Positions 1 through 64,000 of a stretch of 64,000 nt of DNA are shown one piece after another. Positions within the stretch are counted from its first letter, which is position 1, and every line of letters begins with the position of its first letter. This DNA comes from an uncultured Opitutia bacterium. GTDB taxonomy: Bacteria > Verrucomicrobiota > Verrucomicrobiia > Opitutales > Opitutaceae. The position numbers and the translations under genes were made by a program. The stretch is taken from assembly GCA_903900845.1 (NCBI GenBank), contig CAIUOU010000153.1:1-64000 (forward strand). Direction: 5' to 3'. The notes below the pieces were generated by a model, which was given only the letters and a program-made list of their open reading frames with translations, was not told where the DNA came from and ran no database searches.

Positions 1-193
1 CGGCGTTCTCACGTTCCAATTCCTTCATCCGCTTCGCCTCGTTGACGTCGAGTTGGCCAAACTGCCGCTTCCAACGGTGGAACGTGACCTCGGAGATATT
101 ATGCTCCTTGCACACCTCCACGATATTCTTGCCGCCGTCGGGTTCCCGCAAAATGCGGATCTTCTGTTCCGTCGCGTGTCGTTTGCCTTTCAT
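1..193 (-). CDS. IS3-family transposase OrfA, N-terminal part (runs off the window edge)
   Basis: Reading the minus strand from an ATG at 193 gives 64 codons open to the window edge. The protein begins MKGKRHATEQKIRILRE and contains a helix-turn-helix (NISEVTFHRWKRQFG) followed by the start of a leucine-zipper-like helix (EAKRMKELERENA). This is the typical N-terminus of the small OrfA DNA-binding protein of IS3-type elements, which is joined to the DDE integrase OrfB by frameshifting. OrfB would lie left of the window, so I cannot say whether the element is intact. The family assignment is recognition of this N-terminus and is quite secure; the subgroup is not. Confidence 0.85.
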   Translation of the reverse strand, partial: MKGKRHATEQKIRILREPDGGKNIVEVCKEHNISEVTFHRWKRQFGQLDVNEAKRMKELERENA

Positions 194-295
194 GGTCTGG
201 GCTCTTTCTCAAGCCGCGGACTAACATCGCAACCGGCCCAGATTTCAGGGGATCAGCGCAGGTCCGCACGATACCAGCACCTGATCTGCCCTCTT

Positions 296-340
296 GGTTT
301 CCGTCTGGTTTCCATTTCGGTTTCCATCTGGTTTCCGCAT
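296..340. repeat. four tandem copies of an 11-12 bp GGTTTCC repeat
   Basis: Copies start at 296, 307, 319 and 330, each opening with GGTTTCC followed by GTCT, ATTTC, ATCT and GCAT. The block lies about 100 bases upstream of the transposase start, so it may be the terminal region of the insertion element, but I see no unambiguous terminal inverted repeat or target duplication. The rest of 194-425 shows no gene. Confidence 0.6.
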
Positions 341-425
341 ATCAGTTAAATCCGATCAACTCGAGTCGGATCCAGTCGTACGCTTCAGAGGTAAACCAAA
401 AACCCGCCTCGGGGGCGAGACTCGA

Positions 426-502
426 TGGTGGACCCTACTGGACTCGAACCAGTGACCTTTTCCATGTCAAGGAAACGCTCTAACCAACTGAGCTAAGGGT
501 CC
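426..502 (-). tRNA. tRNA-Val (anticodon GAC)
   Basis: The minus strand folds into a complete cloverleaf. The acceptor stem GGACCCT pairs with AGGGTCC, the D-arm contains AGCTCAGTTGGTTAGAGC, the anticodon stem is TTTCC/GGAAA with loop TTGACAT (anticodon GAC, valine), and the T-arm is CTGGTTCGAGTCCAG. The 3' CCA is encoded at 426-428. It lies downstream of ribF on the same strand and next to an IS-like element. Confidence 0.97.
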
Positions 503-555
503 GTAAAAAAGGAGGCGGAGTAACGCGTTCGTCGCAGGGTAGCGCAAGGAAAAAT

Positions 556-1518
556 CTAGCGATCTACCCCCGAATCGCCGGACCCGAAGAACGCCAACGC
601 GGCGTTCCGGTCGCGGGCGATTTGGGCGCCGAGTTCCGCCACATCGGCGAAGCGGCGCTCAGGCCGGAGAAATGCCAGCCATTCGACGGTGATTTCATCG
701 CCTTCACCCCACGGACAGCCGCCGAGCACGTGCACCTCGAGCCGCGGGTCCGCGGCGTTTTCCACGGTGGGCCGCAATCCGTAGTTGGCCACCCCCGCGA
801 GGGGAACCGCTGAACCGGAGCCGGACACCCGAACCGCGTAGACACCGAAGCGCGGGGCGGCGGCTGGCGCCCACGGGAGGTTGAGCGTGGGAAAACCAAT
901 CGTGCGACCGAGCCGTTTACCTCCCATGACCCGTCCGAGGGCCTGATACGGGTAACCGAGGCGTGCGTTCACCGCAGTGACCTCGCCCGCCGCCAACAGG
1001 CCACGGATAGCCGTGCTGCTGATCGGCTCCCCGTCGAGATTAACCCGGGCGGTGCTGAAAACATGGAGGCCGAGACCCCGTCCAGCAGCAACCATCGAGG
1101 AAACATCCCCCTCCCTACCCCGTCCGAAGCGGAAATTCTCGCCGACGTGCACAGCTACCAAACCGGGCAGGTGCCCTCGAAGCCAAGGCAGGAACTCAGA
1201 AGACTCCAGCGCCGCGAGCGCGGGATCGAATCCCTGGGTGATAACCGCATCGACGCCGAGGCGCAGCAGGAGCGCGGCTTTGGTTTCGGCGTCCTGCAGC
1301 AGCGGCGTGGCACGACCGGGACGAAGGACGGCGCTCGGGTGCGGCCAGAAAGTGAGCACGGCGGAAAGCCCGCCCTCCCCGCGCGCGGACTGCACCGCGG
1401 ATTCGACGACGGCGCGGTGGCCGAGGTGAACGCCATCGAACATGCCGATCGCTAGGTGCAACGGTCGCGCGGGAAACCGCGCGGAAGCGATGCCTTCAAG
1501 ACGAGCGGGGGGCTGCAT
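556..1518 (-). CDS. ribF: bifunctional riboflavin kinase / FAD synthetase RibF
   Basis: A 320-residue cytoplasmic enzyme that phosphorylates riboflavin to FMN and adenylates FMN to FAD. The N-terminal nucleotidyltransferase part carries the signature IGMFDGVHLGHRAVV (HxGH type, about residues 24-38), and the ISSTAIR element follows. The C-terminal flavokinase domain has GRVMGGKRLGRTIGFPTLNL. Length fits the family (about 310-320). It is the last gene of the nusA cluster, 237 bases after truB, which matches the common truB-ribF order. The gap 1519-1755 has no gene; at 1716-1740 it holds a CCGTGTCGATCCGTGG word of the CACGGA repeat type. Confidence 0.96.
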   Translation of the reverse strand: MQPPARLEGIASARFPARPLHLAIGMFDGVHLGHRAVVESAVQSARGEGGLSAVLTFWPHPSAVLRPGRATPLLQDAETKAALLLRLGVDAVITQGFDPALAALESSEFLPWLRGHLPGLVAVHVGENFRFGRGREGDVSSMVAAGRGLGLHVFSTARVNLDGEPISSTAIRGLLAAGEVTAVNARLGYPYQALGRVMGGKRLGRTIGFPTLNLPWAPAAAPRFGVYAVRVSGSGSAVPLAGVANYGLRPTVENAADPRLEVHVLGGCPWGEGDEITVEWLAFLRPERRFADVAELGAQIARDRNAALAFFGSGDSGVDR

Positions 1519-1755
1519 GGTCGCGTCAATAAAACCCCTTCAGCCGCCGCGTGCGCCAACCGCCAGTCCATGCCTCCATTCACAGAAGGTCCAACGCACG
1601 GAGGAAAGATTCATGGCCGTGTTCCACTTTTGATAAGCACGAGCGAATAAAAGCCCGCGTTCGCTCGCCGGAGCGTCGCTCACACCCACCGCAAAGTCAT
1701 CCGGAGAATCCGAGTCCATCCGTGTCGATCCGTGGTTAAACCCCGCCGAAAAACC

Positions 1756-2481
1756 TCACAGCGCGATGCTCGGCACGGCGTCGCGCGGAGCGATCAGGCG
1801 TTTCTCTATTTCCGGCAGGCTGAGGGCGTTGATCTGGTCGAGGGTCAGGGCCTGCGAGACGTGGAATTTATCGCTGGCGGTGCGCCGCAACGCCGCGAGG
1901 TGCGCGCCGCAGCCAAGCTTGCGCCCCAAGTCATGGGCGAGGGTACGAACGTAGGTGCCCTTGGTGCACCGCAGGCGGAAATCGAGGCGCGGCAGCGCAA
2001 ACCGCGTGATTTCCCAGCTCATGACGCGGATGAAACGCGGCTCGCGCTCGACCTCCTCGCCCCTGCGGGCGCTTTTGTAGAGCGGCACGCCATCAATCTT
2101 CACGGCCGAGTACATCGGCGGCGTCTGGTACTGATCGCCAAGGAAAGACTGCACCGCCGCGAGGATATCCCCCTCCGTGAAAGCCGGCACAGGAAACGTC
2201 TCGAGCACCTCGCCCTCAGCGTCCTGCGTGTCGGTGACTTTCCCGAGCTCGATCGTGCCCTCGTACTCCTTGTCGAGGCTCATCAGGTACTGCGAAACCC
2301 GAGTGGCCTTGCCGACGAGGATGATGAGCAGCCCCGTCGCCATGGGATCAAGGGTGCCGGCGTGGCCGACGCGCTTCATCCGAAGCTTGCCTCGCAGACG
2401 CGCGACTACGTCATGCGAAGTGTGGTCCGTCGGTTTGTCGACCAGTAGGATACCCTCCATCTCCCTCGGGGGCGTCAGCAT
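1756..2481 (-). CDS. truB: tRNA pseudouridine(55) synthase TruB
   Basis: A 241-residue enzyme that makes pseudouridine 55 in the T-loop of tRNAs. The catalytic motif [12 protein letters not shown] with its Asp is near residues 39-50. [10 protein letters not shown] and the later [14 protein letters not shown] and [11 protein letters not shown] motifs are all canonical. It lacks a long C-terminal PUA extension, as in shorter TruB forms. The ATG at 2481 lies 3 bases past the nrnA stop, so the two are translationally close; an internal Met ([10 protein letters not shown]) eight codons in is an alternative start. Confidence 0.96.
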
Positions 2482-2484
2482 GGC

Positions 2485-3543
2485 TCAGGAACTCCTCCCG
2501 GCGTCGACCCGGGCCAGGCCCTCGGCCATCGCGGAGACCAGGCGCGCGTGGAAACCGGCGGTGTCGCGTTTAAGGTGAAGCCCCGCGGCGCAGGCGTGTC
2601 CTCCGCCGCCGAAGCCGGCCGCGATGCGGTCGACCCGCGCCGCCTTGTCCTTGGCGCGCAGGCTGGCCTTGAAGGTGCCGTCGGCCCGCTCCTCGACCAA
2701 CGCCGCGATCTCCACGCCGTCCATGCAACGGGCGTAGTCGACGAGGCCCTCGGTGTCCTCGGCGGTGGCTCCGGTCGCGGCGAAGATGCCGGCCGGCAGC
2801 GTGCCGACGCACACCCGGCCTCCGCACTCGAGGCGCAACGAGGCGAGAAATTCACGCAGCAACCGCAGCTTCCCGATGGTCTCGCGCTCGTAGAGCTCGA
2901 AGCCGGCCTCGGCCGGGCTGGCACCGCGCGCGACCAATTCGCCGGCGAGCTCGAAACAACGCCGCGACGTTGCACCGAAACGGAACTGCCCGGTATCCGT
3001 GAGGATACCCGCATACAGGGCCCTCGCGGCGTCCCCGTCGATCGCGTGGCCTCCGTCGATCAGCACGCCGGCGAGGATCTCGCAGGTCGCCGCTGCGCCG
3101 GTGTCGATCAGGTTGACCGCTCCGAAACCGGCATTTGACAGGTGATGGTCGACCACACCGACGGGCGCCGGAAACCGGGCCTTCAGCCGCTCGCCGCCGC
3201 GGGCGTGATCGGCGCAATCGACGAAGACCGCGGCCCATTCCCGGGTACAGCGCAGCGCCTCCTCGAAGGGACGGAAGGGCGTCGAGCGCGCGAGGTACTC
3301 CAACCGCCGGGGAACCGGATCGGGATTCACGCACACCACCTCGTGGCCAAGCGAACCCAGGACGCGGGCGAGCGCCACCTGGGCGCCGATGCAATCACCG
3401 TCGGGCCGGGCGTGGCCGCAAACGGCGACCGGCCGGCCGGACAGCGCCGTGAGGAGTTCCGGGAAGCGCGGGGAAAGCGCAGGGAAGTAAACGGCCAAGC
3501 GCGCGCCCTCAGGAGGAGGCCGGCCGGGCCGGCGGGTGATCAA
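2485..3543 (-). CDS. nrnA: DHH/DHHA1 phosphoesterase, NrnA-like oligoribonuclease/pAp phosphatase
   Basis: The protein has the DHH-family signatures in order: GHARPDGDCIGAQ (about 43-55), FVDCAD, VVDHHLSN (the DHH metal motif), GILTDTGQFRFG, and a C-terminal DHHA1 domain with GFGGGGHACAAG. Family members degrade very short RNAs and dephosphorylate pAp. The gene sits between rbfA and truB, a frequent bacterial arrangement. The ATG at 3543 overlaps the end of rbfA by 35 bases; a TTG at 3498 (codon 16) would remove the overlap and begin just ahead of the conserved part, so the start is uncertain. Confidence 0.9.
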   Translation of the reverse strand: MITRRPGRPPPEGARLAVYFPALSPRFPELLTALSGRPVAVCGHARPDGDCIGAQVALARVLGSLGHEVVCVNPDPVPRRLEYLARSTPFRPFEEALRCTREWAAVFVDCADHARGGERLKARFPAPVGVVDHHLSNAGFGAVNLIDTGAAATCEILAGVLIDGGHAIDGDAARALYAGILTDTGQFRFGATSRRCFELAGELVARGASPAEAGFELYERETIGKLRLLREFLASLRLECGGRVCVGTLPAGIFAATGATAEDTEGLVDYARCMDGVEIAALVEERADGTFKASLRAKDKAARVDRIAAGFGGGGHACAAGLHLKRDTAGFHARLVSAMAEGLARVDAGRSS

Positions 3544-3868
3544 GCCGGTCGAGCGCGCTCAGGATGCGCGCGCCCCGGATCGCGGACTCATCAAGCATGA
3601 ACTCGAACTTCGGCAGGTACTTGAGGACGATCCGGCGCCCGAGCTCGGCCCGGAGCTCGCCGGCCTTGGAGCGGATCCAGCGCAGTTTCGCCACCCCGGT
3701 TTCCTCGTCTCCCACCACGGCGACGAAGACGCGCGCATCGCGGAGATCGGGGGAAACCCGCACCTCGGAGATCGTCATCGCCACCGCCTCGGACTGGTAT
3801 CGGCGGCGCAGGATGTCGCTGAGCTCGCGCTGCACGAGCTCGTTGACGCGGACGGTGCGGTTGCTCAT
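3509..3868 (-). CDS. rbfA: ribosome-binding factor A
   Basis: A 119-residue single KH-like domain protein for 30S maturation (16S 5' end processing, cold adaptation). It starts MSNRTVRVNELVQRELSDIL and contains the family hallmarks VRVSPDLRDARVFV and LKYLPKFEFMLDESAIRG. The length is normal. It lies 37 bases after infB in the same operon and overlaps the annotated start of nrnA. Confidence 0.96.
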   Translation of the reverse strand: MSNRTVRVNELVQRELSDILRRRYQSEAVAMTISEVRVSPDLRDARVFVAVVGDEETGVAKLRWIRSKAGELRAELGRRIVLKYLPKFEFMLDESAIRGARILSALDRLDHPPARPASS

Positions 3869-3905
3869 CGGGACGGCAGGCGCGACCGGCGGGGCCGGCG
3901 GCGCT

Positions 3906-6494
3906 TCACAGGGAGGCGCGGACCTTCTGGACCTCGAAACACTCGATGACGTCGCCGGCGACGTAGCCGTTGAAGTCGTCCAGCTTGATACCGCACTCGA
4001 GGCCGGCGCGCACCTCGTTCGCGTCGTCCTTGAAACGCTTGAGCGTGGCGATCTTGCCCTCGTTGACGATCTCCCGGCCGCGGCGCAGGCGCGCGGAGGC
4101 GTTGCGGTTGATCTTGCCCTCGGTGACGAGGCACCCGGCGACGAAACCCTTGGCCAGCGGGAAGACCTGCCGCACCTCGGCGGCGCCGGTCTTGATCTCC
4201 TTGATGTCGGGGTCGAGCAAGTCGGCCATCATCTCGCGGACCTTGTCGCCCATCTCGTAGATGATCTCGAAGGTTTCAACGCGCACGCCGTGATGCTTGG
4301 CGAGCGGCGTGACCCCGTTCTCGAGGCGGGTGTGGAAACCGATGACGACGGAACCCGCGGCGCTGGCCATGAGGATGTCGTTCTTGGTGACGAGCCCGAC
4401 CTCGATGGAAACGATCTCGAGCTGGACCTTGGTGCTCTTGATGCCCTCGAGGATATTGCGCACGGCCTCGGAGGAACCGAACACATCGGTCTTGATGATG
4501 ACCTTGAGCGCCTTCGCCTGCGTGGCGGCGATGTTGGCGAAGAGCTGCTCGACGGAGACCTCCTTGGGCGCGGCGGCGGCCGTGGTGGCCTCCTTGCGCA
4601 GCCGCAACTGCTCCTCTTCGGCGAGCTTCTCGGCCTCGCGGGCGTTCTTGACCACGCGGAAAGTGGCGCCGCTGTCGGGCGTGCCGCTCCAGCCGATCAC
4701 GCGCACGGGGGCGGCGGGCGGGGCCTCCTTCAGGTTACGCCCCTGATCGTCGAACATGGCGCGAACCTTCGCGTGGTTGGGCCCGCTGACGAGGGCATCG
4801 CCCACGCGCAGGGTGCCGCGCTGGACGATCACGGTGGCGAGCGGACCGCGTCCGAAATCGATCTCCGACTCGATGATCACGCCGCTGGCCTCCGCCTTCG
4901 GGTTGGCCTTCAGCTCAAGCACATCGGCCTGCAAAAGGATCATATCGAGCAACTCGGTGATGCCCTGATTCTTGATGGCGGCGACCGGCACGGTGATCGT
5001 CTCGCCGCCCCAATCCTCCGGGGCGATCCCCCGCTGCTGCATCTGGTTTTTGACCTGGTCGAGATTGGCGCCCTTCACGTCCATCTTGTTGACGGCGACG
5101 AGCAACGCGAAGCGATCGGGGTGGTTCTGCTTCTCAGCCAAAGCGATCTTCAGCGCCTCATCGGTCTGGGGCATGAAACCGTCGTCGGCGGCGACGACGA
5201 GGATCGCGACGTCGGTCACGCTGGCGCCACGGGCGCGCATTTTGGTGAACGCGGCGTGGCCCGGGGTGTCGAGGAAGGTGATCTTACGGCCGTTGAACTC
5301 GATCTGGTAGGCGCCGATGTGCTGCGTGATGCCACCAGCCTCGCCCGCGGCGACATTAGCCTTGCGGATGGCGTCGAGGAGGGAGGTCTTGCCGTGGTCG
5401 ACGTGGCCGAGAATGCAGACCACCGGCGGACGGGCCGCGAGGTGCTTGGACTCATCCTCCTCCGGCTTCTTCTCCTTGCGCTCCTTGGCCGCAGCCTGCT
5501 GGGCGGCCGCGTCTCCACGGTGCTTGATCTCAAGCAGGAATCCGTACTTTTCGGCGACCTTCTGCGCGACGGACTCGTCGATCGTCGAGTTCATCGCCGC
5601 GAAACCGACGAGCTGGTTGAGCTCTGAAATCAGCTTGAACGGCTTTAGCCCTAGCGCGACGGCGAAGTCGCGGACCACGATCGGCGGCTTGAGATGAAGG
5701 ACGCGGACATCGCCCTGCATCGTGGTGCGGATGACCGAAGAGGCGACCAACGGGGTGGGCGGCGGAGCGCCCGGCAGCGGAGGTGTCCGGGGAGCGGCGA
5801 CCGCCGCCTGCGCCGAAATCCTCGGCGGCACCGCGGGGGGAGCGGCAGGCGTCTTGGCCGCGGGCGGCGCAAGGACCGGGGGCACCGAGGCCGCCACCGG
5901 AGACGGGATGGCCGGCGGGGCGACAACGGGAACAGGAGCGGCCGGGACCGGAGCCGGACGCAGTTGCACCGGAACAATCGGAGGGGTAGACGGCGCGGGC
6001 TTGGCCGGAACGGCGACGGAGACAGCGGGACGCGGCGCGGGGGCCGGGGCGCGCACGATCGGCGGCGGCACGGGGGCTGGCCGGGAAACTGGTGCGGGCG
6101 GGACAACCGGGGCCTTGGCTGCCGGAGGAGGCGGAGGGGGTGGCGCGACAGGGGCCGCAGCGGCGGCCGCGGCCTTCTGGGCGGCAAGCTTGGCCGCGGC
6201 GGCTACCTCCTTCTCGCGCTCGATGTCCTGCTTTGATTTTACGAACACCCCCGCAGGCAAACTCAACTTCGGCTCCGCGGCGGGAATGGCAGCCGCGGGA
6301 GCCTCCGGGGCCGGCGCGGCGGCCGCATTCTTCGCGGCGTACTCCTCCCGGAGCGCGGCGGCGCTGATCTTGTCCACCGTGCTCGACACCGACTTCACAT
6401 CCGCGGCGATGATCTTTCGCTCCTTGAGGAGCGCGAGCATCTCCTTGTTGTCCAGGCCGAGTTCCTCGGCGAGCTTGTGGATGCGGATGCTCAT
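3906..6494 (-). CDS. infB: translation initiation factor IF-2
   Basis: An 862-residue GTPase that brings initiator fMet-tRNA to the 30S subunit. The N-terminal IF2N module ([14 protein letters not shown], 1-30) is followed by an Ala/Pro-rich linker of about 200 residues (55-255), a second IF2N-like module (about 265-325) and a charged region. The G domain carries GHVDHGKTS (363-371), DTPGHAAF and NKMD, followed by domains II-IV ending in [10 protein letters not shown]. The linker contains uninterrupted proline and alanine runs and is probably unstructured. The gene lies 27 bases after nusA and is co-transcribed with it. Confidence 0.98.
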
Positions 6495-6521
6495 GCAGGG
6501 TTGGTGGCGCGGGGACGGGAA

Positions 6522-7754
6522 TCAGCTGGAACGGGAATTGAAGCGTTGAATGACGTCCGCGGCTTCCTCGGGCGAAAATCCGGACCCCTCGAGATCACCG
6601 GCCTCCACCCCCTCAAAGAGTTCGAGCGAGACAAAGCCGGCTTTGACCAGACGAAGCGCGAGGTCCTCGCCCACGCCGAGGCCGTTGACGAGCTTGCGCT
6701 TGGCGTCGCCCTCGGGATCGGCACCGACCGCGCGGAACTCCTCGATGTCTAGACGCCAACCGATCAGGCGGGAAGTGAGCCGCGCGTTTTGGCCCTTGCG
6801 GCCGATGGCGACGGCGAGGTCGTCGGTGGCGACCTTCAGAAGTATCCGGTGATTCTTCTCGTCGAGGATGATCTCACGCGGCAGGGCCGGTTTGAGCGCC
6901 TCGATGATCATCTCGCGCGGATCGGCGAAATACTTGATGATATCGATCTTCTCACCGCCCAGTTCGCGGACGATGGTCTTCACGCGCGCGCCGCGGGCGC
7001 CGACGCAGGCGCCGACGGGATCGACCTTCGGGTCGGTGCTCGTGACAGCGATCTTGGTGCGGTAGCCGGGTTCGCGGGCGAAAGCCTCGATCTTGACCGT
7101 GCCATCCGCCACCTCGGTGACCTCCAGCTCGAAAAGGCGACGGACGAAGCGCGGGCTGCCGCGGCTGAGGATGATCTCGGGGCCGCGGGGCGTGCTCTGG
7201 ATTTCCAGCAGCAGGCAGCGGATACGCTCGCCCGGCTGGTACTCTTCCCCCGGAACCTGCTCACGGCCGGGCATGATCGCCTCCGCCTTGCCAAGGTCGA
7301 TGAACAGATCATTGCGCTCCCGGCGACGCACGGTGCCGGTCACGATATTGCCGACCTGATCCTTGAAGTCGTCGTAGATGCGATCCTTCTCGAACTGCCG
7401 AAGACGCTGCATGACGGCCTGACGGGCAGTCTGGGCGGCGATGCGGCCCAGGGTGGATGGGTCGACTTCGCGCTCGAGCATCTCGCCGAGCGCCACGCCC
7501 GGCTTCAAGGCCTGGGCCTTCTCGACGTGGATCTCGGTCTTCGGATTGCTGACCGAGTCGACCACCTTCATCAGCGCCCAAGCGTGCAGTTGGCCGTTCT
7601 TGGGGTTGATGTCGATCCGCAGCTCCTGACCCGAGTTAACCCCTTTCAGGGCCGCGGTTTTGAGGGCGTTCGTGATCGTCGCGATCATGTCGGCGCGCGG
7701 AATGCCCTTTTCCTTTTCCATGTACTCGAGGACCGAGAGGATTTCGCTGCTCAT
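6522..7754 (-). CDS. nusA: transcription termination/antitermination factor NusA
   Basis: I chose the ATG at 7754 ([17 protein letters not shown]), giving 410 residues. An upstream in-frame ATG would add 98 residues of low-complexity, non-NusA sequence. The order is N-terminal RNA-polymerase-binding domain (1-125), S1 domain (from [19 protein letters not shown]), then KH1 and KH2 ([15 protein letters not shown] and [19 protein letters not shown]). A single C-terminal helix-hairpin-helix unit ([15 protein letters not shown]) ends the protein, versus two acidic repeats in the E. coli protein. It is the first gene of the operon; no rimP precedes it. Confidence 0.96.
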
Positions 7755-7837
7755 AGGGATTGGGAGGTCGGAAGTTGGGAAAAAAAAAGCGGGCCGCTGG
7801 GCCCACTTTCTTGAAAGTGAGTGTTTTAGAACCGGAG

Positions 7838-7867
7838 AGGGTATCGATCGCGCGGAAAAGTTGTCAA
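7838..7867 (-). promoter_or_regulatory. probable sigma-70 promoter of the nusA-ribF operon
   Basis: On the minus strand a perfect TTGACA (7867-7862) is followed after 18 bases by TACCCT (7843-7838). Transcription would begin near 7830, leaving a leader of about 75 bases before the nusA ATG. The -35 is perfect; the -10 is weak. The remainder of 7755-8008 shows no gene. Confidence 0.5.
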
Positions 7868-8008
7868 GCCCCCCTCCCTTATTCACCCAACGCATCCGAA
7901 GCGCGCACCCCGGTCCCATCCGGCGCCCCAGGTCCAAAACCAGGGGACAGTCCGTCCCGCCCGACGCCGGTCCGGCCAAATTCTGCTTAAGGCAACGTGG
8001 CCCCGGGC

Positions 8009-9295
8009 TCAGGGCGGCGAGGAATCCGATTTCCGGAAGCCCGGCCACGGCGAGCCAGCCAGCAATAGGATCGCCGCCTCGATGTCAGGATCTCGGCCGG
8101 CCCGCAGATCGGCCAGCGTGCGCGGCACCGCCAGGTCGGGTCCAACCCCCATGCCCTCCAACCGCCGGCCCTTGGGCGCGAGATAATCCTCGCGGCTGAG
8201 CTGGAGCTGTCCCCCGTCGGGCAGCTCGTAAAACCAACTGGCCAGCACCGCGCCGGCGGTCGGCCGGCCCAGGACGGTTGCGCGTCCGTGGTCCTGAAGC
8301 ACGGCGGCGAAGATCTCCGCGGCGCTCGCTGTGCCACGGTCGATCAGCACCACCACTCGACCGGCGTAGCGCGCGGAGCCCCATTGCCACGAGGACTTCA
8401 CCGCGCTCGTGCCCGCGCGCGTGACGAAGACACCGCAATCGACGGCCTGCCGGAAAAACTCCCCGATGATGATGCCTAGGGAAAAGGTCTCGCCACCCGA
8501 GTTCCACCGCAGGTCGATCACCACCGCGGGAGCGTCGGCCCGGGCCTTGAGTCGTTCCGAAAGCCACCGCCGCGCCGGCCCGTTGAACTCGTCGAAGCGC
8601 AACAGTGGTATCCCGCCCGCGAGCATCCGCTCCTCGCGCCGCGGCGCCGTGGCGAGCTCCCGCGCGACAGGAGCCACGCGAACCGGGCGATCCTGTTCAT
8701 CGAGGAACTCCCACGCCGCCGCCTCGCCGGCGGTCGGCCGAAAATCAATCTCCTCGCCGAGCGGCTTCCCCTCTCGCGCGACCACGATCCAGCCCGGGCG
8801 CATCCCGGCCACCTCGGCCGGACTGCCGGGCAGCACTTCGTTGACGACCCAGCGGCCTTCCAGACGCTCCATGGCGAAACCGGTGCGCGCGCGGGTGCTG
8901 GCACGACGCTCGGCGGCGCGCACCGGCGAAACGGCCCGCGTGTGGCTGTCCTTCAGCGGCTCCAACATCCCGTTCAATTCCCGATAGAGCGCCTCGTCAT
9001 CCGACGCCGCAACCGCCGCCGGGCCGTGGCGCCGGCCCGCGGACGTCCAATCGAGTCCGCCGAGCGACGGATCATGGTGACGCTCCGCCACCAGCCGCCA
9101 GACTCGGTCGAAAATCTCCGCGTTGCGGGCTGCCCGCGGTGAGACGGTACCCGCGGCGAACTCCGGACGCGCGAACCGCGAGGCGGGAGCGAGCGCGCAA
9201 CCGCCGCCGGCCAGCAGGCAGGCCGCCACGAGCGCACCGCGGAAAATTAGCCGGGCCGCCACCACCCTGGCGCCGCGTTCCGCGGGGCCGCGCAT
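8009..9295 (-). CDS. S41-family (C-terminal processing type) peptidase, likely lipoprotein
   Basis: A 428-residue exported protein. The N-terminus has a positively charged start, a hydrophobic stretch and a cysteine at residue 33 in a lipobox-like context (LLAGGGC), suggesting a lipid-anchored envelope protein, although GGG before Cys is not the textbook box. A PDZ-like region ([20 protein letters not shown]) precedes the S41 domain with [11 protein letters not shown] and the serine motif [13 protein letters not shown] near residue 340, followed by GRPTAGA. The substrate is unknown. It starts 6 bases after the parE stop, so it is probably co-transcribed with it. Confidence 0.88.
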
Positions 9296-9301
9296 CGGGG
9301 A

Positions 9302-11143
9302 TCAGGCCTCGACGAGGTCCTTCTCGACGCGGAGGTTGCCGATGATGAAGTCCTGCCGCTCGGGCGTGTTCTTGCCCATGAAGAAACCAAGCAGGTCATC
9401 GCTGTTGTGCAGGTGGTTCAGCGTGACCGGTTCGAGCCGAATTTTTTCGCCGATGAAGTCCTTGAACTCGCCCGCCGAGATTTCGCCGAGACCCTTGAAG
9501 CGCGTGATCTCGTGGCTGGCGCCGAGCTTGGCGATCGCCGCCTGCTTCTCCTCCTCGGAGTAACAGTAGATCGTCTCGCGCTTGTTGCGCACCCGGAACA
9601 GCGGCGTCTCAAGGATGTACAGGTGGCTGTTGCGGATGAGGTCCGGGAAGTACTGCAGGAAAAACGAGATCAGCAGCAGGCGGATGTGCATGCCGTCGAC
9701 GTCGGCGTCGGTTGCGATCACGATCCGGTTGTAACGCAGGCCATCCATGCCCTCCTCGATGTTCAGGGCCGACTGCAGGAGATGGAACTCCTCGTTCTCG
9801 TAGATGACCTTCTTGGAGAGCCCGTAGGTGTTGAGCGGCTTGCCCTTGAGGGCGAACACGGCCTGCGTCTGCACGTCGCGCGTGGCGGTGAGCGAGCCGG
9901 CGGCGGAGTCGCCCTCGACGATGAACAACGTGCTTTCCTCGGCGCGCGGGTTGCGGTCGCCGAGATGAAGGCGGCAGTCGCGCAGCTTGCGGTTGTGCAG
10001 CGAGGCCTTCTTGGCCCGCTCGCGGGCCAGATTGCGGATGCCCGCCAGCTCCTTCCGCTCGAGCTCGCTCTCCTCGATCTTCCGCTTGAGCGTCTCCGCG
10101 GTCTCGCGGTTGCGGTGGAGATGGGCGTCGAGCGACTGCTGGATGAACTTGCCCACGAACTCGCGCAGGGTCGGGCCCTTCGGGCCCACGCTGGCGGAGC
10201 CGAGCTTGGTCTTGGTCTGCGACTCGAAGACGGGCTCCATCACGCGCACCGCGACGGCGGCGTCGATCGACTGGCGGATGTCGGCGGCGTCGTAGTCCTT
10301 CTTGAAAAAATTACGGACGGTGTCGACGAGCGCCTCGCGGAACGCGGCGAGGTGCGTGCCGCCCATTGTCGTGTGCTGGCCGTTGACGAACGAGAAGTAC
10401 TCCTCGCCGTAGTGGGCGCCATGGGTGAAGGCCACCTCGATGTCCTCGCCCTCGAGGTGGATGATCGGGTACAGCGGCTCGCCCGCCAGGTTCTTCTGCA
10501 GCAGGTCGCGCAGGCCGTGCTCGGATTTGAACGACTTGCCGTTGAACGTCAGCGTGAGCCCGCGGTTCAGGAACGCGTAGTTCCACAGCATGTCCTCGAT
10601 GAACTCGGCGCGAAAACGGAAGTCATGACCGAAGAGCGCGGGGTCCGGGGTGAATTCCACCAGAGTGCCGTTGCGGTCCTCGGTGCGAGCCGCCTTCTGG
10701 TCCCGCTTCAGCCGGCCCTTCTCGAACTCGACCCGGCGCGTCTGGCCTTCGCGGAAGGCCTGCGCGCGGTACTCGACCGAAAGCGCGTTCACCGCCTTCT
10801 GGCCGACGCCGTTCAGGCCGACGGATTTTTGGAACGTCTCGCTGTCGTACTTGGCGCCCGTGTTGATGATGGAGACGCAGTCGACGAGTTTGCCGAGCGG
10901 GATGCCGCGACCGTAGTCGCGCACGCGCAGGGAGCGTTCGCTGAGCTCCACCTCGACGCGCTTGCCGAACCCCATCGTGAACTCATCGATGCAGTTATCG
11001 ATGGTCTCCTTGAGCAGCACATAGATGCCGTCCTCCGCGTGCGCGCCGTTGCCGAGGCGGCCGATGTACATGCCGGGCCGCAGGCGGATGTGCTCGAGGG
11101 ACGAGAGGGTCTTGATGCTCGCTTCGGTGTAATTGGACGCCAT
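9302..11143 (-). CDS. parE: DNA topoisomerase IV subunit B (ParE/GyrB type)
   Basis: The start chosen is the ATG at 11143 ([20 protein letters not shown]), giving 613 residues; the longer reading adds 47 unlike residues. The GHKL ATPase motifs [14 protein letters not shown] and [13 protein letters not shown] are present. The TOPRIM domain has [12 protein letters not shown] and [12 protein letters not shown], and the C-terminus has RFKGLGE. The TOPRIM motif EGDSAAGS and the segment [20 protein letters not shown] resemble the Bacteroidetes-type ParE rather than the enterobacterial EGDSAGGS form. The C-terminus ends soon after TOPRIM as in other type IIA B subunits. The partner subunit A is not in the window. 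It is divergent from the PVC dehydrogenase with about 170 bases between them. Confidence 0.92.
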
Positions 11144-11312
11144 CGGGAAAAGTTTCCGGAAGTCAGGCGGCGGCGGAATGACAGGCAAGAGCGAAGGCGG
11201 GAGTCGTTGCCCGGAACGGGCGCGACCGCATTCCGATCTCGCCGCGGAACTTTCAGGGGGGAATCTGACTTTCCTCCTCCGCACCCAAGCGTCACCGTCG
11301 CCCCGTACCCCG

Positions 11313-14228
11313 ATGATGAAAAACCGACTGATCCTTGCCTTCCTGTTCCTCGCTTTGACTGCAGCGGGCTCCGCTTCTCCGCTCCGGATCCTTTACGCCG
11401 GGACACCGGACCGCGCGCCGCGCATGGCCTGCCACGCCCTGATGAGGGACCTCGGGCGCGACGCGATCTGGTTCGAGTATGTGTCGGATCCGGCCGCCGC
11501 GACGGCCGATTTTGTCGGAAAGTTCGACGCGGTCGTGCTCGACGCGCCCGCGGACCGGTTTCCATCCCTCGCCGCGGTGCCGGCGGCCCGGCGGATCGCC
11601 GCCGCCCAACTCGGTGCCGCGGAGTCGGAAGCCTACGCGACGGGCGCCAAGGCGCGGCTCGTCGCCGCCGTCAGCGCCAGCCGGCGTGCGGAGTGGGAGG
11701 CGTTTCTCGCCGCCCGCGAGCCCGAGCGTCGGGAAACCCGCCCGACCATCGCCAACTACGAAAAGCGCGCCGAGCCGGTCACCTTCCAGCAGCCCCTCGG
11801 CGTGAAGGGCAGCCGCGAGCGCACTCAAGTGGCGCCCGACCTGCGATTGGAACTGTTCGCGGCCGAGCCCGACATCGCGAAGCCGATCTTCATGGCGTGG
11901 GACGAACGCGGACGACTCTGGGTCGCCGAAAGCCGCGACTACCCGCACGACGTGAAGCCCGACGGGTTCGGCACCGACCGCATCAAGATCTGCGAGGACA
12001 CCGACGGCGACGGACGCGCCGACACGTTCACCGTGTTCGCCGACCGGCTGAACATCCCGACGAGCTTCACCTTCGCGCGCGGCGGCGTGATCGTCGCGCA
12101 ACCCCCGCGCTTCCTCTTCCTGAAGGATACCGACGGCGACGGACGCGCTGACGTGCGCGAGGAGATCATGACGGGCTGGGGCGTGAACGACACCCATGCG
12201 CAGGCGAACAACCTCCACTACGGCATCGACAACTGGATCCACGGGTGCGTCGGGTACTCGGGTTTCCGCGGCACGGTCGGGGGCCGCGAGTTGCAGTTCG
12301 CCCAAGGCACCTACCGGTTCCGCGCCGACGGCTCGGCGCTCGAGTTCCTGCATCAGTTCACGAACAACTCGTGGGGGCAGAGCATCAACGAATTCGGCGA
12401 TGATTTCGGCGGCACCGCCAACAACGCGCCGCTCTTTTTCGGCGGACTGCCCGCCACCATCGCGCCCAAGGGCATGCGCGCGATGACCGCGAAGCGCATC
12501 AACACCGAGGACCGCGCCCACACCATCACGCCGAACTTCCGGCAAGTCGACGTGTTCGGCGGCTACACCGCCGCCGCCGGCAGCGCCATCATCCATTCCG
12601 ACAACCTGCCCGCCCGCCTCCAGGGCAAGGCCATGGTCTGCGAGCCGACCATGAAGCTGGTCGCTTTGCTCAACCTTCGCCGCGACGGAGCAGGCTACGC
12701 GGCCGACGACGCCTTCAACCTCGTCGCGAGTTCCGACGAGTGGATGTCGCCCGTCTTCGCCGAGGTCGGGCCGGACGGCGCCGTCTGGTTCGCCGACTGG
12801 CAGAATTACATCATCCAGCACAACCCCACCCCGAGCCCCGAGCGCGGCGGCTACTCGGCCAAAACGGGGGTGGGCGGCGCCCACGAAAACCCGCTGCGTG
12901 ACAACGTTCGCGGCCGGATCTACCGCGTCGTCTGGGAGCAGGCCAAGGCTCCGGCAATTCGCTCCCTGCAGGGTGCGTCCGAAGCGCAGCTCGTCTCCGC
13001 CCTCTCCAGCGGGAACCAGTTCTGGCGCCTTACCGCGCAGCGGCTGCTCGTGGAGGGAAAGCGCTCCGCCGCCGCCCCGGAACTGCGGAAACTCGCGCTG
13101 GGCTCCACCCCGGTGCCTGCGCTGCACGCGCTATGGACCTTGCACGGCCTGGGACAGCTCGACGAGGCCACGCATCGCGCCGCGCTTGTTCACGCTGACG
13201 CTGCCGTCCGCCGGAATGCCACCCGGGCGCTCGGTTCCGACGCCGCAGCCGTCGCCCTGTTCTTCTCCTCGGCCGTGATGAGCGATTCCGACCTGCTCAC
13301 ACGTCTCGCCGCGTTCGCGAAGCTGGGCGGGTTCCCGACTTCGCCCCAGATCAAGAACGTCGCCGCCAGCCTCGTGCGCAATCCCGTCAACCAGAAGGAC
13401 GAGTGGCTCCGCGAGGCCGCACGCGTCGTCGGCCGCGTGCACGGCGCATCGCTTTACAAGGAAGGCCCGAACCTTCTGCCCAACCCAGGCTTTGAGGAAA
13501 TCGCCGCCGACGGCCTGCCCGCGGGGTGGCGCCGTCGCGACTACGGCAACCGCGAGGCCAACACCACGGCGGCATGGGGTTCCTCGACGGGAGAACGCCC
13601 GGGTCGCTCAGGCCAGCGCGGACTCCGCGTGGTGACCGACGGCAACGCCGACACCAGCCTGCACGCCGATGTCCCGGTGAAACCCAACACCCAGTACCGC
13701 CTCGCCGGCTGGATCCGCACTGGAGCCCTCCAGGGCAAGGCCAGTTTCAATGTGCACAACCTCCGCGTGGAGACCGACACCGTGCGCCGGCGCGACATCG
13801 ACTGGACCGAGGTTGAGGTCGAGTTCAACAGCGGCGAACGCCAGACCGCCTCCGTCAACGTTCTTCACGTCGCCCGTGGGGAAGCGATTTTCGACGACGT
13901 GCGCCTGGTGGAGCTGACGCTGGTCGACGAGGCCGCGTCCCTGCTCCCGGCCGACGCCTCGCGCGGGGCGGCCCTGTTCCACCAACACCCCGCCGCCTGC
14001 GTGCTCTGCCACGCCCTGAAGGGCCAGGGGAGCACGGTCGGGCCCGCCCTCGACGGGCTGGCGAAACGCCTCACGCCGGCCGAGATCCGCGAGAGCCTGC
14101 TCGAACCAAGCAAGGTGCTCGCCAAAGGCTACGAGCACTATGGGGTTTCGCCGATGCCGCCGATGGCCGACATCTTCAACCCGCAGGAGATCTCCGACCT
14201 CGAGGCGTACCTGCAGACGCTGCGTTAA
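11313..14228 (+). CDS. PVC-type membrane/periplasmic dehydrogenase with haem c domain
   Basis: A 971-residue exported protein. The ATG at 11313 is immediately followed by a signal peptide ([20 protein letters not shown]); the longer upstream reading is not credible. After an N-terminal ThuA-like region, a beta-propeller dehydrogenase segment begins near residue 170 ([19 protein letters not shown]) with paired calcium-loop-like DTDGDGRAD motifs. A HEAT-like helical part, a carbohydrate-binding-like jelly roll (LLPNPGFEE to FDDVRLVEL) and a C-terminal cytochrome c with CVLCH follow. This architecture is abundant in Planctomycetes and Verrucomicrobia and probably oxidises sugars or polyols, but the substrate is unknown. 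The distal Met could be in VSPMPPMAD. Confidence 0.85.
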
Positions 14229-14246
14229 CTCGCCAGAGTTTTCCGT

Positions 14247-15641
14247 TCACAGCCTTCCGGCGGAGGCCGCGAGCTCACGTACTTTTCCGACCAGCGCGTC
14301 CTGTGCTTCAGGCGCGAAGTAGCCGATGCCGCCGTGGTAGAGGCCGCGGGTCTCGTAGCCACCTTCTCGCAGCACGCGGGCCGATGGCACGTACCCGAAG
14401 GTGTCGTGGCAGTAAGCGGCCAGCCAGAGGCGCTGCGGCCCGAGCGCTTCCTCGATCAGCCGCACGTAATCGACCACCACTTCGCCCGGAAGACCGACAA
14501 ACGTGAGGTCCGTGCCGAATTGCCAGACCGCGACCGGGACGCGGTGCTCGGCCGGCAGCACGCCGCCTTCGTTGAGCCTCCGCAGCATTTGCTCCGCCAC
14601 CCACTTTTGCGTCGAGGCGCCCGTCGCCGCCGTGCGCTCGATCTCGGCGCGCGCCGGAGGCCGCTGCAACGGAAGCGCCACCTCCCCGAGCGCGGTCCGC
14701 AAGGGGCCGTCCACGGGCTTCAGTGTGAAACCGAGAACGCGCCGCACCTCGCGGGCCAGTTCGGCACCGTGCGCCCGGGCGATTTCCACCGCGGGTCGCT
14801 TAGCGGGGTCATTGAGGCTGTTCGGGTACGGGTTCGTGTCGCCGGCCAACCCTTGCACAAACATCGCCTGCACGCCCGGCGCCTCGCGTTCGATCAGCGC
14901 CTGAGCCACGCCCGCGTAGTCGCCGCTCACGCGGTTATCGCGAGTACCGTAGGTGGTGTTGTGGCAGGCCGCGCCGAAAACCACTCCGCGCAGACGCCCC
15001 CCGGCATCGTCGAGCCGCAGCACCGGTACCGAACGGTCGACAGGTCCGCGCGGATTAACCCCGAGGATCACCCCGCGTTCGGTGAACTCGCGCCGGTTCA
15101 TCGGGAAATTGACCTGCCCCGTGCCCCACCGCAGGCGCGCCGGCTCCAGCCGCTCCACGGCCTGTCGGGCGAGTCGCACGCATTCCTCCTGCAGACGCGT
15201 GGTGTAGGCGATCAGGCGCTCCGCCTGATCGCGCGCGATCGTGTAATGCGACTGCGTGCCGAGCATCACGGCCGGCCCCGCATGGGTGTGGGAGGCGTTG
15301 AAGAGGATCCGCTCCCGCGGAACCTTGGTCTCCGCCGCGATCCGCGCGATCACCGGCGTGGAGAAGTCGGCGCGAAACCCGATGAGATCGGCCGTGACGA
15401 TCAACGCGCGGGCACCCACCGCGTCCTCCAGCGCCAGGACCTTGAGAAACAACTCGTCATCGACCTCGCGCGCCGGCTGCGTCCGGCCCGCGTAACCGGC
15501 GAGCATCAGCGGCTCCGCCGGCGTGATCCTCGCCGAGGCGAAACCGGCGCGCCAACCGGAGCCGGGCTCGGCGGACGACGAGAGTTGCGGCAGAAGCAAG
15601 AGTGCAAGCACCAGCAGCAGGGCGCGGGTCGGGGTTTTCAT
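14247..15641 (-). CDS. secreted neutral/alkaline ceramidase-like hydrolase
   Basis: The ATG at 15641 starts a signal peptide (MKTPTRALLLVLALLLLPQL), giving 464 residues. The body matches the N-terminal domain of neutral/alkaline non-lysosomal ceramidases as widely annotated in PVC bacteria. Features are GFASARITPAEPLMLAGYAG at the mature start, FNASHTHAGPAVM with probable zinc-binding histidines, ACHNTTYG, and FVQGLAGDTNPYPN. The usual C-terminal immunoglobulin-like domain of true ceramidases is absent, so the substrate may not be ceramide. It is convergent with the haem dehydrogenase, 18 bases apart. Confidence 0.75.
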   Translation of the reverse strand: MKTPTRALLLVLALLLLPQLSSSAEPGSGWRAGFASARITPAEPLMLAGYAGRTQPAREVDDELFLKVLALEDAVGARALIVTADLIGFRADFSTPVIARIAAETKVPRERILFNASHTHAGPAVMLGTQSHYTIARDQAERLIAYTTRLQEECVRLARQAVERLEPARLRWGTGQVNFPMNRREFTERGVILGVNPRGPVDRSVPVLRLDDAGGRLRGVVFGAACHNTTYGTRDNRVSGDYAGVAQALIEREAPGVQAMFVQGLAGDTNPYPNSLNDPAKRPAVEIARAHGAELAREVRRVLGFTLKPVDGPLRTALGEVALPLQRPPARAEIERTAATGASTQKWVAEQMLRRLNEGGVLPAEHRVPVAVWQFGTDLTFVGLPGEVVVDYVRLIEEALGPQRLWLAAYCHDTFGYVPSARVLREGGYETRGLYHGGIGYFAPEAQDALVGKVRELAASAGRL

Positions 15642-16000
15642 GGGGTCTTGAAGGAAGTTCTTCCGCAGAATGCGCGCCCTCCTTGGCTGGGACGCACCAT
15701 CCGCGCTTTGGACCACAAATGCACGACAGTTCAATCCGACGCGCGGGGAAGTGCGCTCGCGGTGATCGATCCGAAAGATCCGCGGCATCAACCGCGGCTG
15801 CAAAGTCCGCCCTTCGTGTCGCGTATCCGCGTAGGGTGCTTCGCGACAAATGCGCAGCGTTACTGAATTCCCCATTCCCCCAATTACGGACCAATCCTCA
15901 TTCGAACCTCTTTTCCGCCCGCGCCGCATCCTCCGTGGGCTCGGCCCAGCTCTCCGTGACCAAGCCCTGGTGGCGTTCCTTTAGCCCGGGCGCGACCTTC
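15642..16000. other. intergenic region without a convincing gene
   Basis: 359 bases between the ceramidase-like gene and the quinone oxidoreductase, both on the minus strand. It should hold the promoter of the former. I see an inverted repeat CCGCGG-catcaa-CCGCGG at 15780-15797 and two CACGGA-type words (minus strand, about 15935-15960) of the kind found in other gaps here. No credible reading frame was found. Confidence 0.5.
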
Positions 16001-16969
16001 TCAGGGCAGCAGCAGCACCTTGCCGGTCGTGGCGCGGGACTCGAGGGCACGGTGGGCGTCGGCCGTGCGCGCCAAGGGGAAAGTCGCGCCGATCCGCACG
16101 CACAGCGATCCGTCGGCGATCCAGGCGAAAAGGTCGGCTGCCCGCGCGCGCAGCTCGGCGGTGGTGGCGACATAGTGCGCGAGCGTGGGTCGCGTGAGAA
16201 AGAGCGAGCCCTTCTGCGACAGCAGCAGCGGGGCCACGGGCGGCACGGGACCGCTGGCGTTGCCGAATGAGGCCAGGAGCCCCCGCGGACGCAGGCTGGC
16301 GATCGAGCCATCGAACGTCTCGCGGCCCACGCCGTCGTAAACGACGTCCATGCCGCGCCCGCCGGTGAACGCGCGGGCCGCCTCGGTGAAATTTTCACGG
16401 GAATAGACGCAGACCGCCTCGGCCCCGGCCTCGCGGGCGAGCACGGCCTTCTCGTCGGTTCCCACCGTCGCGAGGACGCGCGCCCCGCGTTTCCGCGCGA
16501 TCTGCACCAGCAGCAACCCGACTCCGCCCGCCGCCGCGTGCACCAGCGCCGTCTCGCCGGCGCGGAGCGGCCACGTGTCACACGCGAGGTAATGCGCGGT
16601 GAGCCCCTGCAGCATCACGGCCGCCGCCAGCTGCGAGGAAACGCCGGCCGGCACAGGCACGCACTGCGCTGCGGGCGCCAGCGCCTCCTCGGCGCAAGCC
16701 CCCGTAACCGCGGCACTCGCCACACGGTCGCCCACACGGAAGTCGACCACGCCCGCCCCGACCGCGGTCACCACGCCGGCGGCCTCCTGCCCCAGGGTAT
16801 GCGGCAGCGCCACGGCGTAGAGTCCGGATCGCTTGTACGTATCGATGAAGTTGAGTCCCGCCGCCTCCACGCGCAGGCGGATTTCACCCGCCGCCGGCGC
16901 GGGCACGGGAATGTCCTCGAACACCAGTTTCTCCGGACCGCCATTTTCGTGGATGCGAATCGATTTCAC
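16001..16969 (-). CDS. NADPH:quinone oxidoreductase (Qor-type, MDR family)
   Basis: I choose the GTG at 16969 (VKSIRIHENGGPEKLVFE), giving 322 residues and aligning with the beginning of bacterial QorA proteins. The upstream ATG reading adds 31 residues of repeat-region translation. The catalytic fold is seen in AGLNFIDTYKRSGLY, HTLGQEAAGVVTAVG and GDRVA, with the NADPH-binding glycine motif AAAGGVGLLLVQIA. It lacks the structural zinc cysteines, as expected for quinone reductases. It reduces quinones or reactive carbonyls with NADPH. Confidence 0.88.
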   Translation of the reverse strand: MKSIRIHENGGPEKLVFEDIPVPAPAAGEIRLRVEAAGLNFIDTYKRSGLYAVALPHTLGQEAAGVVTAVGAGVVDFRVGDRVASAAVTGACAEEALAPAAQCVPVPAGVSSQLAAAVMLQGLTAHYLACDTWPLRAGETALVHAAAGGVGLLLVQIARKRGARVLATVGTDEKAVLAREAGAEAVCVYSRENFTEAARAFTGGRGMDVVYDGVGRETFDGSIASLRPRGLLASFGNASGPVPPVAPLLLSQKGSLFLTRPTLAHYVATTAELRARAADLFAWIADGSLCVRIGATFPLARTADAHRALESRATTGKVLLLP

Positions 16970-17576
16970 ACCCGCATGGGTGAGCGAACGCGCGGAGCAC
17001 GTCAGGTCCAAAACCGCGGACACGGAGGACCAGAGAGAGACCAAGAAACGCATCGAAGGCACGAAACCGGACCGGGGAGCCCAATCCGGGGAACAGGAGA
17101 AAACGGAGGACCCCGGGGAATCTGGAGATCAGGAACTCGGGAATCGTACGAGATGCAGCCCAAGATGCCGCCAGGTGTGCCCACGGAATCCACGGAAAAC
17201 GCGGAAGGGACCGAGCGCTGACGGCTGCGGAGTCGCTTCGGGAGAAGCGGTTGAGGATGGGATGTTTTTTCGACGACGCCCTTGAACTCCGGTGCAACTT
17301 ACAAACGGAACCAGCCCGCAGCGAGCGCGCCTCCGCCCATTGAGCAATTTGGCACCCACTGGATGGATGGCCGCGAAGAAGCTCAGGAGGCTCAGCGCGA
17401 GCAAACAGCCATGGCCCCCACGCCCGATGGTTTTCCGTGGCTCCAGTGAATTCCGTGGGCCACCCGGTTCGGTTTCGTGCCTTTGGTGTATTTCGTGGTT
17501 CTCCCAGCAGGAATTCCTTCCCTCGCCTGCCTAGCGTCGCCAGCCTCGCCTTCTTCCCCGCCCTCCTCCGCCCCGG
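16970..17576. repeat. 607-base repeat-rich intergenic region with an inverted pair of CACGAA/CACGGA elements
   Basis: No gene is credible here. At 17055-17080 the plus strand reads AAGGCACGAAACCGGACCGG, and the minus strand at about 17490-17460 reads AAGGCACGAAACCGAACCGG. A second block matches in the same way: CCCACGGAATCCACGGAAAAC at about 17180-17200 against minus-strand CCCACGGAATTC and CCACGGAAAAC at 17461-17433. The same words in the same order on opposite strands show two copies of one repeat family flanking roughly 250 unique bases. Confidence 0.6.
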
Positions 17577-20522
17577 ATGCAGACCCGCCCCGCACTTCGC
17601 CTCCTGATGACCTTTTCCGGCCTGATCGCCGGCGGACTGCGCGCGGCGGATGTGGTCGACTACGACCGCGACATCCGTCCGATCCTCTCGAACCATTGTT
17701 TCCACTGCCACGGGCCGGACGAGGCGCAGCGCAAGGGCGGCCTGCGCCTCGACACCGCGGCGGGCGCGCGCGGCACCAACAGAAGCGGCGCGACGGCGAT
17801 CGTGCCCGGACGGCCGGCCGACAGCGAACTTCTTCACCGCATCACGGCCCGGGAGGCCGATGAGGTGATGCCACCGCCGGAAACCAAGAAGCAGCTCGAT
17901 CCCGCGCAGGTCGCCTTGCTGCGCCGCTGGATCGAGCAAGGCGCGCCGCAGCCCGCGCACTGGTCGTTTGAACAGCCCCGCCGCCTCGCGCCGCCGGACA
18001 TCGCGGGGGCGGCGCATCCAATCGACCGCTTTGTCCGCGCGCGGCTTTCCCGCGAGGGTGTCGCGTCCTCCCCGACCGCCGACCGACGCACACTGATCCG
18101 CCGGCTGAGCCTCGATCTCGTCGGCCTGCCGCCCACCCCCGCGGAGGTGCAGGCTTTCGTCGATGATCAGGCGCCCGGCGCGCAGGAGCGGCTGGTCGAC
18201 CGCCTGCTGGCGTCGCCGCATTTCGGCGAACGCTGGGGCCGGCACTGGCTCGACCAGGCGCGTTACGCGGACAGCGCGGGCTACCTGAACGACACCCTGC
18301 GACCCTATGCCTACCTTTACCGCGACTGGGTGATCGAAGCGGTGAACCGCGACCAGCCCTTCGACCAGTTCACGCTCGAGCAACTCGCCGGCGACCTGCT
18401 GCCCGGTGCCACGCCGGATCAGCGCATCGCGACCGGGTTCCACCGCAACTCGTTGAAGAACGACGAAGCCGGTGCGGACCTCGAACTGGACCGTGTGAAG
18501 AACGCCGTCGACCGCACCGCCACGACCGGTTCGGTCTGGCTAGGCCTGACGGTGGGTTGCGCCGAGTGCCACACCCACAAGTACGACCCGATCTCGATCC
18601 GCGAGTTCTACCAGCTGTACGCGTTCTTCAACCGGACAGCCGAGCGGGACATCCCCGCGCCGCGCCCCGACGAGCTGGCCGACTACGAACGGAAGCTGGC
18701 CGTTTGGGAAAAGGAGCGCGAAAGGCTCGAGAAGCCGATCCGTGATTTCGTCGCGGGTCTGGTACCGGACCGCGTGACGGATTGGGAAAAAAAGCTCACC
18801 CCGCCCCGCGCGCGCTGGACGATGATCCACCCCGAAGAGATCACGACGATCACGGAGGACGAGGAGCGCGTCTCGCAGCCGAACGCCGATTTTTCGGTGA
18901 CCACCGGCGAGCGCGACCCCGTGCGGACACGTTACGTCGTGCAGGCGCCGCTGACGATGCGAGGCGTGACCGGCTTCCGGGTCGAAGCGCTGGCCGGGCT
19001 CGGCGAACGCGCGGGCCGCGCGCGTTCGGGCGATTTTCACCTCGCGGAGTTTTCGGCGATGGCGCGCACGCCAGCCGGCGAGCAGCGCAAGCTCGTGTTC
19101 GCCGCGGCCCGCGCCGATTTCTCGGCCAAGGGGAGTCCGCCGGAGCACACCCTCGACGGCGACAACACGACCGGCTGGAGCGTGACCGGCCAGGGCGACC
19201 GAGGGCACGTGATCGTCTTCGAGCTGAAGGAACCGCAGGACTTCCCCGCCGGCACGACCCTCTTCCTGGAACTCGAGCACCGCCTCACCGGCGTGATGAC
19301 GCGCTTCCGGTTGGCCGCCACCTCCCGCGCCGCACCGCTTGAGCCGAGCACACTGCCAGACGAGATCCTCGCCATCGTCGACACCCCGGCGGGGAAGCGT
19401 TCCGCCGAAGACACCGCGGCGCTCGCCCGGCACGTGGCGCGCTTTGACGACGCGAAGGGCAAGGAGCTCTTCAAACCCCTCGCGGCGCACCATGCGAAGC
19501 GCCCCGACTTCCCCAAGACCGCCGCGCCGGTGCTCATCTCCCAAAACCGGACCACCCGCATCCACCTGCGCGGCGATTACAAACGTCCCGGCGAAGAGGT
19601 GCTGCCCGGCACCCCCGCGGTGCTGCCGCCGCTACGGGTGCGCGGGCCGGTGGCCGACCGGCTGGACCTCGCCCGCTGGATCGTCGATCCGGCGAACCCG
19701 CTGACGGCTCGAGTCGCCGTGAACCAGATCTGGAAAAACCTTTTCGGCCGCGGGCTTGTGGCGACGCCCGACAATTTCGGCGCGCTGGGCGATCGTCCCT
19801 CGCACCCGGAATTGCTCGACTGGCTCGCGAACGAGTTTGTGCGCCTCGGCTGGAGCCGGAAGGCTTTGATCCGGCTGATCGTTTCGTCGCAGACCTACGG
19901 TCAAAGCTCCCGCGGCCGCGCCGATCTCGGGGAGCGCGATCCGCTGAATTTCCTGCTCGCCCGTCAGAGCCGCCACCGGTTGGAGGCGGAGATCGTGCGC
20001 GACGTCGCGTTGGCGAGCAGCGGCCTGCTGAACCCGAAGGTCGGCGGACCGAGCATCCATCCGCCGTTGCCGGAGTTCATCATGGCATTCGGGCGCAACC
20101 GCAGCTGGCCCGAGACGAAGGGTACGGAGGGCAACCGGCGCGGCATGTACATTCATCTCCGGCGGAACGTGCCCTACCCGATGCTCACGACCTTCGACGC
20201 CTCGGACGCCAGCGTCGCCTGCCTCCAGCGTGAGCGCTCCAACTCGCCGCTGCAGGCGCTGACGCTCCTGAACGACCCCGTGTTCTTCGCCGCGGCCGGC
20301 AAGCTGGCGGAGCGGTTGGAGGCGATACCGGGGGAATCAGACGCGCGCCTGAAGGCCGGCTTCGAGCTGTGCCTCGGGCGCCCGCCCTCAACGGCGGAAC
20401 TGCACGCGCTGCGACGCCACCATGCCGACCAGATGGCGATCGCGGGTGGAGACGAACGGCTTGCGCTGGTCTCCACCGCGCGCCTGATCCTGAATCTCGA
20501 CGAGTTCATCACCCGCGAATGA
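17577..20522 (+). CDS. exported cytochrome c / DUF1549 / DUF1553 protein
   Basis: A 981-residue protein with an N-terminal signal peptide (to about residue 23). A planctomycete-type cytochrome c domain follows (DYDRDIRPILSNHCFHCHGP, haem CFHCH), then DUF1549 with FGERWGRHWLDQARYADS and CAECHTHKYDP, and C-terminal DUF1553 with AVNQIWKNLFGRGLV and LGDRPSHPELLDWLA. The tripartite layout and length are standard for the PVC superphylum. The biochemical role is not established; links to polysaccharide or sulfated-sugar breakdown are usually inferred. The stop overlaps the next start (ATGA), so it forms a translationally coupled pair with the DUF1501 protein. Confidence 0.9.
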   Translation: MQTRPALRLLMTFSGLIAGGLRAADVVDYDRDIRPILSNHCFHCHGPDEAQRKGGLRLDTAAGARGTNRSGATAIVPGRPADSELLHRITAREADEVMPPPETKKQLDPAQVALLRRWIEQGAPQPAHWSFEQPRRLAPPDIAGAAHPIDRFVRARLSREGVASSPTADRRTLIRRLSLDLVGLPPTPAEVQAFVDDQAPGAQERLVDRLLASPHFGERWGRHWLDQARYADSAGYLNDTLRPYAYLYRDWVIEAVNRDQPFDQFTLEQLAGDLLPGATPDQRIATGFHRNSLKNDEAGADLELDRVKNAVDRTATTGSVWLGLTVGCAECHTHKYDPISIREFYQLYAFFNRTAERDIPAPRPDELADYERKLAVWEKERERLEKPIRDFVAGLVPDRVTDWEKKLTPPRARWTMIHPEEITTITEDEERVSQPNADFSVTTGERDPVRTRYVVQAPLTMRGVTGFRVEALAGLGERAGRARSGDFHLAEFSAMARTPAGEQRKLVFAAARADFSAKGSPPEHTLDGDNTTGWSVTGQGDRGHVIVFELKEPQDFPAGTTLFLELEHRLTGVMTRFRLAATSRAAPLEPSTLPDEILAIVDTPAGKRSAEDTAALARHVARFDDAKGKELFKPLAAHHAKRPDFPKTAAPVLISQNRTTRIHLRGDYKRPGEEVLPGTPAVLPPLRVRGPVADRLDLARWIVDPANPLTARVAVNQIWKNLFGRGLVATPDNFGALGDRPSHPELLDWLANEFVRLGWSRKALIRLIVSSQTYGQSSRGRADLGERDPLNFLLARQSRHRLEAEIVRDVALASSGLLNPKVGGPSIHPPLPEFIMAFGRNRSWPETKGTEGNRRGMYIHLRRNVPYPMLTTFDASDASVACLQRERSNSPLQALTLLNDPVFFAAAGKLAERLEAIPGESDARLKAGFELCLGRPPSTAELHALRRHHADQMAIAGGDERLALVSTARLILNLDEFITRE

Positions 20523-21985
20523 TCCCTGGAAATCCAGACCACACCCGGCGGCGCTTTCTGATGCGGGCCGGCGGCGGCATCGGCGGCCTTGCCCTCACCC
20601 GACTGCTCGGGGCCGACGGGTTGCTGGCCGGCGCCGACGCGAGCGGGCAGGTGCGCACCCACCACCGGCCGCGGGCGAAGAACTGCATCTACATCTACCT
20701 TGAGGGCGGTCCGAGCCAGATGGACCTTTACGACCCGAAGCCGAAGCTCAACGAGCTCGACGGCCAGCCCCTGCCGGAATCGATGCTGGCCAACATGCGC
20801 TTCGCCTTCCTCGCGAAGGAGTCGGCGCGGATCATGGGGACCCCGCGCAAGTTCCGCCCGCACGGCCAGTGCGGCATGGAGTTGTCCGACCTGCTGCCGC
20901 ACATCGGCTCGATCGCGGATGACATCTGCCTCGTCCGGTCGATGCACACCGACCAGTTCAACCACGTCCCGGGCCAGCTCCTGATGAACACCGGCTCGGC
21001 GATCTCGGGCCGTCCGAGCATGGGATCGTGGCTTTCATACGGACTGGGCAGCGTGAACCGCAACCTGCCGGAGTTCGTGGTGCTGATCTGCGTCGGCCGC
21101 GGCGTTCCCGGCGGCTCGGCCAGCTGGTCGAGCGGGTTCCTGCCCTCGAAATATTCCGGCGTGATGTTCCGCAACGAGGGCACGCCGGTGCTGAATCTCG
21201 ACAACCCCTCCGGCGTGACCACCGCCATGCAGCGCCGCACGATCGCCGGACTCGGGGAGCTCAACGCCCTGCGCGACGCCGAGGTGCGCGACCCCGAGAT
21301 CGAGAGCCGCATTGCGGCCTACGAGCTGGCCTTCCGCATGCAGAGCGCCTCACCGGAGCTCATGGACCTTTCGGGTGAGTCCCAGGCGACCCTCGACCTG
21401 TACGGCGTCAACCGCTCCGAACCCAAGGTCGAGGGCGGCAACCAACTCGGGGGCACCGGCCTGTTCGGCACCTTCGCCCGCAATTGCCTCATGGCCCGCC
21501 GGCTCGTCGAGCGCGGCGTGCGGGTCGTGCAGGTGATCCACGCGTCGTGGGACCACCACAGCCGCATCAACACCGACCTGCCCCACAACTGCCTCATGGC
21601 CGACCAGCCGATCGCCGCGCTGATCAAGGACCTGAAGCAACGCGGCCTGCTCGACGACACGCTCGTGATCTGCGGCTCCGAGTTCGGCCGCACCGCGCTC
21701 GGCGAAAACCGTCCAGGCTCCCGCTCCATCACCGGCCGCGACCACCACCCCAACGCCTTCAGCCTCTGGCTCGCCGGCGGCGGCGTGAAGGGCGGTCAGG
21801 TCATCGGCGAGACCGACGACCTCGCGTGGAACGTCGCCCGCGACCCCGTGCACGTGCACGATCTGCACGCGACCCTGCTCCACCTTTTCGGCTACGATCA
21901 CACCCGGCTCACTTACCGGTTCCAGGGCCGCGATTACCGACTCACCGACGTCCACGGACAAATCGTGCCGCGGATTTTCGGCTGA
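20519..21985 (+). CDS. DUF1501 protein, Tat-exported sulfatase-like
   Basis: A 488-residue protein starting at the ATG that overlaps the preceding stop codon. The twin-arginine signal TRRRFLMRAGGGIGGLAL (residues 9-26) predicts Tat export, often with a cofactor. The DUF1501 hallmarks are IYLEGGPSQMDLYDPKP, MHTDQFNH, SGRPSMGSWLSYGLG and CGSEFGRT, followed by GRDHHPNAFSLWLAGGGVKGG near the C-terminus, typical of an alkaline-phosphatase/sulfatase fold. It is invariably paired with DUF1549/1553 proteins. The substrate is unknown. Confidence 0.9.
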   Translation: MIPGNPDHTRRRFLMRAGGGIGGLALTRLLGADGLLAGADASGQVRTHHRPRAKNCIYIYLEGGPSQMDLYDPKPKLNELDGQPLPESMLANMRFAFLAKESARIMGTPRKFRPHGQCGMELSDLLPHIGSIADDICLVRSMHTDQFNHVPGQLLMNTGSAISGRPSMGSWLSYGLGSVNRNLPEFVVLICVGRGVPGGSASWSSGFLPSKYSGVMFRNEGTPVLNLDNPSGVTTAMQRRTIAGLGELNALRDAEVRDPEIESRIAAYELAFRMQSASPELMDLSGESQATLDLYGVNRSEPKVEGGNQLGGTGLFGTFARNCLMARRLVERGVRVVQVIHASWDHHSRINTDLPHNCLMADQPIAALIKDLKQRGLLDDTLVICGSEFGRTALGENRPGSRSITGRDHHPNAFSLWLAGGGVKGGQVIGETDDLAWNVARDPVHVHDLHATLLHLFGYDHTRLTYRFQGRDYRLTDVHGQIVPRIFG

Positions 21986-22085
21986 GCCGTCGCCGGCCGC
22001 CCCAATCGCGAAACTCCGTTTGCCATTTTCGCGCACCGGCGTGCATCTTTTTCGACCGGAACCCCTTTAACTTTTTCCCAACCCC

Positions 22086-22568
22086 ATGAAGTACATCCTG
22101 AACGTCAACGGCCAGTCCCGCACTGTAGACGTGCCTCCCGACACCCCGCTGCTCTGGGCACTGCGCGACAACCTCGAACTCACCGGCACGAAGTACGGCT
22201 GCGGCGTAGGCCAGTGCGGCGCCTGCACCATCCACTTGAACGGCGTGCCGGCGCGCGCCTGCATGACGCCGGTCTCAACGGTTGGCCGGATGAAGGTCAC
22301 CACAATCGAGGGGCTTGCCGAGAACGGTAAGATGCACCCGCTGCAGCAGGCTTGGAGCGAATTGGACGTCGCCCAATGCGGTTATTGCCAGCCGGGCCAG
22401 CTGATGACGGCGGCCGCGCTCCTCAAGGACAACCCCCGCCCGAGCGACGCCGACATCGACGGCGCGATGGCCGGCAACATCTGCCGCTGCGGCACCTATG
22501 TCCGCATCCGCCAGGGCATCAAGCGAGCCGCGGCCCTCGCCGCCGGCGGGAAGGAGACCGCGCAATGA
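22086..22568 (+). CDS. (2Fe-2S) small subunit of an isoquinoline 1-oxidoreductase/aldehyde dehydrogenase-type molybdoenzyme
   Basis: 160 residues with two [2Fe-2S] clusters. The plant-type ferredoxin domain has cysteines 39, 44, 47 and 59 (CGVGQCGAC). The C-terminal helical domain has C98, C101, C133 and C135 ([14 protein letters not shown]). It transfers electrons from the molybdopterin subunit encoded next, to which it is coupled by an ATGA overlap. It has no signal peptide, consistent with hitch-hiker export on the Tat signal of the large subunit. It starts 100 bases after the DUF1501 gene. Confidence 0.93.
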
Positions 22569-24802
22569 GCACCGCAACCCTTCCTCCTTCCGCGGTGAAC
22601 CGCCGCGATTTCCTCAAACTTTCCAGCCTCGCCGGTGGCGGGTTCGCGCTCGCCTTCTGCCTCCGCTCCGGTGGCGAGGCGCGGGCGGCGGACTCCGCTT
22701 CCGGGGGCGATTTCAAGCCGAACGCTTTCGTCCGCATCGCGCCGTCAGGCGCGGTCACGATCGTGTCCAAGCAGCCCGAAATGGGCCAGGGCGTGAAGAC
22801 CTCGCTGCCGATGATCATCGCCGAGCAGATGGAGGTGCCGTGGCAGGGCATCACCATCGAGCAGGGCGATTTCGATGAGAAGCTCTATGGCGGCCAGAGC
22901 GCCGGTGGCAGCCGCTCCACGCCCAACAACTACGACACCTTCCATCTGCTCGGCGCCACGGTGCGCACGATGTTGGTGCAAGCCGCGGCGCAGACGTGGG
23001 GCGTGCCGGTCGCCGAGTGCCGCGCCGAAAACGCGGCGGTGATCCACACCTCCGGCAAGAAACTCGCCTACGGACAGCTGACCGTCAAAGCCGCCTCCCT
23101 CCCGGTGCCGGACAAGGAACAGGTCACGCTCAAGCCCGCCAAGGACTACAAGCTCCTCGGCAAGCGCATCGCGCAGATCGACACCCCGCGGATCGTCACC
23201 GGCCAGCCGCTCTTCGGCATCGACGTGAAACTCCCGGGCATGCTCTACGCCGTGTACGAGAAATGCCCCGTGTTCGGCGGCAAGGTGGTCAGCGCGAACC
23301 TCGACTTCGTGAAGACCCTCCCGGGCGTGAAGGACGCCTTCGTGCTCGAGGGCAACGGCAAGGTGAAGGAGCTGCGCGCCGGCGTCGCGATCGTGGCCGA
23401 CTCCACCTGGGCCGCGTTCAGCGCCCGTCGCCAGCTGAAGGTGACGTGGGACGAAGGAGCGGTCGCCGGGCAGAGCTGGGACACTTTCGTGGCTGAGGCC
23501 CGCACGAAGTCCGCCCAGCCGGGGCAGCGCGTCCTCCGCAAGGACGGTGAAGTCGACGCCGCACTGGCCTCGGCCGCCAAGACCGTCAGCGCGGAATACC
23601 TGTATCCATTCATCTCGCACGCCAACCTGGAGCCGCAGAACACCACCGCGCACTGGAAGGACGGCGTGATGGAAATCTGGTCGCCCACGCAGATCCCCAC
23701 CATCGGGACTGGCATGGTCAACCGCGTGCTCGGCATCGCGCCGGAGAAGATCAAGCTGCACCTCAACCGCGCGGGCGGCGGCTTCGGCCGGCGCATCGGC
23801 GCCGACTACCTCATCGAGGCGGCCGCCATTGCGATGAAGGTGCCAGCCCCCGTGAAGCTCACGTGGTCACGCGAAGACGACCTTCGCCACGACCAATACC
23901 GGCCCGGCGGCCTGCACTTCCTGAAGGCCGGCCTTGATTCCTCGGGCCGGATCAGCGCCTGGAAGAACCACTTCTTCACCTTCGGTGAGGGTGGCTCGCC
24001 CGGCAGTGGCGGTTCGCTCAGCCCGGACGAGTTCCCAGGACGCTGGATTCCGAACTACCTGGCCGAGCAAACCATGTTCGAGACCGGCTGGCCGATGGGC
24101 CCCTGGCGCGCACCGGGCAGCTGCGTGTTCGCCTGGGTGTTCCATAGCTTCATCGATGAGCTGGCGCACGCCGCTGGCCGCGCCCCCCTCGAAATGCGCC
24201 TAGAGCTGCTCGGAACGCGCGACGAGATGCCCGCCGGTTCGGGCGGAGGCGGCAAGGGCAAGCAGAACGCCGGCTACAACGTCGCCCGCATGCGGAACAT
24301 CCTTAAGTTCACCGCCGAAAAGGCCGGCTGGGGTAAGAGGAAGTTCCCGAAGGGTTCCGGCGCCGGCATCGCGTTCCACTTCAGCCACAGCGGGTACTTC
24401 GCCCAGGTGGCCGAGGTCACGGTGTCCAAGGACGGTCAGCTCCGCGTCGACCGCTTTGTCACCGGCGGAGACATCGGGGAACAGATCGTCAACCTCAGCG
24501 GCGCCGAAAACCAGGTCGAGGGCTCGGTCGTCGACGGGCTGGGCACGTTGCTGACGCAGGAGCTCAACATCGAGCGCGGGCGCGTCGTGCAGGGCAACTT
24601 CCACGACTACCCGCTCATCCGCATCACCGAGGCGCCGCTGAAGATCGAGACGCACTTCCTATCGACCAAGTACCCGACCACGGGCCTCGGCGAACCGGCC
24701 CTGCCCCCCGTGGCGCCGGCGATCTGCAACGCGATCTTCGCCGCCACTGGCAAGCGCGTGCGCCAGATGCCGCTCTCCCGCGTCGACCTGCGCTGGTCCT
24801 GA
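22565..24802 (+). CDS. molybdopterin-binding large subunit, xanthine dehydrogenase family (IorB-like)
   Basis: The ATG at 22565 overlaps the small-subunit stop; 745 residues. The N-terminus carries a Tat signal ([18 protein letters not shown]). Molybdopterin-contact motifs are [43 protein letters not shown] and [16 protein letters not shown], and the C-terminal [19 protein letters not shown] holds the glutamate expected for the catalytic base. It follows the IorAB order and lacks a separate FAD subunit, so electrons probably go to a cytochrome; the neighbouring haem proteins are possible partners. It oxidises an N-heterocycle or aldehyde, but the actual substrate is unknown. Confidence 0.92.
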
Positions 24803-24824
24803 CCGCAACAGGAACCGAGATCAG

Positions 24825-24855
24825 GAGGCGGACTTCACGGTCCGCCTCTTTTTTT
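24825..24855 (+). terminator. intrinsic terminator after the IorAB-type genes
   Basis: A perfect 8-bp stem (GAGGCGGA/TCCGCCTC) with loop CTTCACGG, followed by seven T residues at 24849-24855, 22 bases after the stop codon. Confidence 0.92.
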
Positions 24856-25015
24856 CGCGCAAAGGGGCGCGACCCGCCCCTCCCGCAAGGTCGTGGCGGG
24901 ACGAAAACCCAGACGTGTACCGGCATCATTTTTCGTCTCGAAAATCGATGAGCACCCCCTTCGCCTTCGCTGCCCGCCCGCGGGCGACCCGCCCACCTGC
25001 GACCCCTCCCGAACT

Positions 25016-27067
25016 ATGCACCAACCCGAAGGCGCGCCCCGCGAGAAGGCTGCCCAGGTCATCCCTCCGCTCCATGTGCAACCCGGGTTCGAGGTGGCGA
25101 AGCTGGACCAACAGACCCTGCTGACCGTCGTTGAGCTGCGCTGTGCCGAGGGCCTGCGCTGCGCGCAGATCTCCCCCACGCAATGCATCGTGAAGCAGGA
25201 GTCCGCCCGTCGGTACCTTTCGATGGCCACGACGCACTGGAAGGCGTTGCGCGCGTTCGGAGACGGGCCCGGCCGTTCGGTGCCACAGGTGCTTTTCCAA
25301 CTCGTGATGGACCGCGACTGTGTGCAGCTGCGCGAATTCTACGAGATCGTCATCAAGGCCTACCAGCGCGGCATCCTTCGCATCGACGGGACCGAGCCGC
25401 CGCCGCAGGTCCGGCCGGCGGCTTGGTCGCACGAGTTGTCAGGCTCCTGGGCGAAGTTCGCCGCTCTCGCCGGGGGCGCCCTGACCGTCGTCGCGCTCTT
25501 CCGGCAACCGCTCGCGCTTCCGTCCAGCCCGTGGGAGTTGCTTGCGGGCTGGTTTGTCGTGTGCGCCGCCCTCAGCGCCGGGAACTGGCTGGCCGCCGCC
25601 GTGGTGCGGTATCGCAACGCCGAGGTCTACGCGCCGGGTTTCCTGTGGCGCTCCCCCTTCCCCCGCTTCCGGGTCGATCTCGGCGACGCCGTCATGGGCG
25701 GTACCGGCACGGTCGCCGACGCCGCCCTCGCGCAGGTCGCGCCGATTGCCGTGGCGCTCGGCGCCGCCGCCCTGCTTCTGCCCGGCGCCGCCCTGCTGCC
25801 AGCCGCGGCTTTGGCCGTCCTGCTCGCCCCCTTCTGGTGGTCGCCGGGCATCCGGGTGCTGCACGCCCGCACCGGCCGGCGTCGCGATGACGACAAGTGG
25901 GATTTCCAATTCGAACCCAACCGCGAGGTCTGGCGTGCGTTGCGGACCCGGTTGCGCCACCTGGACCTCCGCTTCGTCGGCATCCATCTGGCGTACAGCT
26001 CCGGCTGGGTCAGTGCGCTCCTCGTGCTGTCGGGCCTTCTGTTGTTCGGCAACTGGGTTGACCTCTGGCGAGCGTTCCAGGGCTCGGGTGGTCCCCGCAT
26101 CACCGCTTTTCTTGTCCTAGCGCTGCTCGGCCTCGCCGTGACCACCCTGCTCAGCGCGCTCGGCGCGATCGGCTATCTCACCTGGCGAGACTGGCGGGCT
26201 CGGCGACCGCGTCCACCGGCCCGCGTAACCCGCGGGGAGGTCACCCCGGAAGCCATCGCGGCGTGCATCGCCGATTCGCTTCTCTTTCAGATGCTGCCCG
26301 CCGCCGATCGCGCGGTGATCGCCGCCGCCCTTGAACCGGAACGCCATGCGGCCGGCTCCGTCATCATCCGGGAGGGCGATCCGGGCGACAAACTCTACCT
26401 CCTGCACGCCGGCGAGGTGGAGGTCACGCGCGCCCTGCCCAACGGACGCGGGGACCGCGTGGCGTCGCTGGTGCCAGGGGACGTATTCGGGGAGATCGCC
26501 CTTCTCAAGGGCAGCGCCCGGACGCGAAGCGTCCGGGTGGTCGAGCCCGCCGTGGTCCTGGCCCTGCGCCGCGAGGCGTTCGAGGGCCTCGTGCTCTCGC
26601 GGCTGTCGCGCACGCAGATCGAGGATGCCGTGCAGAAAATCGCGTTCCTCCAGCGCACGCCCCTCGCGGCAAACTGGTCCCCCCACGCCCTGGCGGCATT
26701 CGCGCGCCGGGCCAGCTTCCAGGATTACCCGATCGACGCGTTCATCCTCCACGAGGGGGAGGACAACCATTTCTTCTACCTGGTGTACGAGGGACGACTC
26801 GCGGTGCAGCGCGGTCAGGAGGAGGTCGCCCAGCTGAGCATCGGGGACTTCTTCGGGGAGATCAGTCTCCTGCAGAACAGCATCACCCGAGCCACGATCG
26901 TGACCCGCACGCCCGCCCGATTCCTCGTGATGCACAAGCGGGACTTCCTGCAGTTCTTCGCCAAGGACTCCGCGATCGGGCTGCAATTCGAGGCGATCAG
27001 CTCCCGCCGATTGGGGGAACCGATCTTCCCGCTGCAGGGCAAGTCCCTCGACCTGCTGAGGGCGTGA
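25016..27067 (+). CDS. membrane protein with two cyclic-nucleotide-binding domains (degenerate M50-like core)
   Basis: The ATG at 25016 gives 683 residues. The N-terminal 130 residues resemble PqqD-like winged-helix modules, and residues 145-390 contain four to six hydrophobic segments. Two cyclic-nucleotide-binding folds follow: about 418-530 (FGEIALLKGSARTRS) and about 545-655 (FFGEISLLQNSITRA). In the membrane core, ALSAGNWLAAAVVRYRNAEV sits where site-2-protease relatives have HExxHxxAA, and RFRVDLGDAVMG where they have YVDxSDAW. This suggests a protease fold that has lost its zinc histidines. That is my inference from pattern similarity only. A signal-sensing role is likely; the ligand is unknown. 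It is convergent with the glycosylphosphotransferase. Confidence 0.7.
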   Translation: MHQPEGAPREKAAQVIPPLHVQPGFEVAKLDQQTLLTVVELRCAEGLRCAQISPTQCIVKQESARRYLSMATTHWKALRAFGDGPGRSVPQVLFQLVMDRDCVQLREFYEIVIKAYQRGILRIDGTEPPPQVRPAAWSHELSGSWAKFAALAGGALTVVALFRQPLALPSSPWELLAGWFVVCAALSAGNWLAAAVVRYRNAEVYAPGFLWRSPFPRFRVDLGDAVMGGTGTVADAALAQVAPIAVALGAAALLLPGAALLPAAALAVLLAPFWWSPGIRVLHARTGRRRDDDKWDFQFEPNREVWRALRTRLRHLDLRFVGIHLAYSSGWVSALLVLSGLLLFGNWVDLWRAFQGSGGPRITAFLVLALLGLAVTTLLSALGAIGYLTWRDWRARRPRPPARVTRGEVTPEAIAACIADSLLFQMLPAADRAVIAAALEPERHAAGSVIIREGDPGDKLYLLHAGEVEVTRALPNGRGDRVASLVPGDVFGEIALLKGSARTRSVRVVEPAVVLALRREAFEGLVLSRLSRTQIEDAVQKIAFLQRTPLAANWSPHALAAFARRASFQDYPIDAFILHEGEDNHFFYLVYEGRLAVQRGQEEVAQLSIGDFFGEISLLQNSITRATIVTRTPARFLVMHKRDFLQFFAKDSAIGLQFEAISSRRLGEPIFPLQGKSLDLLRA

Positions 27068-27083
27068 ACCCGCCCGGCCGGCG

Positions 27084-28505
27084 TCAGTAGGCCGTGGGTG
27101 GCGGACGCACGATCTGCCCGAGGGTGCGCAGGGTAATCTGCCCATCGAGCCAGATGGACCAGTGGGTGATGTAGTGGAGGTCCCACTGCAGGCGCCGCCG
27201 CAGCATCTCCTCATGGAGCACCTGGCCGCGGTACCCCATGCTCTGGGCAAGGCCCGTGATGCCCGGCTTCACCAGCTGGCGCGCCCGGTGGCCGCGAACC
27301 TGCCGCCGGAACTCGCCCTCCAGCAGCGGCATGTAGGGACGCGGGCCGACCACGCTCATGTGGCCGCGCAGCACGTTCCAGAACTGCGGGAACTCGTCGA
27401 GGCTGTGCCGCCTCATGAAACGACCGAAGGGGAAAACGCGGGCGTCCTCCACCGAAGCCTGGCGCGCCTCGGCCGGGCCGTCGGCTCCTTCCGCCCGCAT
27501 CGTGCGGAACTTCAACATCCGGAACTCATGGCCCCGCCGGCCGCAGCGCTCGCGGGTGTGGAACAACGGTCCCGGCGCCTGTCGCCGCTGCATCAGCCAC
27601 ACCCAACCGCACAACGGCGGCAGCACCAACACCACCACCGGCAACGCGAGTCCGAGGTCAAAGACCCGCTTCACCAGCCGGTTCACCGGGTCCTCCAGCG
27701 GCTCATCCTGCAACGCGAGAAAGTGGCGGCCATCCTCCAGGCTGGGCGTGAACGGCAGCGTGAACTTCTCCGCCAGATCCGTGTGCACCAGCAGCCGGAC
27801 GCCGTGCTCCTGGCAGACGCCCGCCAGCTCCGATGCCTCCGCGTCGCTCGCCGGCAGGCCGAGCCTCACCACCTGCGCCACCGGTTGCTCCGCCAACACC
27901 CTCGCCAGGTCCCCTTCCCCGCCCAACCGCGGGATGCTTGCCGGAATTTCCGCGGGGATGACCTCCGCGTCCGTCAGCAATCCGACCGGATGCACGCCCA
28001 GCGCGCCCTGCCGGACGATCCAATCATCCAACCTCGCAAGCCCGGCCGGCGGACCGACGAAAAGCGTCGGCAGCCGGTGCCCTCGCTGGAAGAGCCGCCG
28101 CGCAAGCAAACCCGGCAGCCAGGCGTTGAGCCACCACAACAACAGCCCCGCCCACACCAGGAAGGATCCGAGAAACAGACGGCTGATGCTGCGGTCCTGC
28201 GTCGCGAACATCATCGTGAAGATCAGGAGCGCCATCAGCGCCACCTGGCGCGCCGCGAGACGCGCCGCGTTCGCCGAACGCAGCACTTCAAAGCGGCTGG
28301 ACCAACCCTTCACCTCCCGGCGCGCCAACGCCATCCCACCCAGCACGCAGAGCAGGTAGGGCACAAGATTCACCTCCCGCGTCAGGCGCACGAACGGCAC
28401 CTGACGCAGGGTGAACTCCGCGTACCCCCAGAAGAAAACCCCCATGCCGGCGGCCGCCGCCGCCGCGTGGAGGCTGGCGAGACCGCGCGCGCGGGTGGTC
28501 ATCAT
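27084..28505 (-). CDS. exopolysaccharide polyprenyl glycosylphosphotransferase (initiating sugar transferase)
   Basis: Two consecutive ATGs (28505, 28502) begin 473 or 472 residues. Four to five membrane helices come first, then a soluble nucleotide-binding-like segment, a further membrane helix, and the bacterial sugar-transferase catalytic domain. That domain carries LFHTRERCGRRGHEFRMLKF, RRHSLDEFPQFWNVLRG, MSVVGPRPY and KPGITGLAQ. Enzymes of this type load the first sugar phosphate on undecaprenyl phosphate to start polysaccharide assembly at the inner membrane. No other polysaccharide genes adjoin it; mannose-1-phosphate guanylyltransferase is 17 kb away. It is divergent from dnaE. Confidence 0.9.
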   Translation of the reverse strand: MMTTRARGLASLHAAAAAAGMGVFFWGYAEFTLRQVPFVRLTREVNLVPYLLCVLGGMALARREVKGWSSRFEVLRSANAARLAARQVALMALLIFTMMFATQDRSISRLFLGSFLVWAGLLLWWLNAWLPGLLARRLFQRGHRLPTLFVGPPAGLARLDDWIVRQGALGVHPVGLLTDAEVIPAEIPASIPRLGGEGDLARVLAEQPVAQVVRLGLPASDAEASELAGVCQEHGVRLLVHTDLAEKFTLPFTPSLEDGRHFLALQDEPLEDPVNRLVKRVFDLGLALPVVVLVLPPLCGWVWLMQRRQAPGPLFHTRERCGRRGHEFRMLKFRTMRAEGADGPAEARQASVEDARVFPFGRFMRRHSLDEFPQFWNVLRGHMSVVGPRPYMPLLEGEFRRQVRGHRARQLVKPGITGLAQSMGYRGQVLHEEMLRRRLQWDLHYITHWSIWLDGQITLRTLGQIVRPPPTAY

Positions 28506-28608
28506 CGGCGGCGTTAAAGCCCGCCGGCGCCGCGCTGGCAAGCGGACGCGTGCCCGCCCCTTTCCCTTCTTGCGCGGTCGCAACCGCGCGTTTGGCTCCA
28601 GCGCACGC

Positions 28609-31600
28609 GTGCCGTCCGTCGACCCGAAATTCGTCCACCTCCACGTCCACACGGACTACAGCCTGCTCGACGGCTGCTGCCGCATCGACCGGCTGATGGA
28701 CCGCGCCGTGGAGCTCGGGATGCCCGCGATCGCGCTCACCGACCACGGCAACCTGTACGGCGCGATTGATTTCTACAACCAGGCCAAGGCCAAGGGCCTG
28801 AAGCCGCTCATCGGGTGCGAGCTCTATCTGGTGGAGAACTCGCGCCTGGAGAAACACGGCCGCTCCGATGAGGAGGGGAAGTCGATGTTCCACCTCGGGT
28901 TGCTGGCGCGGAACCTGAAGGGTTACCAGAACCTGCTGAAGCTCGTCTCCGACGCGCACCTCAAGGGTTTCTATTACAAGCCCCGCACCGACCTCGGCAT
29001 GCTGGCCCGTCATGCGGAGGGCCTCATCGGGTTCACCGGTTGCCTGGCGTCCCTCGTGCCGCAGCACCTGCTGCACGACCGGGAAGAGGACGCGCGGCGC
29101 GCCTGCGGTCGCTTCGTGGAGATTTTCGGGAAGGAGAACTACATCGTCGAGATCCAGGACCACGGCCTGCCCGAGCAGCGCAAGATCATCCCCGGCCTGC
29201 TCCGTCTGGCAGAGGAGTTCGGGCTGAAGGTCATCTGCTCGAACGACGTCCATTACGTTCGCTCCAGCGACGCCGGCCCGCACGACGCGATGCTTTGCAT
29301 CCAGACCGGCTCCAAGATCGAGGAAGAGAAGCGGATGCGCTTCACCGGCCAGGAGTTCTACCTGAAATCCGCCGAGGAAATGGCCCGCCTCTTCGCCGAA
29401 GTGCCGGAATCGCTCTCGAACACCCGGCTGGTCGCCGACATGTGCGACCTCGCGATCCCCTTCCCCAAGGGCAGCGAGCGCTACCCGCGCTACCCGCTGC
29501 CGCCCGAGGTGAAAACCGATCGCGTCGGCTACCTGCGCGACCTGTGCATCGAGGGCCTCGAACGCCGCTACGGCGTCAACCACGCGACCGTCGCCGAGCG
29601 GCCGATCGTGGCCGAGCGCCTCGCGCGCCTCACCGGGCTGCCGCCCGGGCAGAAACCGGTGGCCCCCGACTACTCCGGGCTGTCCACCGAGGAGGAACTG
29701 GTGGTGCGCCTCGGGTTCGAGCTGGCGGTGATCGGCGTCACGGGTTTCGTCGACTACTTCCTCGTCGTCTGGGACTTCATCCGTTGGGCCCGCGAGCAGG
29801 GAATCCCGGTCGGACCGGGCCGCGGCTCCGGCGCCGGCTGCCTCGTGGCCTACCTGTTGGCGATCACCAATCTCGATCCGATCCGCTTCAAGCTGCTGTT
29901 CGAGCGCTTCCTCAATCCTGAGCGCGTCTCGCCGCCCGACTTCGACATCGACTTCTGCATGCGCCGCCGCGGCGAGGTGATCGACTACGTGCGCCGCAAG
30001 TACGGCGACGCCTGCGTGGCCAACATCATCACGTACGGCACGCTCGGCGCCAAGATGGTCATCCGCGATGTCTCGCGCGTCCACAACCTGCCGTTCGCCG
30101 AGGCCGACCGCCTGGCGAAGATGATCCCCGACGAGCTCAACATCACACTCGAGGACTCGCTCACCAAGAGCGCCGAGTTGCGCGACGAGGTCGCCCGCAA
30201 CCCCGTCGCCAAACGCATCATGGACCAGGCGCGCGTGCTCGAGGGCATGGTGCGCAATACCGGCAAACACGCCGCCGGCATCATCATCACCGACACCCCG
30301 CTCGAGGATTTCGTGCCGCTCACCCTCCAGGAGGGCGACGTCACCGTGCAGTACGACATGAACGCCGTCGGGAAGCTCGGCCTGCTGAAGATGGACTTCC
30401 TCGGGCTCAAGACCCTCACGGTGGTCTCCGACGCGGTCGCGAACATCCGGCGCACCAAGGACCCGAGTTTCGACATCGAGTCCCTCCCCTTCGACGACGC
30501 GCGCACGTACGCGCTGCTCAACTCCGGCCGCACCGTCGGCGTGTTCCAACTCGAGTCGGGCGGCATGCAGAACGCCTCCAAGCTGGTCGGCATCTCCAGC
30601 ATCGACGACATCAACGCGGTCGGCGCCCTCTACCGCCCGGGGCCGATGCAGTTCATCCCCGACTACGCGCGCGGGAAGAAGGACCCCGCGACGGTCTCCT
30701 ACCCCCACCCGCTGCTCGAGCCCGTGCTCCGCGAGACCCACGGCATCATCGTCTACCAGGAACAGGTGATGGAGTGCGCCAAGGTCATCGCCGGTTACAC
30801 CCTCGGCGGCGCCGACATGCTGCGCCGCGCGATGGGCAAGAAGGACGCCGAGGCCATGGCCAAGGAACGCGTGAAGTTCGTCGAGGGCGCGCACCGCGCG
30901 AACCAGATCGACGAGCGCAAGGCCAACGAGATCTTCGACCTGCTCAACAAGTTCGCGAGTTACGGCTTCAACAAGTCCCACTCCGCCGCCTACGCCGTCA
31001 TCAGCTACCAGACGGCCTTCCTGAAGGCCAACCACCCGGTCGAGTTCATGGCCGCGGTGCTCACCGCGGAGCTCGGCAACGCGGAGAAGGTTTCGCACTT
31101 CGTCGCCGAGGCCGAGGCCATGGGCCTCACCGTGCTCGGTCCCGACCTCAACGAGTCGCGCGAGACGTTCACCCCGGTGGGCGACAAGATCCGCTTCGGC
31201 CTCGCGGGCGTGAAGGGCGTCGGCGAACTCGCCGCCCAGCAGATCATCGCCGAGCGCGACCGCGGCGGCCCGTTCACCGGCTTCGCCGACCTCGTGCGAC
31301 GCATCGACGGCCGCGCCATCAACAAGCGCGTGCTCGAGCACCTCGTGAAGACCGGCGCGTTCGATTACACCGGCGAGCCGCGCAAACCGATGTTCGACGG
31401 CATCGACGCCGCCCTCGCCGGCGCCGCCGCGCAGGCCCGGGACCGTGCCGCCGGCCAGCACAGCTTCCTGGACATGCTCGCGGAACCCGCGCCCGACGAG
31501 GGCAAGGGCCGCAAGCCGCGCGCCCGCCCGGCCGGCGCCCGCCCCGCGGACGAGCCCGCCGCCGCTCCCGCCAAGACCGACGCCGCTCCCGGCGCGGACT

Positions 31601-32292
31601 TCACCCCGGCCGAAAAGCTCGCCTTCGAGAAGGAGTTGCTCGGGTTCTATGTCTCGGGCCACCCGATGAACACCTACCTGGGACTCGCCGATGCGATCGA
31701 CACGCACGCGGTGGAGGACCTGCTCGCGCAGCCCGATCGCACGGAGTTCCGCCTGTGCGGCATCGCCGGCAACCTCGCGAAAAAACTCTCCAAGAAGGAC
31801 AACCGGCCGTGGATGGCCTTCACGCTCGCGACACGCCGGGCCTCGCTCGCGCTGAACATGTTCGCCGACGCCTTCGCGGCCCACGGGGCCGTGCTGGCCG
31901 AGAACGCCCTCGTGCTCGTGCAGGGCAACATCATCGTCAACCAGGAGGGCGCGCGCATCAACGTGAAGGAGTGCTACCCGCTCGACGCGCAAGTGGCCTC
32001 CCTCGTGCGCAAGGTCATCTGGCTGCTCCGCCCGGACCACCCGGGCTTGCCCGAATTCCTCCACGAACTCCGCGCCACGCTGAACCGCGAGACGGGCGAC
32101 GCGCGCGTGGAGTTCGCCTTCGCGTTCGGTGACCGCGTCTCGCCCGTCGCGGAGGCCAGCACCGCCCTGACTTGGAAGGTGAACGCCGCGGCGTTCCAGC
32201 GCCTCCGGGCTCATCCCGCGGTTGCCGGCACGATGGTCGAGACGCGGCGCCTTGAGTTGCGCGAAGACCGGCGCTGGAAGAAACGCACCTGA
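28609..32292 (+). CDS. dnaE: DNA polymerase III alpha subunit
   Basis: A GTG at 28609 starts the conserved PHP domain (VPSVDPKFVHLHVHTDYSLL) and gives 1227 residues. The upstream ATG at 28411 would overlap the divergent gene and add unlike sequence. Visible elements are the PHP motifs HLHVH and LTDHGN, GRGSGAGCLVAYLL, the catalytic aspartates in PDFDIDF (about 443-449), GKHAAGIIIT, the fingers motif RPGPMQFIPDYARGK, the tandem HhH region, and a C-terminal OB fold (FRLCGIAGNLAKKLSKKDN). An Ala/Pro-rich insert near residues 965-1000 precedes the OB fold. It is the replicative polymerase, DnaE type. Confidence 0.97.
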   Translation: MPSVDPKFVHLHVHTDYSLLDGCCRIDRLMDRAVELGMPAIALTDHGNLYGAIDFYNQAKAKGLKPLIGCELYLVENSRLEKHGRSDEEGKSMFHLGLLARNLKGYQNLLKLVSDAHLKGFYYKPRTDLGMLARHAEGLIGFTGCLASLVPQHLLHDREEDARRACGRFVEIFGKENYIVEIQDHGLPEQRKIIPGLLRLAEEFGLKVICSNDVHYVRSSDAGPHDAMLCIQTGSKIEEEKRMRFTGQEFYLKSAEEMARLFAEVPESLSNTRLVADMCDLAIPFPKGSERYPRYPLPPEVKTDRVGYLRDLCIEGLERRYGVNHATVAERPIVAERLARLTGLPPGQKPVAPDYSGLSTEEELVVRLGFELAVIGVTGFVDYFLVVWDFIRWAREQGIPVGPGRGSGAGCLVAYLLAITNLDPIRFKLLFERFLNPERVSPPDFDIDFCMRRRGEVIDYVRRKYGDACVANIITYGTLGAKMVIRDVSRVHNLPFAEADRLAKMIPDELNITLEDSLTKSAELRDEVARNPVAKRIMDQARVLEGMVRNTGKHAAGIIITDTPLEDFVPLTLQEGDVTVQYDMNAVGKLGLLKMDFLGLKTLTVVSDAVANIRRTKDPSFDIESLPFDDARTYALLNSGRTVGVFQLESGGMQNASKLVGISSIDDINAVGALYRPGPMQFIPDYARGKKDPATVSYPHPLLEPVLRETHGIIVYQEQVMECAKVIAGYTLGGADMLRRAMGKKDAEAMAKERVKFVEGAHRANQIDERKANEIFDLLNKFASYGFNKSHSAAYAVISYQTAFLKANHPVEFMAAVLTAELGNAEKVSHFVAEAEAMGLTVLGPDLNESRETFTPVGDKIRFGLAGVKGVGELAAQQIIAERDRGGPFTGFADLVRRIDGRAINKRVLEHLVKTGAFDYTGEPRKPMFDGIDAALAGAAAQARDRAAGQHSFLDMLAEPAPDEGKGRKPRARPAGARPADEPAAAPAKTDAAPGADFTPAEKLAFEKELLGFYVSGHPMNTYLGLADAIDTHAVEDLLAQPDRTEFRLCGIAGNLAKKLSKKDNRPWMAFTLATRRASLALNMFADAFAAHGAVLAENALVLVQGNIIVNQEGARINVKECYPLDAQVASLVRKVIWLLRPDHPGLPEFLHELRATLNRETGDARVEFAFAFGDRVSPVAEASTALTWKVNAAAFQRLRAHPAVAGTMVETRRLELREDRRWKKRT

Positions 32293-32296
32293 TTTC

Positions 32297-33439
32297 ATGC
32301 TCGAGCAAGCCACCCTCAACCAGGCCGCGCAGGTGCTCGCGGGCCTCCGCCCCGGCGAACGCGCCGACACCGCGCTCCGCGCCTATTTCGCCGCGCGGCG
32401 CTACCTGCGTCCGGGAGCACGCCGCGCGCTCAGCCGCACCGTGTTCGCGTACTTCCGCTGGCTGCGCTGGCTCGATGATCGTGCCGCGCCGCAGGCCCGC
32501 ATCGCCCAGGCCGTGGCGCTGCAGGAACGTTTCGTCGCCACGCCCGGCGCCATCAAGCCCCAGGCGCTCGTCGCCCGCGCCGTGCCCGACTGGGTGCGCG
32601 AGGAGATGGAGGTTTCGCCGGACCACGCCCGCCAGCTGCAACGCGAACCGGCGCTCTGGCTCCGCGCGCGGCCCGGCACCGGCGCCCAGCTCGCCGCCCG
32701 GCTCGGGAACTGCGCGCCCTCCTCGCTCTCGCCCGACGCGCTGCGCTACAACGGCCAAGAGGACCTTTTCCGCACGGCGGACTTTCATCAGGGCACCTTC
32801 GAGATCCAGGACCTCGCGTCCCAGATGGTGGGCCTCGCCTGCGCGCCCCGGCCGGGTGAGACCTGGTGGGACGCCTGCGCCGGCGAGGGCGGCAAGACCC
32901 TCCACCTTTGCGACCTGATGGGCAACAAAGGCGTGGTCTGGGCCACCGACCGTCACGAACGCCGGCTCGCCGTCCTGCGCCGCCGCGCCTCCCGCGCGCA
33001 ATTGTTCAACCTGCGCGCCGCCCTCTGGGACGGTTCCGCGCGCCCGCCGACCGGCACACGTTTCGACGGCATCCTCGTCGACGCGCCGTGCAGCGGCGTC
33101 GGCACGTGGCAACGCAACCCGCAGGCGCGCTGGACCAGCTCGCCCGACGACGTGCGCGAACTCGCGGCCACCCAGCTGGCCTTGCTCAACCACGTCGCGG
33201 GTTCGCTCCGCCCCGGCGGCCGTCTGGTGTACGCGGTCTGCACCCTCACGCGCAGCGAGACCACCGGTGTCGCCGCGGCGTTTTCCGCCGCCCACCCGGA
33301 GCTGCATCCCGAACCCGTCGGGACGCCGGTCACGGCCGGCGTGACGCCGCCCCCCGCCGCGAACAACGGACTCACCCTCTGGCCGCACGAGCTCGACGCC
33401 AACGGGATGTTCATCGCCGCGTGGAAGCGCGACCAATAG
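32297..33439 (+). CDS. RsmB/NOP-family RNA cytosine-5 methyltransferase
   Basis: The ATG at 32297, 4 bases after the dnaE stop, gives 380 residues. An N-terminal helical part (NusB/RsmB-like) is followed by a class I SAM domain. The motifs are DACAGEGGKTLHLCDLMGNKG (SAM binding, seen in parts), DAPCSGVGTWQRNP (PC motif) and VYAVCTLTRSE with the catalytic TC-type cysteine. It likely methylates C5 of a cytidine in 16S rRNA or another RNA; the target position cannot be read from sequence. The 19-base overlap with the next gene suggests translational coupling. Confidence 0.88.
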   Translation: MLEQATLNQAAQVLAGLRPGERADTALRAYFAARRYLRPGARRALSRTVFAYFRWLRWLDDRAAPQARIAQAVALQERFVATPGAIKPQALVARAVPDWVREEMEVSPDHARQLQREPALWLRARPGTGAQLAARLGNCAPSSLSPDALRYNGQEDLFRTADFHQGTFEIQDLASQMVGLACAPRPGETWWDACAGEGGKTLHLCDLMGNKGVVWATDRHERRLAVLRRRASRAQLFNLRAALWDGSARPPTGTRFDGILVDAPCSGVGTWQRNPQARWTSSPDDVRELAATQLALLNHVAGSLRPGGRLVYAVCTLTRSETTGVAAAFSAAHPELHPEPVGTPVTAGVTPPPAANNGLTLWPHELDANGMFIAAWKRDQ

Positions 33440-34203
33440 ACGGCCAGGCCGTCCGCGCGGATTTCAACGACCTGCTCGCTGTCGTCCATTACACGAAGGC
33501 GGCGCACGAGCTCGGGCTCTGGGCTTCCGAGGAGGCGTTGATCCGGCGCTTTTTCACTGAGCCCGCGGCACCGCTCCTCGAGGCGGGCTGCGGAGCCGGG
33601 CGCGTCACCCTGGGCCTGTGGCGACTTGGCCACCGGAATCTCACCGCGTTCGACTTCGCCGAGGAGCTGGTCGACCAGGGGGTGAGCCTCGCCGCGGAGC
33701 GCCGCGCGGAGGGCATCACCTTTCTCCACGACGACGCCACCGCTCCCGCCCGGTTGAGCGCGCCACCCGGAGGCTTCGGCGGCGCGCTGTTCATGTTCAA
33801 CGGGCTCATGCAGATCCCGGGACGCGCCAACCGCCGTCGCGCCTTGCTCGCCCTGCACCGCCTTTGCCGGCCGGGCGCCCCGTTGCTTTTCACCACGCAC
33901 GACCGCGACTGGTCGCCGACGGAGCGGGCCCTCTGGCGCCTGGAGGCCGCCCGCTGGGAACGGGGCGAGCAGGACCCGCGGCTGTTGGAGTTCGGCGACC
34001 GCTACTTCAGCGACGACACCGGCCGCACGTTCATGCACCTGCCCGACCGCGCGGAGATCCTCGCCGATCTCGCCGCCACCGGCTGGCGCCACGCGTTCGA
34101 CGCGCTGCGGCACGAGGTCGCCCGCGAGTCACGCGCGGTGCGGGATTTTTCCGACGAGTGCCGCTTCTGGGCGGCCCACCGCGCCGCGACGCCCGCCGCC
34201 TAG
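33421..34203 (+). CDS. class I SAM-dependent methyltransferase
   Basis: The only sensible start is the GTG at 33421, inside the end of the preceding methyltransferase, giving 260 residues. The SAM-binding motif LLEAGCGAGRVTLGLWRLGH, the acidic AFDFAEELVDQG and the FNGLMQIPG region identify a Methyltransf_25/11-like fold. The substrate is unknown. The gene ends in a CTAG where its stop codon overlaps the hrpB stop on the other strand. Confidence 0.8.
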   Translation: MEARPIDGQAVRADFNDLLAVVHYTKAAHELGLWASEEALIRRFFTEPAAPLLEAGCGAGRVTLGLWRLGHRNLTAFDFAEELVDQGVSLAAERRAEGITFLHDDATAPARLSAPPGGFGGALFMFNGLMQIPGRANRRRALLALHRLCRPGAPLLFTTHDRDWSPTERALWRLEAARWERGEQDPRLLEFGDRYFSDDTGRTFMHLPDRAEILADLAATGWRHAFDALRHEVARESRAVRDFSDECRFWAAHRAATPAA

Positions 34204-36779
34204 CGCCACTCGTGCCGCGGATAGCGTCGCGAGAGCTCAGCCTTCACCTTCGGGTACATGTCGCGCCAAAACGCCGAGAGGTCGTCCGTCACCTGGATCG
34301 GCCGCTGGTTCGGCGCCAGCACCTCGATCTTCACCGGTACCCGGCCGTGCCCGACCGCGAACCGACCATCGATGCCGTAAAGTTCCTGGATCCGCGCGCT
34401 GAGCACCGGCGGCCCCTCCTGGTGGTAAGTGAGGCGAGACCGGCGTCCGTTGCCCATGACCAGCCGCTCGGGCAGATAATCGTCGAGCACCGCGAACTGC
34501 TCCGCGGTGAGCCATTCGCGCAGCACCGGCATCACCGGCTTGTCCTTGATGCCGCGGTAACCGGCCTCCCCGTAGCATACCTGCTCCACCAGCGTCGCGC
34601 GGTCCGCCTCCGTGATCGGGGTGACTTCCAACTCGGGGAACCATTCGGCGAGCCGGTTGACCCGCGTGATCCACTGCTCGACCGCCTCGTCCCACGCCTC
34701 AAGCCGCATCCGCCCGGCGAGCACCTCACGCGCCAAGAGCCGCGCGGCCGCGTCGGGCGGCACGTCGTCACCGCCGACCTTCGCCTCCAGCACCAGGTCG
34801 CGGAAACACCGCTCGCGCCGCGCGATCACCCGCCGCGTCTGCTCGTCGTACGCCACGCCTTTCGTCTCCACCAGGCCGCCCGGGAAGAGCTCGCCCAGCC
34901 ACGACTCCTCAATCGCCGTCGCCAGTGAAAGCAGTACCGTGACCTCGCCGCCGCGGCCGCCGATCTCGCTGATCTCGGCTGCCACCAGCAGCGGAGCCTT
35001 CGCCACCGCGCTCTCGCGCGCCAGCATGCCGCGCCGGCGGTGGACGATTTCGCACCGCAGGGTGCCGGCGTCGAGGCGCCGCGCCACGTGGTCGGAAAAG
35101 CCGGCCAGCACGCACTTGCGAACGTCATCATCGCGGTACGGCCGCTCCGAGGCGTCCAGCCCCTCGCCTTCCGCGATCTCCAGGAATTGGGCGAACAGCG
35201 GGCCCACCTGCCGCGCGGCCTGCGCGTGGATGCCGAGACGCCGGCACGCCTCCAGGTCGAAGCGTTCCTTCTCCGCGTGCCGCCACGCACGCATGAGCAG
35301 GAAGAAGTCACTCGCCTGCTCCTCGCCCAGGACCTCCTCGCGCAGCTCCTCCGTCCGCCGGTCCACCCCGCGCAGCAGGAAACTCCGACCCTGCGTGAGC
35401 GCCGCCATCAGCGCCACCGGGCGCACACACCCGCGCTCCTGCGCCGCGAGGAACATCCGCGCGTAGCGGGGATGAACCGGAAACCGCAGCATCCGCCGGC
35501 CCGTCTCGGTGATCCGGCCGCCGCGCGCCGGCGCGCCGTCCGCGGGCTCCTCCACGGGCTCCAGCGCAACGAGATCCGTCAGCAATTCCTCCGCTCGCTC
35601 CAAGGCCCTGGGCTCCGGAGCCTCCAGCCACGGAAACGCCGCGACGTCGTCGACCCCCGCCGCTTTCAGCGTGAGGACCACCTCCGCGAGATCCAGCCGG
35701 CGAACCTCGGGCAATTCCTGAGCGGGACGCCGCGCATGCTCGGACTCGGTCCAGAGCCGCACCGCGACACCCGGCGCCGTGCGCCCCGCGCGGCCGGCGC
35801 GCTGGTCGGCGCTCGCGGCGGAGATTTTCTCCACCAGCAGCGTGTTGATGCCGCGGTGCGGGTCGAAACGCGCCACGCGCGCGAGACCCGAGTCGACCAC
35901 CGCCGTGACCCCGTCGATCGTGAGCGACGTCTCCGCGACGTTGGTTGACACGATGATCTTCCGTTCCGCGCAGCGCGCCACCGCGCGGTCCTGCTGCTCC
36001 ACCGGCAACTCCCCGTGCAACGGCAGGAGCGCGAAACCGCGGAGCGCGCGACTGGCGTCGAGCGCCTGCAGCGTGCGCGAGATCTCGTAGGCGCCGGGCA
36101 TGAAGACCAACAGGTCACCGTCGGTGCGGGCGGCGATGCGCTCGCACTCGCGGGCCGCCGCCTCCCAGACGGGCTCCCGCTCGAAATCCACCGCGCGCGG
36201 CAGATACTCAACCCGCACCGGGAAACTCCGGCCCTGCGAGACGAGCGTCGCCGCCGGCGCCAAGTAAGACTCCAGCCTCGCCGTCTCCAAGGTCGCCGAC
36301 ATCACGACGATCCGGAGGTCGGGCCGCGTCGTGCGCTGAATCTGCAAAGCGCGCGCCAGCGAGATGTCGCCGTGCAGATGGCGCTCGTGAAACTCATCGA
36401 AGATGACCGCCGCCACGCCGGGCAGACGCGGGTCGAACGACATTTGCCGGAGCAGGATGCCCTCGGTCACGAATCGGATCCGCGTACGCTCGCTCACCCG
36501 CGACTCGAGCCGGATCTGGTAACCGACGGTTTCGCCCAGCCGTGTGCCGGCCTCCTCCGCGACGCGCCGCGCCAGCATCCGCGCCGCGAGCCGCCGGGGC
36601 TGCAGCACGACCACCTCACCCTTTGCACCCAGCAGTCCGTGCCGCAGGAGCATCTGCGGGATCTGCGTCGATTTACCCGACCCCGTTGGCGCCTGCACGA
36701 TCACGCGGCCGTGCTCCCGCAGGGCCGCGACAAGCCCGGACTCGAGCTCGTAGACGGGAAGTTCGCGGGGCGCAGGCAT
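34200..36779 (-). CDS. hrpB: ATP-dependent helicase HrpB
   Basis: 859 residues, a DEAH/RHA helicase of the HrpB branch. It shows Walker A APTGSGKST (30-38), DEFHERH (128-134) where RHA helicases have DEAH, MSATLET, and motif VI QRAGRAGR. The HA2-like region follows. The C-terminal HrpB-specific domain ends in APNQRPIQVTDDLSAFWR and SRRYPRHEW. Full length. The family role (RNA or RNP remodelling) is poorly defined. The gene's start region faces the structured RNA locus. Confidence 0.95.
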   Translation of the reverse strand: MPAPRELPVYELESGLVAALREHGRVIVQAPTGSGKSTQIPQMLLRHGLLGAKGEVVVLQPRRLAARMLARRVAEEAGTRLGETVGYQIRLESRVSERTRIRFVTEGILLRQMSFDPRLPGVAAVIFDEFHERHLHGDISLARALQIQRTTRPDLRIVVMSATLETARLESYLAPAATLVSQGRSFPVRVEYLPRAVDFEREPVWEAAARECERIAARTDGDLLVFMPGAYEISRTLQALDASRALRGFALLPLHGELPVEQQDRAVARCAERKIIVSTNVAETSLTIDGVTAVVDSGLARVARFDPHRGINTLLVEKISAASADQRAGRAGRTAPGVAVRLWTESEHARRPAQELPEVRRLDLAEVVLTLKAAGVDDVAAFPWLEAPEPRALERAEELLTDLVALEPVEEPADGAPARGGRITETGRRMLRFPVHPRYARMFLAAQERGCVRPVALMAALTQGRSFLLRGVDRRTEELREEVLGEEQASDFFLLMRAWRHAEKERFDLEACRRLGIHAQAARQVGPLFAQFLEIAEGEGLDASERPYRDDDVRKCVLAGFSDHVARRLDAGTLRCEIVHRRRGMLARESAVAKAPLLVAAEISEIGGRGGEVTVLLSLATAIEESWLGELFPGGLVETKGVAYDEQTRRVIARRERCFRDLVLEAKVGGDDVPPDAAARLLAREVLAGRMRLEAWDEAVEQWITRVNRLAEWFPELEVTPITEADRATLVEQVCYGEAGYRGIKDKPVMPVLREWLTAEQFAVLDDYLPERLVMGNGRRSRLTYHQEGPPVLSARIQELYGIDGRFAVGHGRVPVKIEVLAPNQRPIQVTDDLSAFWRDMYPKVKAELSRRYPRHEWR

Positions 36780-36835
36780 GGCGCGCTGGAGGAAAGCGGG
36801 ATTGCTCCGGGCGCGAAGCCAAAAGCGCCGGACGT

Positions 36836-36899
36836 GGTGAACAACCTGTGCCGGACGTTGCTCCCAAGTTGTTCACCGTTTCCGCAGGTGAACAAGTTG
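36836..36899. promoter_or_regulatory. three GGTGAACAA words: candidate operator array between hrpB and the RNA locus
   Basis: GGTGAACAAC at 36836-36845 (plus), AAGTTGTTCACC at 36866-36877 (the same word on the minus strand), and GGTGAACAAGTTG at 36887-36899 (plus). The second and third copies form an inverted repeat separated by 9 bases. They lie 57-120 bases upstream of hrpB and just before the structured RNA, as an operator for a dimeric regulator would. The regulator is unknown. Confidence 0.45.
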
Positions 36900-36959
36900 C
36901 GCGGAACATAACCTTCCTTTTCCCGCGCGGCGCCGCACCTTCCTCCCTGTTCCTTGATA

Positions 36960-37818
36960 GAACAGCCGAGGCGCAGCGGCCTGAAAAACGTCGCTGAAGG
37001 CGCGGCTGGGATAATCCCGGGCGACCGGGGAATGGAGGGTGGCAGCTGGTGCCGCCCTCCCCTCAAGTCGGCGAAAGCCGGCGGGAGGCACATCTCACCA
37101 GTTCCTCTGGCCGGAGTCGTGTCCGGTCAGTTCACACACGAATCAGGAACTGTGCGGCGAGGCGCGATTAGAAACCGTGCTCAGCCGAGTCAGGCCCGCG
37201 GGGAGTTTCGACCCGCGCGCCGACGCAGTTACCCCAGAGGGTATCGGTTGTTACTGCGCTGACCAGAACGCAGCCTTGGTTTCCGGCGGGTCCACCCCGC
37301 CAAAAGGCCCGGTCCTTTGTGGACAGGGCGCGCAAGGGAATCAGGGCGGCGCGGAGAGAACGGACCTGGCAAAGTCCGCGAAATCTCCTCACTGGGGCGG
37401 TCCCGTAAAGCGGGATCACCCCGCTGCAAAAGCGAAAGGCAACCTTAGAGGTAAGAGGCCAGACCCGTAACGCGGGGCAAACGGCCGGTCAAAAACCGGT
37501 GCCGTCCCCGTGGCAACGGTGGTGACGCGAGAGCATGAAGTTTGCAGGCGTGTCAGCACCACGTCCGGCGCGAACCTTCCGGCAGGAAGGATCCGAACTG
37601 GGCGAAGAGGCCTCACTCGAAGATTCCGACCGGCAACGGTCGGGACGGTCCCGCCATGAGACCGAGACATCCGCATGCCGCGGAGAGTGGCGTCGGGAAG
37701 CACACCGCCCGCGAAAGCGAGAGCGCCAAAGCGTGTGCCGATGGGGAAGAGCGCGTGGCGAACGCCCACTCCCGCAATTAGCCCCGGAGGTTTCAAAACC
37801 TCCGGGGCTTTTTGTTTT
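36960..37818 (+). ncRNA. large structured non-coding RNA candidate, about 860 nt, class not recognised
   Basis: Between hrpB and an esterase there is no credible gene, but hairpins follow one another on the plus strand. A helix AGCCG/CGGCT (36964/37003) encloses CAGCG/CGCTG. An 11-bp stem lies at 37034-37044/37050-37060. CGGC-GAAA-GCCG is at 37069-37080, and an 8-bp stem CTGGCCGG/CCGGTCAG lies inside AGTTCCT/AGGAACT. A compound stem closes CCCG-TAAAG-CGGG (about 37400-37425). Further stems include ACGGC/GCCGT, CCTTCC/GGAAGG, and CCGACCG/CGGTCGG. A 3' multibranch domain is closed by 37682-37693 with 37762-37773 and contains GCACAC/GTGTGC and CGC-GAAA-GCG. The locus ends in an intrinsic terminator. 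The 5' end is approximate. I see no RNase P, tmRNA, SRP, 6S or group I/II intron core motifs. It could also be a very long leader of the downstream esterase. Confidence 0.72.
37781..37818 (+). terminator. strong intrinsic terminator of the structured RNA
   Basis: A perfect 12-bp stem (GCCCCGGAGGTT/AACCTCCGGGGC) with TCAA loop at 37793-37796, followed by TTTTTGTTTT. No A-run precedes the stem, so it works for plus-strand transcription only. It fixes the direction and 3' end of the RNA and lies 58 bases before the esterase ATG. Confidence 0.93.
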
Positions 37819-37876
37819 CCCTCCGCCGCGCAAGGAGGGCTTGAGACCGCCGCGCGGAGCCGAAAGCTGGGCGACG

Positions 37877-38782
37877 ATGAAACCCTCACCCCGCCTCATC
37901 CTGCTGGCGCTCTGCGCCGCTCCCCTCCTGCCCGCGGCCGAGAAGGCCGTCGCTCCGAAGGCCGTTCCCTACGCCCAGATCCTCGGTCCCATCCGCCTCT
38001 ACGACGGCGATGCGCCCGGTGCGCTCGGCCAGCGCCCGCAGGACATCCCCACGCTCACCCCTTTTCCCGCCGACGCCGCGCGCAAGACCGGCGCCTCGAT
38101 CCTGATCTTCCCCGGCGGCGGCTACGGCGGCCTCGCCGAGCACGAGGGCACCGGCTACGCGGAGTGGTTCGCCGCCCGCGGGATCACGGCCTATGTACTC
38201 AAGTACCGGCTCGGCTCGGCCGGCTACCGCCACCCGGTCATGCTGAACGACGCCGCCCGCGCGTTGCGCATGGTGCGCGCCTTCGCGAAACGCGACGGCC
38301 TTGATCCGGCGAAAGTCGGCGTCATCGGCTCCTCCGCCGGCGGCCATCTGGCTTCGACGCTGGTCACCCATTTCACTCCGGGAAAACCGGACGCCGCCGA
38401 CCGCGTCGAGCGTGAGAGCTCGCGACCCGACCTCGGCATACTTTGTTACCCGGTGATCTCGCTGCTCGAGTTCGCCCACTCCGGTTCGCGCAGGAATCTG
38501 CTCGGCGACAACCCCGACCCCGAACTGGTCCGAAAGCTCTCGAGTGAGTTGCAGGTCACCAAGGAGACCCCACCCTGCTTTGTCTGGCACACCGTCGAGG
38601 ACAAGGGCGTGCCGGTGGAGAACGCGCTGCTCTTCGCCTCGGCGCTGCGGAGGAACGGCGTGCCCTTCTCCCTGCATGTCTACGAGAAGGGTGCCCACGG
38701 GCTGGGCTTCGGCCGGCCGGAAAAACCCGCTCCGCCCTGGGGTTCGCAATTGGAGCATTGGCTCAAGGAGCGGGGGTTTTAA
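37877..38782 (+). CDS. secreted alpha/beta hydrolase, acetyl-xylan esterase/lipase-like
   Basis: The ATG at 37877 starts a signal peptide (KPSPRLILLALCAAPLLPAA), giving 301 residues. A longer in-frame ATG lies inside the RNA locus and is rejected. The serine hydrolase triad is visible: HG-type oxyanion segment IFPGGGYGGLAEHEG, nucleophile GSSAGGHLAS, Asp in HTVEDKGVPVENAL, and His in EKGAHGLGF. The fold and the GGGYGGL signature match feruloyl/acetyl esterases of the BD-FAE type acting on plant polysaccharides. It is the first gene downstream of the structured RNA terminator. Confidence 0.85.
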   Translation: MKPSPRLILLALCAAPLLPAAEKAVAPKAVPYAQILGPIRLYDGDAPGALGQRPQDIPTLTPFPADAARKTGASILIFPGGGYGGLAEHEGTGYAEWFAARGITAYVLKYRLGSAGYRHPVMLNDAARALRMVRAFAKRDGLDPAKVGVIGSSAGGHLASTLVTHFTPGKPDAADRVERESSRPDLGILCYPVISLLEFAHSGSRRNLLGDNPDPELVRKLSSELQVTKETPPCFVWHTVEDKGVPVENALLFASALRRNGVPFSLHVYEKGAHGLGFGRPEKPAPPWGSQLEHWLKERGF

Positions 38783-38899
38783 CCCTGACGAAACATACAG
38801 ATAAAAACCCAAAGGCTTGCGTTTTTTATCATATCTGGGGTCTTCGTAATGCCCCGACCGTTATGGGTATTAATCCCCATACTTCAGGTCGGAGCCGCC

Positions 38900-40006
38900 A
38901 TGATCTCCAACCCTCTCCCTCGCTGCAATGCTCTCGCCGCCTTACTTGTCGCGATTTTAGGCACCCAACCGCTTCAGTCGGCCAACGCGACCTCAATCCA
39001 AGTCAACGCCTTCGGTCACCTTGAACTGACCGCCAGTCGCCCGGAAAACGAGGTGAACTCCTCCTTTTCCCTCGGGGAGCACAGCCTGTTCGTAAACTCT
39101 TCGCTGAACGAACGTTTCTCGTACCTAGGCGAGTTCGTGGTCCGCTTCAATACGGCGGGGTCGAATTACTCCGCCAGCATCGAGCGTTCGCTGGTGAAGT
39201 ACGCTTATTCGAACAACCACTCGGTGATCTTCGGCAAGGTGCACACGCCGGTGAATTACTGGAATGACTCCTTTCACCATGGCCGGCTCTTCTTCCCGGT
39301 GATCGACCGGCCCACCGCGTTCAGCTACCTGATCCCCCTCCACACCCTCGGGCTGCAGCTGCAGGGCCAGAACATCGGCGCCCTGAAGTGGGGCTACGAC
39401 GTGATGTACGGCAACGGCATCGACTCCACCGATGCGCTGCAGGAGGGCCACTCCCCCGCCGCTATGGTGGCGGTTCACGCCAAGCCGATCGAGGGCATGC
39501 GGATCGGCGCGTCGTATTTCTACGACCGGCTTGAGACCAACATCCCAGGAGCCCACGCCGGCCACGGGATTGCGCCCGGCTTCCAGCGCGCCAACGCCTA
39601 CAAGGGCGCCGTCAACTTCCACCTCGCCTGCGTCTCCGTGGCGTGGTTCGGCCAGGAACACGAGTTCCTCAACGAGTTCGTCTACAACGCCGCGCAGACC
39701 GAACTCGCGGGGACGGCGGACAATTACGCCAACTTCACCTACGCGGGCTGGCGCCTGCGCGACCACTGGGTGGCCTACGGTCTCGCGGACTTCTTCCGCA
39801 CGGCGGACAACGACCTTCACACCTACCCCTTCAAGCGGATGAAGTTCGCCCTCGGGCTACGCCACGAGTTCAACCATCTGCTGAACGTCAAGGTGCAGCT
39901 CGAGCATACGACCGAGCACCATGCGCACCTGCACATGGGCAAGATCAGTTACTGGCACATTGATCGCGTCCCCGGCCTCCGCGTCCAAGCCGCCTACGGC
40001 TTTTGA
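38900..40006 (+). CDS. outer-membrane beta-barrel protein (porin-like), first gene of a sensor operon
   Basis: The ATG at 38900 has a good GGAG ribosome site 6 bases upstream. It gives 368 residues with a signal peptide ending near ANA. The rest is alternating aromatic/polar strands with a terminal aromatic residue (VQAAYGF), as expected for an outer-membrane barrel. It is unusually rich in His and Asn (e.g. HTTEHHAHLHMG). I do not recognise the family beyond porin-like. It is followed after 7 bases by a PBP-like gene and then a hybrid kinase. The 117-base leader is AT-richer than its surroundings and contains inverted repeats (GGGG/CCCC; ATGGG/CCCAT at 38863-38880). Confidence 0.7.
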   Translation: MISNPLPRCNALAALLVAILGTQPLQSANATSIQVNAFGHLELTASRPENEVNSSFSLGEHSLFVNSSLNERFSYLGEFVVRFNTAGSNYSASIERSLVKYAYSNNHSVIFGKVHTPVNYWNDSFHHGRLFFPVIDRPTAFSYLIPLHTLGLQLQGQNIGALKWGYDVMYGNGIDSTDALQEGHSPAAMVAVHAKPIEGMRIGASYFYDRLETNIPGAHAGHGIAPGFQRANAYKGAVNFHLACVSVAWFGQEHEFLNEFVYNAAQTELAGTADNYANFTYAGWRLRDHWVAYGLADFFRTADNDLHTYPFKRMKFALGLRHEFNHLLNVKVQLEHTTEHHAHLHMGKISYWHIDRVPGLRVQAAYGF

Positions 40007-40013
40007 TCCGGCC

Positions 40014-40457
40014 ATGTTCACCCGCCTACTCCTCTCGCTGCTGCTGGCGCCTTTGGCGGCATCCGCCGCGCCCGCCGCCGGCGCGGAGAAGGCATCCGGG
40101 TTCATCCTCATCGGAAACCGGACCGGCCTCGAGGATCCTGATTTGGCCGCAGTGCGCGCGATCTTCCGCGGCGAACAGGCCATCTGGCCCACCCGCGAAA
40201 CCGTTCTCGTGGTGCTGCCGTCGACCCGCGCCGACTTTTCCGAGCGTTTCGCCCAGGAGATCCTGCAGTTGAACCGCAACGGTATGCAGCGCCATTGGCT
40301 CGCGCTGGTATTCCAAGGCCGCGCCCGCAGCCCCGTCTTCCTCGACAGCGCCGCCGCCATCATCGATTTTGTGCGCAAGACCCCGGGAGCCATCGCGATG
40401 GTGCCCGCCTCCGAGCCCGGCCCACCCCGCGACCTCGTGCTAAGTCAGCGCCGATGA
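40014..40457 (+). CDS. small periplasmic phosphate-binding-protein-like domain
   Basis: 147 residues with a clear signal peptide (MFTRLLLSLLLAPLAASA). The mature part resembles one lobe of PstS-like periplasmic binding proteins: an AVRAIFRGEQAIWP segment like the FTGxxxxW region, FAQEILQ, and IIDFVRKTPGAIAMVPAS like the GAIGYV region. Half the size of a full binding protein, it probably acts as a sensing or adaptor domain. Its stop overlaps the kinase start (ATGA), which ties the two functionally. Confidence 0.72.
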   Translation: MFTRLLLSLLLAPLAASAAPAAGAEKASGFILIGNRTGLEDPDLAAVRAIFRGEQAIWPTRETVLVVLPSTRADFSERFAQEILQLNRNGMQRHWLALVFQGRARSPVFLDSAAAIIDFVRKTPGAIAMVPASEPGPPRDLVLSQRR

Positions 40458-42346
40458 ATCTCGGGCGGATCTTCCGAGGCGTCGCTTTCCGCATCTGGCT
40501 GCCGTTTGCGGTGGCGCTCTCGATCTCGATCCTCGCCCTCGGCGTCTACTACCCGCGCGTCCAGGAAAACCTCTTTCTCCGCGTCACGGAGCAGAAGTTC
40601 ACCGAGCTCGCGCGCGCCACCGCCCTCAGCGTCGAGCTCTCGATCGACCGGGACGCCTTCGCCTCCCTCGCCAAGTCGATCGAGGTCACAACCAAGTCCA
40701 ACAGCTTCGCGTTCGTCGCGATCGTCCAGCGGATGAGCGACGGGACCGAGCAGATCTTCGCCGTGAACCCCCCGGAAACCCCCGCGCCGGTCGTGCTGCG
40801 GCGCGACGGCAGGGGACTGCTCTACACCTCGGCACCATTCAACACGCCCGACCTGAAGGGCAGCGTGATCCTTGCGGCCTCCGAAGAAAAATTGTCCGAA
40901 GACATCCGCACGCTCAACCTGCCCGTGTACCGCACGCTCGGAGTCATTCTGGTGCTCTCGCTGTTCGTGGTCGCCCTGCTCGCGCGCGCCCTTTCGCACC
41001 CGATCAAGACGCTGACCGGCTTCGCCAGCCAGCTGCGGACCGGGCACTACTCCGTCGCGACGCCCTCCCGGCCGTACGCCACCGAGCTCAAGGAATTGCA
41101 GGACACCCTGGTGGAGCTGCGCGACTCGCTATCCGCCGCGCGGCTCGGCAACGACGAGATCAACCGCAAGCTGGTCGTCGCCCGCGACGCCGCGCGCGAC
41201 GCCGACCGCGCGAAAAGCGCCTTCGTGGCCAACATGAGCCACGAAATCCGCACCCCGCTCAACGCCGTGCTCGGACTGGCGCACCTCGCCCTGCAGACCG
41301 ATCTGCCGCCCAAGCAGCGCGATTACCTCCTCAAGATCTCCCGCTCGGGCCGCACGCTCGCCGGCATCGTCAACGACATCCTCGATTTCTCCAAGATCGA
41401 GGCCGGCGCCCTCGAGCTCGAATCGATCCCCTTCAGCCTGGGTGAGGTATTGGAGCAGGTCGACGCCATCACCGGCGAAGCCGCGCGTGAGAAGGGCATC
41501 TCGTTCTCCATCACGGGCACGGATCACGCCAAGACCCTGTTTTTGGGCGACCCTCTGCGGATCCAGCAGGTGCTGGTGAATCTCACGGGCAACGCGGTGA
41601 AGTTCACCCACCAGGGTGGCGTGCGCATCGACATCGAGCGCCGGGAAAGCTCCGCGGAGACCGTCTCGCTGGCGTTCCGCGTGTGCGACACGGGCGTCGG
41701 CCTAACCCCGGCGCAGATGGAGAAACTCTTCCGGTCCTTCAGCCAGGCCGACGTGTCCACCACCCGCACCTACGGGGGCACGGGACTGGGGCTGGTCATC
41801 AGCCGGCGCCTCGCCGAGGCGATGGGAGGCACGATCACGGTCGAGAGCGTCGCCGGCCAGGGCAGCGTTTTCACTTTCACCACCCGGCTCCGCCTTTCGG
41901 TGGAGGGAGCCTCAGTCCGCGGCAGCTCTCCCCCGGCCGAGCACCGCGCCCGGCTGCAGGGCCGCCGGCTCCTGGTCGCGGAGGACAACGAGTTCAACCA
42001 GGAGATCGTGCGCGAGCTGCTCGAGCGGAGCGGCGCCAAGGTGGTGATCGCGGGCAACGGCGCCGAAGCGCTGCAGACCCTTGAGCGCGACCCGGCCTTC
42101 GACCTTGTGCTCATGGACGTGCAGATGCCGGTGATGGATGGATTCGAGGCGGCGCGCCGCATCCGCCAGCAACCGGCCCTCGCCCGCCTCACCGTCATCG
42201 CCATGACCGCCAACGTCACCGTCGAGGACCGCAAGCGCTGCCGCGAGGCCGGCATGAACGACTTCGTCGGCAAGCCGATCGTGCCCGACCGTCTCTTCGA
42301 GGTGGCGGCACGCTGCCTGGCTCCCGCCCCCAGCGGCGCCAGCTAA
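40454..42346 (+). CDS. hybrid sensor histidine kinase with receiver domain
   Basis: 630 residues. Membrane helices at about 12-32 and 161-178 frame a periplasmic sensor of roughly 125 residues. A HAMP-like linker follows, then HisKA with phospho-acceptor H263 (MSHEIRTPLN) and an ATPase domain (NLTGNAVKF, DTGVGL, GGTGLGL). The C-terminal receiver has acidic DN and phosphorylatable D555 (LVLMDVQMPVMDG). No output regulator is adjacent, so it probably feeds a separate phosphotransfer protein. The coupled PBP-like and barrel genes suggest ligand sensing at the envelope. Confidence 0.93.
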   Translation: MNLGRIFRGVAFRIWLPFAVALSISILALGVYYPRVQENLFLRVTEQKFTELARATALSVELSIDRDAFASLAKSIEVTTKSNSFAFVAIVQRMSDGTEQIFAVNPPETPAPVVLRRDGRGLLYTSAPFNTPDLKGSVILAASEEKLSEDIRTLNLPVYRTLGVILVLSLFVVALLARALSHPIKTLTGFASQLRTGHYSVATPSRPYATELKELQDTLVELRDSLSAARLGNDEINRKLVVARDAARDADRAKSAFVANMSHEIRTPLNAVLGLAHLALQTDLPPKQRDYLLKISRSGRTLAGIVNDILDFSKIEAGALELESIPFSLGEVLEQVDAITGEAAREKGISFSITGTDHAKTLFLGDPLRIQQVLVNLTGNAVKFTHQGGVRIDIERRESSAETVSLAFRVCDTGVGLTPAQMEKLFRSFSQADVSTTRTYGGTGLGLVISRRLAEAMGGTITVESVAGQGSVFTFTTRLRLSVEGASVRGSSPPAEHRARLQGRRLLVAEDNEFNQEIVRELLERSGAKVVIAGNGAEALQTLERDPAFDLVLMDVQMPVMDGFEAARRIRQQPALARLTVIAMTANVTVEDRKRCREAGMNDFVGKPIVPDRLFEVAARCLAPAPSGAS

Positions 42347-42460
42347 GCCGGACTTTCGCCCGGCCCCGGGGCACGCCCCGGAAGCGGAAACCTTGCCTTG
42401 CTTCCCGCGGGCACGATCCGCAGGTTGGACCTTTTTCCAACCGCCAGACCTCGTCCGTCC

Positions 42461-44284
<1,824 letters not shown>

Positions 44285-44303
44285 GCGGCTCCCGTTCCTG
44301 ACG

Positions 44304-45374
44304 TCAGGTCAGCTCCTGCGGGAGCTGCTGCACGATTTTCTTGATGTCCTGCACCGCGTCGCGGTGGCAGACCAGCACGGCGTCGGCCGTCTCCACCACC
44401 ACGAGATCCTTCACCCCGCAGAGCGCGATCACCCGGCCGTTGCTCACCGCGATGTTGTTGCCCGCGCCCGCCGCGTAAACCGCGCCGCGGGTGGCGTTGC
44501 CGGCGCCATCGGTCTTGAGGTGGCGCGGCAGCGCGGTCCACAGCCCGACGTCGTCCCAGTCGAATCCCGCCAGCAGCGTCTCCACCGCGGCCGCTTTCTC
44601 CATGATGGCGTAATCGACCGAAATCTTCGGCAACCCGGGAAACCGCTCCGCGAGATAGGATTGAAACCCGCCCGCCGGGAACCCGCGGATGAACGACGCG
44701 AGCTCCGGCGACTGACGGTCCGCCTCGGCCAGGAACGTGCGCACGCTCCAGAAGAACATCCCGGCGTTCCAAGCGTGGTTCCCTCCGGTGACGTAGCGCT
44801 CCGCGGTCGCCGCGTCGGGCTTCTCCACAAAACGCCGTACGCGACGGAAAACACCCGACTCAACGCGTCCGAGCTCCTCCCCCATCTCGAGGTAGCCGAA
44901 GCCGGTCGCCGCATGGGCCGGTTTGATCGCGATGGTAAGGATCGCCCCGCCTGACGCCGCACGCGGCAGCGCCGCCCCCAGCTGGCGCGCGAACCCCGCG
45001 GCATCGGCGATGTAGGCGTCGGCCGGCAGGAGCGCCAACACGGCATCATCGCCGCCCCGCGCCCGCACCAGGGCGGTCGCCAGGGCCGCCGCCGGCGCCG
45101 TGTCGCGCTTCGCCGGTTCCGCGACGATCTGCTCCGCGGGGATCAATCCCGCGAGCGCCGCCCGGGTCGCGGGCAGCTGCACCTCGTTGGTCAGCACGAA
45201 GATGTTCCCGACCGGCACCGCCGCCCCGATCCGCCGCACCGTTTCCTCGACCAGCGTGCGGTCGGACAGCAAGCGGAGCAGGTGCTTCGGCGTGTGCACC
45301 CGGCTCATCGGCCAGAAGCGCTCGCCACTGCCGCCCGCCATGATGCAGGCGAAAAAGTTGCGCGTATCGGACAT
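44304..45374 (-). CDS. manC: mannose-1-phosphate guanylyltransferase
   Basis: 356 residues, the nucleotidyltransferase half only, without a C-terminal phosphomannose isomerase domain. The signature MAGGSGERFWPMSRVHTPKH binds GTP. LLPADAYI, GYLEMGEELG, FVEKPD and WNAGMFFW follow, with DVGLWTAL near the end. It makes GDP-mannose for surface polysaccharides, consistent with the initiating sugar transferase found elsewhere in the window. The symbol follows the family and is not certain to be the only paralogue. Confidence 0.93.
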   Translation of the reverse strand: MSDTRNFFACIMAGGSGERFWPMSRVHTPKHLLRLLSDRTLVEETVRRIGAAVPVGNIFVLTNEVQLPATRAALAGLIPAEQIVAEPAKRDTAPAAALATALVRARGGDDAVLALLPADAYIADAAGFARQLGAALPRAASGGAILTIAIKPAHAATGFGYLEMGEELGRVESGVFRRVRRFVEKPDAATAERYVTGGNHAWNAGMFFWSVRTFLAEADRQSPELASFIRGFPAGGFQSYLAERFPGLPKISVDYAIMEKAAAVETLLAGFDWDDVGLWTALPRHLKTDGAGNATRGAVYAAGAGNNIAVSNGRVIALCGVKDLVVVETADAVLVCHRDAVQDIKKIVQQLPQELT

Positions 45375-45424
45375 GCCGGAAATCCGGACGCCGCCCCGCG
45401 GCCCGGCAACCCGAAAAGCGGACG

Positions 45425-46417
45425 CTACGTCATCTCGACCACGATCTTCCCGAACTGACCGCCCCGCTCCATCAGCGCGAACGCCTCGGCCGCCCTAGCC
45501 AGGGGGAAAACCTCGCTCACGGCGGGCCGGAGGTGCTTTTCCGCGACAAACGCGATCATCGCCGTCCAATCGGCGGGCGAACCCATCGTGGAACCGAGCA
45601 GCGAGATCTGCCGCCAGAAAACCTTTCGCACCGGCAACGCCGCGTCACCGCGCGTCGCCCCGAAGAACACGATGCGACCGCCGGGCGCGGCCGCGTCGAC
45701 CAGACGACCGAAGCCCTCCCCGCCCGCGCTATCGACAATCACATCGAACGCCCCGGCACGCGCCGCCGCCTGTGCCGGCCAGTCGGCCGCCGTGTAATCG
45801 AAACCACCCCGCGCCCCGCGGGACACCGCCCGGGCGATTTTATCCGCGGAGCTCGAGGTGACCCAAACCTCCGCACCTGCCGCCACGGCAAACTGCAGCG
45901 CGAACGTCGCCACCCCGCCTCCAACACCGCTGACGAGGACCCGTTCGCCCTTTTGCAGCCGCGCCCGGGCGAACAACGCACGGTAGGCCGTCAGTCCGGC
46001 GAGGGGCAAAGCTGCCGCCTCGCGCCAGTCGAGGTGCGCCGGCCGGGCCGCCAGCTGCGTGACCGGCACGGCAATCCGCTCCGCCAAGGTGCCATCCCGC
46101 GGCAGGCCGAGGATCTGGAATTGTCCGCCCTGCGCCCGCTCTTCCGTCCCCCAATGAAAAGAGGCGTTGATCACAACCTCCCGGCCGGCCCAGGCGGGAT
46201 CCACGCCCGGACCGGTCTCCGTGACCACTCCGGCGCCGTCTGAGCCCGGGATGCACGGCCACTTCAACCCGGCGTACTGCCCTGTCTTGATCCAGACATC
46301 GCGGTGGTTGAGCGCCGCGGCGCGCAGCGCTACGACGACCTCGCCCTCGCCGGGTCGCGGATCAGCGACCGAGACAACGCTCATTTGATCCGGACCTGTG
46401 AATTGCACCGCGCGCAT
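45425..46417 (-). CDS. zinc-type MDR oxidoreductase, quinone reductase-like
   Basis: The ATG at 46417 (MRAVQFTGPDQMSVVSVADP) gives 330 residues. The in-frame extension to 47170 overlaps the divergent pseudouridine synthase and is rejected. MDR motifs are AAALNHRDVWIKTGQY, IPGSDGAGVV, LPLAGLTAYRALF and SGVGGGVATFALQFA for NAD(P)H. It lacks the structural-zinc cysteine lobe. A second paralogue of quinone-reductase type lies at 16 kb. The physiological substrate is unknown. Confidence 0.85.
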   Translation of the reverse strand: MRAVQFTGPDQMSVVSVADPRPGEGEVVVALRAAALNHRDVWIKTGQYAGLKWPCIPGSDGAGVVTETGPGVDPAWAGREVVINASFHWGTEERAQGGQFQILGLPRDGTLAERIAVPVTQLAARPAHLDWREAAALPLAGLTAYRALFARARLQKGERVLVSGVGGGVATFALQFAVAAGAEVWVTSSSADKIARAVSRGARGGFDYTAADWPAQAAARAGAFDVIVDSAGGEGFGRLVDAAAPGGRIVFFGATRGDAALPVRKVFWRQISLLGSTMGSPADWTAMIAFVAEKHLRPAVSEVFPLARAAEAFALMERGGQFGKIVVEMT

Positions 46418-46513
46418 CGGCGGAAGCTGCGCCCGCCAACCTCCGCTGGCAAGCGACCGCGTCATCGCGGAAATGCCCTTGCCTCCAATCACGGGCGACG
46501 CGTCGCTCGCCGC

Positions 46514-47098
46514 GTGCTCGTCGCGCTCCACAAGCCTTACGGCGTGCTGTCCCAGTTCACTCCCGAACCGGGTTCCCGCTGGCGCACGCTGGCCGACTTC
46601 GCGCTCCCAAAAGGCGTTTATCCCCTCGGCCGTCTCGACGCCGATTCCGAGGGCCTGCTGCTGTTGAGCGGCGAGCCCGGCTTGAACACCCGCCTTTTGG
46701 ATCCATGTCATGCCCACCGGCGCGAGTACTGGGCGCAGGTGGAGCGCGTGCCGGACCCGGAGGCGCTGCGCCGCCTCGAGCGCGGCGGAATCGACCTCGG
46801 TGAATTCCGCACCCGGCCCTGTCGTGTCCGGCTGCTCAATCCGGCCCCGCAACTGCCGCCCCGCGATCCGCCGATCCGTCATCGGAAAAACGTCGCGGAC
46901 GCCTGGATCGCGCTCGAGCTCACCGAGGGTAAGAACCGCCAGGTTCGACGGATGACCGCCGCCGTCGGCCATCCCACGCTGCGCCTGATCCGCGTGCGCA
47001 TCGGGGAATTCCTCCTGGGCGATCTGCCCGCGGGAAGCTGGCGCGAACTCGACGCCCTGGAACGCCGCCGGATTTTTTCTGAAGCAGCATCTCCTTGA
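46514..47098 (+). CDS. RluE/RsuA-family rRNA pseudouridine synthase
   Basis: No ATG fits, so I take the GTG at 46514 just before the conserved VLVALHKPYGVLSQF, giving 194 residues. The catalytic Asp is in GRLDADSEGLLLL. ELTEGKNRQVRRMTAAVGHP and LIRVRIGEF are canonical. The N-terminal S4 RNA-binding domain is absent, as in RluE (23S position 2457), which is the best family guess. The ATG at 46304 would overlap the divergent oxidoreductase and gives unlike sequence. Confidence 0.85.
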   Translation: MLVALHKPYGVLSQFTPEPGSRWRTLADFALPKGVYPLGRLDADSEGLLLLSGEPGLNTRLLDPCHAHRREYWAQVERVPDPEALRRLERGGIDLGEFRTRPCRVRLLNPAPQLPPRDPPIRHRKNVADAWIALELTEGKNRQVRRMTAAVGHPTLRLIRVRIGEFLLGDLPAGSWRELDALERRRIFSEAASP

Positions 47099-47126
47099 GC
47101 TTAAAGGCTCATCACCGAGCCTGCTT

Positions 47127-47306
47127 ACCACGAAGGCACTGGGCCACGGAAGGTGTAGCGAAGGTGGCATTCAGGAAACTGAGGCGCCGGCTCGATCTCG
47201 GCGCAGGCTTCCGTCCTCCACCTCCGTCGTTGTCCGCGCAGCAGCCTCAGCCGCATCGGCGGCATTTCCCTAAAGTCCCCGGCGCTCCGTGCCTCCGTGG
47301 TAAAAA
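47127..47306. repeat. inverted pair of CACGGA/CACGAA short repeats in a convergent gap
   Basis: CCACGAAGGCACTGGGCCACGGA at about 47131-47153 and, on the minus strand at 47305-47286, ACCACGGAGGCACGGAGC. They are the same repeat type as at 17.0-17.5 kb, in opposite orientation at the two ends of the gap between a plus- and a minus-strand gene end. No gene lies between 47099 and 47306. Confidence 0.5.
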
Positions 47307-47960
47307 TCAGCGCCGCTCGATGACTTCCGCGGCGTTGAACCGTACCTTCGGTGTGGTCGCGTATTTGTCCTCAGGGTGGCGGTAGCCGGCGGCGCAGGCG
47401 ACGACCGTCGTGTAAGCGGTGCCGGCGAGCTGCAGGATCTCGTCGTAACGTGCGGGCTCGATGCCCTCCATCGGGCAGGTGTCCACCCCCAGCAAAGCCG
47501 CCGCGGCCATGAACTGGCCGAGCGCGATGTAGATCTGGTGGGTTTGCCAATTGTCCAGCGTGCCATCGGCGCGAGCCTTGCCGAGGCTGCCGGTGATCAT
47601 GCCGCGAAATTTCTCCAGCGACTCGACGTTTACCCCGCGCACCTCGGCGGCCCGCGCCAGATAACGGTCGACGTGCGCCTCATCGAGGCCGCGCCGCACC
47701 GTCATCACCACGAAGTGCGAGCAATCCCGCGGCTGGGTCTGCCGCCACGAGACCGCAGACAGGGCCTCCTTGAGCTCCGGATCGGTGATCACAAGGAAGC
47801 GCCACGGCTGGAGTCCAAGTGAGGAGGGCGTGAGCACCAACGACTCCTCGAGCGTCGCCCAAGTGCCGGCGGGAATTGAGCGCGCGGGATCGAAACGCTT
47901 GGTGGCGTAGCGCCAGCGCAGGGCTTGGAGGAGCAGATCGGGGGCGACGGAGGCGGACAT
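47307..47960 (-). CDS. NAD(P)H nitroreductase, NfsB-type
   Basis: The ATG at 47960 (MSASVAPDLLLQALRWRYAT) gives 217 residues. The FMN-binding nitroreductase features are RYATKRFDP at the start, SSLGLQPWRFLVI, FVVMTVRR, ALGQFMAAAALLGVDTCPMEG and AGYRHPEDKYA. It reduces nitro compounds or quinones. The promoter probably lies near the phoB 3' end; phoB is read on the same strand and stops at 48038. Confidence 0.9.
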   Translation of the reverse strand: MSASVAPDLLLQALRWRYATKRFDPARSIPAGTWATLEESLVLTPSSLGLQPWRFLVITDPELKEALSAVSWRQTQPRDCSHFVVMTVRRGLDEAHVDRYLARAAEVRGVNVESLEKFRGMITGSLGKARADGTLDNWQTHQIYIALGQFMAAAALLGVDTCPMEGIEPARYDEILQLAGTAYTTVVACAAGYRHPEDKYATTPKVRFNAAEVIERR

Positions 47961-48037
47961 GCGGACGCGAGCAAACGGCGCCCGCCGTGTTTGGCAACCA
48001 CGCCGCCGCCCCGGCCGGGCGGCGCAAATTGCCCCGC

Positions 48038-48724
48038 TCATTCCTCCGCGCGGAAACGGTAACCCACGCCGCGGATCGTCTCGAGGTAATCGGAAGCCAC
48101 GCCGATCTTCTCGCGCAGGCGACGCATGTGCGTGTCGACCGTACGGCTGTCGATCGGGTTCTCGTAGCCCCAGACATCCTGCAGCAGCCGGTCGCGGGTC
48201 TGCACGCGGCCCCGCCGGCGGACGAGGATCTCCAGGAGCCGGAACTCCGTGGCGGTGAGCTCCACCGCGCGCCCGCTCACCGTCACGGCGTGCCGCGCCG
48301 CGTCGATCTCCAGCTCATTGAAACGCAGGTGCGCGACGGGTTCCTCCGCCGCCTTGGCTCGCGCGAGGAGCTTGCGGATGCGCAGCACAAGCTCCCGGGG
48401 GCTGAAGGGCTTCGTGACGTAATCATCGGCGCCAAGCTCGAGGCCGAGCACCCGGTCCATCTCCGCGGCACGCGCGGTGAGCATGAGCACCGGGATGCCG
48501 GCGGTGGCGGGGTCGCGCCGCAGGATCTTGCACACCTCGAGTCCGTCGACCTCAGGCAGCATCACATCGAGCACGATCAGCGCCGGGCGCTCGTCGCGGG
48601 CCGCGGTGATGGCGCGCGCGCCGTCCTTGGCGAGGATAGGAGCGAATCCCGCCTCGCGCAGGCGAAACCCGAGCACCTCGAGGGCGTCGGGCTCGTCGTC
48701 AACCAGCAGGATTTTCGGCTTCAT
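48038..48724 (-). CDS. phoB: PhoB-type response regulator
   Basis: 228 residues, an OmpR/PhoB-type regulator. The receiver has acidic DDE at 9-11, D53 as phospho-acceptor (LIVLDVMLPEVDG) and K105. The winged-helix domain has ELTATEFRLLEILVRRRGRV, the DNA-reading helix with SRTVDTHMRRLREKIG, and IRGVGYRF. It is the last gene of the pst operon and overlaps phoU by 26 bases. I infer that it binds the 11-bp-phased sites at 55.1 and 60.0 kb. No PhoR kinase is encoded here. Confidence 0.93.
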   Translation of the reverse strand: MKPKILLVDDEPDALEVLGFRLREAGFAPILAKDGARAITAARDERPALIVLDVMLPEVDGLEVCKILRRDPATAGIPVLMLTARAAEMDRVLGLELGADDYVTKPFSPRELVLRIRKLLARAKAAEEPVAHLRFNELEIDAARHAVTVSGRAVELTATEFRLLEILVRRRGRVQTRDRLLQDVWGYENPIDSRTVDTHMRRLREKIGVASDYLETIRGVGYRFRAEE

Positions 48725-49385
48725 GGCCGTTGCGCTTGGCGTCGGTGTGGCGGATGTCCTTGGCCTCGTAAAGGTACACGACCTCCTCCGCGATGTTGGT
48801 CGCGTGGTCGGCGATGCGCTCCAGCGCCTTGGAGATCACCATCAGCCGCAGGCAGCGGGTGATGGTCGTGGGGCGCTCCACCATGTAGCTGGAAAGCTCG
48901 CGGTGCAGCTGGCGGTTCAACTCGTCGACCTCGGCGTCGCGGGGGATGACGGACCGGGCGACATCGGGCTGGCGGTTAACGAAGGCGGTCAGTGCACCGC
49001 GCAGCATCTCCAGCGACATCGCGGCCATGCGGGGCAGATCGACGTACGGCTTCAGCTGGGGCTCGGTGTTGAGCTCGACGGAGCGGCGCGCGATGGTGAC
49101 GGCCTCGTCGCCGACGCGCTCGAGATTGTGGGAAATCTTCATCGCCACGGTGATCAACCGCAGCTCGGTCGCCAAGGGCGCCTTGGCGAGCAGGTGGATG
49201 GCGGTGTCGTCGATCTCGATCTCGAACTGGTCGAGGATGTTGTCGTCCTCCTCCACCTTCCGCGCGAGGGCGTCGTCGCGCTCCACGAGCGCGCGCATCG
49301 CGCGGGAGACGGACGTCTCGGCGTGGCTGGCCATGGCCAGCAGGTTCTCCTTCAGCTTGGTGAGCTCTTCGGCGTAGTGGGTCAT
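48699..49385 (-). CDS. phoU: phosphate transport regulator PhoU
   Basis: 228 residues of two repeated three-helix bundles. The paired ExxxD-type motifs are visible: NLERVGDEAVTIA in the first half and ALERIADHATNIAEEVVYL in the second. It represses the Pho response by linking the Pst transporter to the kinase. It lies 16 bases after pstB and overlaps phoB. Confidence 0.95.
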   Translation of the reverse strand: MTHYAEELTKLKENLLAMASHAETSVSRAMRALVERDDALARKVEEDDNILDQFEIEIDDTAIHLLAKAPLATELRLITVAMKISHNLERVGDEAVTIARRSVELNTEPQLKPYVDLPRMAAMSLEMLRGALTAFVNRQPDVARSVIPRDAEVDELNRQLHRELSSYMVERPTTITRCLRLMVISKALERIADHATNIAEEVVYLYEAKDIRHTDAKRNGHEAENPAG

Positions 49386-49401
49386 GGCGGGCGGGCGCGG
49401 C

Positions 49402-50274
49402 TCAGCCGAAGCGGCCGGAAACGTAGGCCTCGGTCTGCGGGTTGGCGGGATTGGTGAAAATGTCCCGGGTGTCGGCGTACTCGATCAATTTGCCGAGGTA
49501 GAAGAACGCGGTGCGGTCGGAGCACCGCGCGGCCTGCTGCATGTTGTGCGTCACGATGACGATGGTGAACCGCGAGCGGAGGTCTTGGATGAGCTCCTCG
49601 ACCTTAGCGGTGGCCACGGGATCGAGGGCGGAGCAGGGCTCGTCCATGAGGATGATCTCCGGCTCCACGGCAATCGCCCGAGCGATGCACAGCCGCTGCT
49701 GCTGGCCGCCGGAAAGCCCCATCGCGCTCTCGCCCAGCCGGTCCTTCACCTCGTCCCACAGCGCGGCGCCGCGGAGGGAGCGCTCGACGATCTCGTCGAG
49801 CTTCGCCTTGTCGCGGATGCCCTGCAGCCGGAGACCGTAGGTGATGTTCTCGTGGATGGACTTGGGGAAAGGGTTGGACTTCTGGAAGACCATCCCGACG
49901 CGCTTGCGGAGCTCGATGACGTCCACGTCGGGCTGGTTGATGTCGACCCCGTGGATGCGGATGGAACCACGAACGATCCGGGTACCCTCGATGAGGTCGT
50001 TCATGCGATTGAGGCAGCGCAGGAGGGTCGACTTGCCGCACCCGGAGGGACCGATGAACGCCGTGACCTTCTGGCGCTCGATGCCGAGGGTGATCTCGCG
50101 CAGCGCCTGGGAAGCGCCGTAGAAGAAGTCGAGGTGCTCGATCTCCACGAGCGGCTGGCCGGCGGCGGGCGCGGGGACGGACGGCGGCACGCCCTCGACG
50201 ACCGTGGGCCGGCGGGCCGGCGCGGGTCCGGACGCGGGCGGGGTGGAGTCCAGACGGGAAGGGACGGTCACCAT
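49402..50274 (-). CDS. pstB: phosphate ABC transporter ATP-binding protein
   Basis: The ATG at 50274 lies inside the pstA end (7-base overlap), giving 290 residues. The ABC motifs are Walker [10 protein letters not shown], the Q-loop, signature [14 protein letters not shown], Walker [14 protein letters not shown] and the H-loop THNM. An N-terminal Pro/Ala-rich stretch of about 40 residues is extra compared with typical 250-residue PstB. Confidence 0.96.
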
Positions 50275-51308
50275 TTGTAGCGGGTGCGGAGGCGGTTGCG
50301 GAGCAGGATCGATGAGGCGGCGATGAGGGCGACGATCACGAGGAAGACGAAGGCGGTGCCGTATTGCACGCGCTCGGTGAACTCGTTCTGGGGGATCTTG
50401 GAGCTGACGACGTAGATGTGGTACGGCAGGGCCATGACACCCTGGAAGAGGAAGTCGACGGCGCGCTCGACCTCCCACGGCAGCTTGTCGCGCACGACGT
50501 AGGCGGCGGTGAACATGATCGGGGCGGTCTCGCCGGCGACGCGCGCGATGCCGAGGATCGAAGACGTGAGGATCCCGGGCAGCGCGTACGGCAGGACGTT
50601 GCGCCAGATGGTCTGCCACTTGGTGGCGCCGAGCGCGAGCGAGCCTGCCCGGAAGCCGATCGGCACAGCCTTCAGGGCCTCCTCCGAGGCGGTGATGACC
50701 ACCGGCAGCACCATGAAGGCCAGCGTGAACCAGCCGGCGAGAAGGGAGACATTCCAGCCGAAGAAGATCACGAACATGCCGAAACCGAAGAGGCCGAAGA
50801 CGATGGAGGGAACGCCGGCGAGATTGAGGATGGCGAGGCGCACGAAGCGGATGAAGCGCCCGTCGCGCGCGTACTCGTTGAGGTAGATCGCGGCGCACAC
50901 GCCGAGGAAGAGCGCGATGGTCATGGAGCCCACGACCAGCAGGACGGTGCCGGCGATGCAGGGGAAGATGCCGCCCGACGAGTAGACGTAGCTCTCGGCC
51001 TTCACGTTGGCGGCCGCCGGGGTGGCCTCCTTGAACGCGCGGAACTCGCGATCCCCCATCCGCCGCGGCTGGCCCTCCCACTCGAAGACATAGAGCGATT
51101 CCGGCGCTTGTGTGAGGAAGGCGGTGTTGACGAACGGAGCCTTGGACTGGAACACGGTGGCGCTCCCCTTCACGACAATGTCGAGGAACACCGCCGCTCC
51201 GCAGGCGAGGATGAGGTAGGCGGCCGCGCGGAAGATCCAGAACACGGCGGACTCCAGGCGGCGGGCGCCGTCGGGCCGGGGGGAGAACGGATGATCGGGC
51301 GGGTTCAT
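50268..51308 (-). CDS. pstA: phosphate ABC transporter permease PstA
   Basis: 346 residues. TM1 is near 22-45, followed by a periplasmic stretch of about 60 residues before the permease core. The core carries [17 protein letters not shown], the EAA-type loop [25 protein letters not shown], and [10 protein letters not shown]. It pairs with PstC in the inner membrane. Its ATG lies 4 bases past the pstC stop. Confidence 0.95.
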
Positions 51309-51312
51309 CGGA

Positions 51313-52959
51313 TCAGCCGATCGAGATGCGGTAGCGCCGCACGATGTGCTGGGCGGCGTAGTTGATGGTGAGCGACAGTATGAAGAGCACGAGGCCGACC
51401 ATGAACAACGCCCGGTAATGGATGCTGCCGCGCACCACCTCGCCCATCTCCTGCGCGATGATGCCGGTCATGGTGTGCACCGGCTCGACGATGAAACCGA
51501 GGCCCTGGGTGAAGTCGGGGATGGCGATGCGGTTGCCTGCGCAAAGCAGCACGACCATCGTCTCGCCGACCACGCGGCCCAGGCCGAGCAGCACCGCCGA
51601 GATGATGCCGGAGAGGGAGGCCGGCACGATGATGCGGATCGTGGTCTGCAGCCGCGAGGCGCCGAGGGCAAGCGAGGCCTCCTTGAGCGCGCGCGGCACG
51701 TTGTTGAGCGCGTCCTCCGCCAGCGTGAAGATCGTCGGCACCGCGATCAGCGCCAGCAGGCAGCCCGCGGTGAGGATGTTCAGCCGCTCGCTGTAGGGAA
51801 AACCGGGCACCCACGAGAGCCAGGGCAGCTGCGACATGGCGCGCAGCGCCTGCCCGAGCACCGCGATGCCGAAGAAACCCAGCACCACGGAGGGGAAGGC
51901 CGAGATGAACTCGATCCCGGGCTTGATGAAACGCTGCTCGCGCTGGGAGGCGATCTGGTTGACGTACACGGCCGCGCCCACCCCCAGCGGAACCGCGAGC
52001 GAGAGGGCCACGAGCGCCACCAGGAACGATCCGGTCAAAAGCGGAACCACCCCGTACCAGTCCTGCCAGAAACTCGCGGTAAGCCACTGCCGGCCGAAGA
52101 TGAACGCGGTGAAGGCCTCCGCGGCGGACACGGGCCGGGCGTGGTCCCAGACCGCAAGGTCGCGCTCGATCCCCGGGAACGTGGCGACGTAGGTGCGGCC
52201 CAGCTCCGCGAAACGATCCATCCTCCGTTGCAGTTCCGGCTCCGGCAGTCGCGGCGCCGCTGCAAGCAGCGCGCCCAGGCGGGTGGAGAACTCCCGGTTG
52301 GCCTCCCGGTAGGCGGGCAGGCTATCCCGCAACGGCCGCAGCTCCGCCGGGAAATCCACCGCAGTGATCACCACCGCCCCGGCCTCCGCCACCTTGCCCT
52401 CCGCCAACAGCTGCCGCCGCTCCTCTTTCTTATCCTCGTTGACCAGGAACTTCGTTTTGATCGCCGTCGCCACCTCGGAGAGGTCCGAGACCATCCCGCG
52501 CAGGGGATCGGCGGCGTCACCGAACCGGGCGGCGTAATCGTCGAACTCCGCGAGCCGAGCGTTGGCCGCCTCGAGGGTTAGCCCGCCCGGACCAGTCCAT
52601 TGGTTGAGCGTCCGCAACCGTAGATCTGAGAGGTACCGGGTGAGCGCGGTGTGGTCCTCGGACTGACGGCGCAAGTGGTCGACGAACTCAAGGCCGGCGA
52701 GGCGGTAGATCGCGAGGTTCTGCCGGTTCTGACCGAGGAAACCGGCGCCCTCCTTGACCAGGAAAAAGGTGATGAGACCCAGCACCACCACCGAAATGAG
52801 CGCGTTGCCGCCGAAGAACGACTTGATGCAATCCTCCACGGTGAGCCCGAGAAACCGCAGCCGCCGCTTGTGGATCGGGAACTGCGGCGTGGGGGCGGAG
52901 GCGGATGAGCTCAATTGGGACACGGCGCGCTGCGGCCACGACGCCGGCCCGCCCGCCAA
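51313..52959 (-). CDS. pstC: phosphate ABC transporter permease PstC with enlarged periplasmic domain
   Basis: 548 residues against the usual 300-330. TM1 lies at about 52-69, and the canonical permease core starts near 301 ([23 protein letters not shown]) with [30 protein letters not shown] and [12 protein letters not shown]. Between them, residues about 75-295 form an extra, charged, mostly helical periplasmic segment. The permease parts are conserved and the frame is continuous, so this is a genuine insertion. The start (MAGGPASW) could be slightly later. Confidence 0.93.
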
Positions 52960-52997
52960 CGGTCAAGCGAGCCGGTGTTACATTCCTGTGACAGAAC

Positions 52998-53804
52998 CTA
53001 CTTGATCGGCACGAAACCGATCTTCTCTGAGATCCGCTGGCCGGCCTCGCCCAGGGTGAAGGCGATAAACTTGGCCGCCTCCCCCGCGGGCTCGCCGTTG
53101 GTGTAGTAGAAGGTCGGCCGGGCGTAGGCGTACTTCTTGGCCAAAACGGTCTCCTTGGAGGGCATGACCCCATCGATGGATGCGACCTTGATGCCCTCGG
53201 CCTTGAGGTAGGCCAGCCCCACGTAGCCGATTCCGTTCGGGTTCTTGGCAACCTCGGCGGCGATCTGCTCGTTGCCGGCCATCTTCTGCGAGGAACGCGC
53301 GTAGTCCCGCTTCTTCATCGCGAGATCCTTCCAATCGGAGTAAGTGCCCGAGGAAGTGTTGCGGGTATAGACGGAGATCTTGCCCGGCCGGCCACCGACC
53401 GCCGACCAGTCGGTGACGTCTCCGGTGAAGATCTGTTCGACCTGGCGGAGCGTCAGATTCGCGATCGGGTTCTTGGCGTTCACGATGACGGCCATGCCGT
53501 CATAGGCCACGATCAAGGGCTTCAGGGAAACCCCCTTGGCAGTGGCGGCCGAGACCTCGGTGGGGCGCGCGCGCCGGGAACTCATCCCGATCTGGGCGGT
53601 GCCGTCGATGATCGCGGAAATTCCGGTGGTGGATCCCTCGGCCGCGATCTCAAACGAGACCCCGGGATTACGCGCCTTGTACTCCTCGGCGAGGGTCGGC
53701 ACGAGTTTGGCGCCCAGGGTATCAGAGCCCTTGATCACGAGTTTCTGGGCCGAGACATGGGAAGCGGCGCAAAGGGCCGCGACGATGGACAGGAGTGCTT
53801 TCAT
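52998..53804 (-). CDS. pstS: periplasmic phosphate-binding protein PstS
   Basis: 268 residues with a signal peptide cleaved near VSAQ. Phosphate-binding loops are visible: KGSDTLG, EGSTTGISAI and RNTSSGTYSDW. QIFTGDVTDWSAVGG and NPNGIGYVGLAYL are classical. It delivers phosphate to PstCA. It is 28 bases downstream of the porin and 38 upstream of pstC, so it lies within one operon. Confidence 0.95.
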   Translation of the reverse strand: MKALLSIVAALCAASHVSAQKLVIKGSDTLGAKLVPTLAEEYKARNPGVSFEIAAEGSTTGISAIIDGTAQIGMSSRRARPTEVSAATAKGVSLKPLIVAYDGMAVIVNAKNPIANLTLRQVEQIFTGDVTDWSAVGGRPGKISVYTRNTSSGTYSDWKDLAMKKRDYARSSQKMAGNEQIAAEVAKNPNGIGYVGLAYLKAEGIKVASIDGVMPSKETVLAKKYAYARPTFYYTNGEPAGEAAKFIAFTLGEAGQRISEKIGFVPIK

Positions 53805-53832
53805 GGTGAGTAAGGGAGTTTGAGGAAAATGT

Positions 53833-55125
53833 TCAGAACTGCACCTGGAGCTGGGAACGCGCGCCGACAGCCTTGGCCTCGGCCGGAGCGCCGGCGACGG
53901 TCTCCTTGGTCTTGCCGGACATGGCGCCCAGCTGAACGCGCAGGTCGATCCCGCGCAGGTACCAGTTCACCCCGGCGTACCACTCGTCGAACTTGTTCAT
54001 CGTGCCGCCCGAAGGCGCCGAACGCATCACATCGCCCATCTGCAGACCACGCCCGTCCGAGTTCACCGCCGTGTAGCGGACCACCGCTTCGAAGGTCTCG
54101 CTCAGATAGAGCGTCGGCATGATGAAGAATCCCGACGGCTTGGCGTCGCGCGTCGCCGACGCGCCCCGCTCCACGTCAGCCATCAGGTACTCGCTCATCA
54201 GGCCGAACCGCCCGGACTGCAGGTCAAAGTAGACCGAATAGAGGGTCAGGTCATGACCACGCCCGAAATTGGTGGTGCCCCAGCCGCCGCGGTCGGGCTG
54301 GAAGCCGACGCCGACCCCGGCCGTCCAGTACGCGTTCTCCGGCAATTTGCCATAGAGGCCCAGTGTGCCCCACAGGGCGACCCGGTTGTTGGCGCCATCG
54401 CCCGCGGAGGCGGCGTCGGCGGCGGTCTCCCCGCGCTCCGGGTCGGTGACGGCGGCGGTGTAGATCAGGTTCGTCGTGGGAGTGATCTCCTTTTTACCGT
54501 CGAGGAACGCGCCGATGCGGTAGCTGGCGGCGCCTAGCCGCCGGCCGTTGTTGCCCTCGACGAAGTACCGCGTGGCGCCGGAACGCTCCAGGCCCTTGAG
54601 GTTACCGCTCGAGAAACGCTCCTCGTAGGCCACGGCCACCTTGCGGAGGCCGAAATTGAACTGGAGATCGGGGTTCGGCACCCAGCTGATGAAGGCGTCG
54701 TCGTAATAGCTCGATGCGAAGTCCCAGGTGAACTGGGCACCCCAGTCCCCTCCGACGCTTGCCTTGAGCGTGAAATAAATCCGGCGCGTGAAGGGCTGGT
54801 CGACATAGACCGGCTTCACGGCCGCACCATTGATCGTGGTGTCGATGTGCGCGTATTGGAGCTGCATGCGCATTCCCACCGAGAGGCGGTCGGTGGATTT
54901 GCCTCCGGCCATCGCCTGGGAGGGGATGGTGTTGCTATCCCGCACGAGGTCGGCGCGGATGTCCTCAGCTTCCTGATTCGTCAGGATTCCCTTGCGAATC
55001 AGGGCGTCGAGCAGCGCACCGCTATCGGCGGCCGGCAAAGGCAAGACGGCGGCGCAACCGAGCGAAACGGCCAGGAGCCGGGCCCAAGCAGGTGATGTGC
55101 GGCGGAAAGTTGTGGTGGCGGGCAT
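53833..55125 (-). CDS. phosphate-type outer-membrane porin (OprO/OprP-like)
   Basis: 430 residues. A signal peptide comes first, then an N-terminal helix (LLDALIRKGILTNQEAEDIRADL) found in verrucomicrobial porins, then a 16-strand-like barrel ending in QLQVQF with terminal Phe. The OprO/P similarity (LSVGMRMQLQYAHID, RRIYFTLKASVGGDWGAQF) and its place ahead of pstS support anion or phosphate permeation across the outer membrane. It is the first gene of the operon; its ATG lies only about 2 bases from the Pho-box array. Confidence 0.85.
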   Translation of the reverse strand: MPATTTFRRTSPAWARLLAVSLGCAAVLPLPAADSGALLDALIRKGILTNQEAEDIRADLVRDSNTIPSQAMAGGKSTDRLSVGMRMQLQYAHIDTTINGAAVKPVYVDQPFTRRIYFTLKASVGGDWGAQFTWDFASSYYDDAFISWVPNPDLQFNFGLRKVAVAYEERFSSGNLKGLERSGATRYFVEGNNGRRLGAASYRIGAFLDGKKEITPTTNLIYTAAVTDPERGETAADAASAGDGANNRVALWGTLGLYGKLPENAYWTAGVGVGFQPDRGGWGTTNFGRGHDLTLYSVYFDLQSGRFGLMSEYLMADVERGASATRDAKPSGFFIMPTLYLSETFEAVVRYTAVNSDGRGLQMGDVMRSAPSGGTMNKFDEWYAGVNWYLRGIDLRVQLGAMSGKTKETVAGAPAEAKAVGARSQLQVQF

Positions 55126-55127
55126 CG

Positions 55128-55187
55128 GTGACCATCGTGTGACACCGATGTTACGGACCCAAGGCGTTCGTGTTACGAACGTGTGAC
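55128..55187 (-). promoter_or_regulatory. Pho-box array: five 11-bp-phased GTCAC/GTAAC cores
   Basis: On the plus strand GTGAC or GTTAC occurs at 55128, 55139, 55150, 55172 and 55183, in exact 11-bp register (one position, 55161, is empty). Read on the minus strand these are GTCAC/GTAAC with preceding T, like the E. coli Pho box in which CTGTCAT repeats every 11 bases. It lies directly upstream of the porin-pst-pho operon, so I infer PhoB control. The cores come very close to the ATG, so the real promoter and start may need mapping. Confidence 0.75.
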
Positions 55188-55202
55188 AGTTTCCTGTGCC
55201 AT

Positions 55203-55237
55203 CCCGGGCCGACCGCGCGCGGCGCGGACGGCCCGGG
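55203..55237 (-). terminator. GC-rich hairpin after the secreted repeat protein
   Basis: On the minus strand CCCGGGCCG pairs with CGGCCCGGG around an inner CGCGC-rich stem, 14 bases after the stop codon at 55251. No T-run follows, so it may be a weak terminator or only a stabilising 3' structure ahead of the Pho-box region. Confidence 0.4.
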
Positions 55238-55250
55238 GACCGGAGTGCAC

Positions 55251-57056
55251 TCAGTCGATCTCGTAGACCTCGATGATCAGCTCACCGCCGCCGGTCTTGC
55301 CGGCGACCTGCAAGGTGTAGGCGCCCGGCGGGAGGGTGGCGATGATGACGGCGTCCTTGCTTCCCGCGGGCAGCGGGAAGGCGCCGACCTGGGAGGCGAG
55401 CTGCGCGGCCTGCGTACCGGACCAATCGTCGTTCTCCCCGATCTTCGTGGAACCGGAGAAGAGCTCCATCACCGGGTCGGCCACGATATTCTGGAGACCC
55501 AGCTGCGCGAGGCCGGGGCCGACGGCGCGGATCATGACGGTCTGGGTCTGGTTACCGTTGAGGTAAAATCCCGGGAACGCGGTGGTTCCCTGGACGAGGG
55601 TGAGACGGGTCGAGAGGTTGCTCAGCTTGGTGGTCGAGCCCGAGTTCACGACCACGTTGGCTCCGGTGGAGCCGCCCTGCGCGCTGGCGGCGTCGAAGTA
55701 GCCATCGCGGCCCAGCTTCGTCCAGCCGTACGCCCAGTTTCCCGCAGTGGTGAAGGCGCCGAGGTAGGTCGTGGCAGTGAAGAATCCGTCATTGGGCGGC
55801 GTCGCGGCGCCGAGGAGCGCGGGGCTTCCCGTCTTGAGGCGGGGATCGAGCTTTCCGTCGCGGGCCCGGCTGATGTTCACGAACTGCGGGTCGGTGTTGA
55901 TGCGGTTCTGGCGGGCGGCGCCGGTGATGTGCTCGACGGTGTAATTGGAGGTCGGGGCGGGTCCGCCGGAAGTCGCGTTCGGCGCGAGGAAGAGCGAGGT
56001 GGCGGTCGTGCCCACCCCGAAGGTGCCGAAGAGGTTGTTGGCGATCACGATGTCGCCCGCCGCGAGGCGTTTCGAGCTGTCCTCGCGCTGCGCGCTCTCC
56101 GTCTCAATGCGCCAGGCGTAGCCGCGGAAATCGTGGAAGATGGAGTTGAAGACCTTGCCGCCGGTGTTGTCGCGGAAGATGGGCCCGATGCTCAGCGCGT
56201 TCGCGCCCGTGGCGCCGGAGCCGATCGCGGTGTAATTGTACACCGTGGGCATCGCGTAGGGCGTGCCGTCCTCGGGGGTGGTGCCGCCGTCGGACTCGAA
56301 GGCGTGGTTGCCCACCGACGGATCCTGGATGGTGAAGAGGAACTGGAGCTTGCCGCGATATCCCTCGTCCCAGTCGAAGGCGTCGTCGTCGTTGAACGCG
56401 CTGACGAGGTACTTGCCGTTGACCGTGCCGCCGAACCACTCGAAGCCATCGTCGGCGTTGGCGAACACCTCCACGTATTCGATCGTGGTGCCGGCGCCGA
56501 CGCCGCCCATGGTGAGGCCATTGAGCTCATTGTTGGGACCAAGGAGCGAACCCGCATGGCGGATGGAGACGTAGCGGAAGACGCCCGAGTTGTCATTGTC
56601 GTCGGAACCACCGTAAAGGCCGAGTGGCTCGGTGGTGGGGATACCCTCGATGTTGCCCTGCCCGGAGGCGGTGTTGGTGCGGGCGCGGCCGAGGATGACG
56701 ACGCCACCCCAGAGGCCGCGGTCGCTCTGGCCGAGGTTGCCGTTCAGATTGTCGGCCTCGGCGGTGAAGACGATCGGCGCGGCGGCGGTGCCACTGGCGT
56801 TGATCTTGCCGCCGCGGGCGATGACGAGCGCGGAGGCATCCTGGGCGGCGCGGGCCTTGCCCTTGATCACCGTACCGGCCTCGATGGTGAGGGTGACGCC
56901 GTCGGTCACGAAGACGCGGCCGTCGAGGATGTAGGTGTTGTCCTTGGTCCAGCTGCGGCTGGACGTGATGTTGGCGTTGACGAGCACGTCGGCGCCGAGG
57001 AGGGCCGCGGGGGCGACAAGCGTCGCGAGCAGTGGCAGTAGCTTCAGTTGCTTCAT
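55251..57056 (-). CDS. secreted beta-helix-like protein, partner of the TonB receptor
   Basis: The ATG at 57056 with a signal peptide (MKQLKLLPLLATLVAPAALL) gives 601 residues. The central part has VLTIEAGTVIKGKA, DRGLWGGVVILGRA, and FEWFGGTVNGKYLVSAFNDD, typical of a secreted family often annotated as lipoprotein or 'multidrug transporter' next to TonB receptors. The C-terminal 100 residues (RAVGPGLAQLGL to LIIEVYE) are a small beta domain with AFPLPAGSKDA and LPPGAYTLQV that I know as recurrent in Opitutaceae secreted proteins. The molecular role is unknown. It follows the receptor by 38 bases and shares its transcript. Confidence 0.75.
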   Translation of the reverse strand: MKQLKLLPLLATLVAPAALLGADVLVNANITSSRSWTKDNTYILDGRVFVTDGVTLTIEAGTVIKGKARAAQDASALVIARGGKINASGTAAAPIVFTAEADNLNGNLGQSDRGLWGGVVILGRARTNTASGQGNIEGIPTTEPLGLYGGSDDNDNSGVFRYVSIRHAGSLLGPNNELNGLTMGGVGAGTTIEYVEVFANADDGFEWFGGTVNGKYLVSAFNDDDAFDWDEGYRGKLQFLFTIQDPSVGNHAFESDGGTTPEDGTPYAMPTVYNYTAIGSGATGANALSIGPIFRDNTGGKVFNSIFHDFRGYAWRIETESAQREDSSKRLAAGDIVIANNLFGTFGVGTTATSLFLAPNATSGGPAPTSNYTVEHITGAARQNRINTDPQFVNISRARDGKLDPRLKTGSPALLGAATPPNDGFFTATTYLGAFTTAGNWAYGWTKLGRDGYFDAASAQGGSTGANVVVNSGSTTKLSNLSTRLTLVQGTTAFPGFYLNGNQTQTVMIRAVGPGLAQLGLQNIVADPVMELFSGSTKIGENDDWSGTQAAQLASQVGAFPLPAGSKDAVIIATLPPGAYTLQVAGKTGGGELIIEVYEID

Positions 57057-57094
57057 GGGTTGGATGGAAAAAGGGAGGACCGGCGCACCGAGGC

Positions 57095-59944
57095 TCAGAA
57101 CGAGTACGTGACGCCGAAGGAGGTGGTGATGCCGCGCACGCGGGAGGAGCGCAGGTAGTCCCGGCCGCGGTACGTGTAGGTCTCCTCGGCGGCGGGATTC
57201 AGGACGTTCTTCGCCGAGAGACTCGCCTTCCACCCGCGGCCGAACGACTGGCCGAGGATCAGGTCGAGGGTCGGCGAGGGTTCCTCGTAGACGTTCGGGG
57301 TGCCGGGTGGGCTCACCTGCGAGAGACGGCGGCCAAAGAGATTGTAGTACACGCTCACCGTCGTGCCCGTGTCGGCGTTGCGGTAGGAAAGGTCGACGTT
57401 GACGATGAACGGGGACTGGCCGGTGAGTTCCCGCGTGCTCCCGGCGCCGGGCTCGTAGAAGCGGATGAAACGCAGCTCCTCAGGCGTGATGGTCACGGCC
57501 GACTCCACCCACGTGTAGTTTAACCCAGCCGAGAACGGCTGCAGCCACGGGGCGAGGAAACCCAGACCCTTGCGGGCTTCGAACTCGACGCCGCGCACGC
57601 GGCCGTCGGGCGCGTTCTGGAACTGCAGCTCACCGCTGTTCACCACCGAGAAGACACCCCGCTCGATCGGGTCGGTCATGCGCTTGTCGAAGACGCTCAC
57701 CGCGACGATCTCGCCGCGGCGCGGGAACCATTCCCAGCGCAGGTCGAGGTTGGTGATCCGCGTGCGCCGCAGCGCCGGGTTCCCGATGTAGACGAAGTCT
57801 CCCACGAACTCGAAGGAGGTGTAGTCGGCGATCTCGCGGAAATTCGGCCGCGCGACCGTGCGGGTGAACGCCGCGCGCAGGTTCATGCGCTCGCCCAGCG
57901 TGAGCACACCGCTCACCGAGGGGAGCACGTCCTCGTTGTCGAGACGACCCGCGCGCCGGCGCGGGTCCAAACTGCGCACCTCGAGCGCCGTCGACTCACG
58001 CCGCGCCCCGGCGATGACCCGCAGCGACCGCGTGAGGGGGGCGTCGACCATCGCGTACCAAGCGCCGACCTCGAGCTCGCCGCGGTAGTTGTTGCCGAGC
58101 GCGCTGGACTCCACGAGGTAGAGCTGGCTGGGCCGGAATCGACCCGTGACCGGGTCCACCTGGCCCACCTGGGAGGCCCGGAGAAAGGCGGCGTCGTTGC
58201 CGTCGTAACGCAGCACCGTGCTGTTGTACTCGAAGAGCCGCTCGTTGAAGCCGCGCTCGGTGAGCGCCCAGGCAAAGCCGGCTTTCAGCAGCGTCGCGCG
58301 GCCGGCGGGGCCGGCCACCGGCACCGTGAGATCAATGCTGCGATCGTCCCGGTCCTCGCGCAGGTCCCGGAAATAGCGCGCCGGTCGCGGCAGACCCGAG
58401 GCCTCGAAGAACTGCGCGCCGTCCGGCGTGCGGAAGGTGGAGAAGTAGCGGGTGTCGGGCTCATCCTGCGTGGTGCTGGCCCGGGTGAGGCTCCACTGCA
58501 GGCGGGCATCACGCCAGGCCGGGAACAGGTGCTTGCCCGTGAGCTGCAGTGAACGCAGGGAACGCTCCGTGTACCGCAGGGTGCGGGTCTCGAACACCTC
58601 GGTCTCGCTGATGCCGCCGCCCGAGACGTTGATGCCCTCCTGCCGGCGCACCAGGTCGTTGCCCGACTGGTTGTACATGCCGTTCACGCTCACCTGTTGC
58701 TCCGGCGAGAATTGGTACGCGACGTTCAGGAGGGATCCGATCAGCGTGTCATCCTCGCTGCGCGCGTCCGAAAGCTGCACCAGCGGGGCAAGCGAGGGCG
58801 AGTTAACGCCCTGGCGCTCGTAGCGCCCGAGCACGCCGCCGCGGTAGCTGGAGAAAGCGCGATCGTAGGAGAGGCTGGCGGCGTAGCCGAACTTGCGGCC
58901 GAAGAGCGGCGCCTGGCCGCCCAGCGCGGCCGCGAAGCTGCGATTAAGCGGAGCCGAGCGGCGCACCGGGGCCATCGCCGGGGTGAACGCACGCGTGAGC
59001 TCGCCGATCTCCGCGTCGACGGTCGGCGACGTGAATCGCACCGGAATACGCCGGCCGGCCACCGCCGCGGGCAGCGAGCGCGAGCCGTCGTCGCGTCCCC
59101 AGGTATTGCCGGGCCCGCCTGAGCCGAGGAAGTCCTGCCGGGTCGTCTCCGAGTTATGCGCCAGCGAGGACGAGACCGAGAACATGAACTGGTCGGGAAA
59201 TTCCTTCGTCTTCAGGTCGACGCTGCCGCCGGTGAAGTTGCCCGGCTTGTCGGGGGTGAAGGTCTTGGTGGTCACGATCGCGTCGACCAGGTCGCTCGGG
59301 AACATGTCCATGTTCACCGCGCGGCGGTCGGGATCGGCACTCGGGACCTCGACGCCGTTCACCATGGTCGAGCTGTACCGCTCGCCCAGCCCGCGGATGT
59401 AGACATACTTGCCGCCGACGACCGAGGCGCCGGTCACGGCCTTCATGGCGGCCGCAGCGGTGCCGAAACCGAGCTTGCTCATCTGGTCGGAGCCGATCGC
59501 GTCGCTCACCGCCGCCGCCTTTTGGCGCAACCCGAGCAGGCCTGCGCCCGAGGTCTGCACGACCTCGGCGGAGACTGAGAACGCCTCCATCCGCACCACC
59601 GCCTCTTCCGCCGCACGGAGCGCGACATCAGTCTGCACCACCGCGCCAGGCACCACGATCACGCCGGTGACCTCCGTCGCGCGGAAGCCGGCTTTCGAGG
59701 CCGTAAGGGTGAGAAACCCGGGCGCGACCCCGAGACGGAAGGCGCCCTCCAGGTCTGTGGTCACCGGCGCGCCACCGGCCACCGCCACGCTGGCCCCGGC
59801 CACCGCCGCGCCCGTCTCCGCGCTCACCACCCGTCCCGTGACGAAACCCGCCGCTTCGGCGGCGGCAAGCCGCGGGGACACGGCGGACAGCACTGCCGCG
59901 CAGGCGGCGATGACAAGGGAAAGGACGCGGGCGGGCGGGACCAT
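57095..59944 (-). CDS. TonB-dependent outer-membrane receptor
   Basis: 949 residues. A signal peptide comes first, then a carboxypeptidase-regulatory-like domain (VTGRVVSAETGAAVAGASV, 33-110), a plug (GLRQKAAAVSDAIGSDQMSKLG, YVYIRGLGERYSSTMVNGVEV) and a 22-strand-type barrel ending in TSFGVTYSF. It imports a large substrate using TonB energy. The gene heads an operon with the secreted protein and is divergent from the second receptor. GTCAC repeats between them suggest phosphate-starvation control, so the ligand may be a phosphorus compound; that is an inference. Confidence 0.92.
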   Translation of the reverse strand: MVPPARVLSLVIAACAAVLSAVSPRLAAAEAAGFVTGRVVSAETGAAVAGASVAVAGGAPVTTDLEGAFRLGVAPGFLTLTASKAGFRATEVTGVIVVPGAVVQTDVALRAAEEAVVRMEAFSVSAEVVQTSGAGLLGLRQKAAAVSDAIGSDQMSKLGFGTAAAAMKAVTGASVVGGKYVYIRGLGERYSSTMVNGVEVPSADPDRRAVNMDMFPSDLVDAIVTTKTFTPDKPGNFTGGSVDLKTKEFPDQFMFSVSSSLAHNSETTRQDFLGSGGPGNTWGRDDGSRSLPAAVAGRRIPVRFTSPTVDAEIGELTRAFTPAMAPVRRSAPLNRSFAAALGGQAPLFGRKFGYAASLSYDRAFSSYRGGVLGRYERQGVNSPSLAPLVQLSDARSEDDTLIGSLLNVAYQFSPEQQVSVNGMYNQSGNDLVRRQEGINVSGGGISETEVFETRTLRYTERSLRSLQLTGKHLFPAWRDARLQWSLTRASTTQDEPDTRYFSTFRTPDGAQFFEASGLPRPARYFRDLREDRDDRSIDLTVPVAGPAGRATLLKAGFAWALTERGFNERLFEYNSTVLRYDGNDAAFLRASQVGQVDPVTGRFRPSQLYLVESSALGNNYRGELEVGAWYAMVDAPLTRSLRVIAGARRESTALEVRSLDPRRRAGRLDNEDVLPSVSGVLTLGERMNLRAAFTRTVARPNFREIADYTSFEFVGDFVYIGNPALRRTRITNLDLRWEWFPRRGEIVAVSVFDKRMTDPIERGVFSVVNSGELQFQNAPDGRVRGVEFEARKGLGFLAPWLQPFSAGLNYTWVESAVTITPEELRFIRFYEPGAGSTRELTGQSPFIVNVDLSYRNADTGTTVSVYYNLFGRRLSQVSPPGTPNVYEEPSPTLDLILGQSFGRGWKASLSAKNVLNPAAEETYTYRGRDYLRSSRVRGITTSFGVTYSF

Positions 59945-60026
59945 GCCGCCACCGCAACGCCCACGCGACCATGATCAACGGGAATGCGCCGCCGCCACGC
60001 CGACTTAACACCCGCGTCACGGGGTT

Positions 60027-60109
60027 GTAACATCCGTGACAACACGGTGACGGTCGTATGTATCTTTTTTCGTGATGCGTTTGTGACGGTTCCGTGACGG
60101 CCGCGTGAC
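60027..60109. promoter_or_regulatory. second Pho-box-like array between the divergent TonB receptors
   Basis: Four cores GTGAT/GTGAC at 60072, 60083, 60094 and 60105 are spaced exactly 11 bases apart. A second set at 60036 and 60047 (11 apart) has GTAAC at 60027 beside it. Read on the minus strand these are GTCAC units as in the array at 55.1 kb, pointing toward the receptor at 59944. The divergent receptor at 60214 may also be controlled. The remaining sequence 59945-60213 holds no gene. Confidence 0.7.
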
Positions 60110-60213
60110 AACTGGGCGTCAAAGCGGACCGCGGATTGACCTCCGCCAGCGGGCCAGACTCGCCTCGCTCCGCACCGTACCGCGCGTGTGCGCGACCCGG
60201 TCCACCAAACACC

Positions 60214-63006
60214 ATGCACCTCCGCCCAAACCTCCCCCTCCCCGCGCGCCGCCTGCTCCGGCTGGCCGCCGCGCTCCTGCTCCCCGCGGCCGCCGCGGCC
60301 GCCGCCGGCTCGGTCGCCGGCCGCGTCACCGACGGCTCCTCGCGGCTCGCTCTCGCCGGCGCCCGCGTGACGGTCGAAGGCACGGCGCTCGTGGCGTTCG
60401 CCGACGCGGCGGGCGAATACGCGCTCGCCGGAGTGCCAGCCGGTCGCCGCCGCTTGCTCTTCAGCTACGTGGGCTACGCGGAGGTTCCGCGCGAAATCGC
60501 GGTCGAGGACGGCCGCGCGACGCGGCTCGACGTGGCCTTCGGGGGCGACGTGGTCGCGCTTGAGAAATTCGTGATCACCGGCAGCACGGTGGGCTCCGCG
60601 CGCGCGCTCAACCAGCAGCGCGCCGCCGACACGCTCACGAGCATCATCGCCTCGGACGAAATCGGCCGCTTTGCGGACCAGAATGTCGCGGAGACGATGC
60701 AGCGCATCCCGGGACTCGCGCTCTACCGCGACCAGGGCGAAGGGCGTTTCATCGTGGTTCGCGGGATCCGGCCCGACCTGAACAGCGTGCGGCTGAACGG
60801 AGTCTCCCTCGCCACGCCCGAGCGTGGCGACCGCGTCGTCGCGCTGGACGTGCTCCCGACGGACGCGCTGGCGGCGGTGGAGGTGACGAAGGTGCCCACG
60901 CCGGACATGGACGCGGACGGCCTGGGAGGAAGCATCAACGTGCGGACCCGCAGCGCGTTCGACGCGGAAGGCCGGCAGATCCAGGCTACGGCGCAAGGCC
61001 AGTACAACCACCTGGCGGAACGCCACAGCAGCAAGTTCAGCTTCACCTACGCGGACCGGTTCGCCGACGGCAAGGTGGGCTTCATTTTCTCGCCCAACTG
61101 GCAGGCCCGCCGCTTCGCCACGAACAATTTCGAGGAGGACGGTGGCTACGAGGCGCGACCGGTTCCCGGGGCTCCGGCCGGCACGACCGCCCCGCTGCTG
61201 CTGGGAGCGGCGTTCCGCGAGTATGAGATCACCCGCACACGCTACGGCGCCAGTTCCGCCCTCGAGTACCGGCCCGATGCCGGCACCAGCATCTACCTGC
61301 GCGGCACCTTCTCCCAGTTCAACGACCACGAGATCCGCTACGTTTACACCCTGCCGTTCGCAGAGGGCACGGTGGCGGCGCTCTCGTCGAACGGCGCGAC
61401 GGTGACAAACCTCCGGCGCGAGCGGCACGACATGCGCTACCGCCAGAAGGACCAGAGCATCATCGCGACGGTCGCGGGTTTCGAGAAGACGATCGGCCCC
61501 TGGCAGTTGGACGGCCGCGCCGGCTGGTCCAAGGGCGAGGAGGAGCGGCCGGACGAGCTGACGGTGCGTTTCCGCAAGGCCGCCCGCACCAGCACGTGGA
61601 CCTATTCCTTCGCGCCCGGCCTGTACGCGCCGACGTTCAACGTCGCGGGCGCCAACATCTCCGATCCCTCGCTCTACACCGAGATCAGCCGCTTCCGCCT
61701 GGTTAATTCCCCGGGCGCGGAGACCGAGACGAACCTCGGCGCCAACGCTCGCCGGAGCCTGCGACTGGGGGACGCTCCCGCCTACGTGAAATTCGGCTTC
61801 CAGTTCCGCGGGAAGGAGAAGTCGGCCAGCAATGAGACCATCGACCACGCCGCTCCCGCCTCCTTCACGTTCGCCACCATGTTGGAAGGCCAGACCAACG
61901 CCGATTACCCCTTCTTCTCCTCCGGCTACCGCGCCAGCACCCCGAAGGTGCTGCAAGCCTTCTCCTCCAACCGGAGCGCGTTCACTCCGACCCGCCTGCT
62001 GGCGGAGAGCACCCAGGACGACTGGGAGTCCACCGAGGACGTGAGCGCCGGCTACCTCATGGGGGGCGCCACCTTCGGGCGGCTCCAAGTCCTCGCCGGT
62101 GCCCGCCTGGAGCGCACCCAGTACGAGAACCGCGGCAACGAACTCGCGGGCACGACCGTCCGCGCCGTGAGCCGCGGCCGCAGCTACGAGAACCTCCTGC
62201 CCGGGATCCATCTCCGGCATGACCTCGACCGGCAGACCGTTCTCCGCGCCTCGTGGAGCAACTCGCTCGCCCGTCCTTCCTTCGACGACAGCGCCCTGCG
62301 CCGCACCGTCAACCAGACCGCCAGCCGCGTGACCGAGGGCAACCCGCGGCTGCTCCCGCTGGAGTCGGTCAACTGGGATGCGTCGGTGGAGCGCTACCTG
62401 CCTTCGCTGGGCCTCGTCTCCGCCGCGGTCTTCCGCAAGGACATCTCCAACTTCACCTACCAGCGGGAGATTCCAGGCGGCGACCCCGCCACCGGCTACA
62501 TGTTGACGACCTTCGTGAACGGCCCGAAAGGCCGCATCAACGGTCTGGAGCTAGCCTGGCAGCAGCAGCTCCGCTCCCTGCCCGCCCCTTTCAACGGGCT
62601 CGGCCTGATGGCGAACTACACGCGCACCGCGAGCCGCGCGACCTACCCGACCCGTCCCGGCGAGACCCTGGACTTCATCGGCCAGTCGCGGGAGATCGGC
62701 AACCTCGCGCTGACCTTCGAGCGCGGGAATTTCTTCATGCGCGCCGCGCTCAATTTCCGCACGCCGCGCCTGCGGGAGGACGAACCCCTCGGCGGCGACG
62801 CCGCGACCGACCGCTGGGTCGACGACCACCGGCAGATCGACGTCTCGGTTAACTACCGGCTCGGCCGCAACTGGGACCTTTACGCCGAGTTGCTGAACCT
62901 GACCGACGAACCGTTCCGCGTGTACTTCGGCAAGAACGGGGCCCGGTTTGTGCAATTCGAGGAATACGGGGTCTCGGCCAACTTCGGCGTACGCTGGAAA
63001 CTCTGA
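60214..63006 (+). CDS. TonB-dependent receptor, Xanthomonas/Caulobacter type
   Basis: The ATG at 60214 gives 930 residues. The signal peptide is Arg/Leu/Ala-rich. A carboxypeptidase-like beta domain follows (VAGRVTDGSSRLALAGARVT), then a plug with RFADQNVAETMQRIPG, VRGIRPDLNSVRLNGV and VEVTKVPTPDMDADGLGGSI. This plug pattern is that of the TIGR01782-type receptors, which mostly import sugars or organic substrates. The barrel ends VSANFGVRWKL. It is followed by a terminator and then nadB on the other strand. Confidence 0.93.
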   Translation: MHLRPNLPLPARRLLRLAAALLLPAAAAAAAGSVAGRVTDGSSRLALAGARVTVEGTALVAFADAAGEYALAGVPAGRRRLLFSYVGYAEVPREIAVEDGRATRLDVAFGGDVVALEKFVITGSTVGSARALNQQRAADTLTSIIASDEIGRFADQNVAETMQRIPGLALYRDQGEGRFIVVRGIRPDLNSVRLNGVSLATPERGDRVVALDVLPTDALAAVEVTKVPTPDMDADGLGGSINVRTRSAFDAEGRQIQATAQGQYNHLAERHSSKFSFTYADRFADGKVGFIFSPNWQARRFATNNFEEDGGYEARPVPGAPAGTTAPLLLGAAFREYEITRTRYGASSALEYRPDAGTSIYLRGTFSQFNDHEIRYVYTLPFAEGTVAALSSNGATVTNLRRERHDMRYRQKDQSIIATVAGFEKTIGPWQLDGRAGWSKGEEERPDELTVRFRKAARTSTWTYSFAPGLYAPTFNVAGANISDPSLYTEISRFRLVNSPGAETETNLGANARRSLRLGDAPAYVKFGFQFRGKEKSASNETIDHAAPASFTFATMLEGQTNADYPFFSSGYRASTPKVLQAFSSNRSAFTPTRLLAESTQDDWESTEDVSAGYLMGGATFGRLQVLAGARLERTQYENRGNELAGTTVRAVSRGRSYENLLPGIHLRHDLDRQTVLRASWSNSLARPSFDDSALRRTVNQTASRVTEGNPRLLPLESVNWDASVERYLPSLGLVSAAVFRKDISNFTYQREIPGGDPATGYMLTTFVNGPKGRINGLELAWQQQLRSLPAPFNGLGLMANYTRTASRATYPTRPGETLDFIGQSREIGNLALTFERGNFFMRAALNFRTPRLREDEPLGGDAATDRWVDDHRQIDVSVNYRLGRNWDLYAELLNLTDEPFRVYFGKNGARFVQFEEYGVSANFGVRWKL

Positions 63007-63043
63007 AGACACCGGCCACCGCATGGCGGCCCAACGGAAAGTC

Positions 63044-63073
63044 GCCGGCCCGATCGCGGGCCGGCTTTTTTTT
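63044..63073 (+). terminator. intrinsic terminator of the second TonB receptor gene
   Basis: A perfect 9-bp stem GCCGGCCCG/CGGGCCGGC with ATCG loop, followed by eight T residues (63066-63073), 38 bases after the stop codon. Confidence 0.94.
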
Positions 63074-64000
63074 ACCCCCGCGGTCCCTCCCGACCATGCT
63101 CCTCCTCGATAAAATGGCAGCCGCGGCTCCGCGGATTCAGGGCCGCCGCGTGCACCACCAAGAGCGCGGTCTGGACGGCGTTGCGAAGCTCGATCAGTTG
63201 CGGGGTGAGACGGCAGCCGCGGTAGAAACCGTGGACCTCCTCGCGCAATTCCAGCAGGATGCGCCGGGCGCGGCTGAGGCGACGGGACGAACGGACGATA
63301 CCCGCGTAATTCCACATCGTGTGCCGGACCTGCAACAAATCCTGCCGGACCAGCAGCGGGTCGGCCTCCCGGCCGGGGCTTTCCCAAGCCCGGGGCCGCG
63401 GCGGTGACGCCATCGGACCGGCGGCAAGGTCCTGCACGTCGGCACCCGCCGCCGCTCGCGCCGCCACGAGGCACTCCAGCAGCGAAGTGCTGGCCAGCCG
63501 GTTGGCGCCATGGAGACCGGTGCACGCCGTTTCCCCGATCGCGTTGAGGTCACGCACGCTGGTCCGGCCGCGAAGATCGGCATGGATGCCGCCGCAGAGG
63601 AAGTGCGCCGCCGGCACCACCGGGATCGGCTCGCGCGTGATGTCCACCCCGTGCCCAAGGCATTTCGCGTGCACACCGGGGAACCGCCGGCGGATGAAAT
63701 CCCGTTCCAGCCCCCCGAGATCAAGGCACACGTGCGGATCGCCGCTCGCCGCCAGCTCCCGGTGGATCGCGCGGGCCACGATGTCACGCGGCGCCAGGGA
63801 GCCGCGCGGATGCACCGCGTCCATAAACCGTTCCCCCCGCAGGTTCACCAAGACACCGCCCTCCCCGCGCAACGCCTCCGTCACCAGGAACCGCGGCGCG
63901 CCCTCCCGCGCGAAAACCGTCGGATGGAACTGCACATACTCCAGGTCCATCAGGCGCGCGCCCACACGGTACGCCATCGCGACCCCGTGCCCGACGCTCC
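63072..64000 (-). CDS. nadB: L-aspartate oxidase, C-terminal part (start beyond window)
   Basis: 310 codons read on the minus strand to the window edge, opening with SVGHGVAMAYRVGARLMDLE in a typical NadB position. It oxidises aspartate to iminoaspartate for NAD synthesis using FAD. The family motifs are VQFHPT, EALRGEGGVLVN, PRDIVARAI, FLCGGIHADLRGRTS (substrate Arg region) and GLHGANRLASTSLLECL. The C-terminal helical domain ends at GREGPRG. The FAD-binding N-terminus lies to the right of the window. Confidence 0.94.
   Translation of the reverse strand, partial: SVGHGVAMAYRVGARLMDLEYVQFHPTVFAREGAPRFLVTEALRGEGGVLVNLRGERFMDAVHPRGSLAPRDIVARAIHRELAASGDPHVCLDLGGLERDFIRRRFPGVHAKCLGHGVDITREPIPVVPAAHFLCGGIHADLRGRTSVRDLNAIGETACTGLHGANRLASTSLLECLVAARAAAGADVQDLAAGPMASPPRPRAWESPGREADPLLVRQDLLQVRHTMWNYAGIVRSSRRLSRARRILLELREEVHGFYRGCRLTPQLIELRNAVQTALLVVHAAALNPRSRGCHFIEEEHGREGPRG

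Follow-up and report, generated by a model that had tools for sequence, protein, structure and literature searches.

GOLLD and ROOL are described, in the excerpt of PMC12286853 drawn on here, as long bacterial RNAs with extensive structure and pseudoknots and with no function ascribed to them, which are encoded in phages and prophages and often lie near tRNA islands. Transcription control through boxA is known from rRNA and CRISPR arrays. In E. coli, boxA prevents Rho-dependent termination in a NusB-dependent manner (PMC4807359, in part), and boxA elements are found upstream of CRISPR arrays (PMC7862264, in part).

The locus considered here lies in a 64,000-nucleotide stretch of DNA from an uncultured Opitutia bacterium, which was analysed as a whole (the window). 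A 96-base domain at positions 37682-37777, previously picked out from the letters alone, consists of the 3'-terminal part of a MISL RNA (Rfam RF03079) and eleven further bases. The RNA belongs to an already catalogued Rfam family, which was reportedly first described in an earlier published paper. A window of a MISL RNA has been chemically mapped (PMC10925082, in part). The open-licence literature, a body that leaves out most subscription journals, yielded neither a published function for MISL nor a paper linking MISL to boxA; a term search of PMC11109978 matched neither MISL nor boxA.

The window copy resembles the described family in giving a full-length match, far above the gathering score, to which are added here a boxA-like element and a 5' leader stem, a three-pair extension of a hairpin past the Rfam end, and five pseudoknots. 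MISL can be likened to GOLLD and ROOL by description, with no homology claimed, as a long, structured and pseudoknotted RNA for which no function was found in print. It differs from them in its setting. No MISL match was obtained in viral contigs with two patterns or in plasmids and phages with blastn, and copies lie on the 4.3- and 6.1-Mb contigs of two single-contig genomes (G078 and G137). Nor is a tRNA-island setting seen in the window, where a single tRNA was found, at 426-502. The likeness to Nus/boxA control of rRNA and CRISPR arrays is that a boxA-like element appears to start a long untranslated transcript; the MISL element, which is read from sequence, differs in touching the predicted start site and in having a partly symmetric flank.

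Identity, extent and distribution of the MISL gene

The covariance-model match in the window scored 508.4 bits, compared to a gathering score (the curated cut-off) of 274.6 bits, and covered the model over its full length. Non-standard pairs were a minority in the cmscan alignment, so that the Rfam consensus structure is kept. It was the single RF03079 match in a genome-wide search of the source genome, and the whole RNA (36949-37775) folded with a z score of -7.95 (20 shuffles). The assignment of the 96 bases to a structured RNA in the sequence-only reading is thus borne out. The gene is flanked by hrpB (34200-36779, minus strand) on one side and an alpha/beta-hydrolase gene (37877-38782) on the other, and bipA lies in an open reading frame (ORF) at 42398-44284. 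We read MISL as a stand-alone RNA gene of about 0.86 kb with predicted boundaries, reaching from near 36949 to a terminator-like hairpin that ends at 37809 (Table 1).

Table 1. Features of the MISL locus in window coordinates, with pairing counts among homologues
Feature	Positions	Strand	Evidence or remark
-10-like hexamer CACCTT	36936-36941	+	YANNNT at -13 from the boxA-like element
boxA-like element GTTCCTTGATAGAAC	36949-36963	+	At or adjoining the predicted transcription start
5' leader stem-loop, outside the Rfam model	36963-37008 (arms 36963-36968, 37003-37008)	+	Moderate support
MISL RNA, Rfam RF03079, model positions 1-751 of 751	37009-37766	+	Covariance-model match, 508.4 bits, E 2.7e-153
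Pseudoknot 1	37117-37121 with 37137-37141	+	110/112, 109/113, 110/113, 113/113, 107/113 paired
Pseudoknot 2 (GGUUGU with GCAACC)	37246-37251 with 37439-37444	+	109-111 of 113 at each of six pairs
Pseudoknot 3	37424-37429 with 37542-37547	+	105/113, 106/113, 110/113, 111/113, 98/102, 104/111, with exchanges
Pseudoknot 4	Hairpin loop 37652-37656 (CGCCA) with 37688-37692 (UGGCG)	+	113/113 at all five pairs
Stem a (in Rfam)	37670-37674 with 37680-37684	+	578/632 cells paired, Rfam pair 37669-37685 included
Stem b (GCACAC/GTGTGC)	37700-37705 with 37733-37738, plus 37706-37731	+	737/749 cells paired, many compensatory changes
Stem b continuation	37707-37708 with 37723-37724	+	107/107 at each of two pairs
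CGC-GAAA-GCG apical hairpin	37710-37719	+	197/257 cells paired, many gaps, length varies
Pseudoknot 5	Terminal-hairpin loop 37757-37759 (GGC) with 37725-37727 (GCC)	+	107/107 at each pair
Terminal-hairpin extension past the Rfam end	37743-37745 with 37771-37773	+	105, 102, 106 of 107 paired
Terminal hairpin (in Rfam)	37751-37753 with 37763-37765	+	320/321 cells paired
Intrinsic terminator-like hairpin, then T run	37780-37809	+	13-pair stem, tail TTTTGTTTTC

RF03079 was detected in 30 of 57 relatives. At the level of the phylum, 31 of 387 genomes had it, including two from outside the class. The 96-base domain had been put forward as a good seed for a homology search, and it served well as one: a covariance model of the domain matched 96 of the 384 class genomes, and the full Rfam model matched 94 of them. 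Named contigs, scanned with a pattern, gave at least 118 stretches, none of which enters the pair counts below. Among the 80 matches listed, the titles were of what we take to be Verrucomicrobiota type, except for two entries titled 'bacterium isolate' and one titled 'Proteobacteria bacterium'. Several genera of the same family were without MISL among the 384 class genomes, which argues that MISL is not generally essential.

No stand-alone 3' domain was found, as matches of the domain model were MISL loci or lay no further than 100 bases from the end of a contig; because few candidates are scored in each genome, weak stand-alone copies could escape these searches. Three genomes were matched only by the domain model (G207, G226 and G356) and two held extra pieces (G250 and G364), all no more than 100 bases from a contig end, and one genome (G255) was matched only by the full model. 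Two genomes (G203 and G314) each had two full-length matches. The copies L081 and L099, in these two genomes, share altered terminal-hairpin loops, and a paralogous variant is possible.

Pairings in the 3' domain and pseudoknots

In the sequence-only reading, the 3' domain was closed by an outer helix between GGAGAGTGGCGT (37682-37693) and ACGCCCACTCCC (37762-37773), with the GCACAC/GTGTGC stem and the CGC-GAAA-GCG hairpin nested inside it. The letters and positions of all of these were correct, and the two outer strands are complementary in the window. Folded alone, the 96 bases (-39.8 kcal/mol) formed most of the outer helix and the GAAA hairpin, with the GCACAC/GTGTGC stem absent, and the minimum-energy fold of the whole RNA also preferred the outer helix. 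Because 24 of 200 shuffles folded at least as well as the 96 bases (z, -1.21), this folding energy is little better than chance for a GC-rich stretch.

The domain set comprised 119 loci minus 9, giving 110, which were reduced by identity to 107 unique homologous domains. Five of the omitted loci (L038, L040, L056, L076 and L088) were dropped because the anchor pattern matched elsewhere, not for a missing domain, and four (L028, L109, L117 and L118) had no anchor, being truncated, gapped or cut there. In the 107 domains, 896 of 1,177 cells of the outer helix were paired, a total carried by nearly invariant columns. The pairs 37691-37764, 37689-37766 and 37686-37770 were held in 48, 59 and 20 of the 107 domains, and thus failed in 59, 48 and 87. 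On 33 diverse domains, 65.8% of cells were paired and the covariation (0.073) equalled the shuffled mean (0.073), with 244 of 500 shuffles reaching it. The outer helix is therefore disrupted in homologues with no compensating changes, which is the outcome that the sequence-only reading had itself named as refuting, and it is rejected by them as the closing helix of the domain.

Both strands of the outer helix have better-supported partners. Stem a occupies bases 37682-37684 of the proposed helix, pseudoknot 4 provides the supported partner of its 5' strand, and the terminal hairpin uses its 3' strand. Stem a, stem b and the terminal hairpin stand side by side, and there is no single closed multibranch loop. 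The inner GCACAC/GTGTGC stem of the earlier nested structure was kept by compensatory change; the long closing helix fell away, and the GAAA hairpin proved variable. The three stems drawn in Rfam were paired across homologues (Table 1). In the 33 domains, the revised 3' structure, counted without 37669-37685, 37674-37680, 37709-37722 and the GAAA hairpin, had 95.7% of cells paired and a covariation of 0.405, and 0 of 500 shuffles were as high. These 3'-domain pairings are backed by covariation, the pair counts being corrected for relatedness by parsimony only. At the loci L100-L108 (family f56), stem b has a longer insertion in its apical part; at some f56 loci the downstream gene, judged by inspection of the sequence, resembles that of ribosomal protein L25.

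The central pair of the terminal hairpin (37752-37764) was AU in 52, CG in 47, UA in 7 and UG in 1 of the 107 domains, with 11 changes of state by parsimony on the tree of MISL itself. Its extension past the Rfam end varied to AU at 37745-37771 in one sequence and to AU (two sequences) and CG (one) at 37743-37773; the next pair, 37742-37774, failed (34/107). Two pseudoknots involve the 96-base domain, in agreement with the tertiary contacts of which it had been thought capable. Pseudoknot 4 showed exchanges at 37655-37689 (UA in 52, CG in 40 and UG in 21 sequences) and at 37656-37688 (AU in 100, GC in 12 and GU in 1), and two of its five pairs never vary. In pseudoknot 5, GC was replaced by AU in compensated form in 9 of the 107 sequences at 37726-37758 and in one at 37727-37757. 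Parsimony on the MISL tree gives four changes for each of the two columns of 37726-37758. The adjoining pair 37728-37756 failed (33/107). The firm pairs of this pseudoknot number only three, and ten of the 107 sequences show a compensated change. It is invariant, and so uninformative, in the 33-sequence set, and its support consists of the 107-domain counts and the parsimony.

The complementarity of the two strands in the window, and a minimum-energy fold of the 96 bases that holds most of the helix, favor an outer helix that closes the 3' domain as a multibranch loop. We consider this model scarcely credible, given that its pairs fail in the homologues at three positions, its covariation is that of shuffled columns, and its strands are better paired elsewhere. 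Alternatively, the helix might form only transiently, or as a second fold peculiar to this lineage, and compete as a folding intermediate or a switch with the terminal hairpin, as its presence in the minimum-energy folds of both the 96 bases and the whole RNA would allow. The helix is not kept across the family, however, and no conserved reader of such a switch was found among the neighboring genes, so we regard this alternative as most improbable. Minimum energy and evolution disagree on the outer helix, and the case illustrates how a minimum-energy helix in a GC-rich RNA can be contradicted by evolution.

A covariance model carries no pseudoknots. Covariation over the rest of the RNA was evaluated by an APC-corrected G-test, run with no phylogenetic null, on 113 full-length sequences, which remained when L028, L109, L117, L118 and L119 had been dropped and the resulting 114 reduced to 113. 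Thirty-four of the top 50 covarying column pairs were over 85% canonical, and the top 260 included 74 canonical pairs, among them helices absent from the printed Rfam structure line. Several isolated pairs in this list are probably noise or the result of shared ancestry. Outside the stems printed in Rfam, the test indicated pseudoknots 1, 2 and 3. Pseudoknot 1 showed CG/UA and GC/AU exchanges at its last two pairs, and pseudoknot 2 showed UA/CG/AU exchanges. The next inner pair of pseudoknot 3 (37430-37541) failed (45/113). All five pseudoknots are absent from the printed Rfam structure line; other drawings of MISL may already show them. A conserved hairpin loop, GAUUAGAAACC, at 37167-37177 resembles GAUUAGAUACC of 16S rRNA, probably by chance.

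The boxA-like element and predicted 5' end

Of 119 loci, 110 had a close variant of GTTC[ACT]TTGA[ACT]AGAAC ahead of the Rfam start, and in 106 of those 110 it lay 51 to 63 bases before the model start. At 13 of the 15 positions of the element the same base was found in at least 103 of 113 sequences, the exceptions being 36953 and 36958. The 15-mer GTTCNTTGANAGAAC occurred once per genome, at MISL, in seven of eight genomes and was absent from the eighth. A degenerate core of the element was found in 105 of 118 MISL leaders versus 13 of 7,612 control windows. On the sense strand of rRNA loci from the same class, it was matched in 13 of 29 leaders and in 8 of 30 spacers versus 1 of 59 antisense stretches, leaving 16 of the 29 leaders and 22 of the 30 spacers without the core. 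The core pattern behind the MISL and rRNA counts had been written after both sets had been seen. A looser pattern applied to longer stretches matched 16 of 31 rRNA leaders and 18 of 30 spacers.

The core thus resembles the rRNA boxA of the same lineage in a comparison at the level of the class, which rests on other genomes of the class, as a search did not find the 16S gene of the window genome itself. In one genome (G147), for example, the rRNA leader has GCTCATTGAAAACTG (L254) and MISL has GTTCATTGAAAGAAC (L041). At position five of the element, most MISL copies carry A or C, and most of those at rRNA carry T. We conclude that the 15-base element probably fits boxA.

In 82 of 113 loci (not de-duplicated), the element is preceded by a YANNNT hexamer whose first base lies 13 or 12 bases ahead of it, compared to 0 to 4 loci at each of the other listed positions. 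From this spacing, the RNA is predicted to start at or next to the boxA-like element; a strict sigma-70 scan returned no promoter at the hexamer of the window. The 5' leader stem, in counts made in a fixed register, was paired in 105, 87, 100 and 84 of 110 loci at 36965-37006, 36966-37005, 36967-37004 and 36968-37003, respectively, with several pair types. Its two outermost pairs (51 and 73 of 110) and the next two inner ones (47 and 42 of 110) were weak.

Further upstream, a position-locked TGTGNA[TCG]A was seen just before the expected -35 region, about 51 bases ahead of the boxA-like element, in 41 of 113 loci (L031 and L039, for example) versus 44 of 9,524 control windows; the window locus is not among them. 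It is possible that this motif is an activator site. Five loci match the DnaA-box-like TGTGNATAA. Three copies of GTGAACAA, in both orientations, lie at 36835-36898, between hrpB and the predicted MISL promoter.

Gene neighborhood and probable mode of action

Terminator scans of shuffled sequence averaged 1.9 sites, and the terminator-like site of the window is not significant alone. Across homologues, 99 of 115 loci had a terminator-like structure no more than 80 bases from the end of MISL, versus 4 of 575 shuffled stretches. The first gene-like ORF downstream shared the strand of MISL in 129 of 178 loci and opposed it in 48, and 1 locus had no ORF. This count prefers the frame with the stronger third-position GC, and 17 of 195 loci were too short to judge; a simpler ORF count (107 plus and 74 minus of 181) was distorted by shadow ORFs on the antisense strand of GC-rich DNA, an effect that also put the window locus itself into a minus-strand cluster.

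Neighbors were clustered for 195 unique loci out of 237, with all of the at least 118 stretches from the named-contig scan taken in and the 22 largest clusters listed; a few of the smaller clusters likewise contain antisense shadow ORFs. The flanking clusters are lineage-specific, and the largest covers 35 of the 195 loci. An upstream minus-strand cluster (35 loci) includes the window locus, where the gene is HrpB by Pfam. Downstream clusters include one that is BipA-like (25 loci) and two that we take, on inspection of the sequences, to be CysK-like (34 loci) and Rho-like (28 loci). No partner protein was found, as none of the 22 largest neighbor clusters spans all lineages.

Three other readings of the locus have to be weighed against a stand-alone RNA gene with a 5' boxA. 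The conserved 15-mer at 36949 could be a DNA operator or a part of the promoter rather than an RNA boxA. GTTC-N7-GAAC symmetry is present in 97 of the 110 loci with the element, this flanking complementarity could signal a hairpin or a site at which a protein binds the DNA, and the -10-like hexamer adjoins. However, compensatory change is essentially absent from the GTTC and GAAC arms, and where GCAC or GAAG stands in a locus the symmetry is lost and the core kept, for which reasons the element is read as linear. Its single occurrence per genome, confined to MISL in the seven genomes having it, and the core on the sense strand of rRNA leaders and spacers also speak against an operator, and we find this reading unlikely, although worth serious attention. 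MISL might also be a cis-acting leader, riboswitch-like or antiterminating, of the downstream gene. A conserved same-strand gene downstream with no terminator between, as expected of cis regulation, was not the arrangement found at MISL loci: the terminator-like hairpin comes next in most of them, 48 of 178 have their downstream ORF on the other strand, and the neighbors differ between lineages. A cis-acting leader is thus very unlikely. A cis effect of MISL in general is unlikely, with some room left for an effect on the downstream gene because 129 of the 178 loci have the nearest ORF on the MISL strand. Finally, several conserved pseudoknots and near-invariant stretches would suit a ribozyme or RNP enzyme, with an active core dependent on the five pseudoknots, rather than a scaffold; we know of no reported substrate or cleavage signature for MISL, and consider an enzyme quite unlikely.

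The explanation that we prefer, and consider likely as a whole, is that of a stand-alone MISL gene with the revised 3' fold, boxA/Nus transcription and a trans-acting particle as its product. Since the gene begins with a boxA-like element, NusB and ribosomal protein S10 would load there on the nascent RNA, as on rRNA. The Nus-modified polymerase might then be helped through the long untranslated transcript, and folding of the RNA might be helped as well. The strand UGGCG reaches back to the preceding hairpin loop (pseudoknot 4) and the loop of the terminal hairpin to the base of stem b (pseudoknot 5), and these two contacts would lock the 3' end just before termination. We read MISL as a structured RNA that stands alone and acts in trans, probably the product of a Nus-modified polymerase, and the biological role proposed for it would most likely be that of a scaffold of an RNA-protein or RNA-only particle. 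We lean toward the view that an rRNA-style transcription complex makes MISL, with Nus factors loaded by the 5' boxA carrying the polymerase and aiding the folding of a non-ribosomal RNA with five pseudoknots. According to an E. coli study, antitermination is not what Nus factors chiefly do at rRNA (PMC4807359, in part), and on this evidence a role in folding or maturation is as possible for MISL as antitermination.

The corrected 3' domain, the five homologue-supported pseudoknots and the proposed 5' end give boundaries within which MISL can be expressed, probed and imaged. If the proposal is true, boxA on the non-ribosomal MISL suggests a wider service of the Nus complex to long structured RNAs, and other giant bacterial RNAs could carry the same boxA signal.
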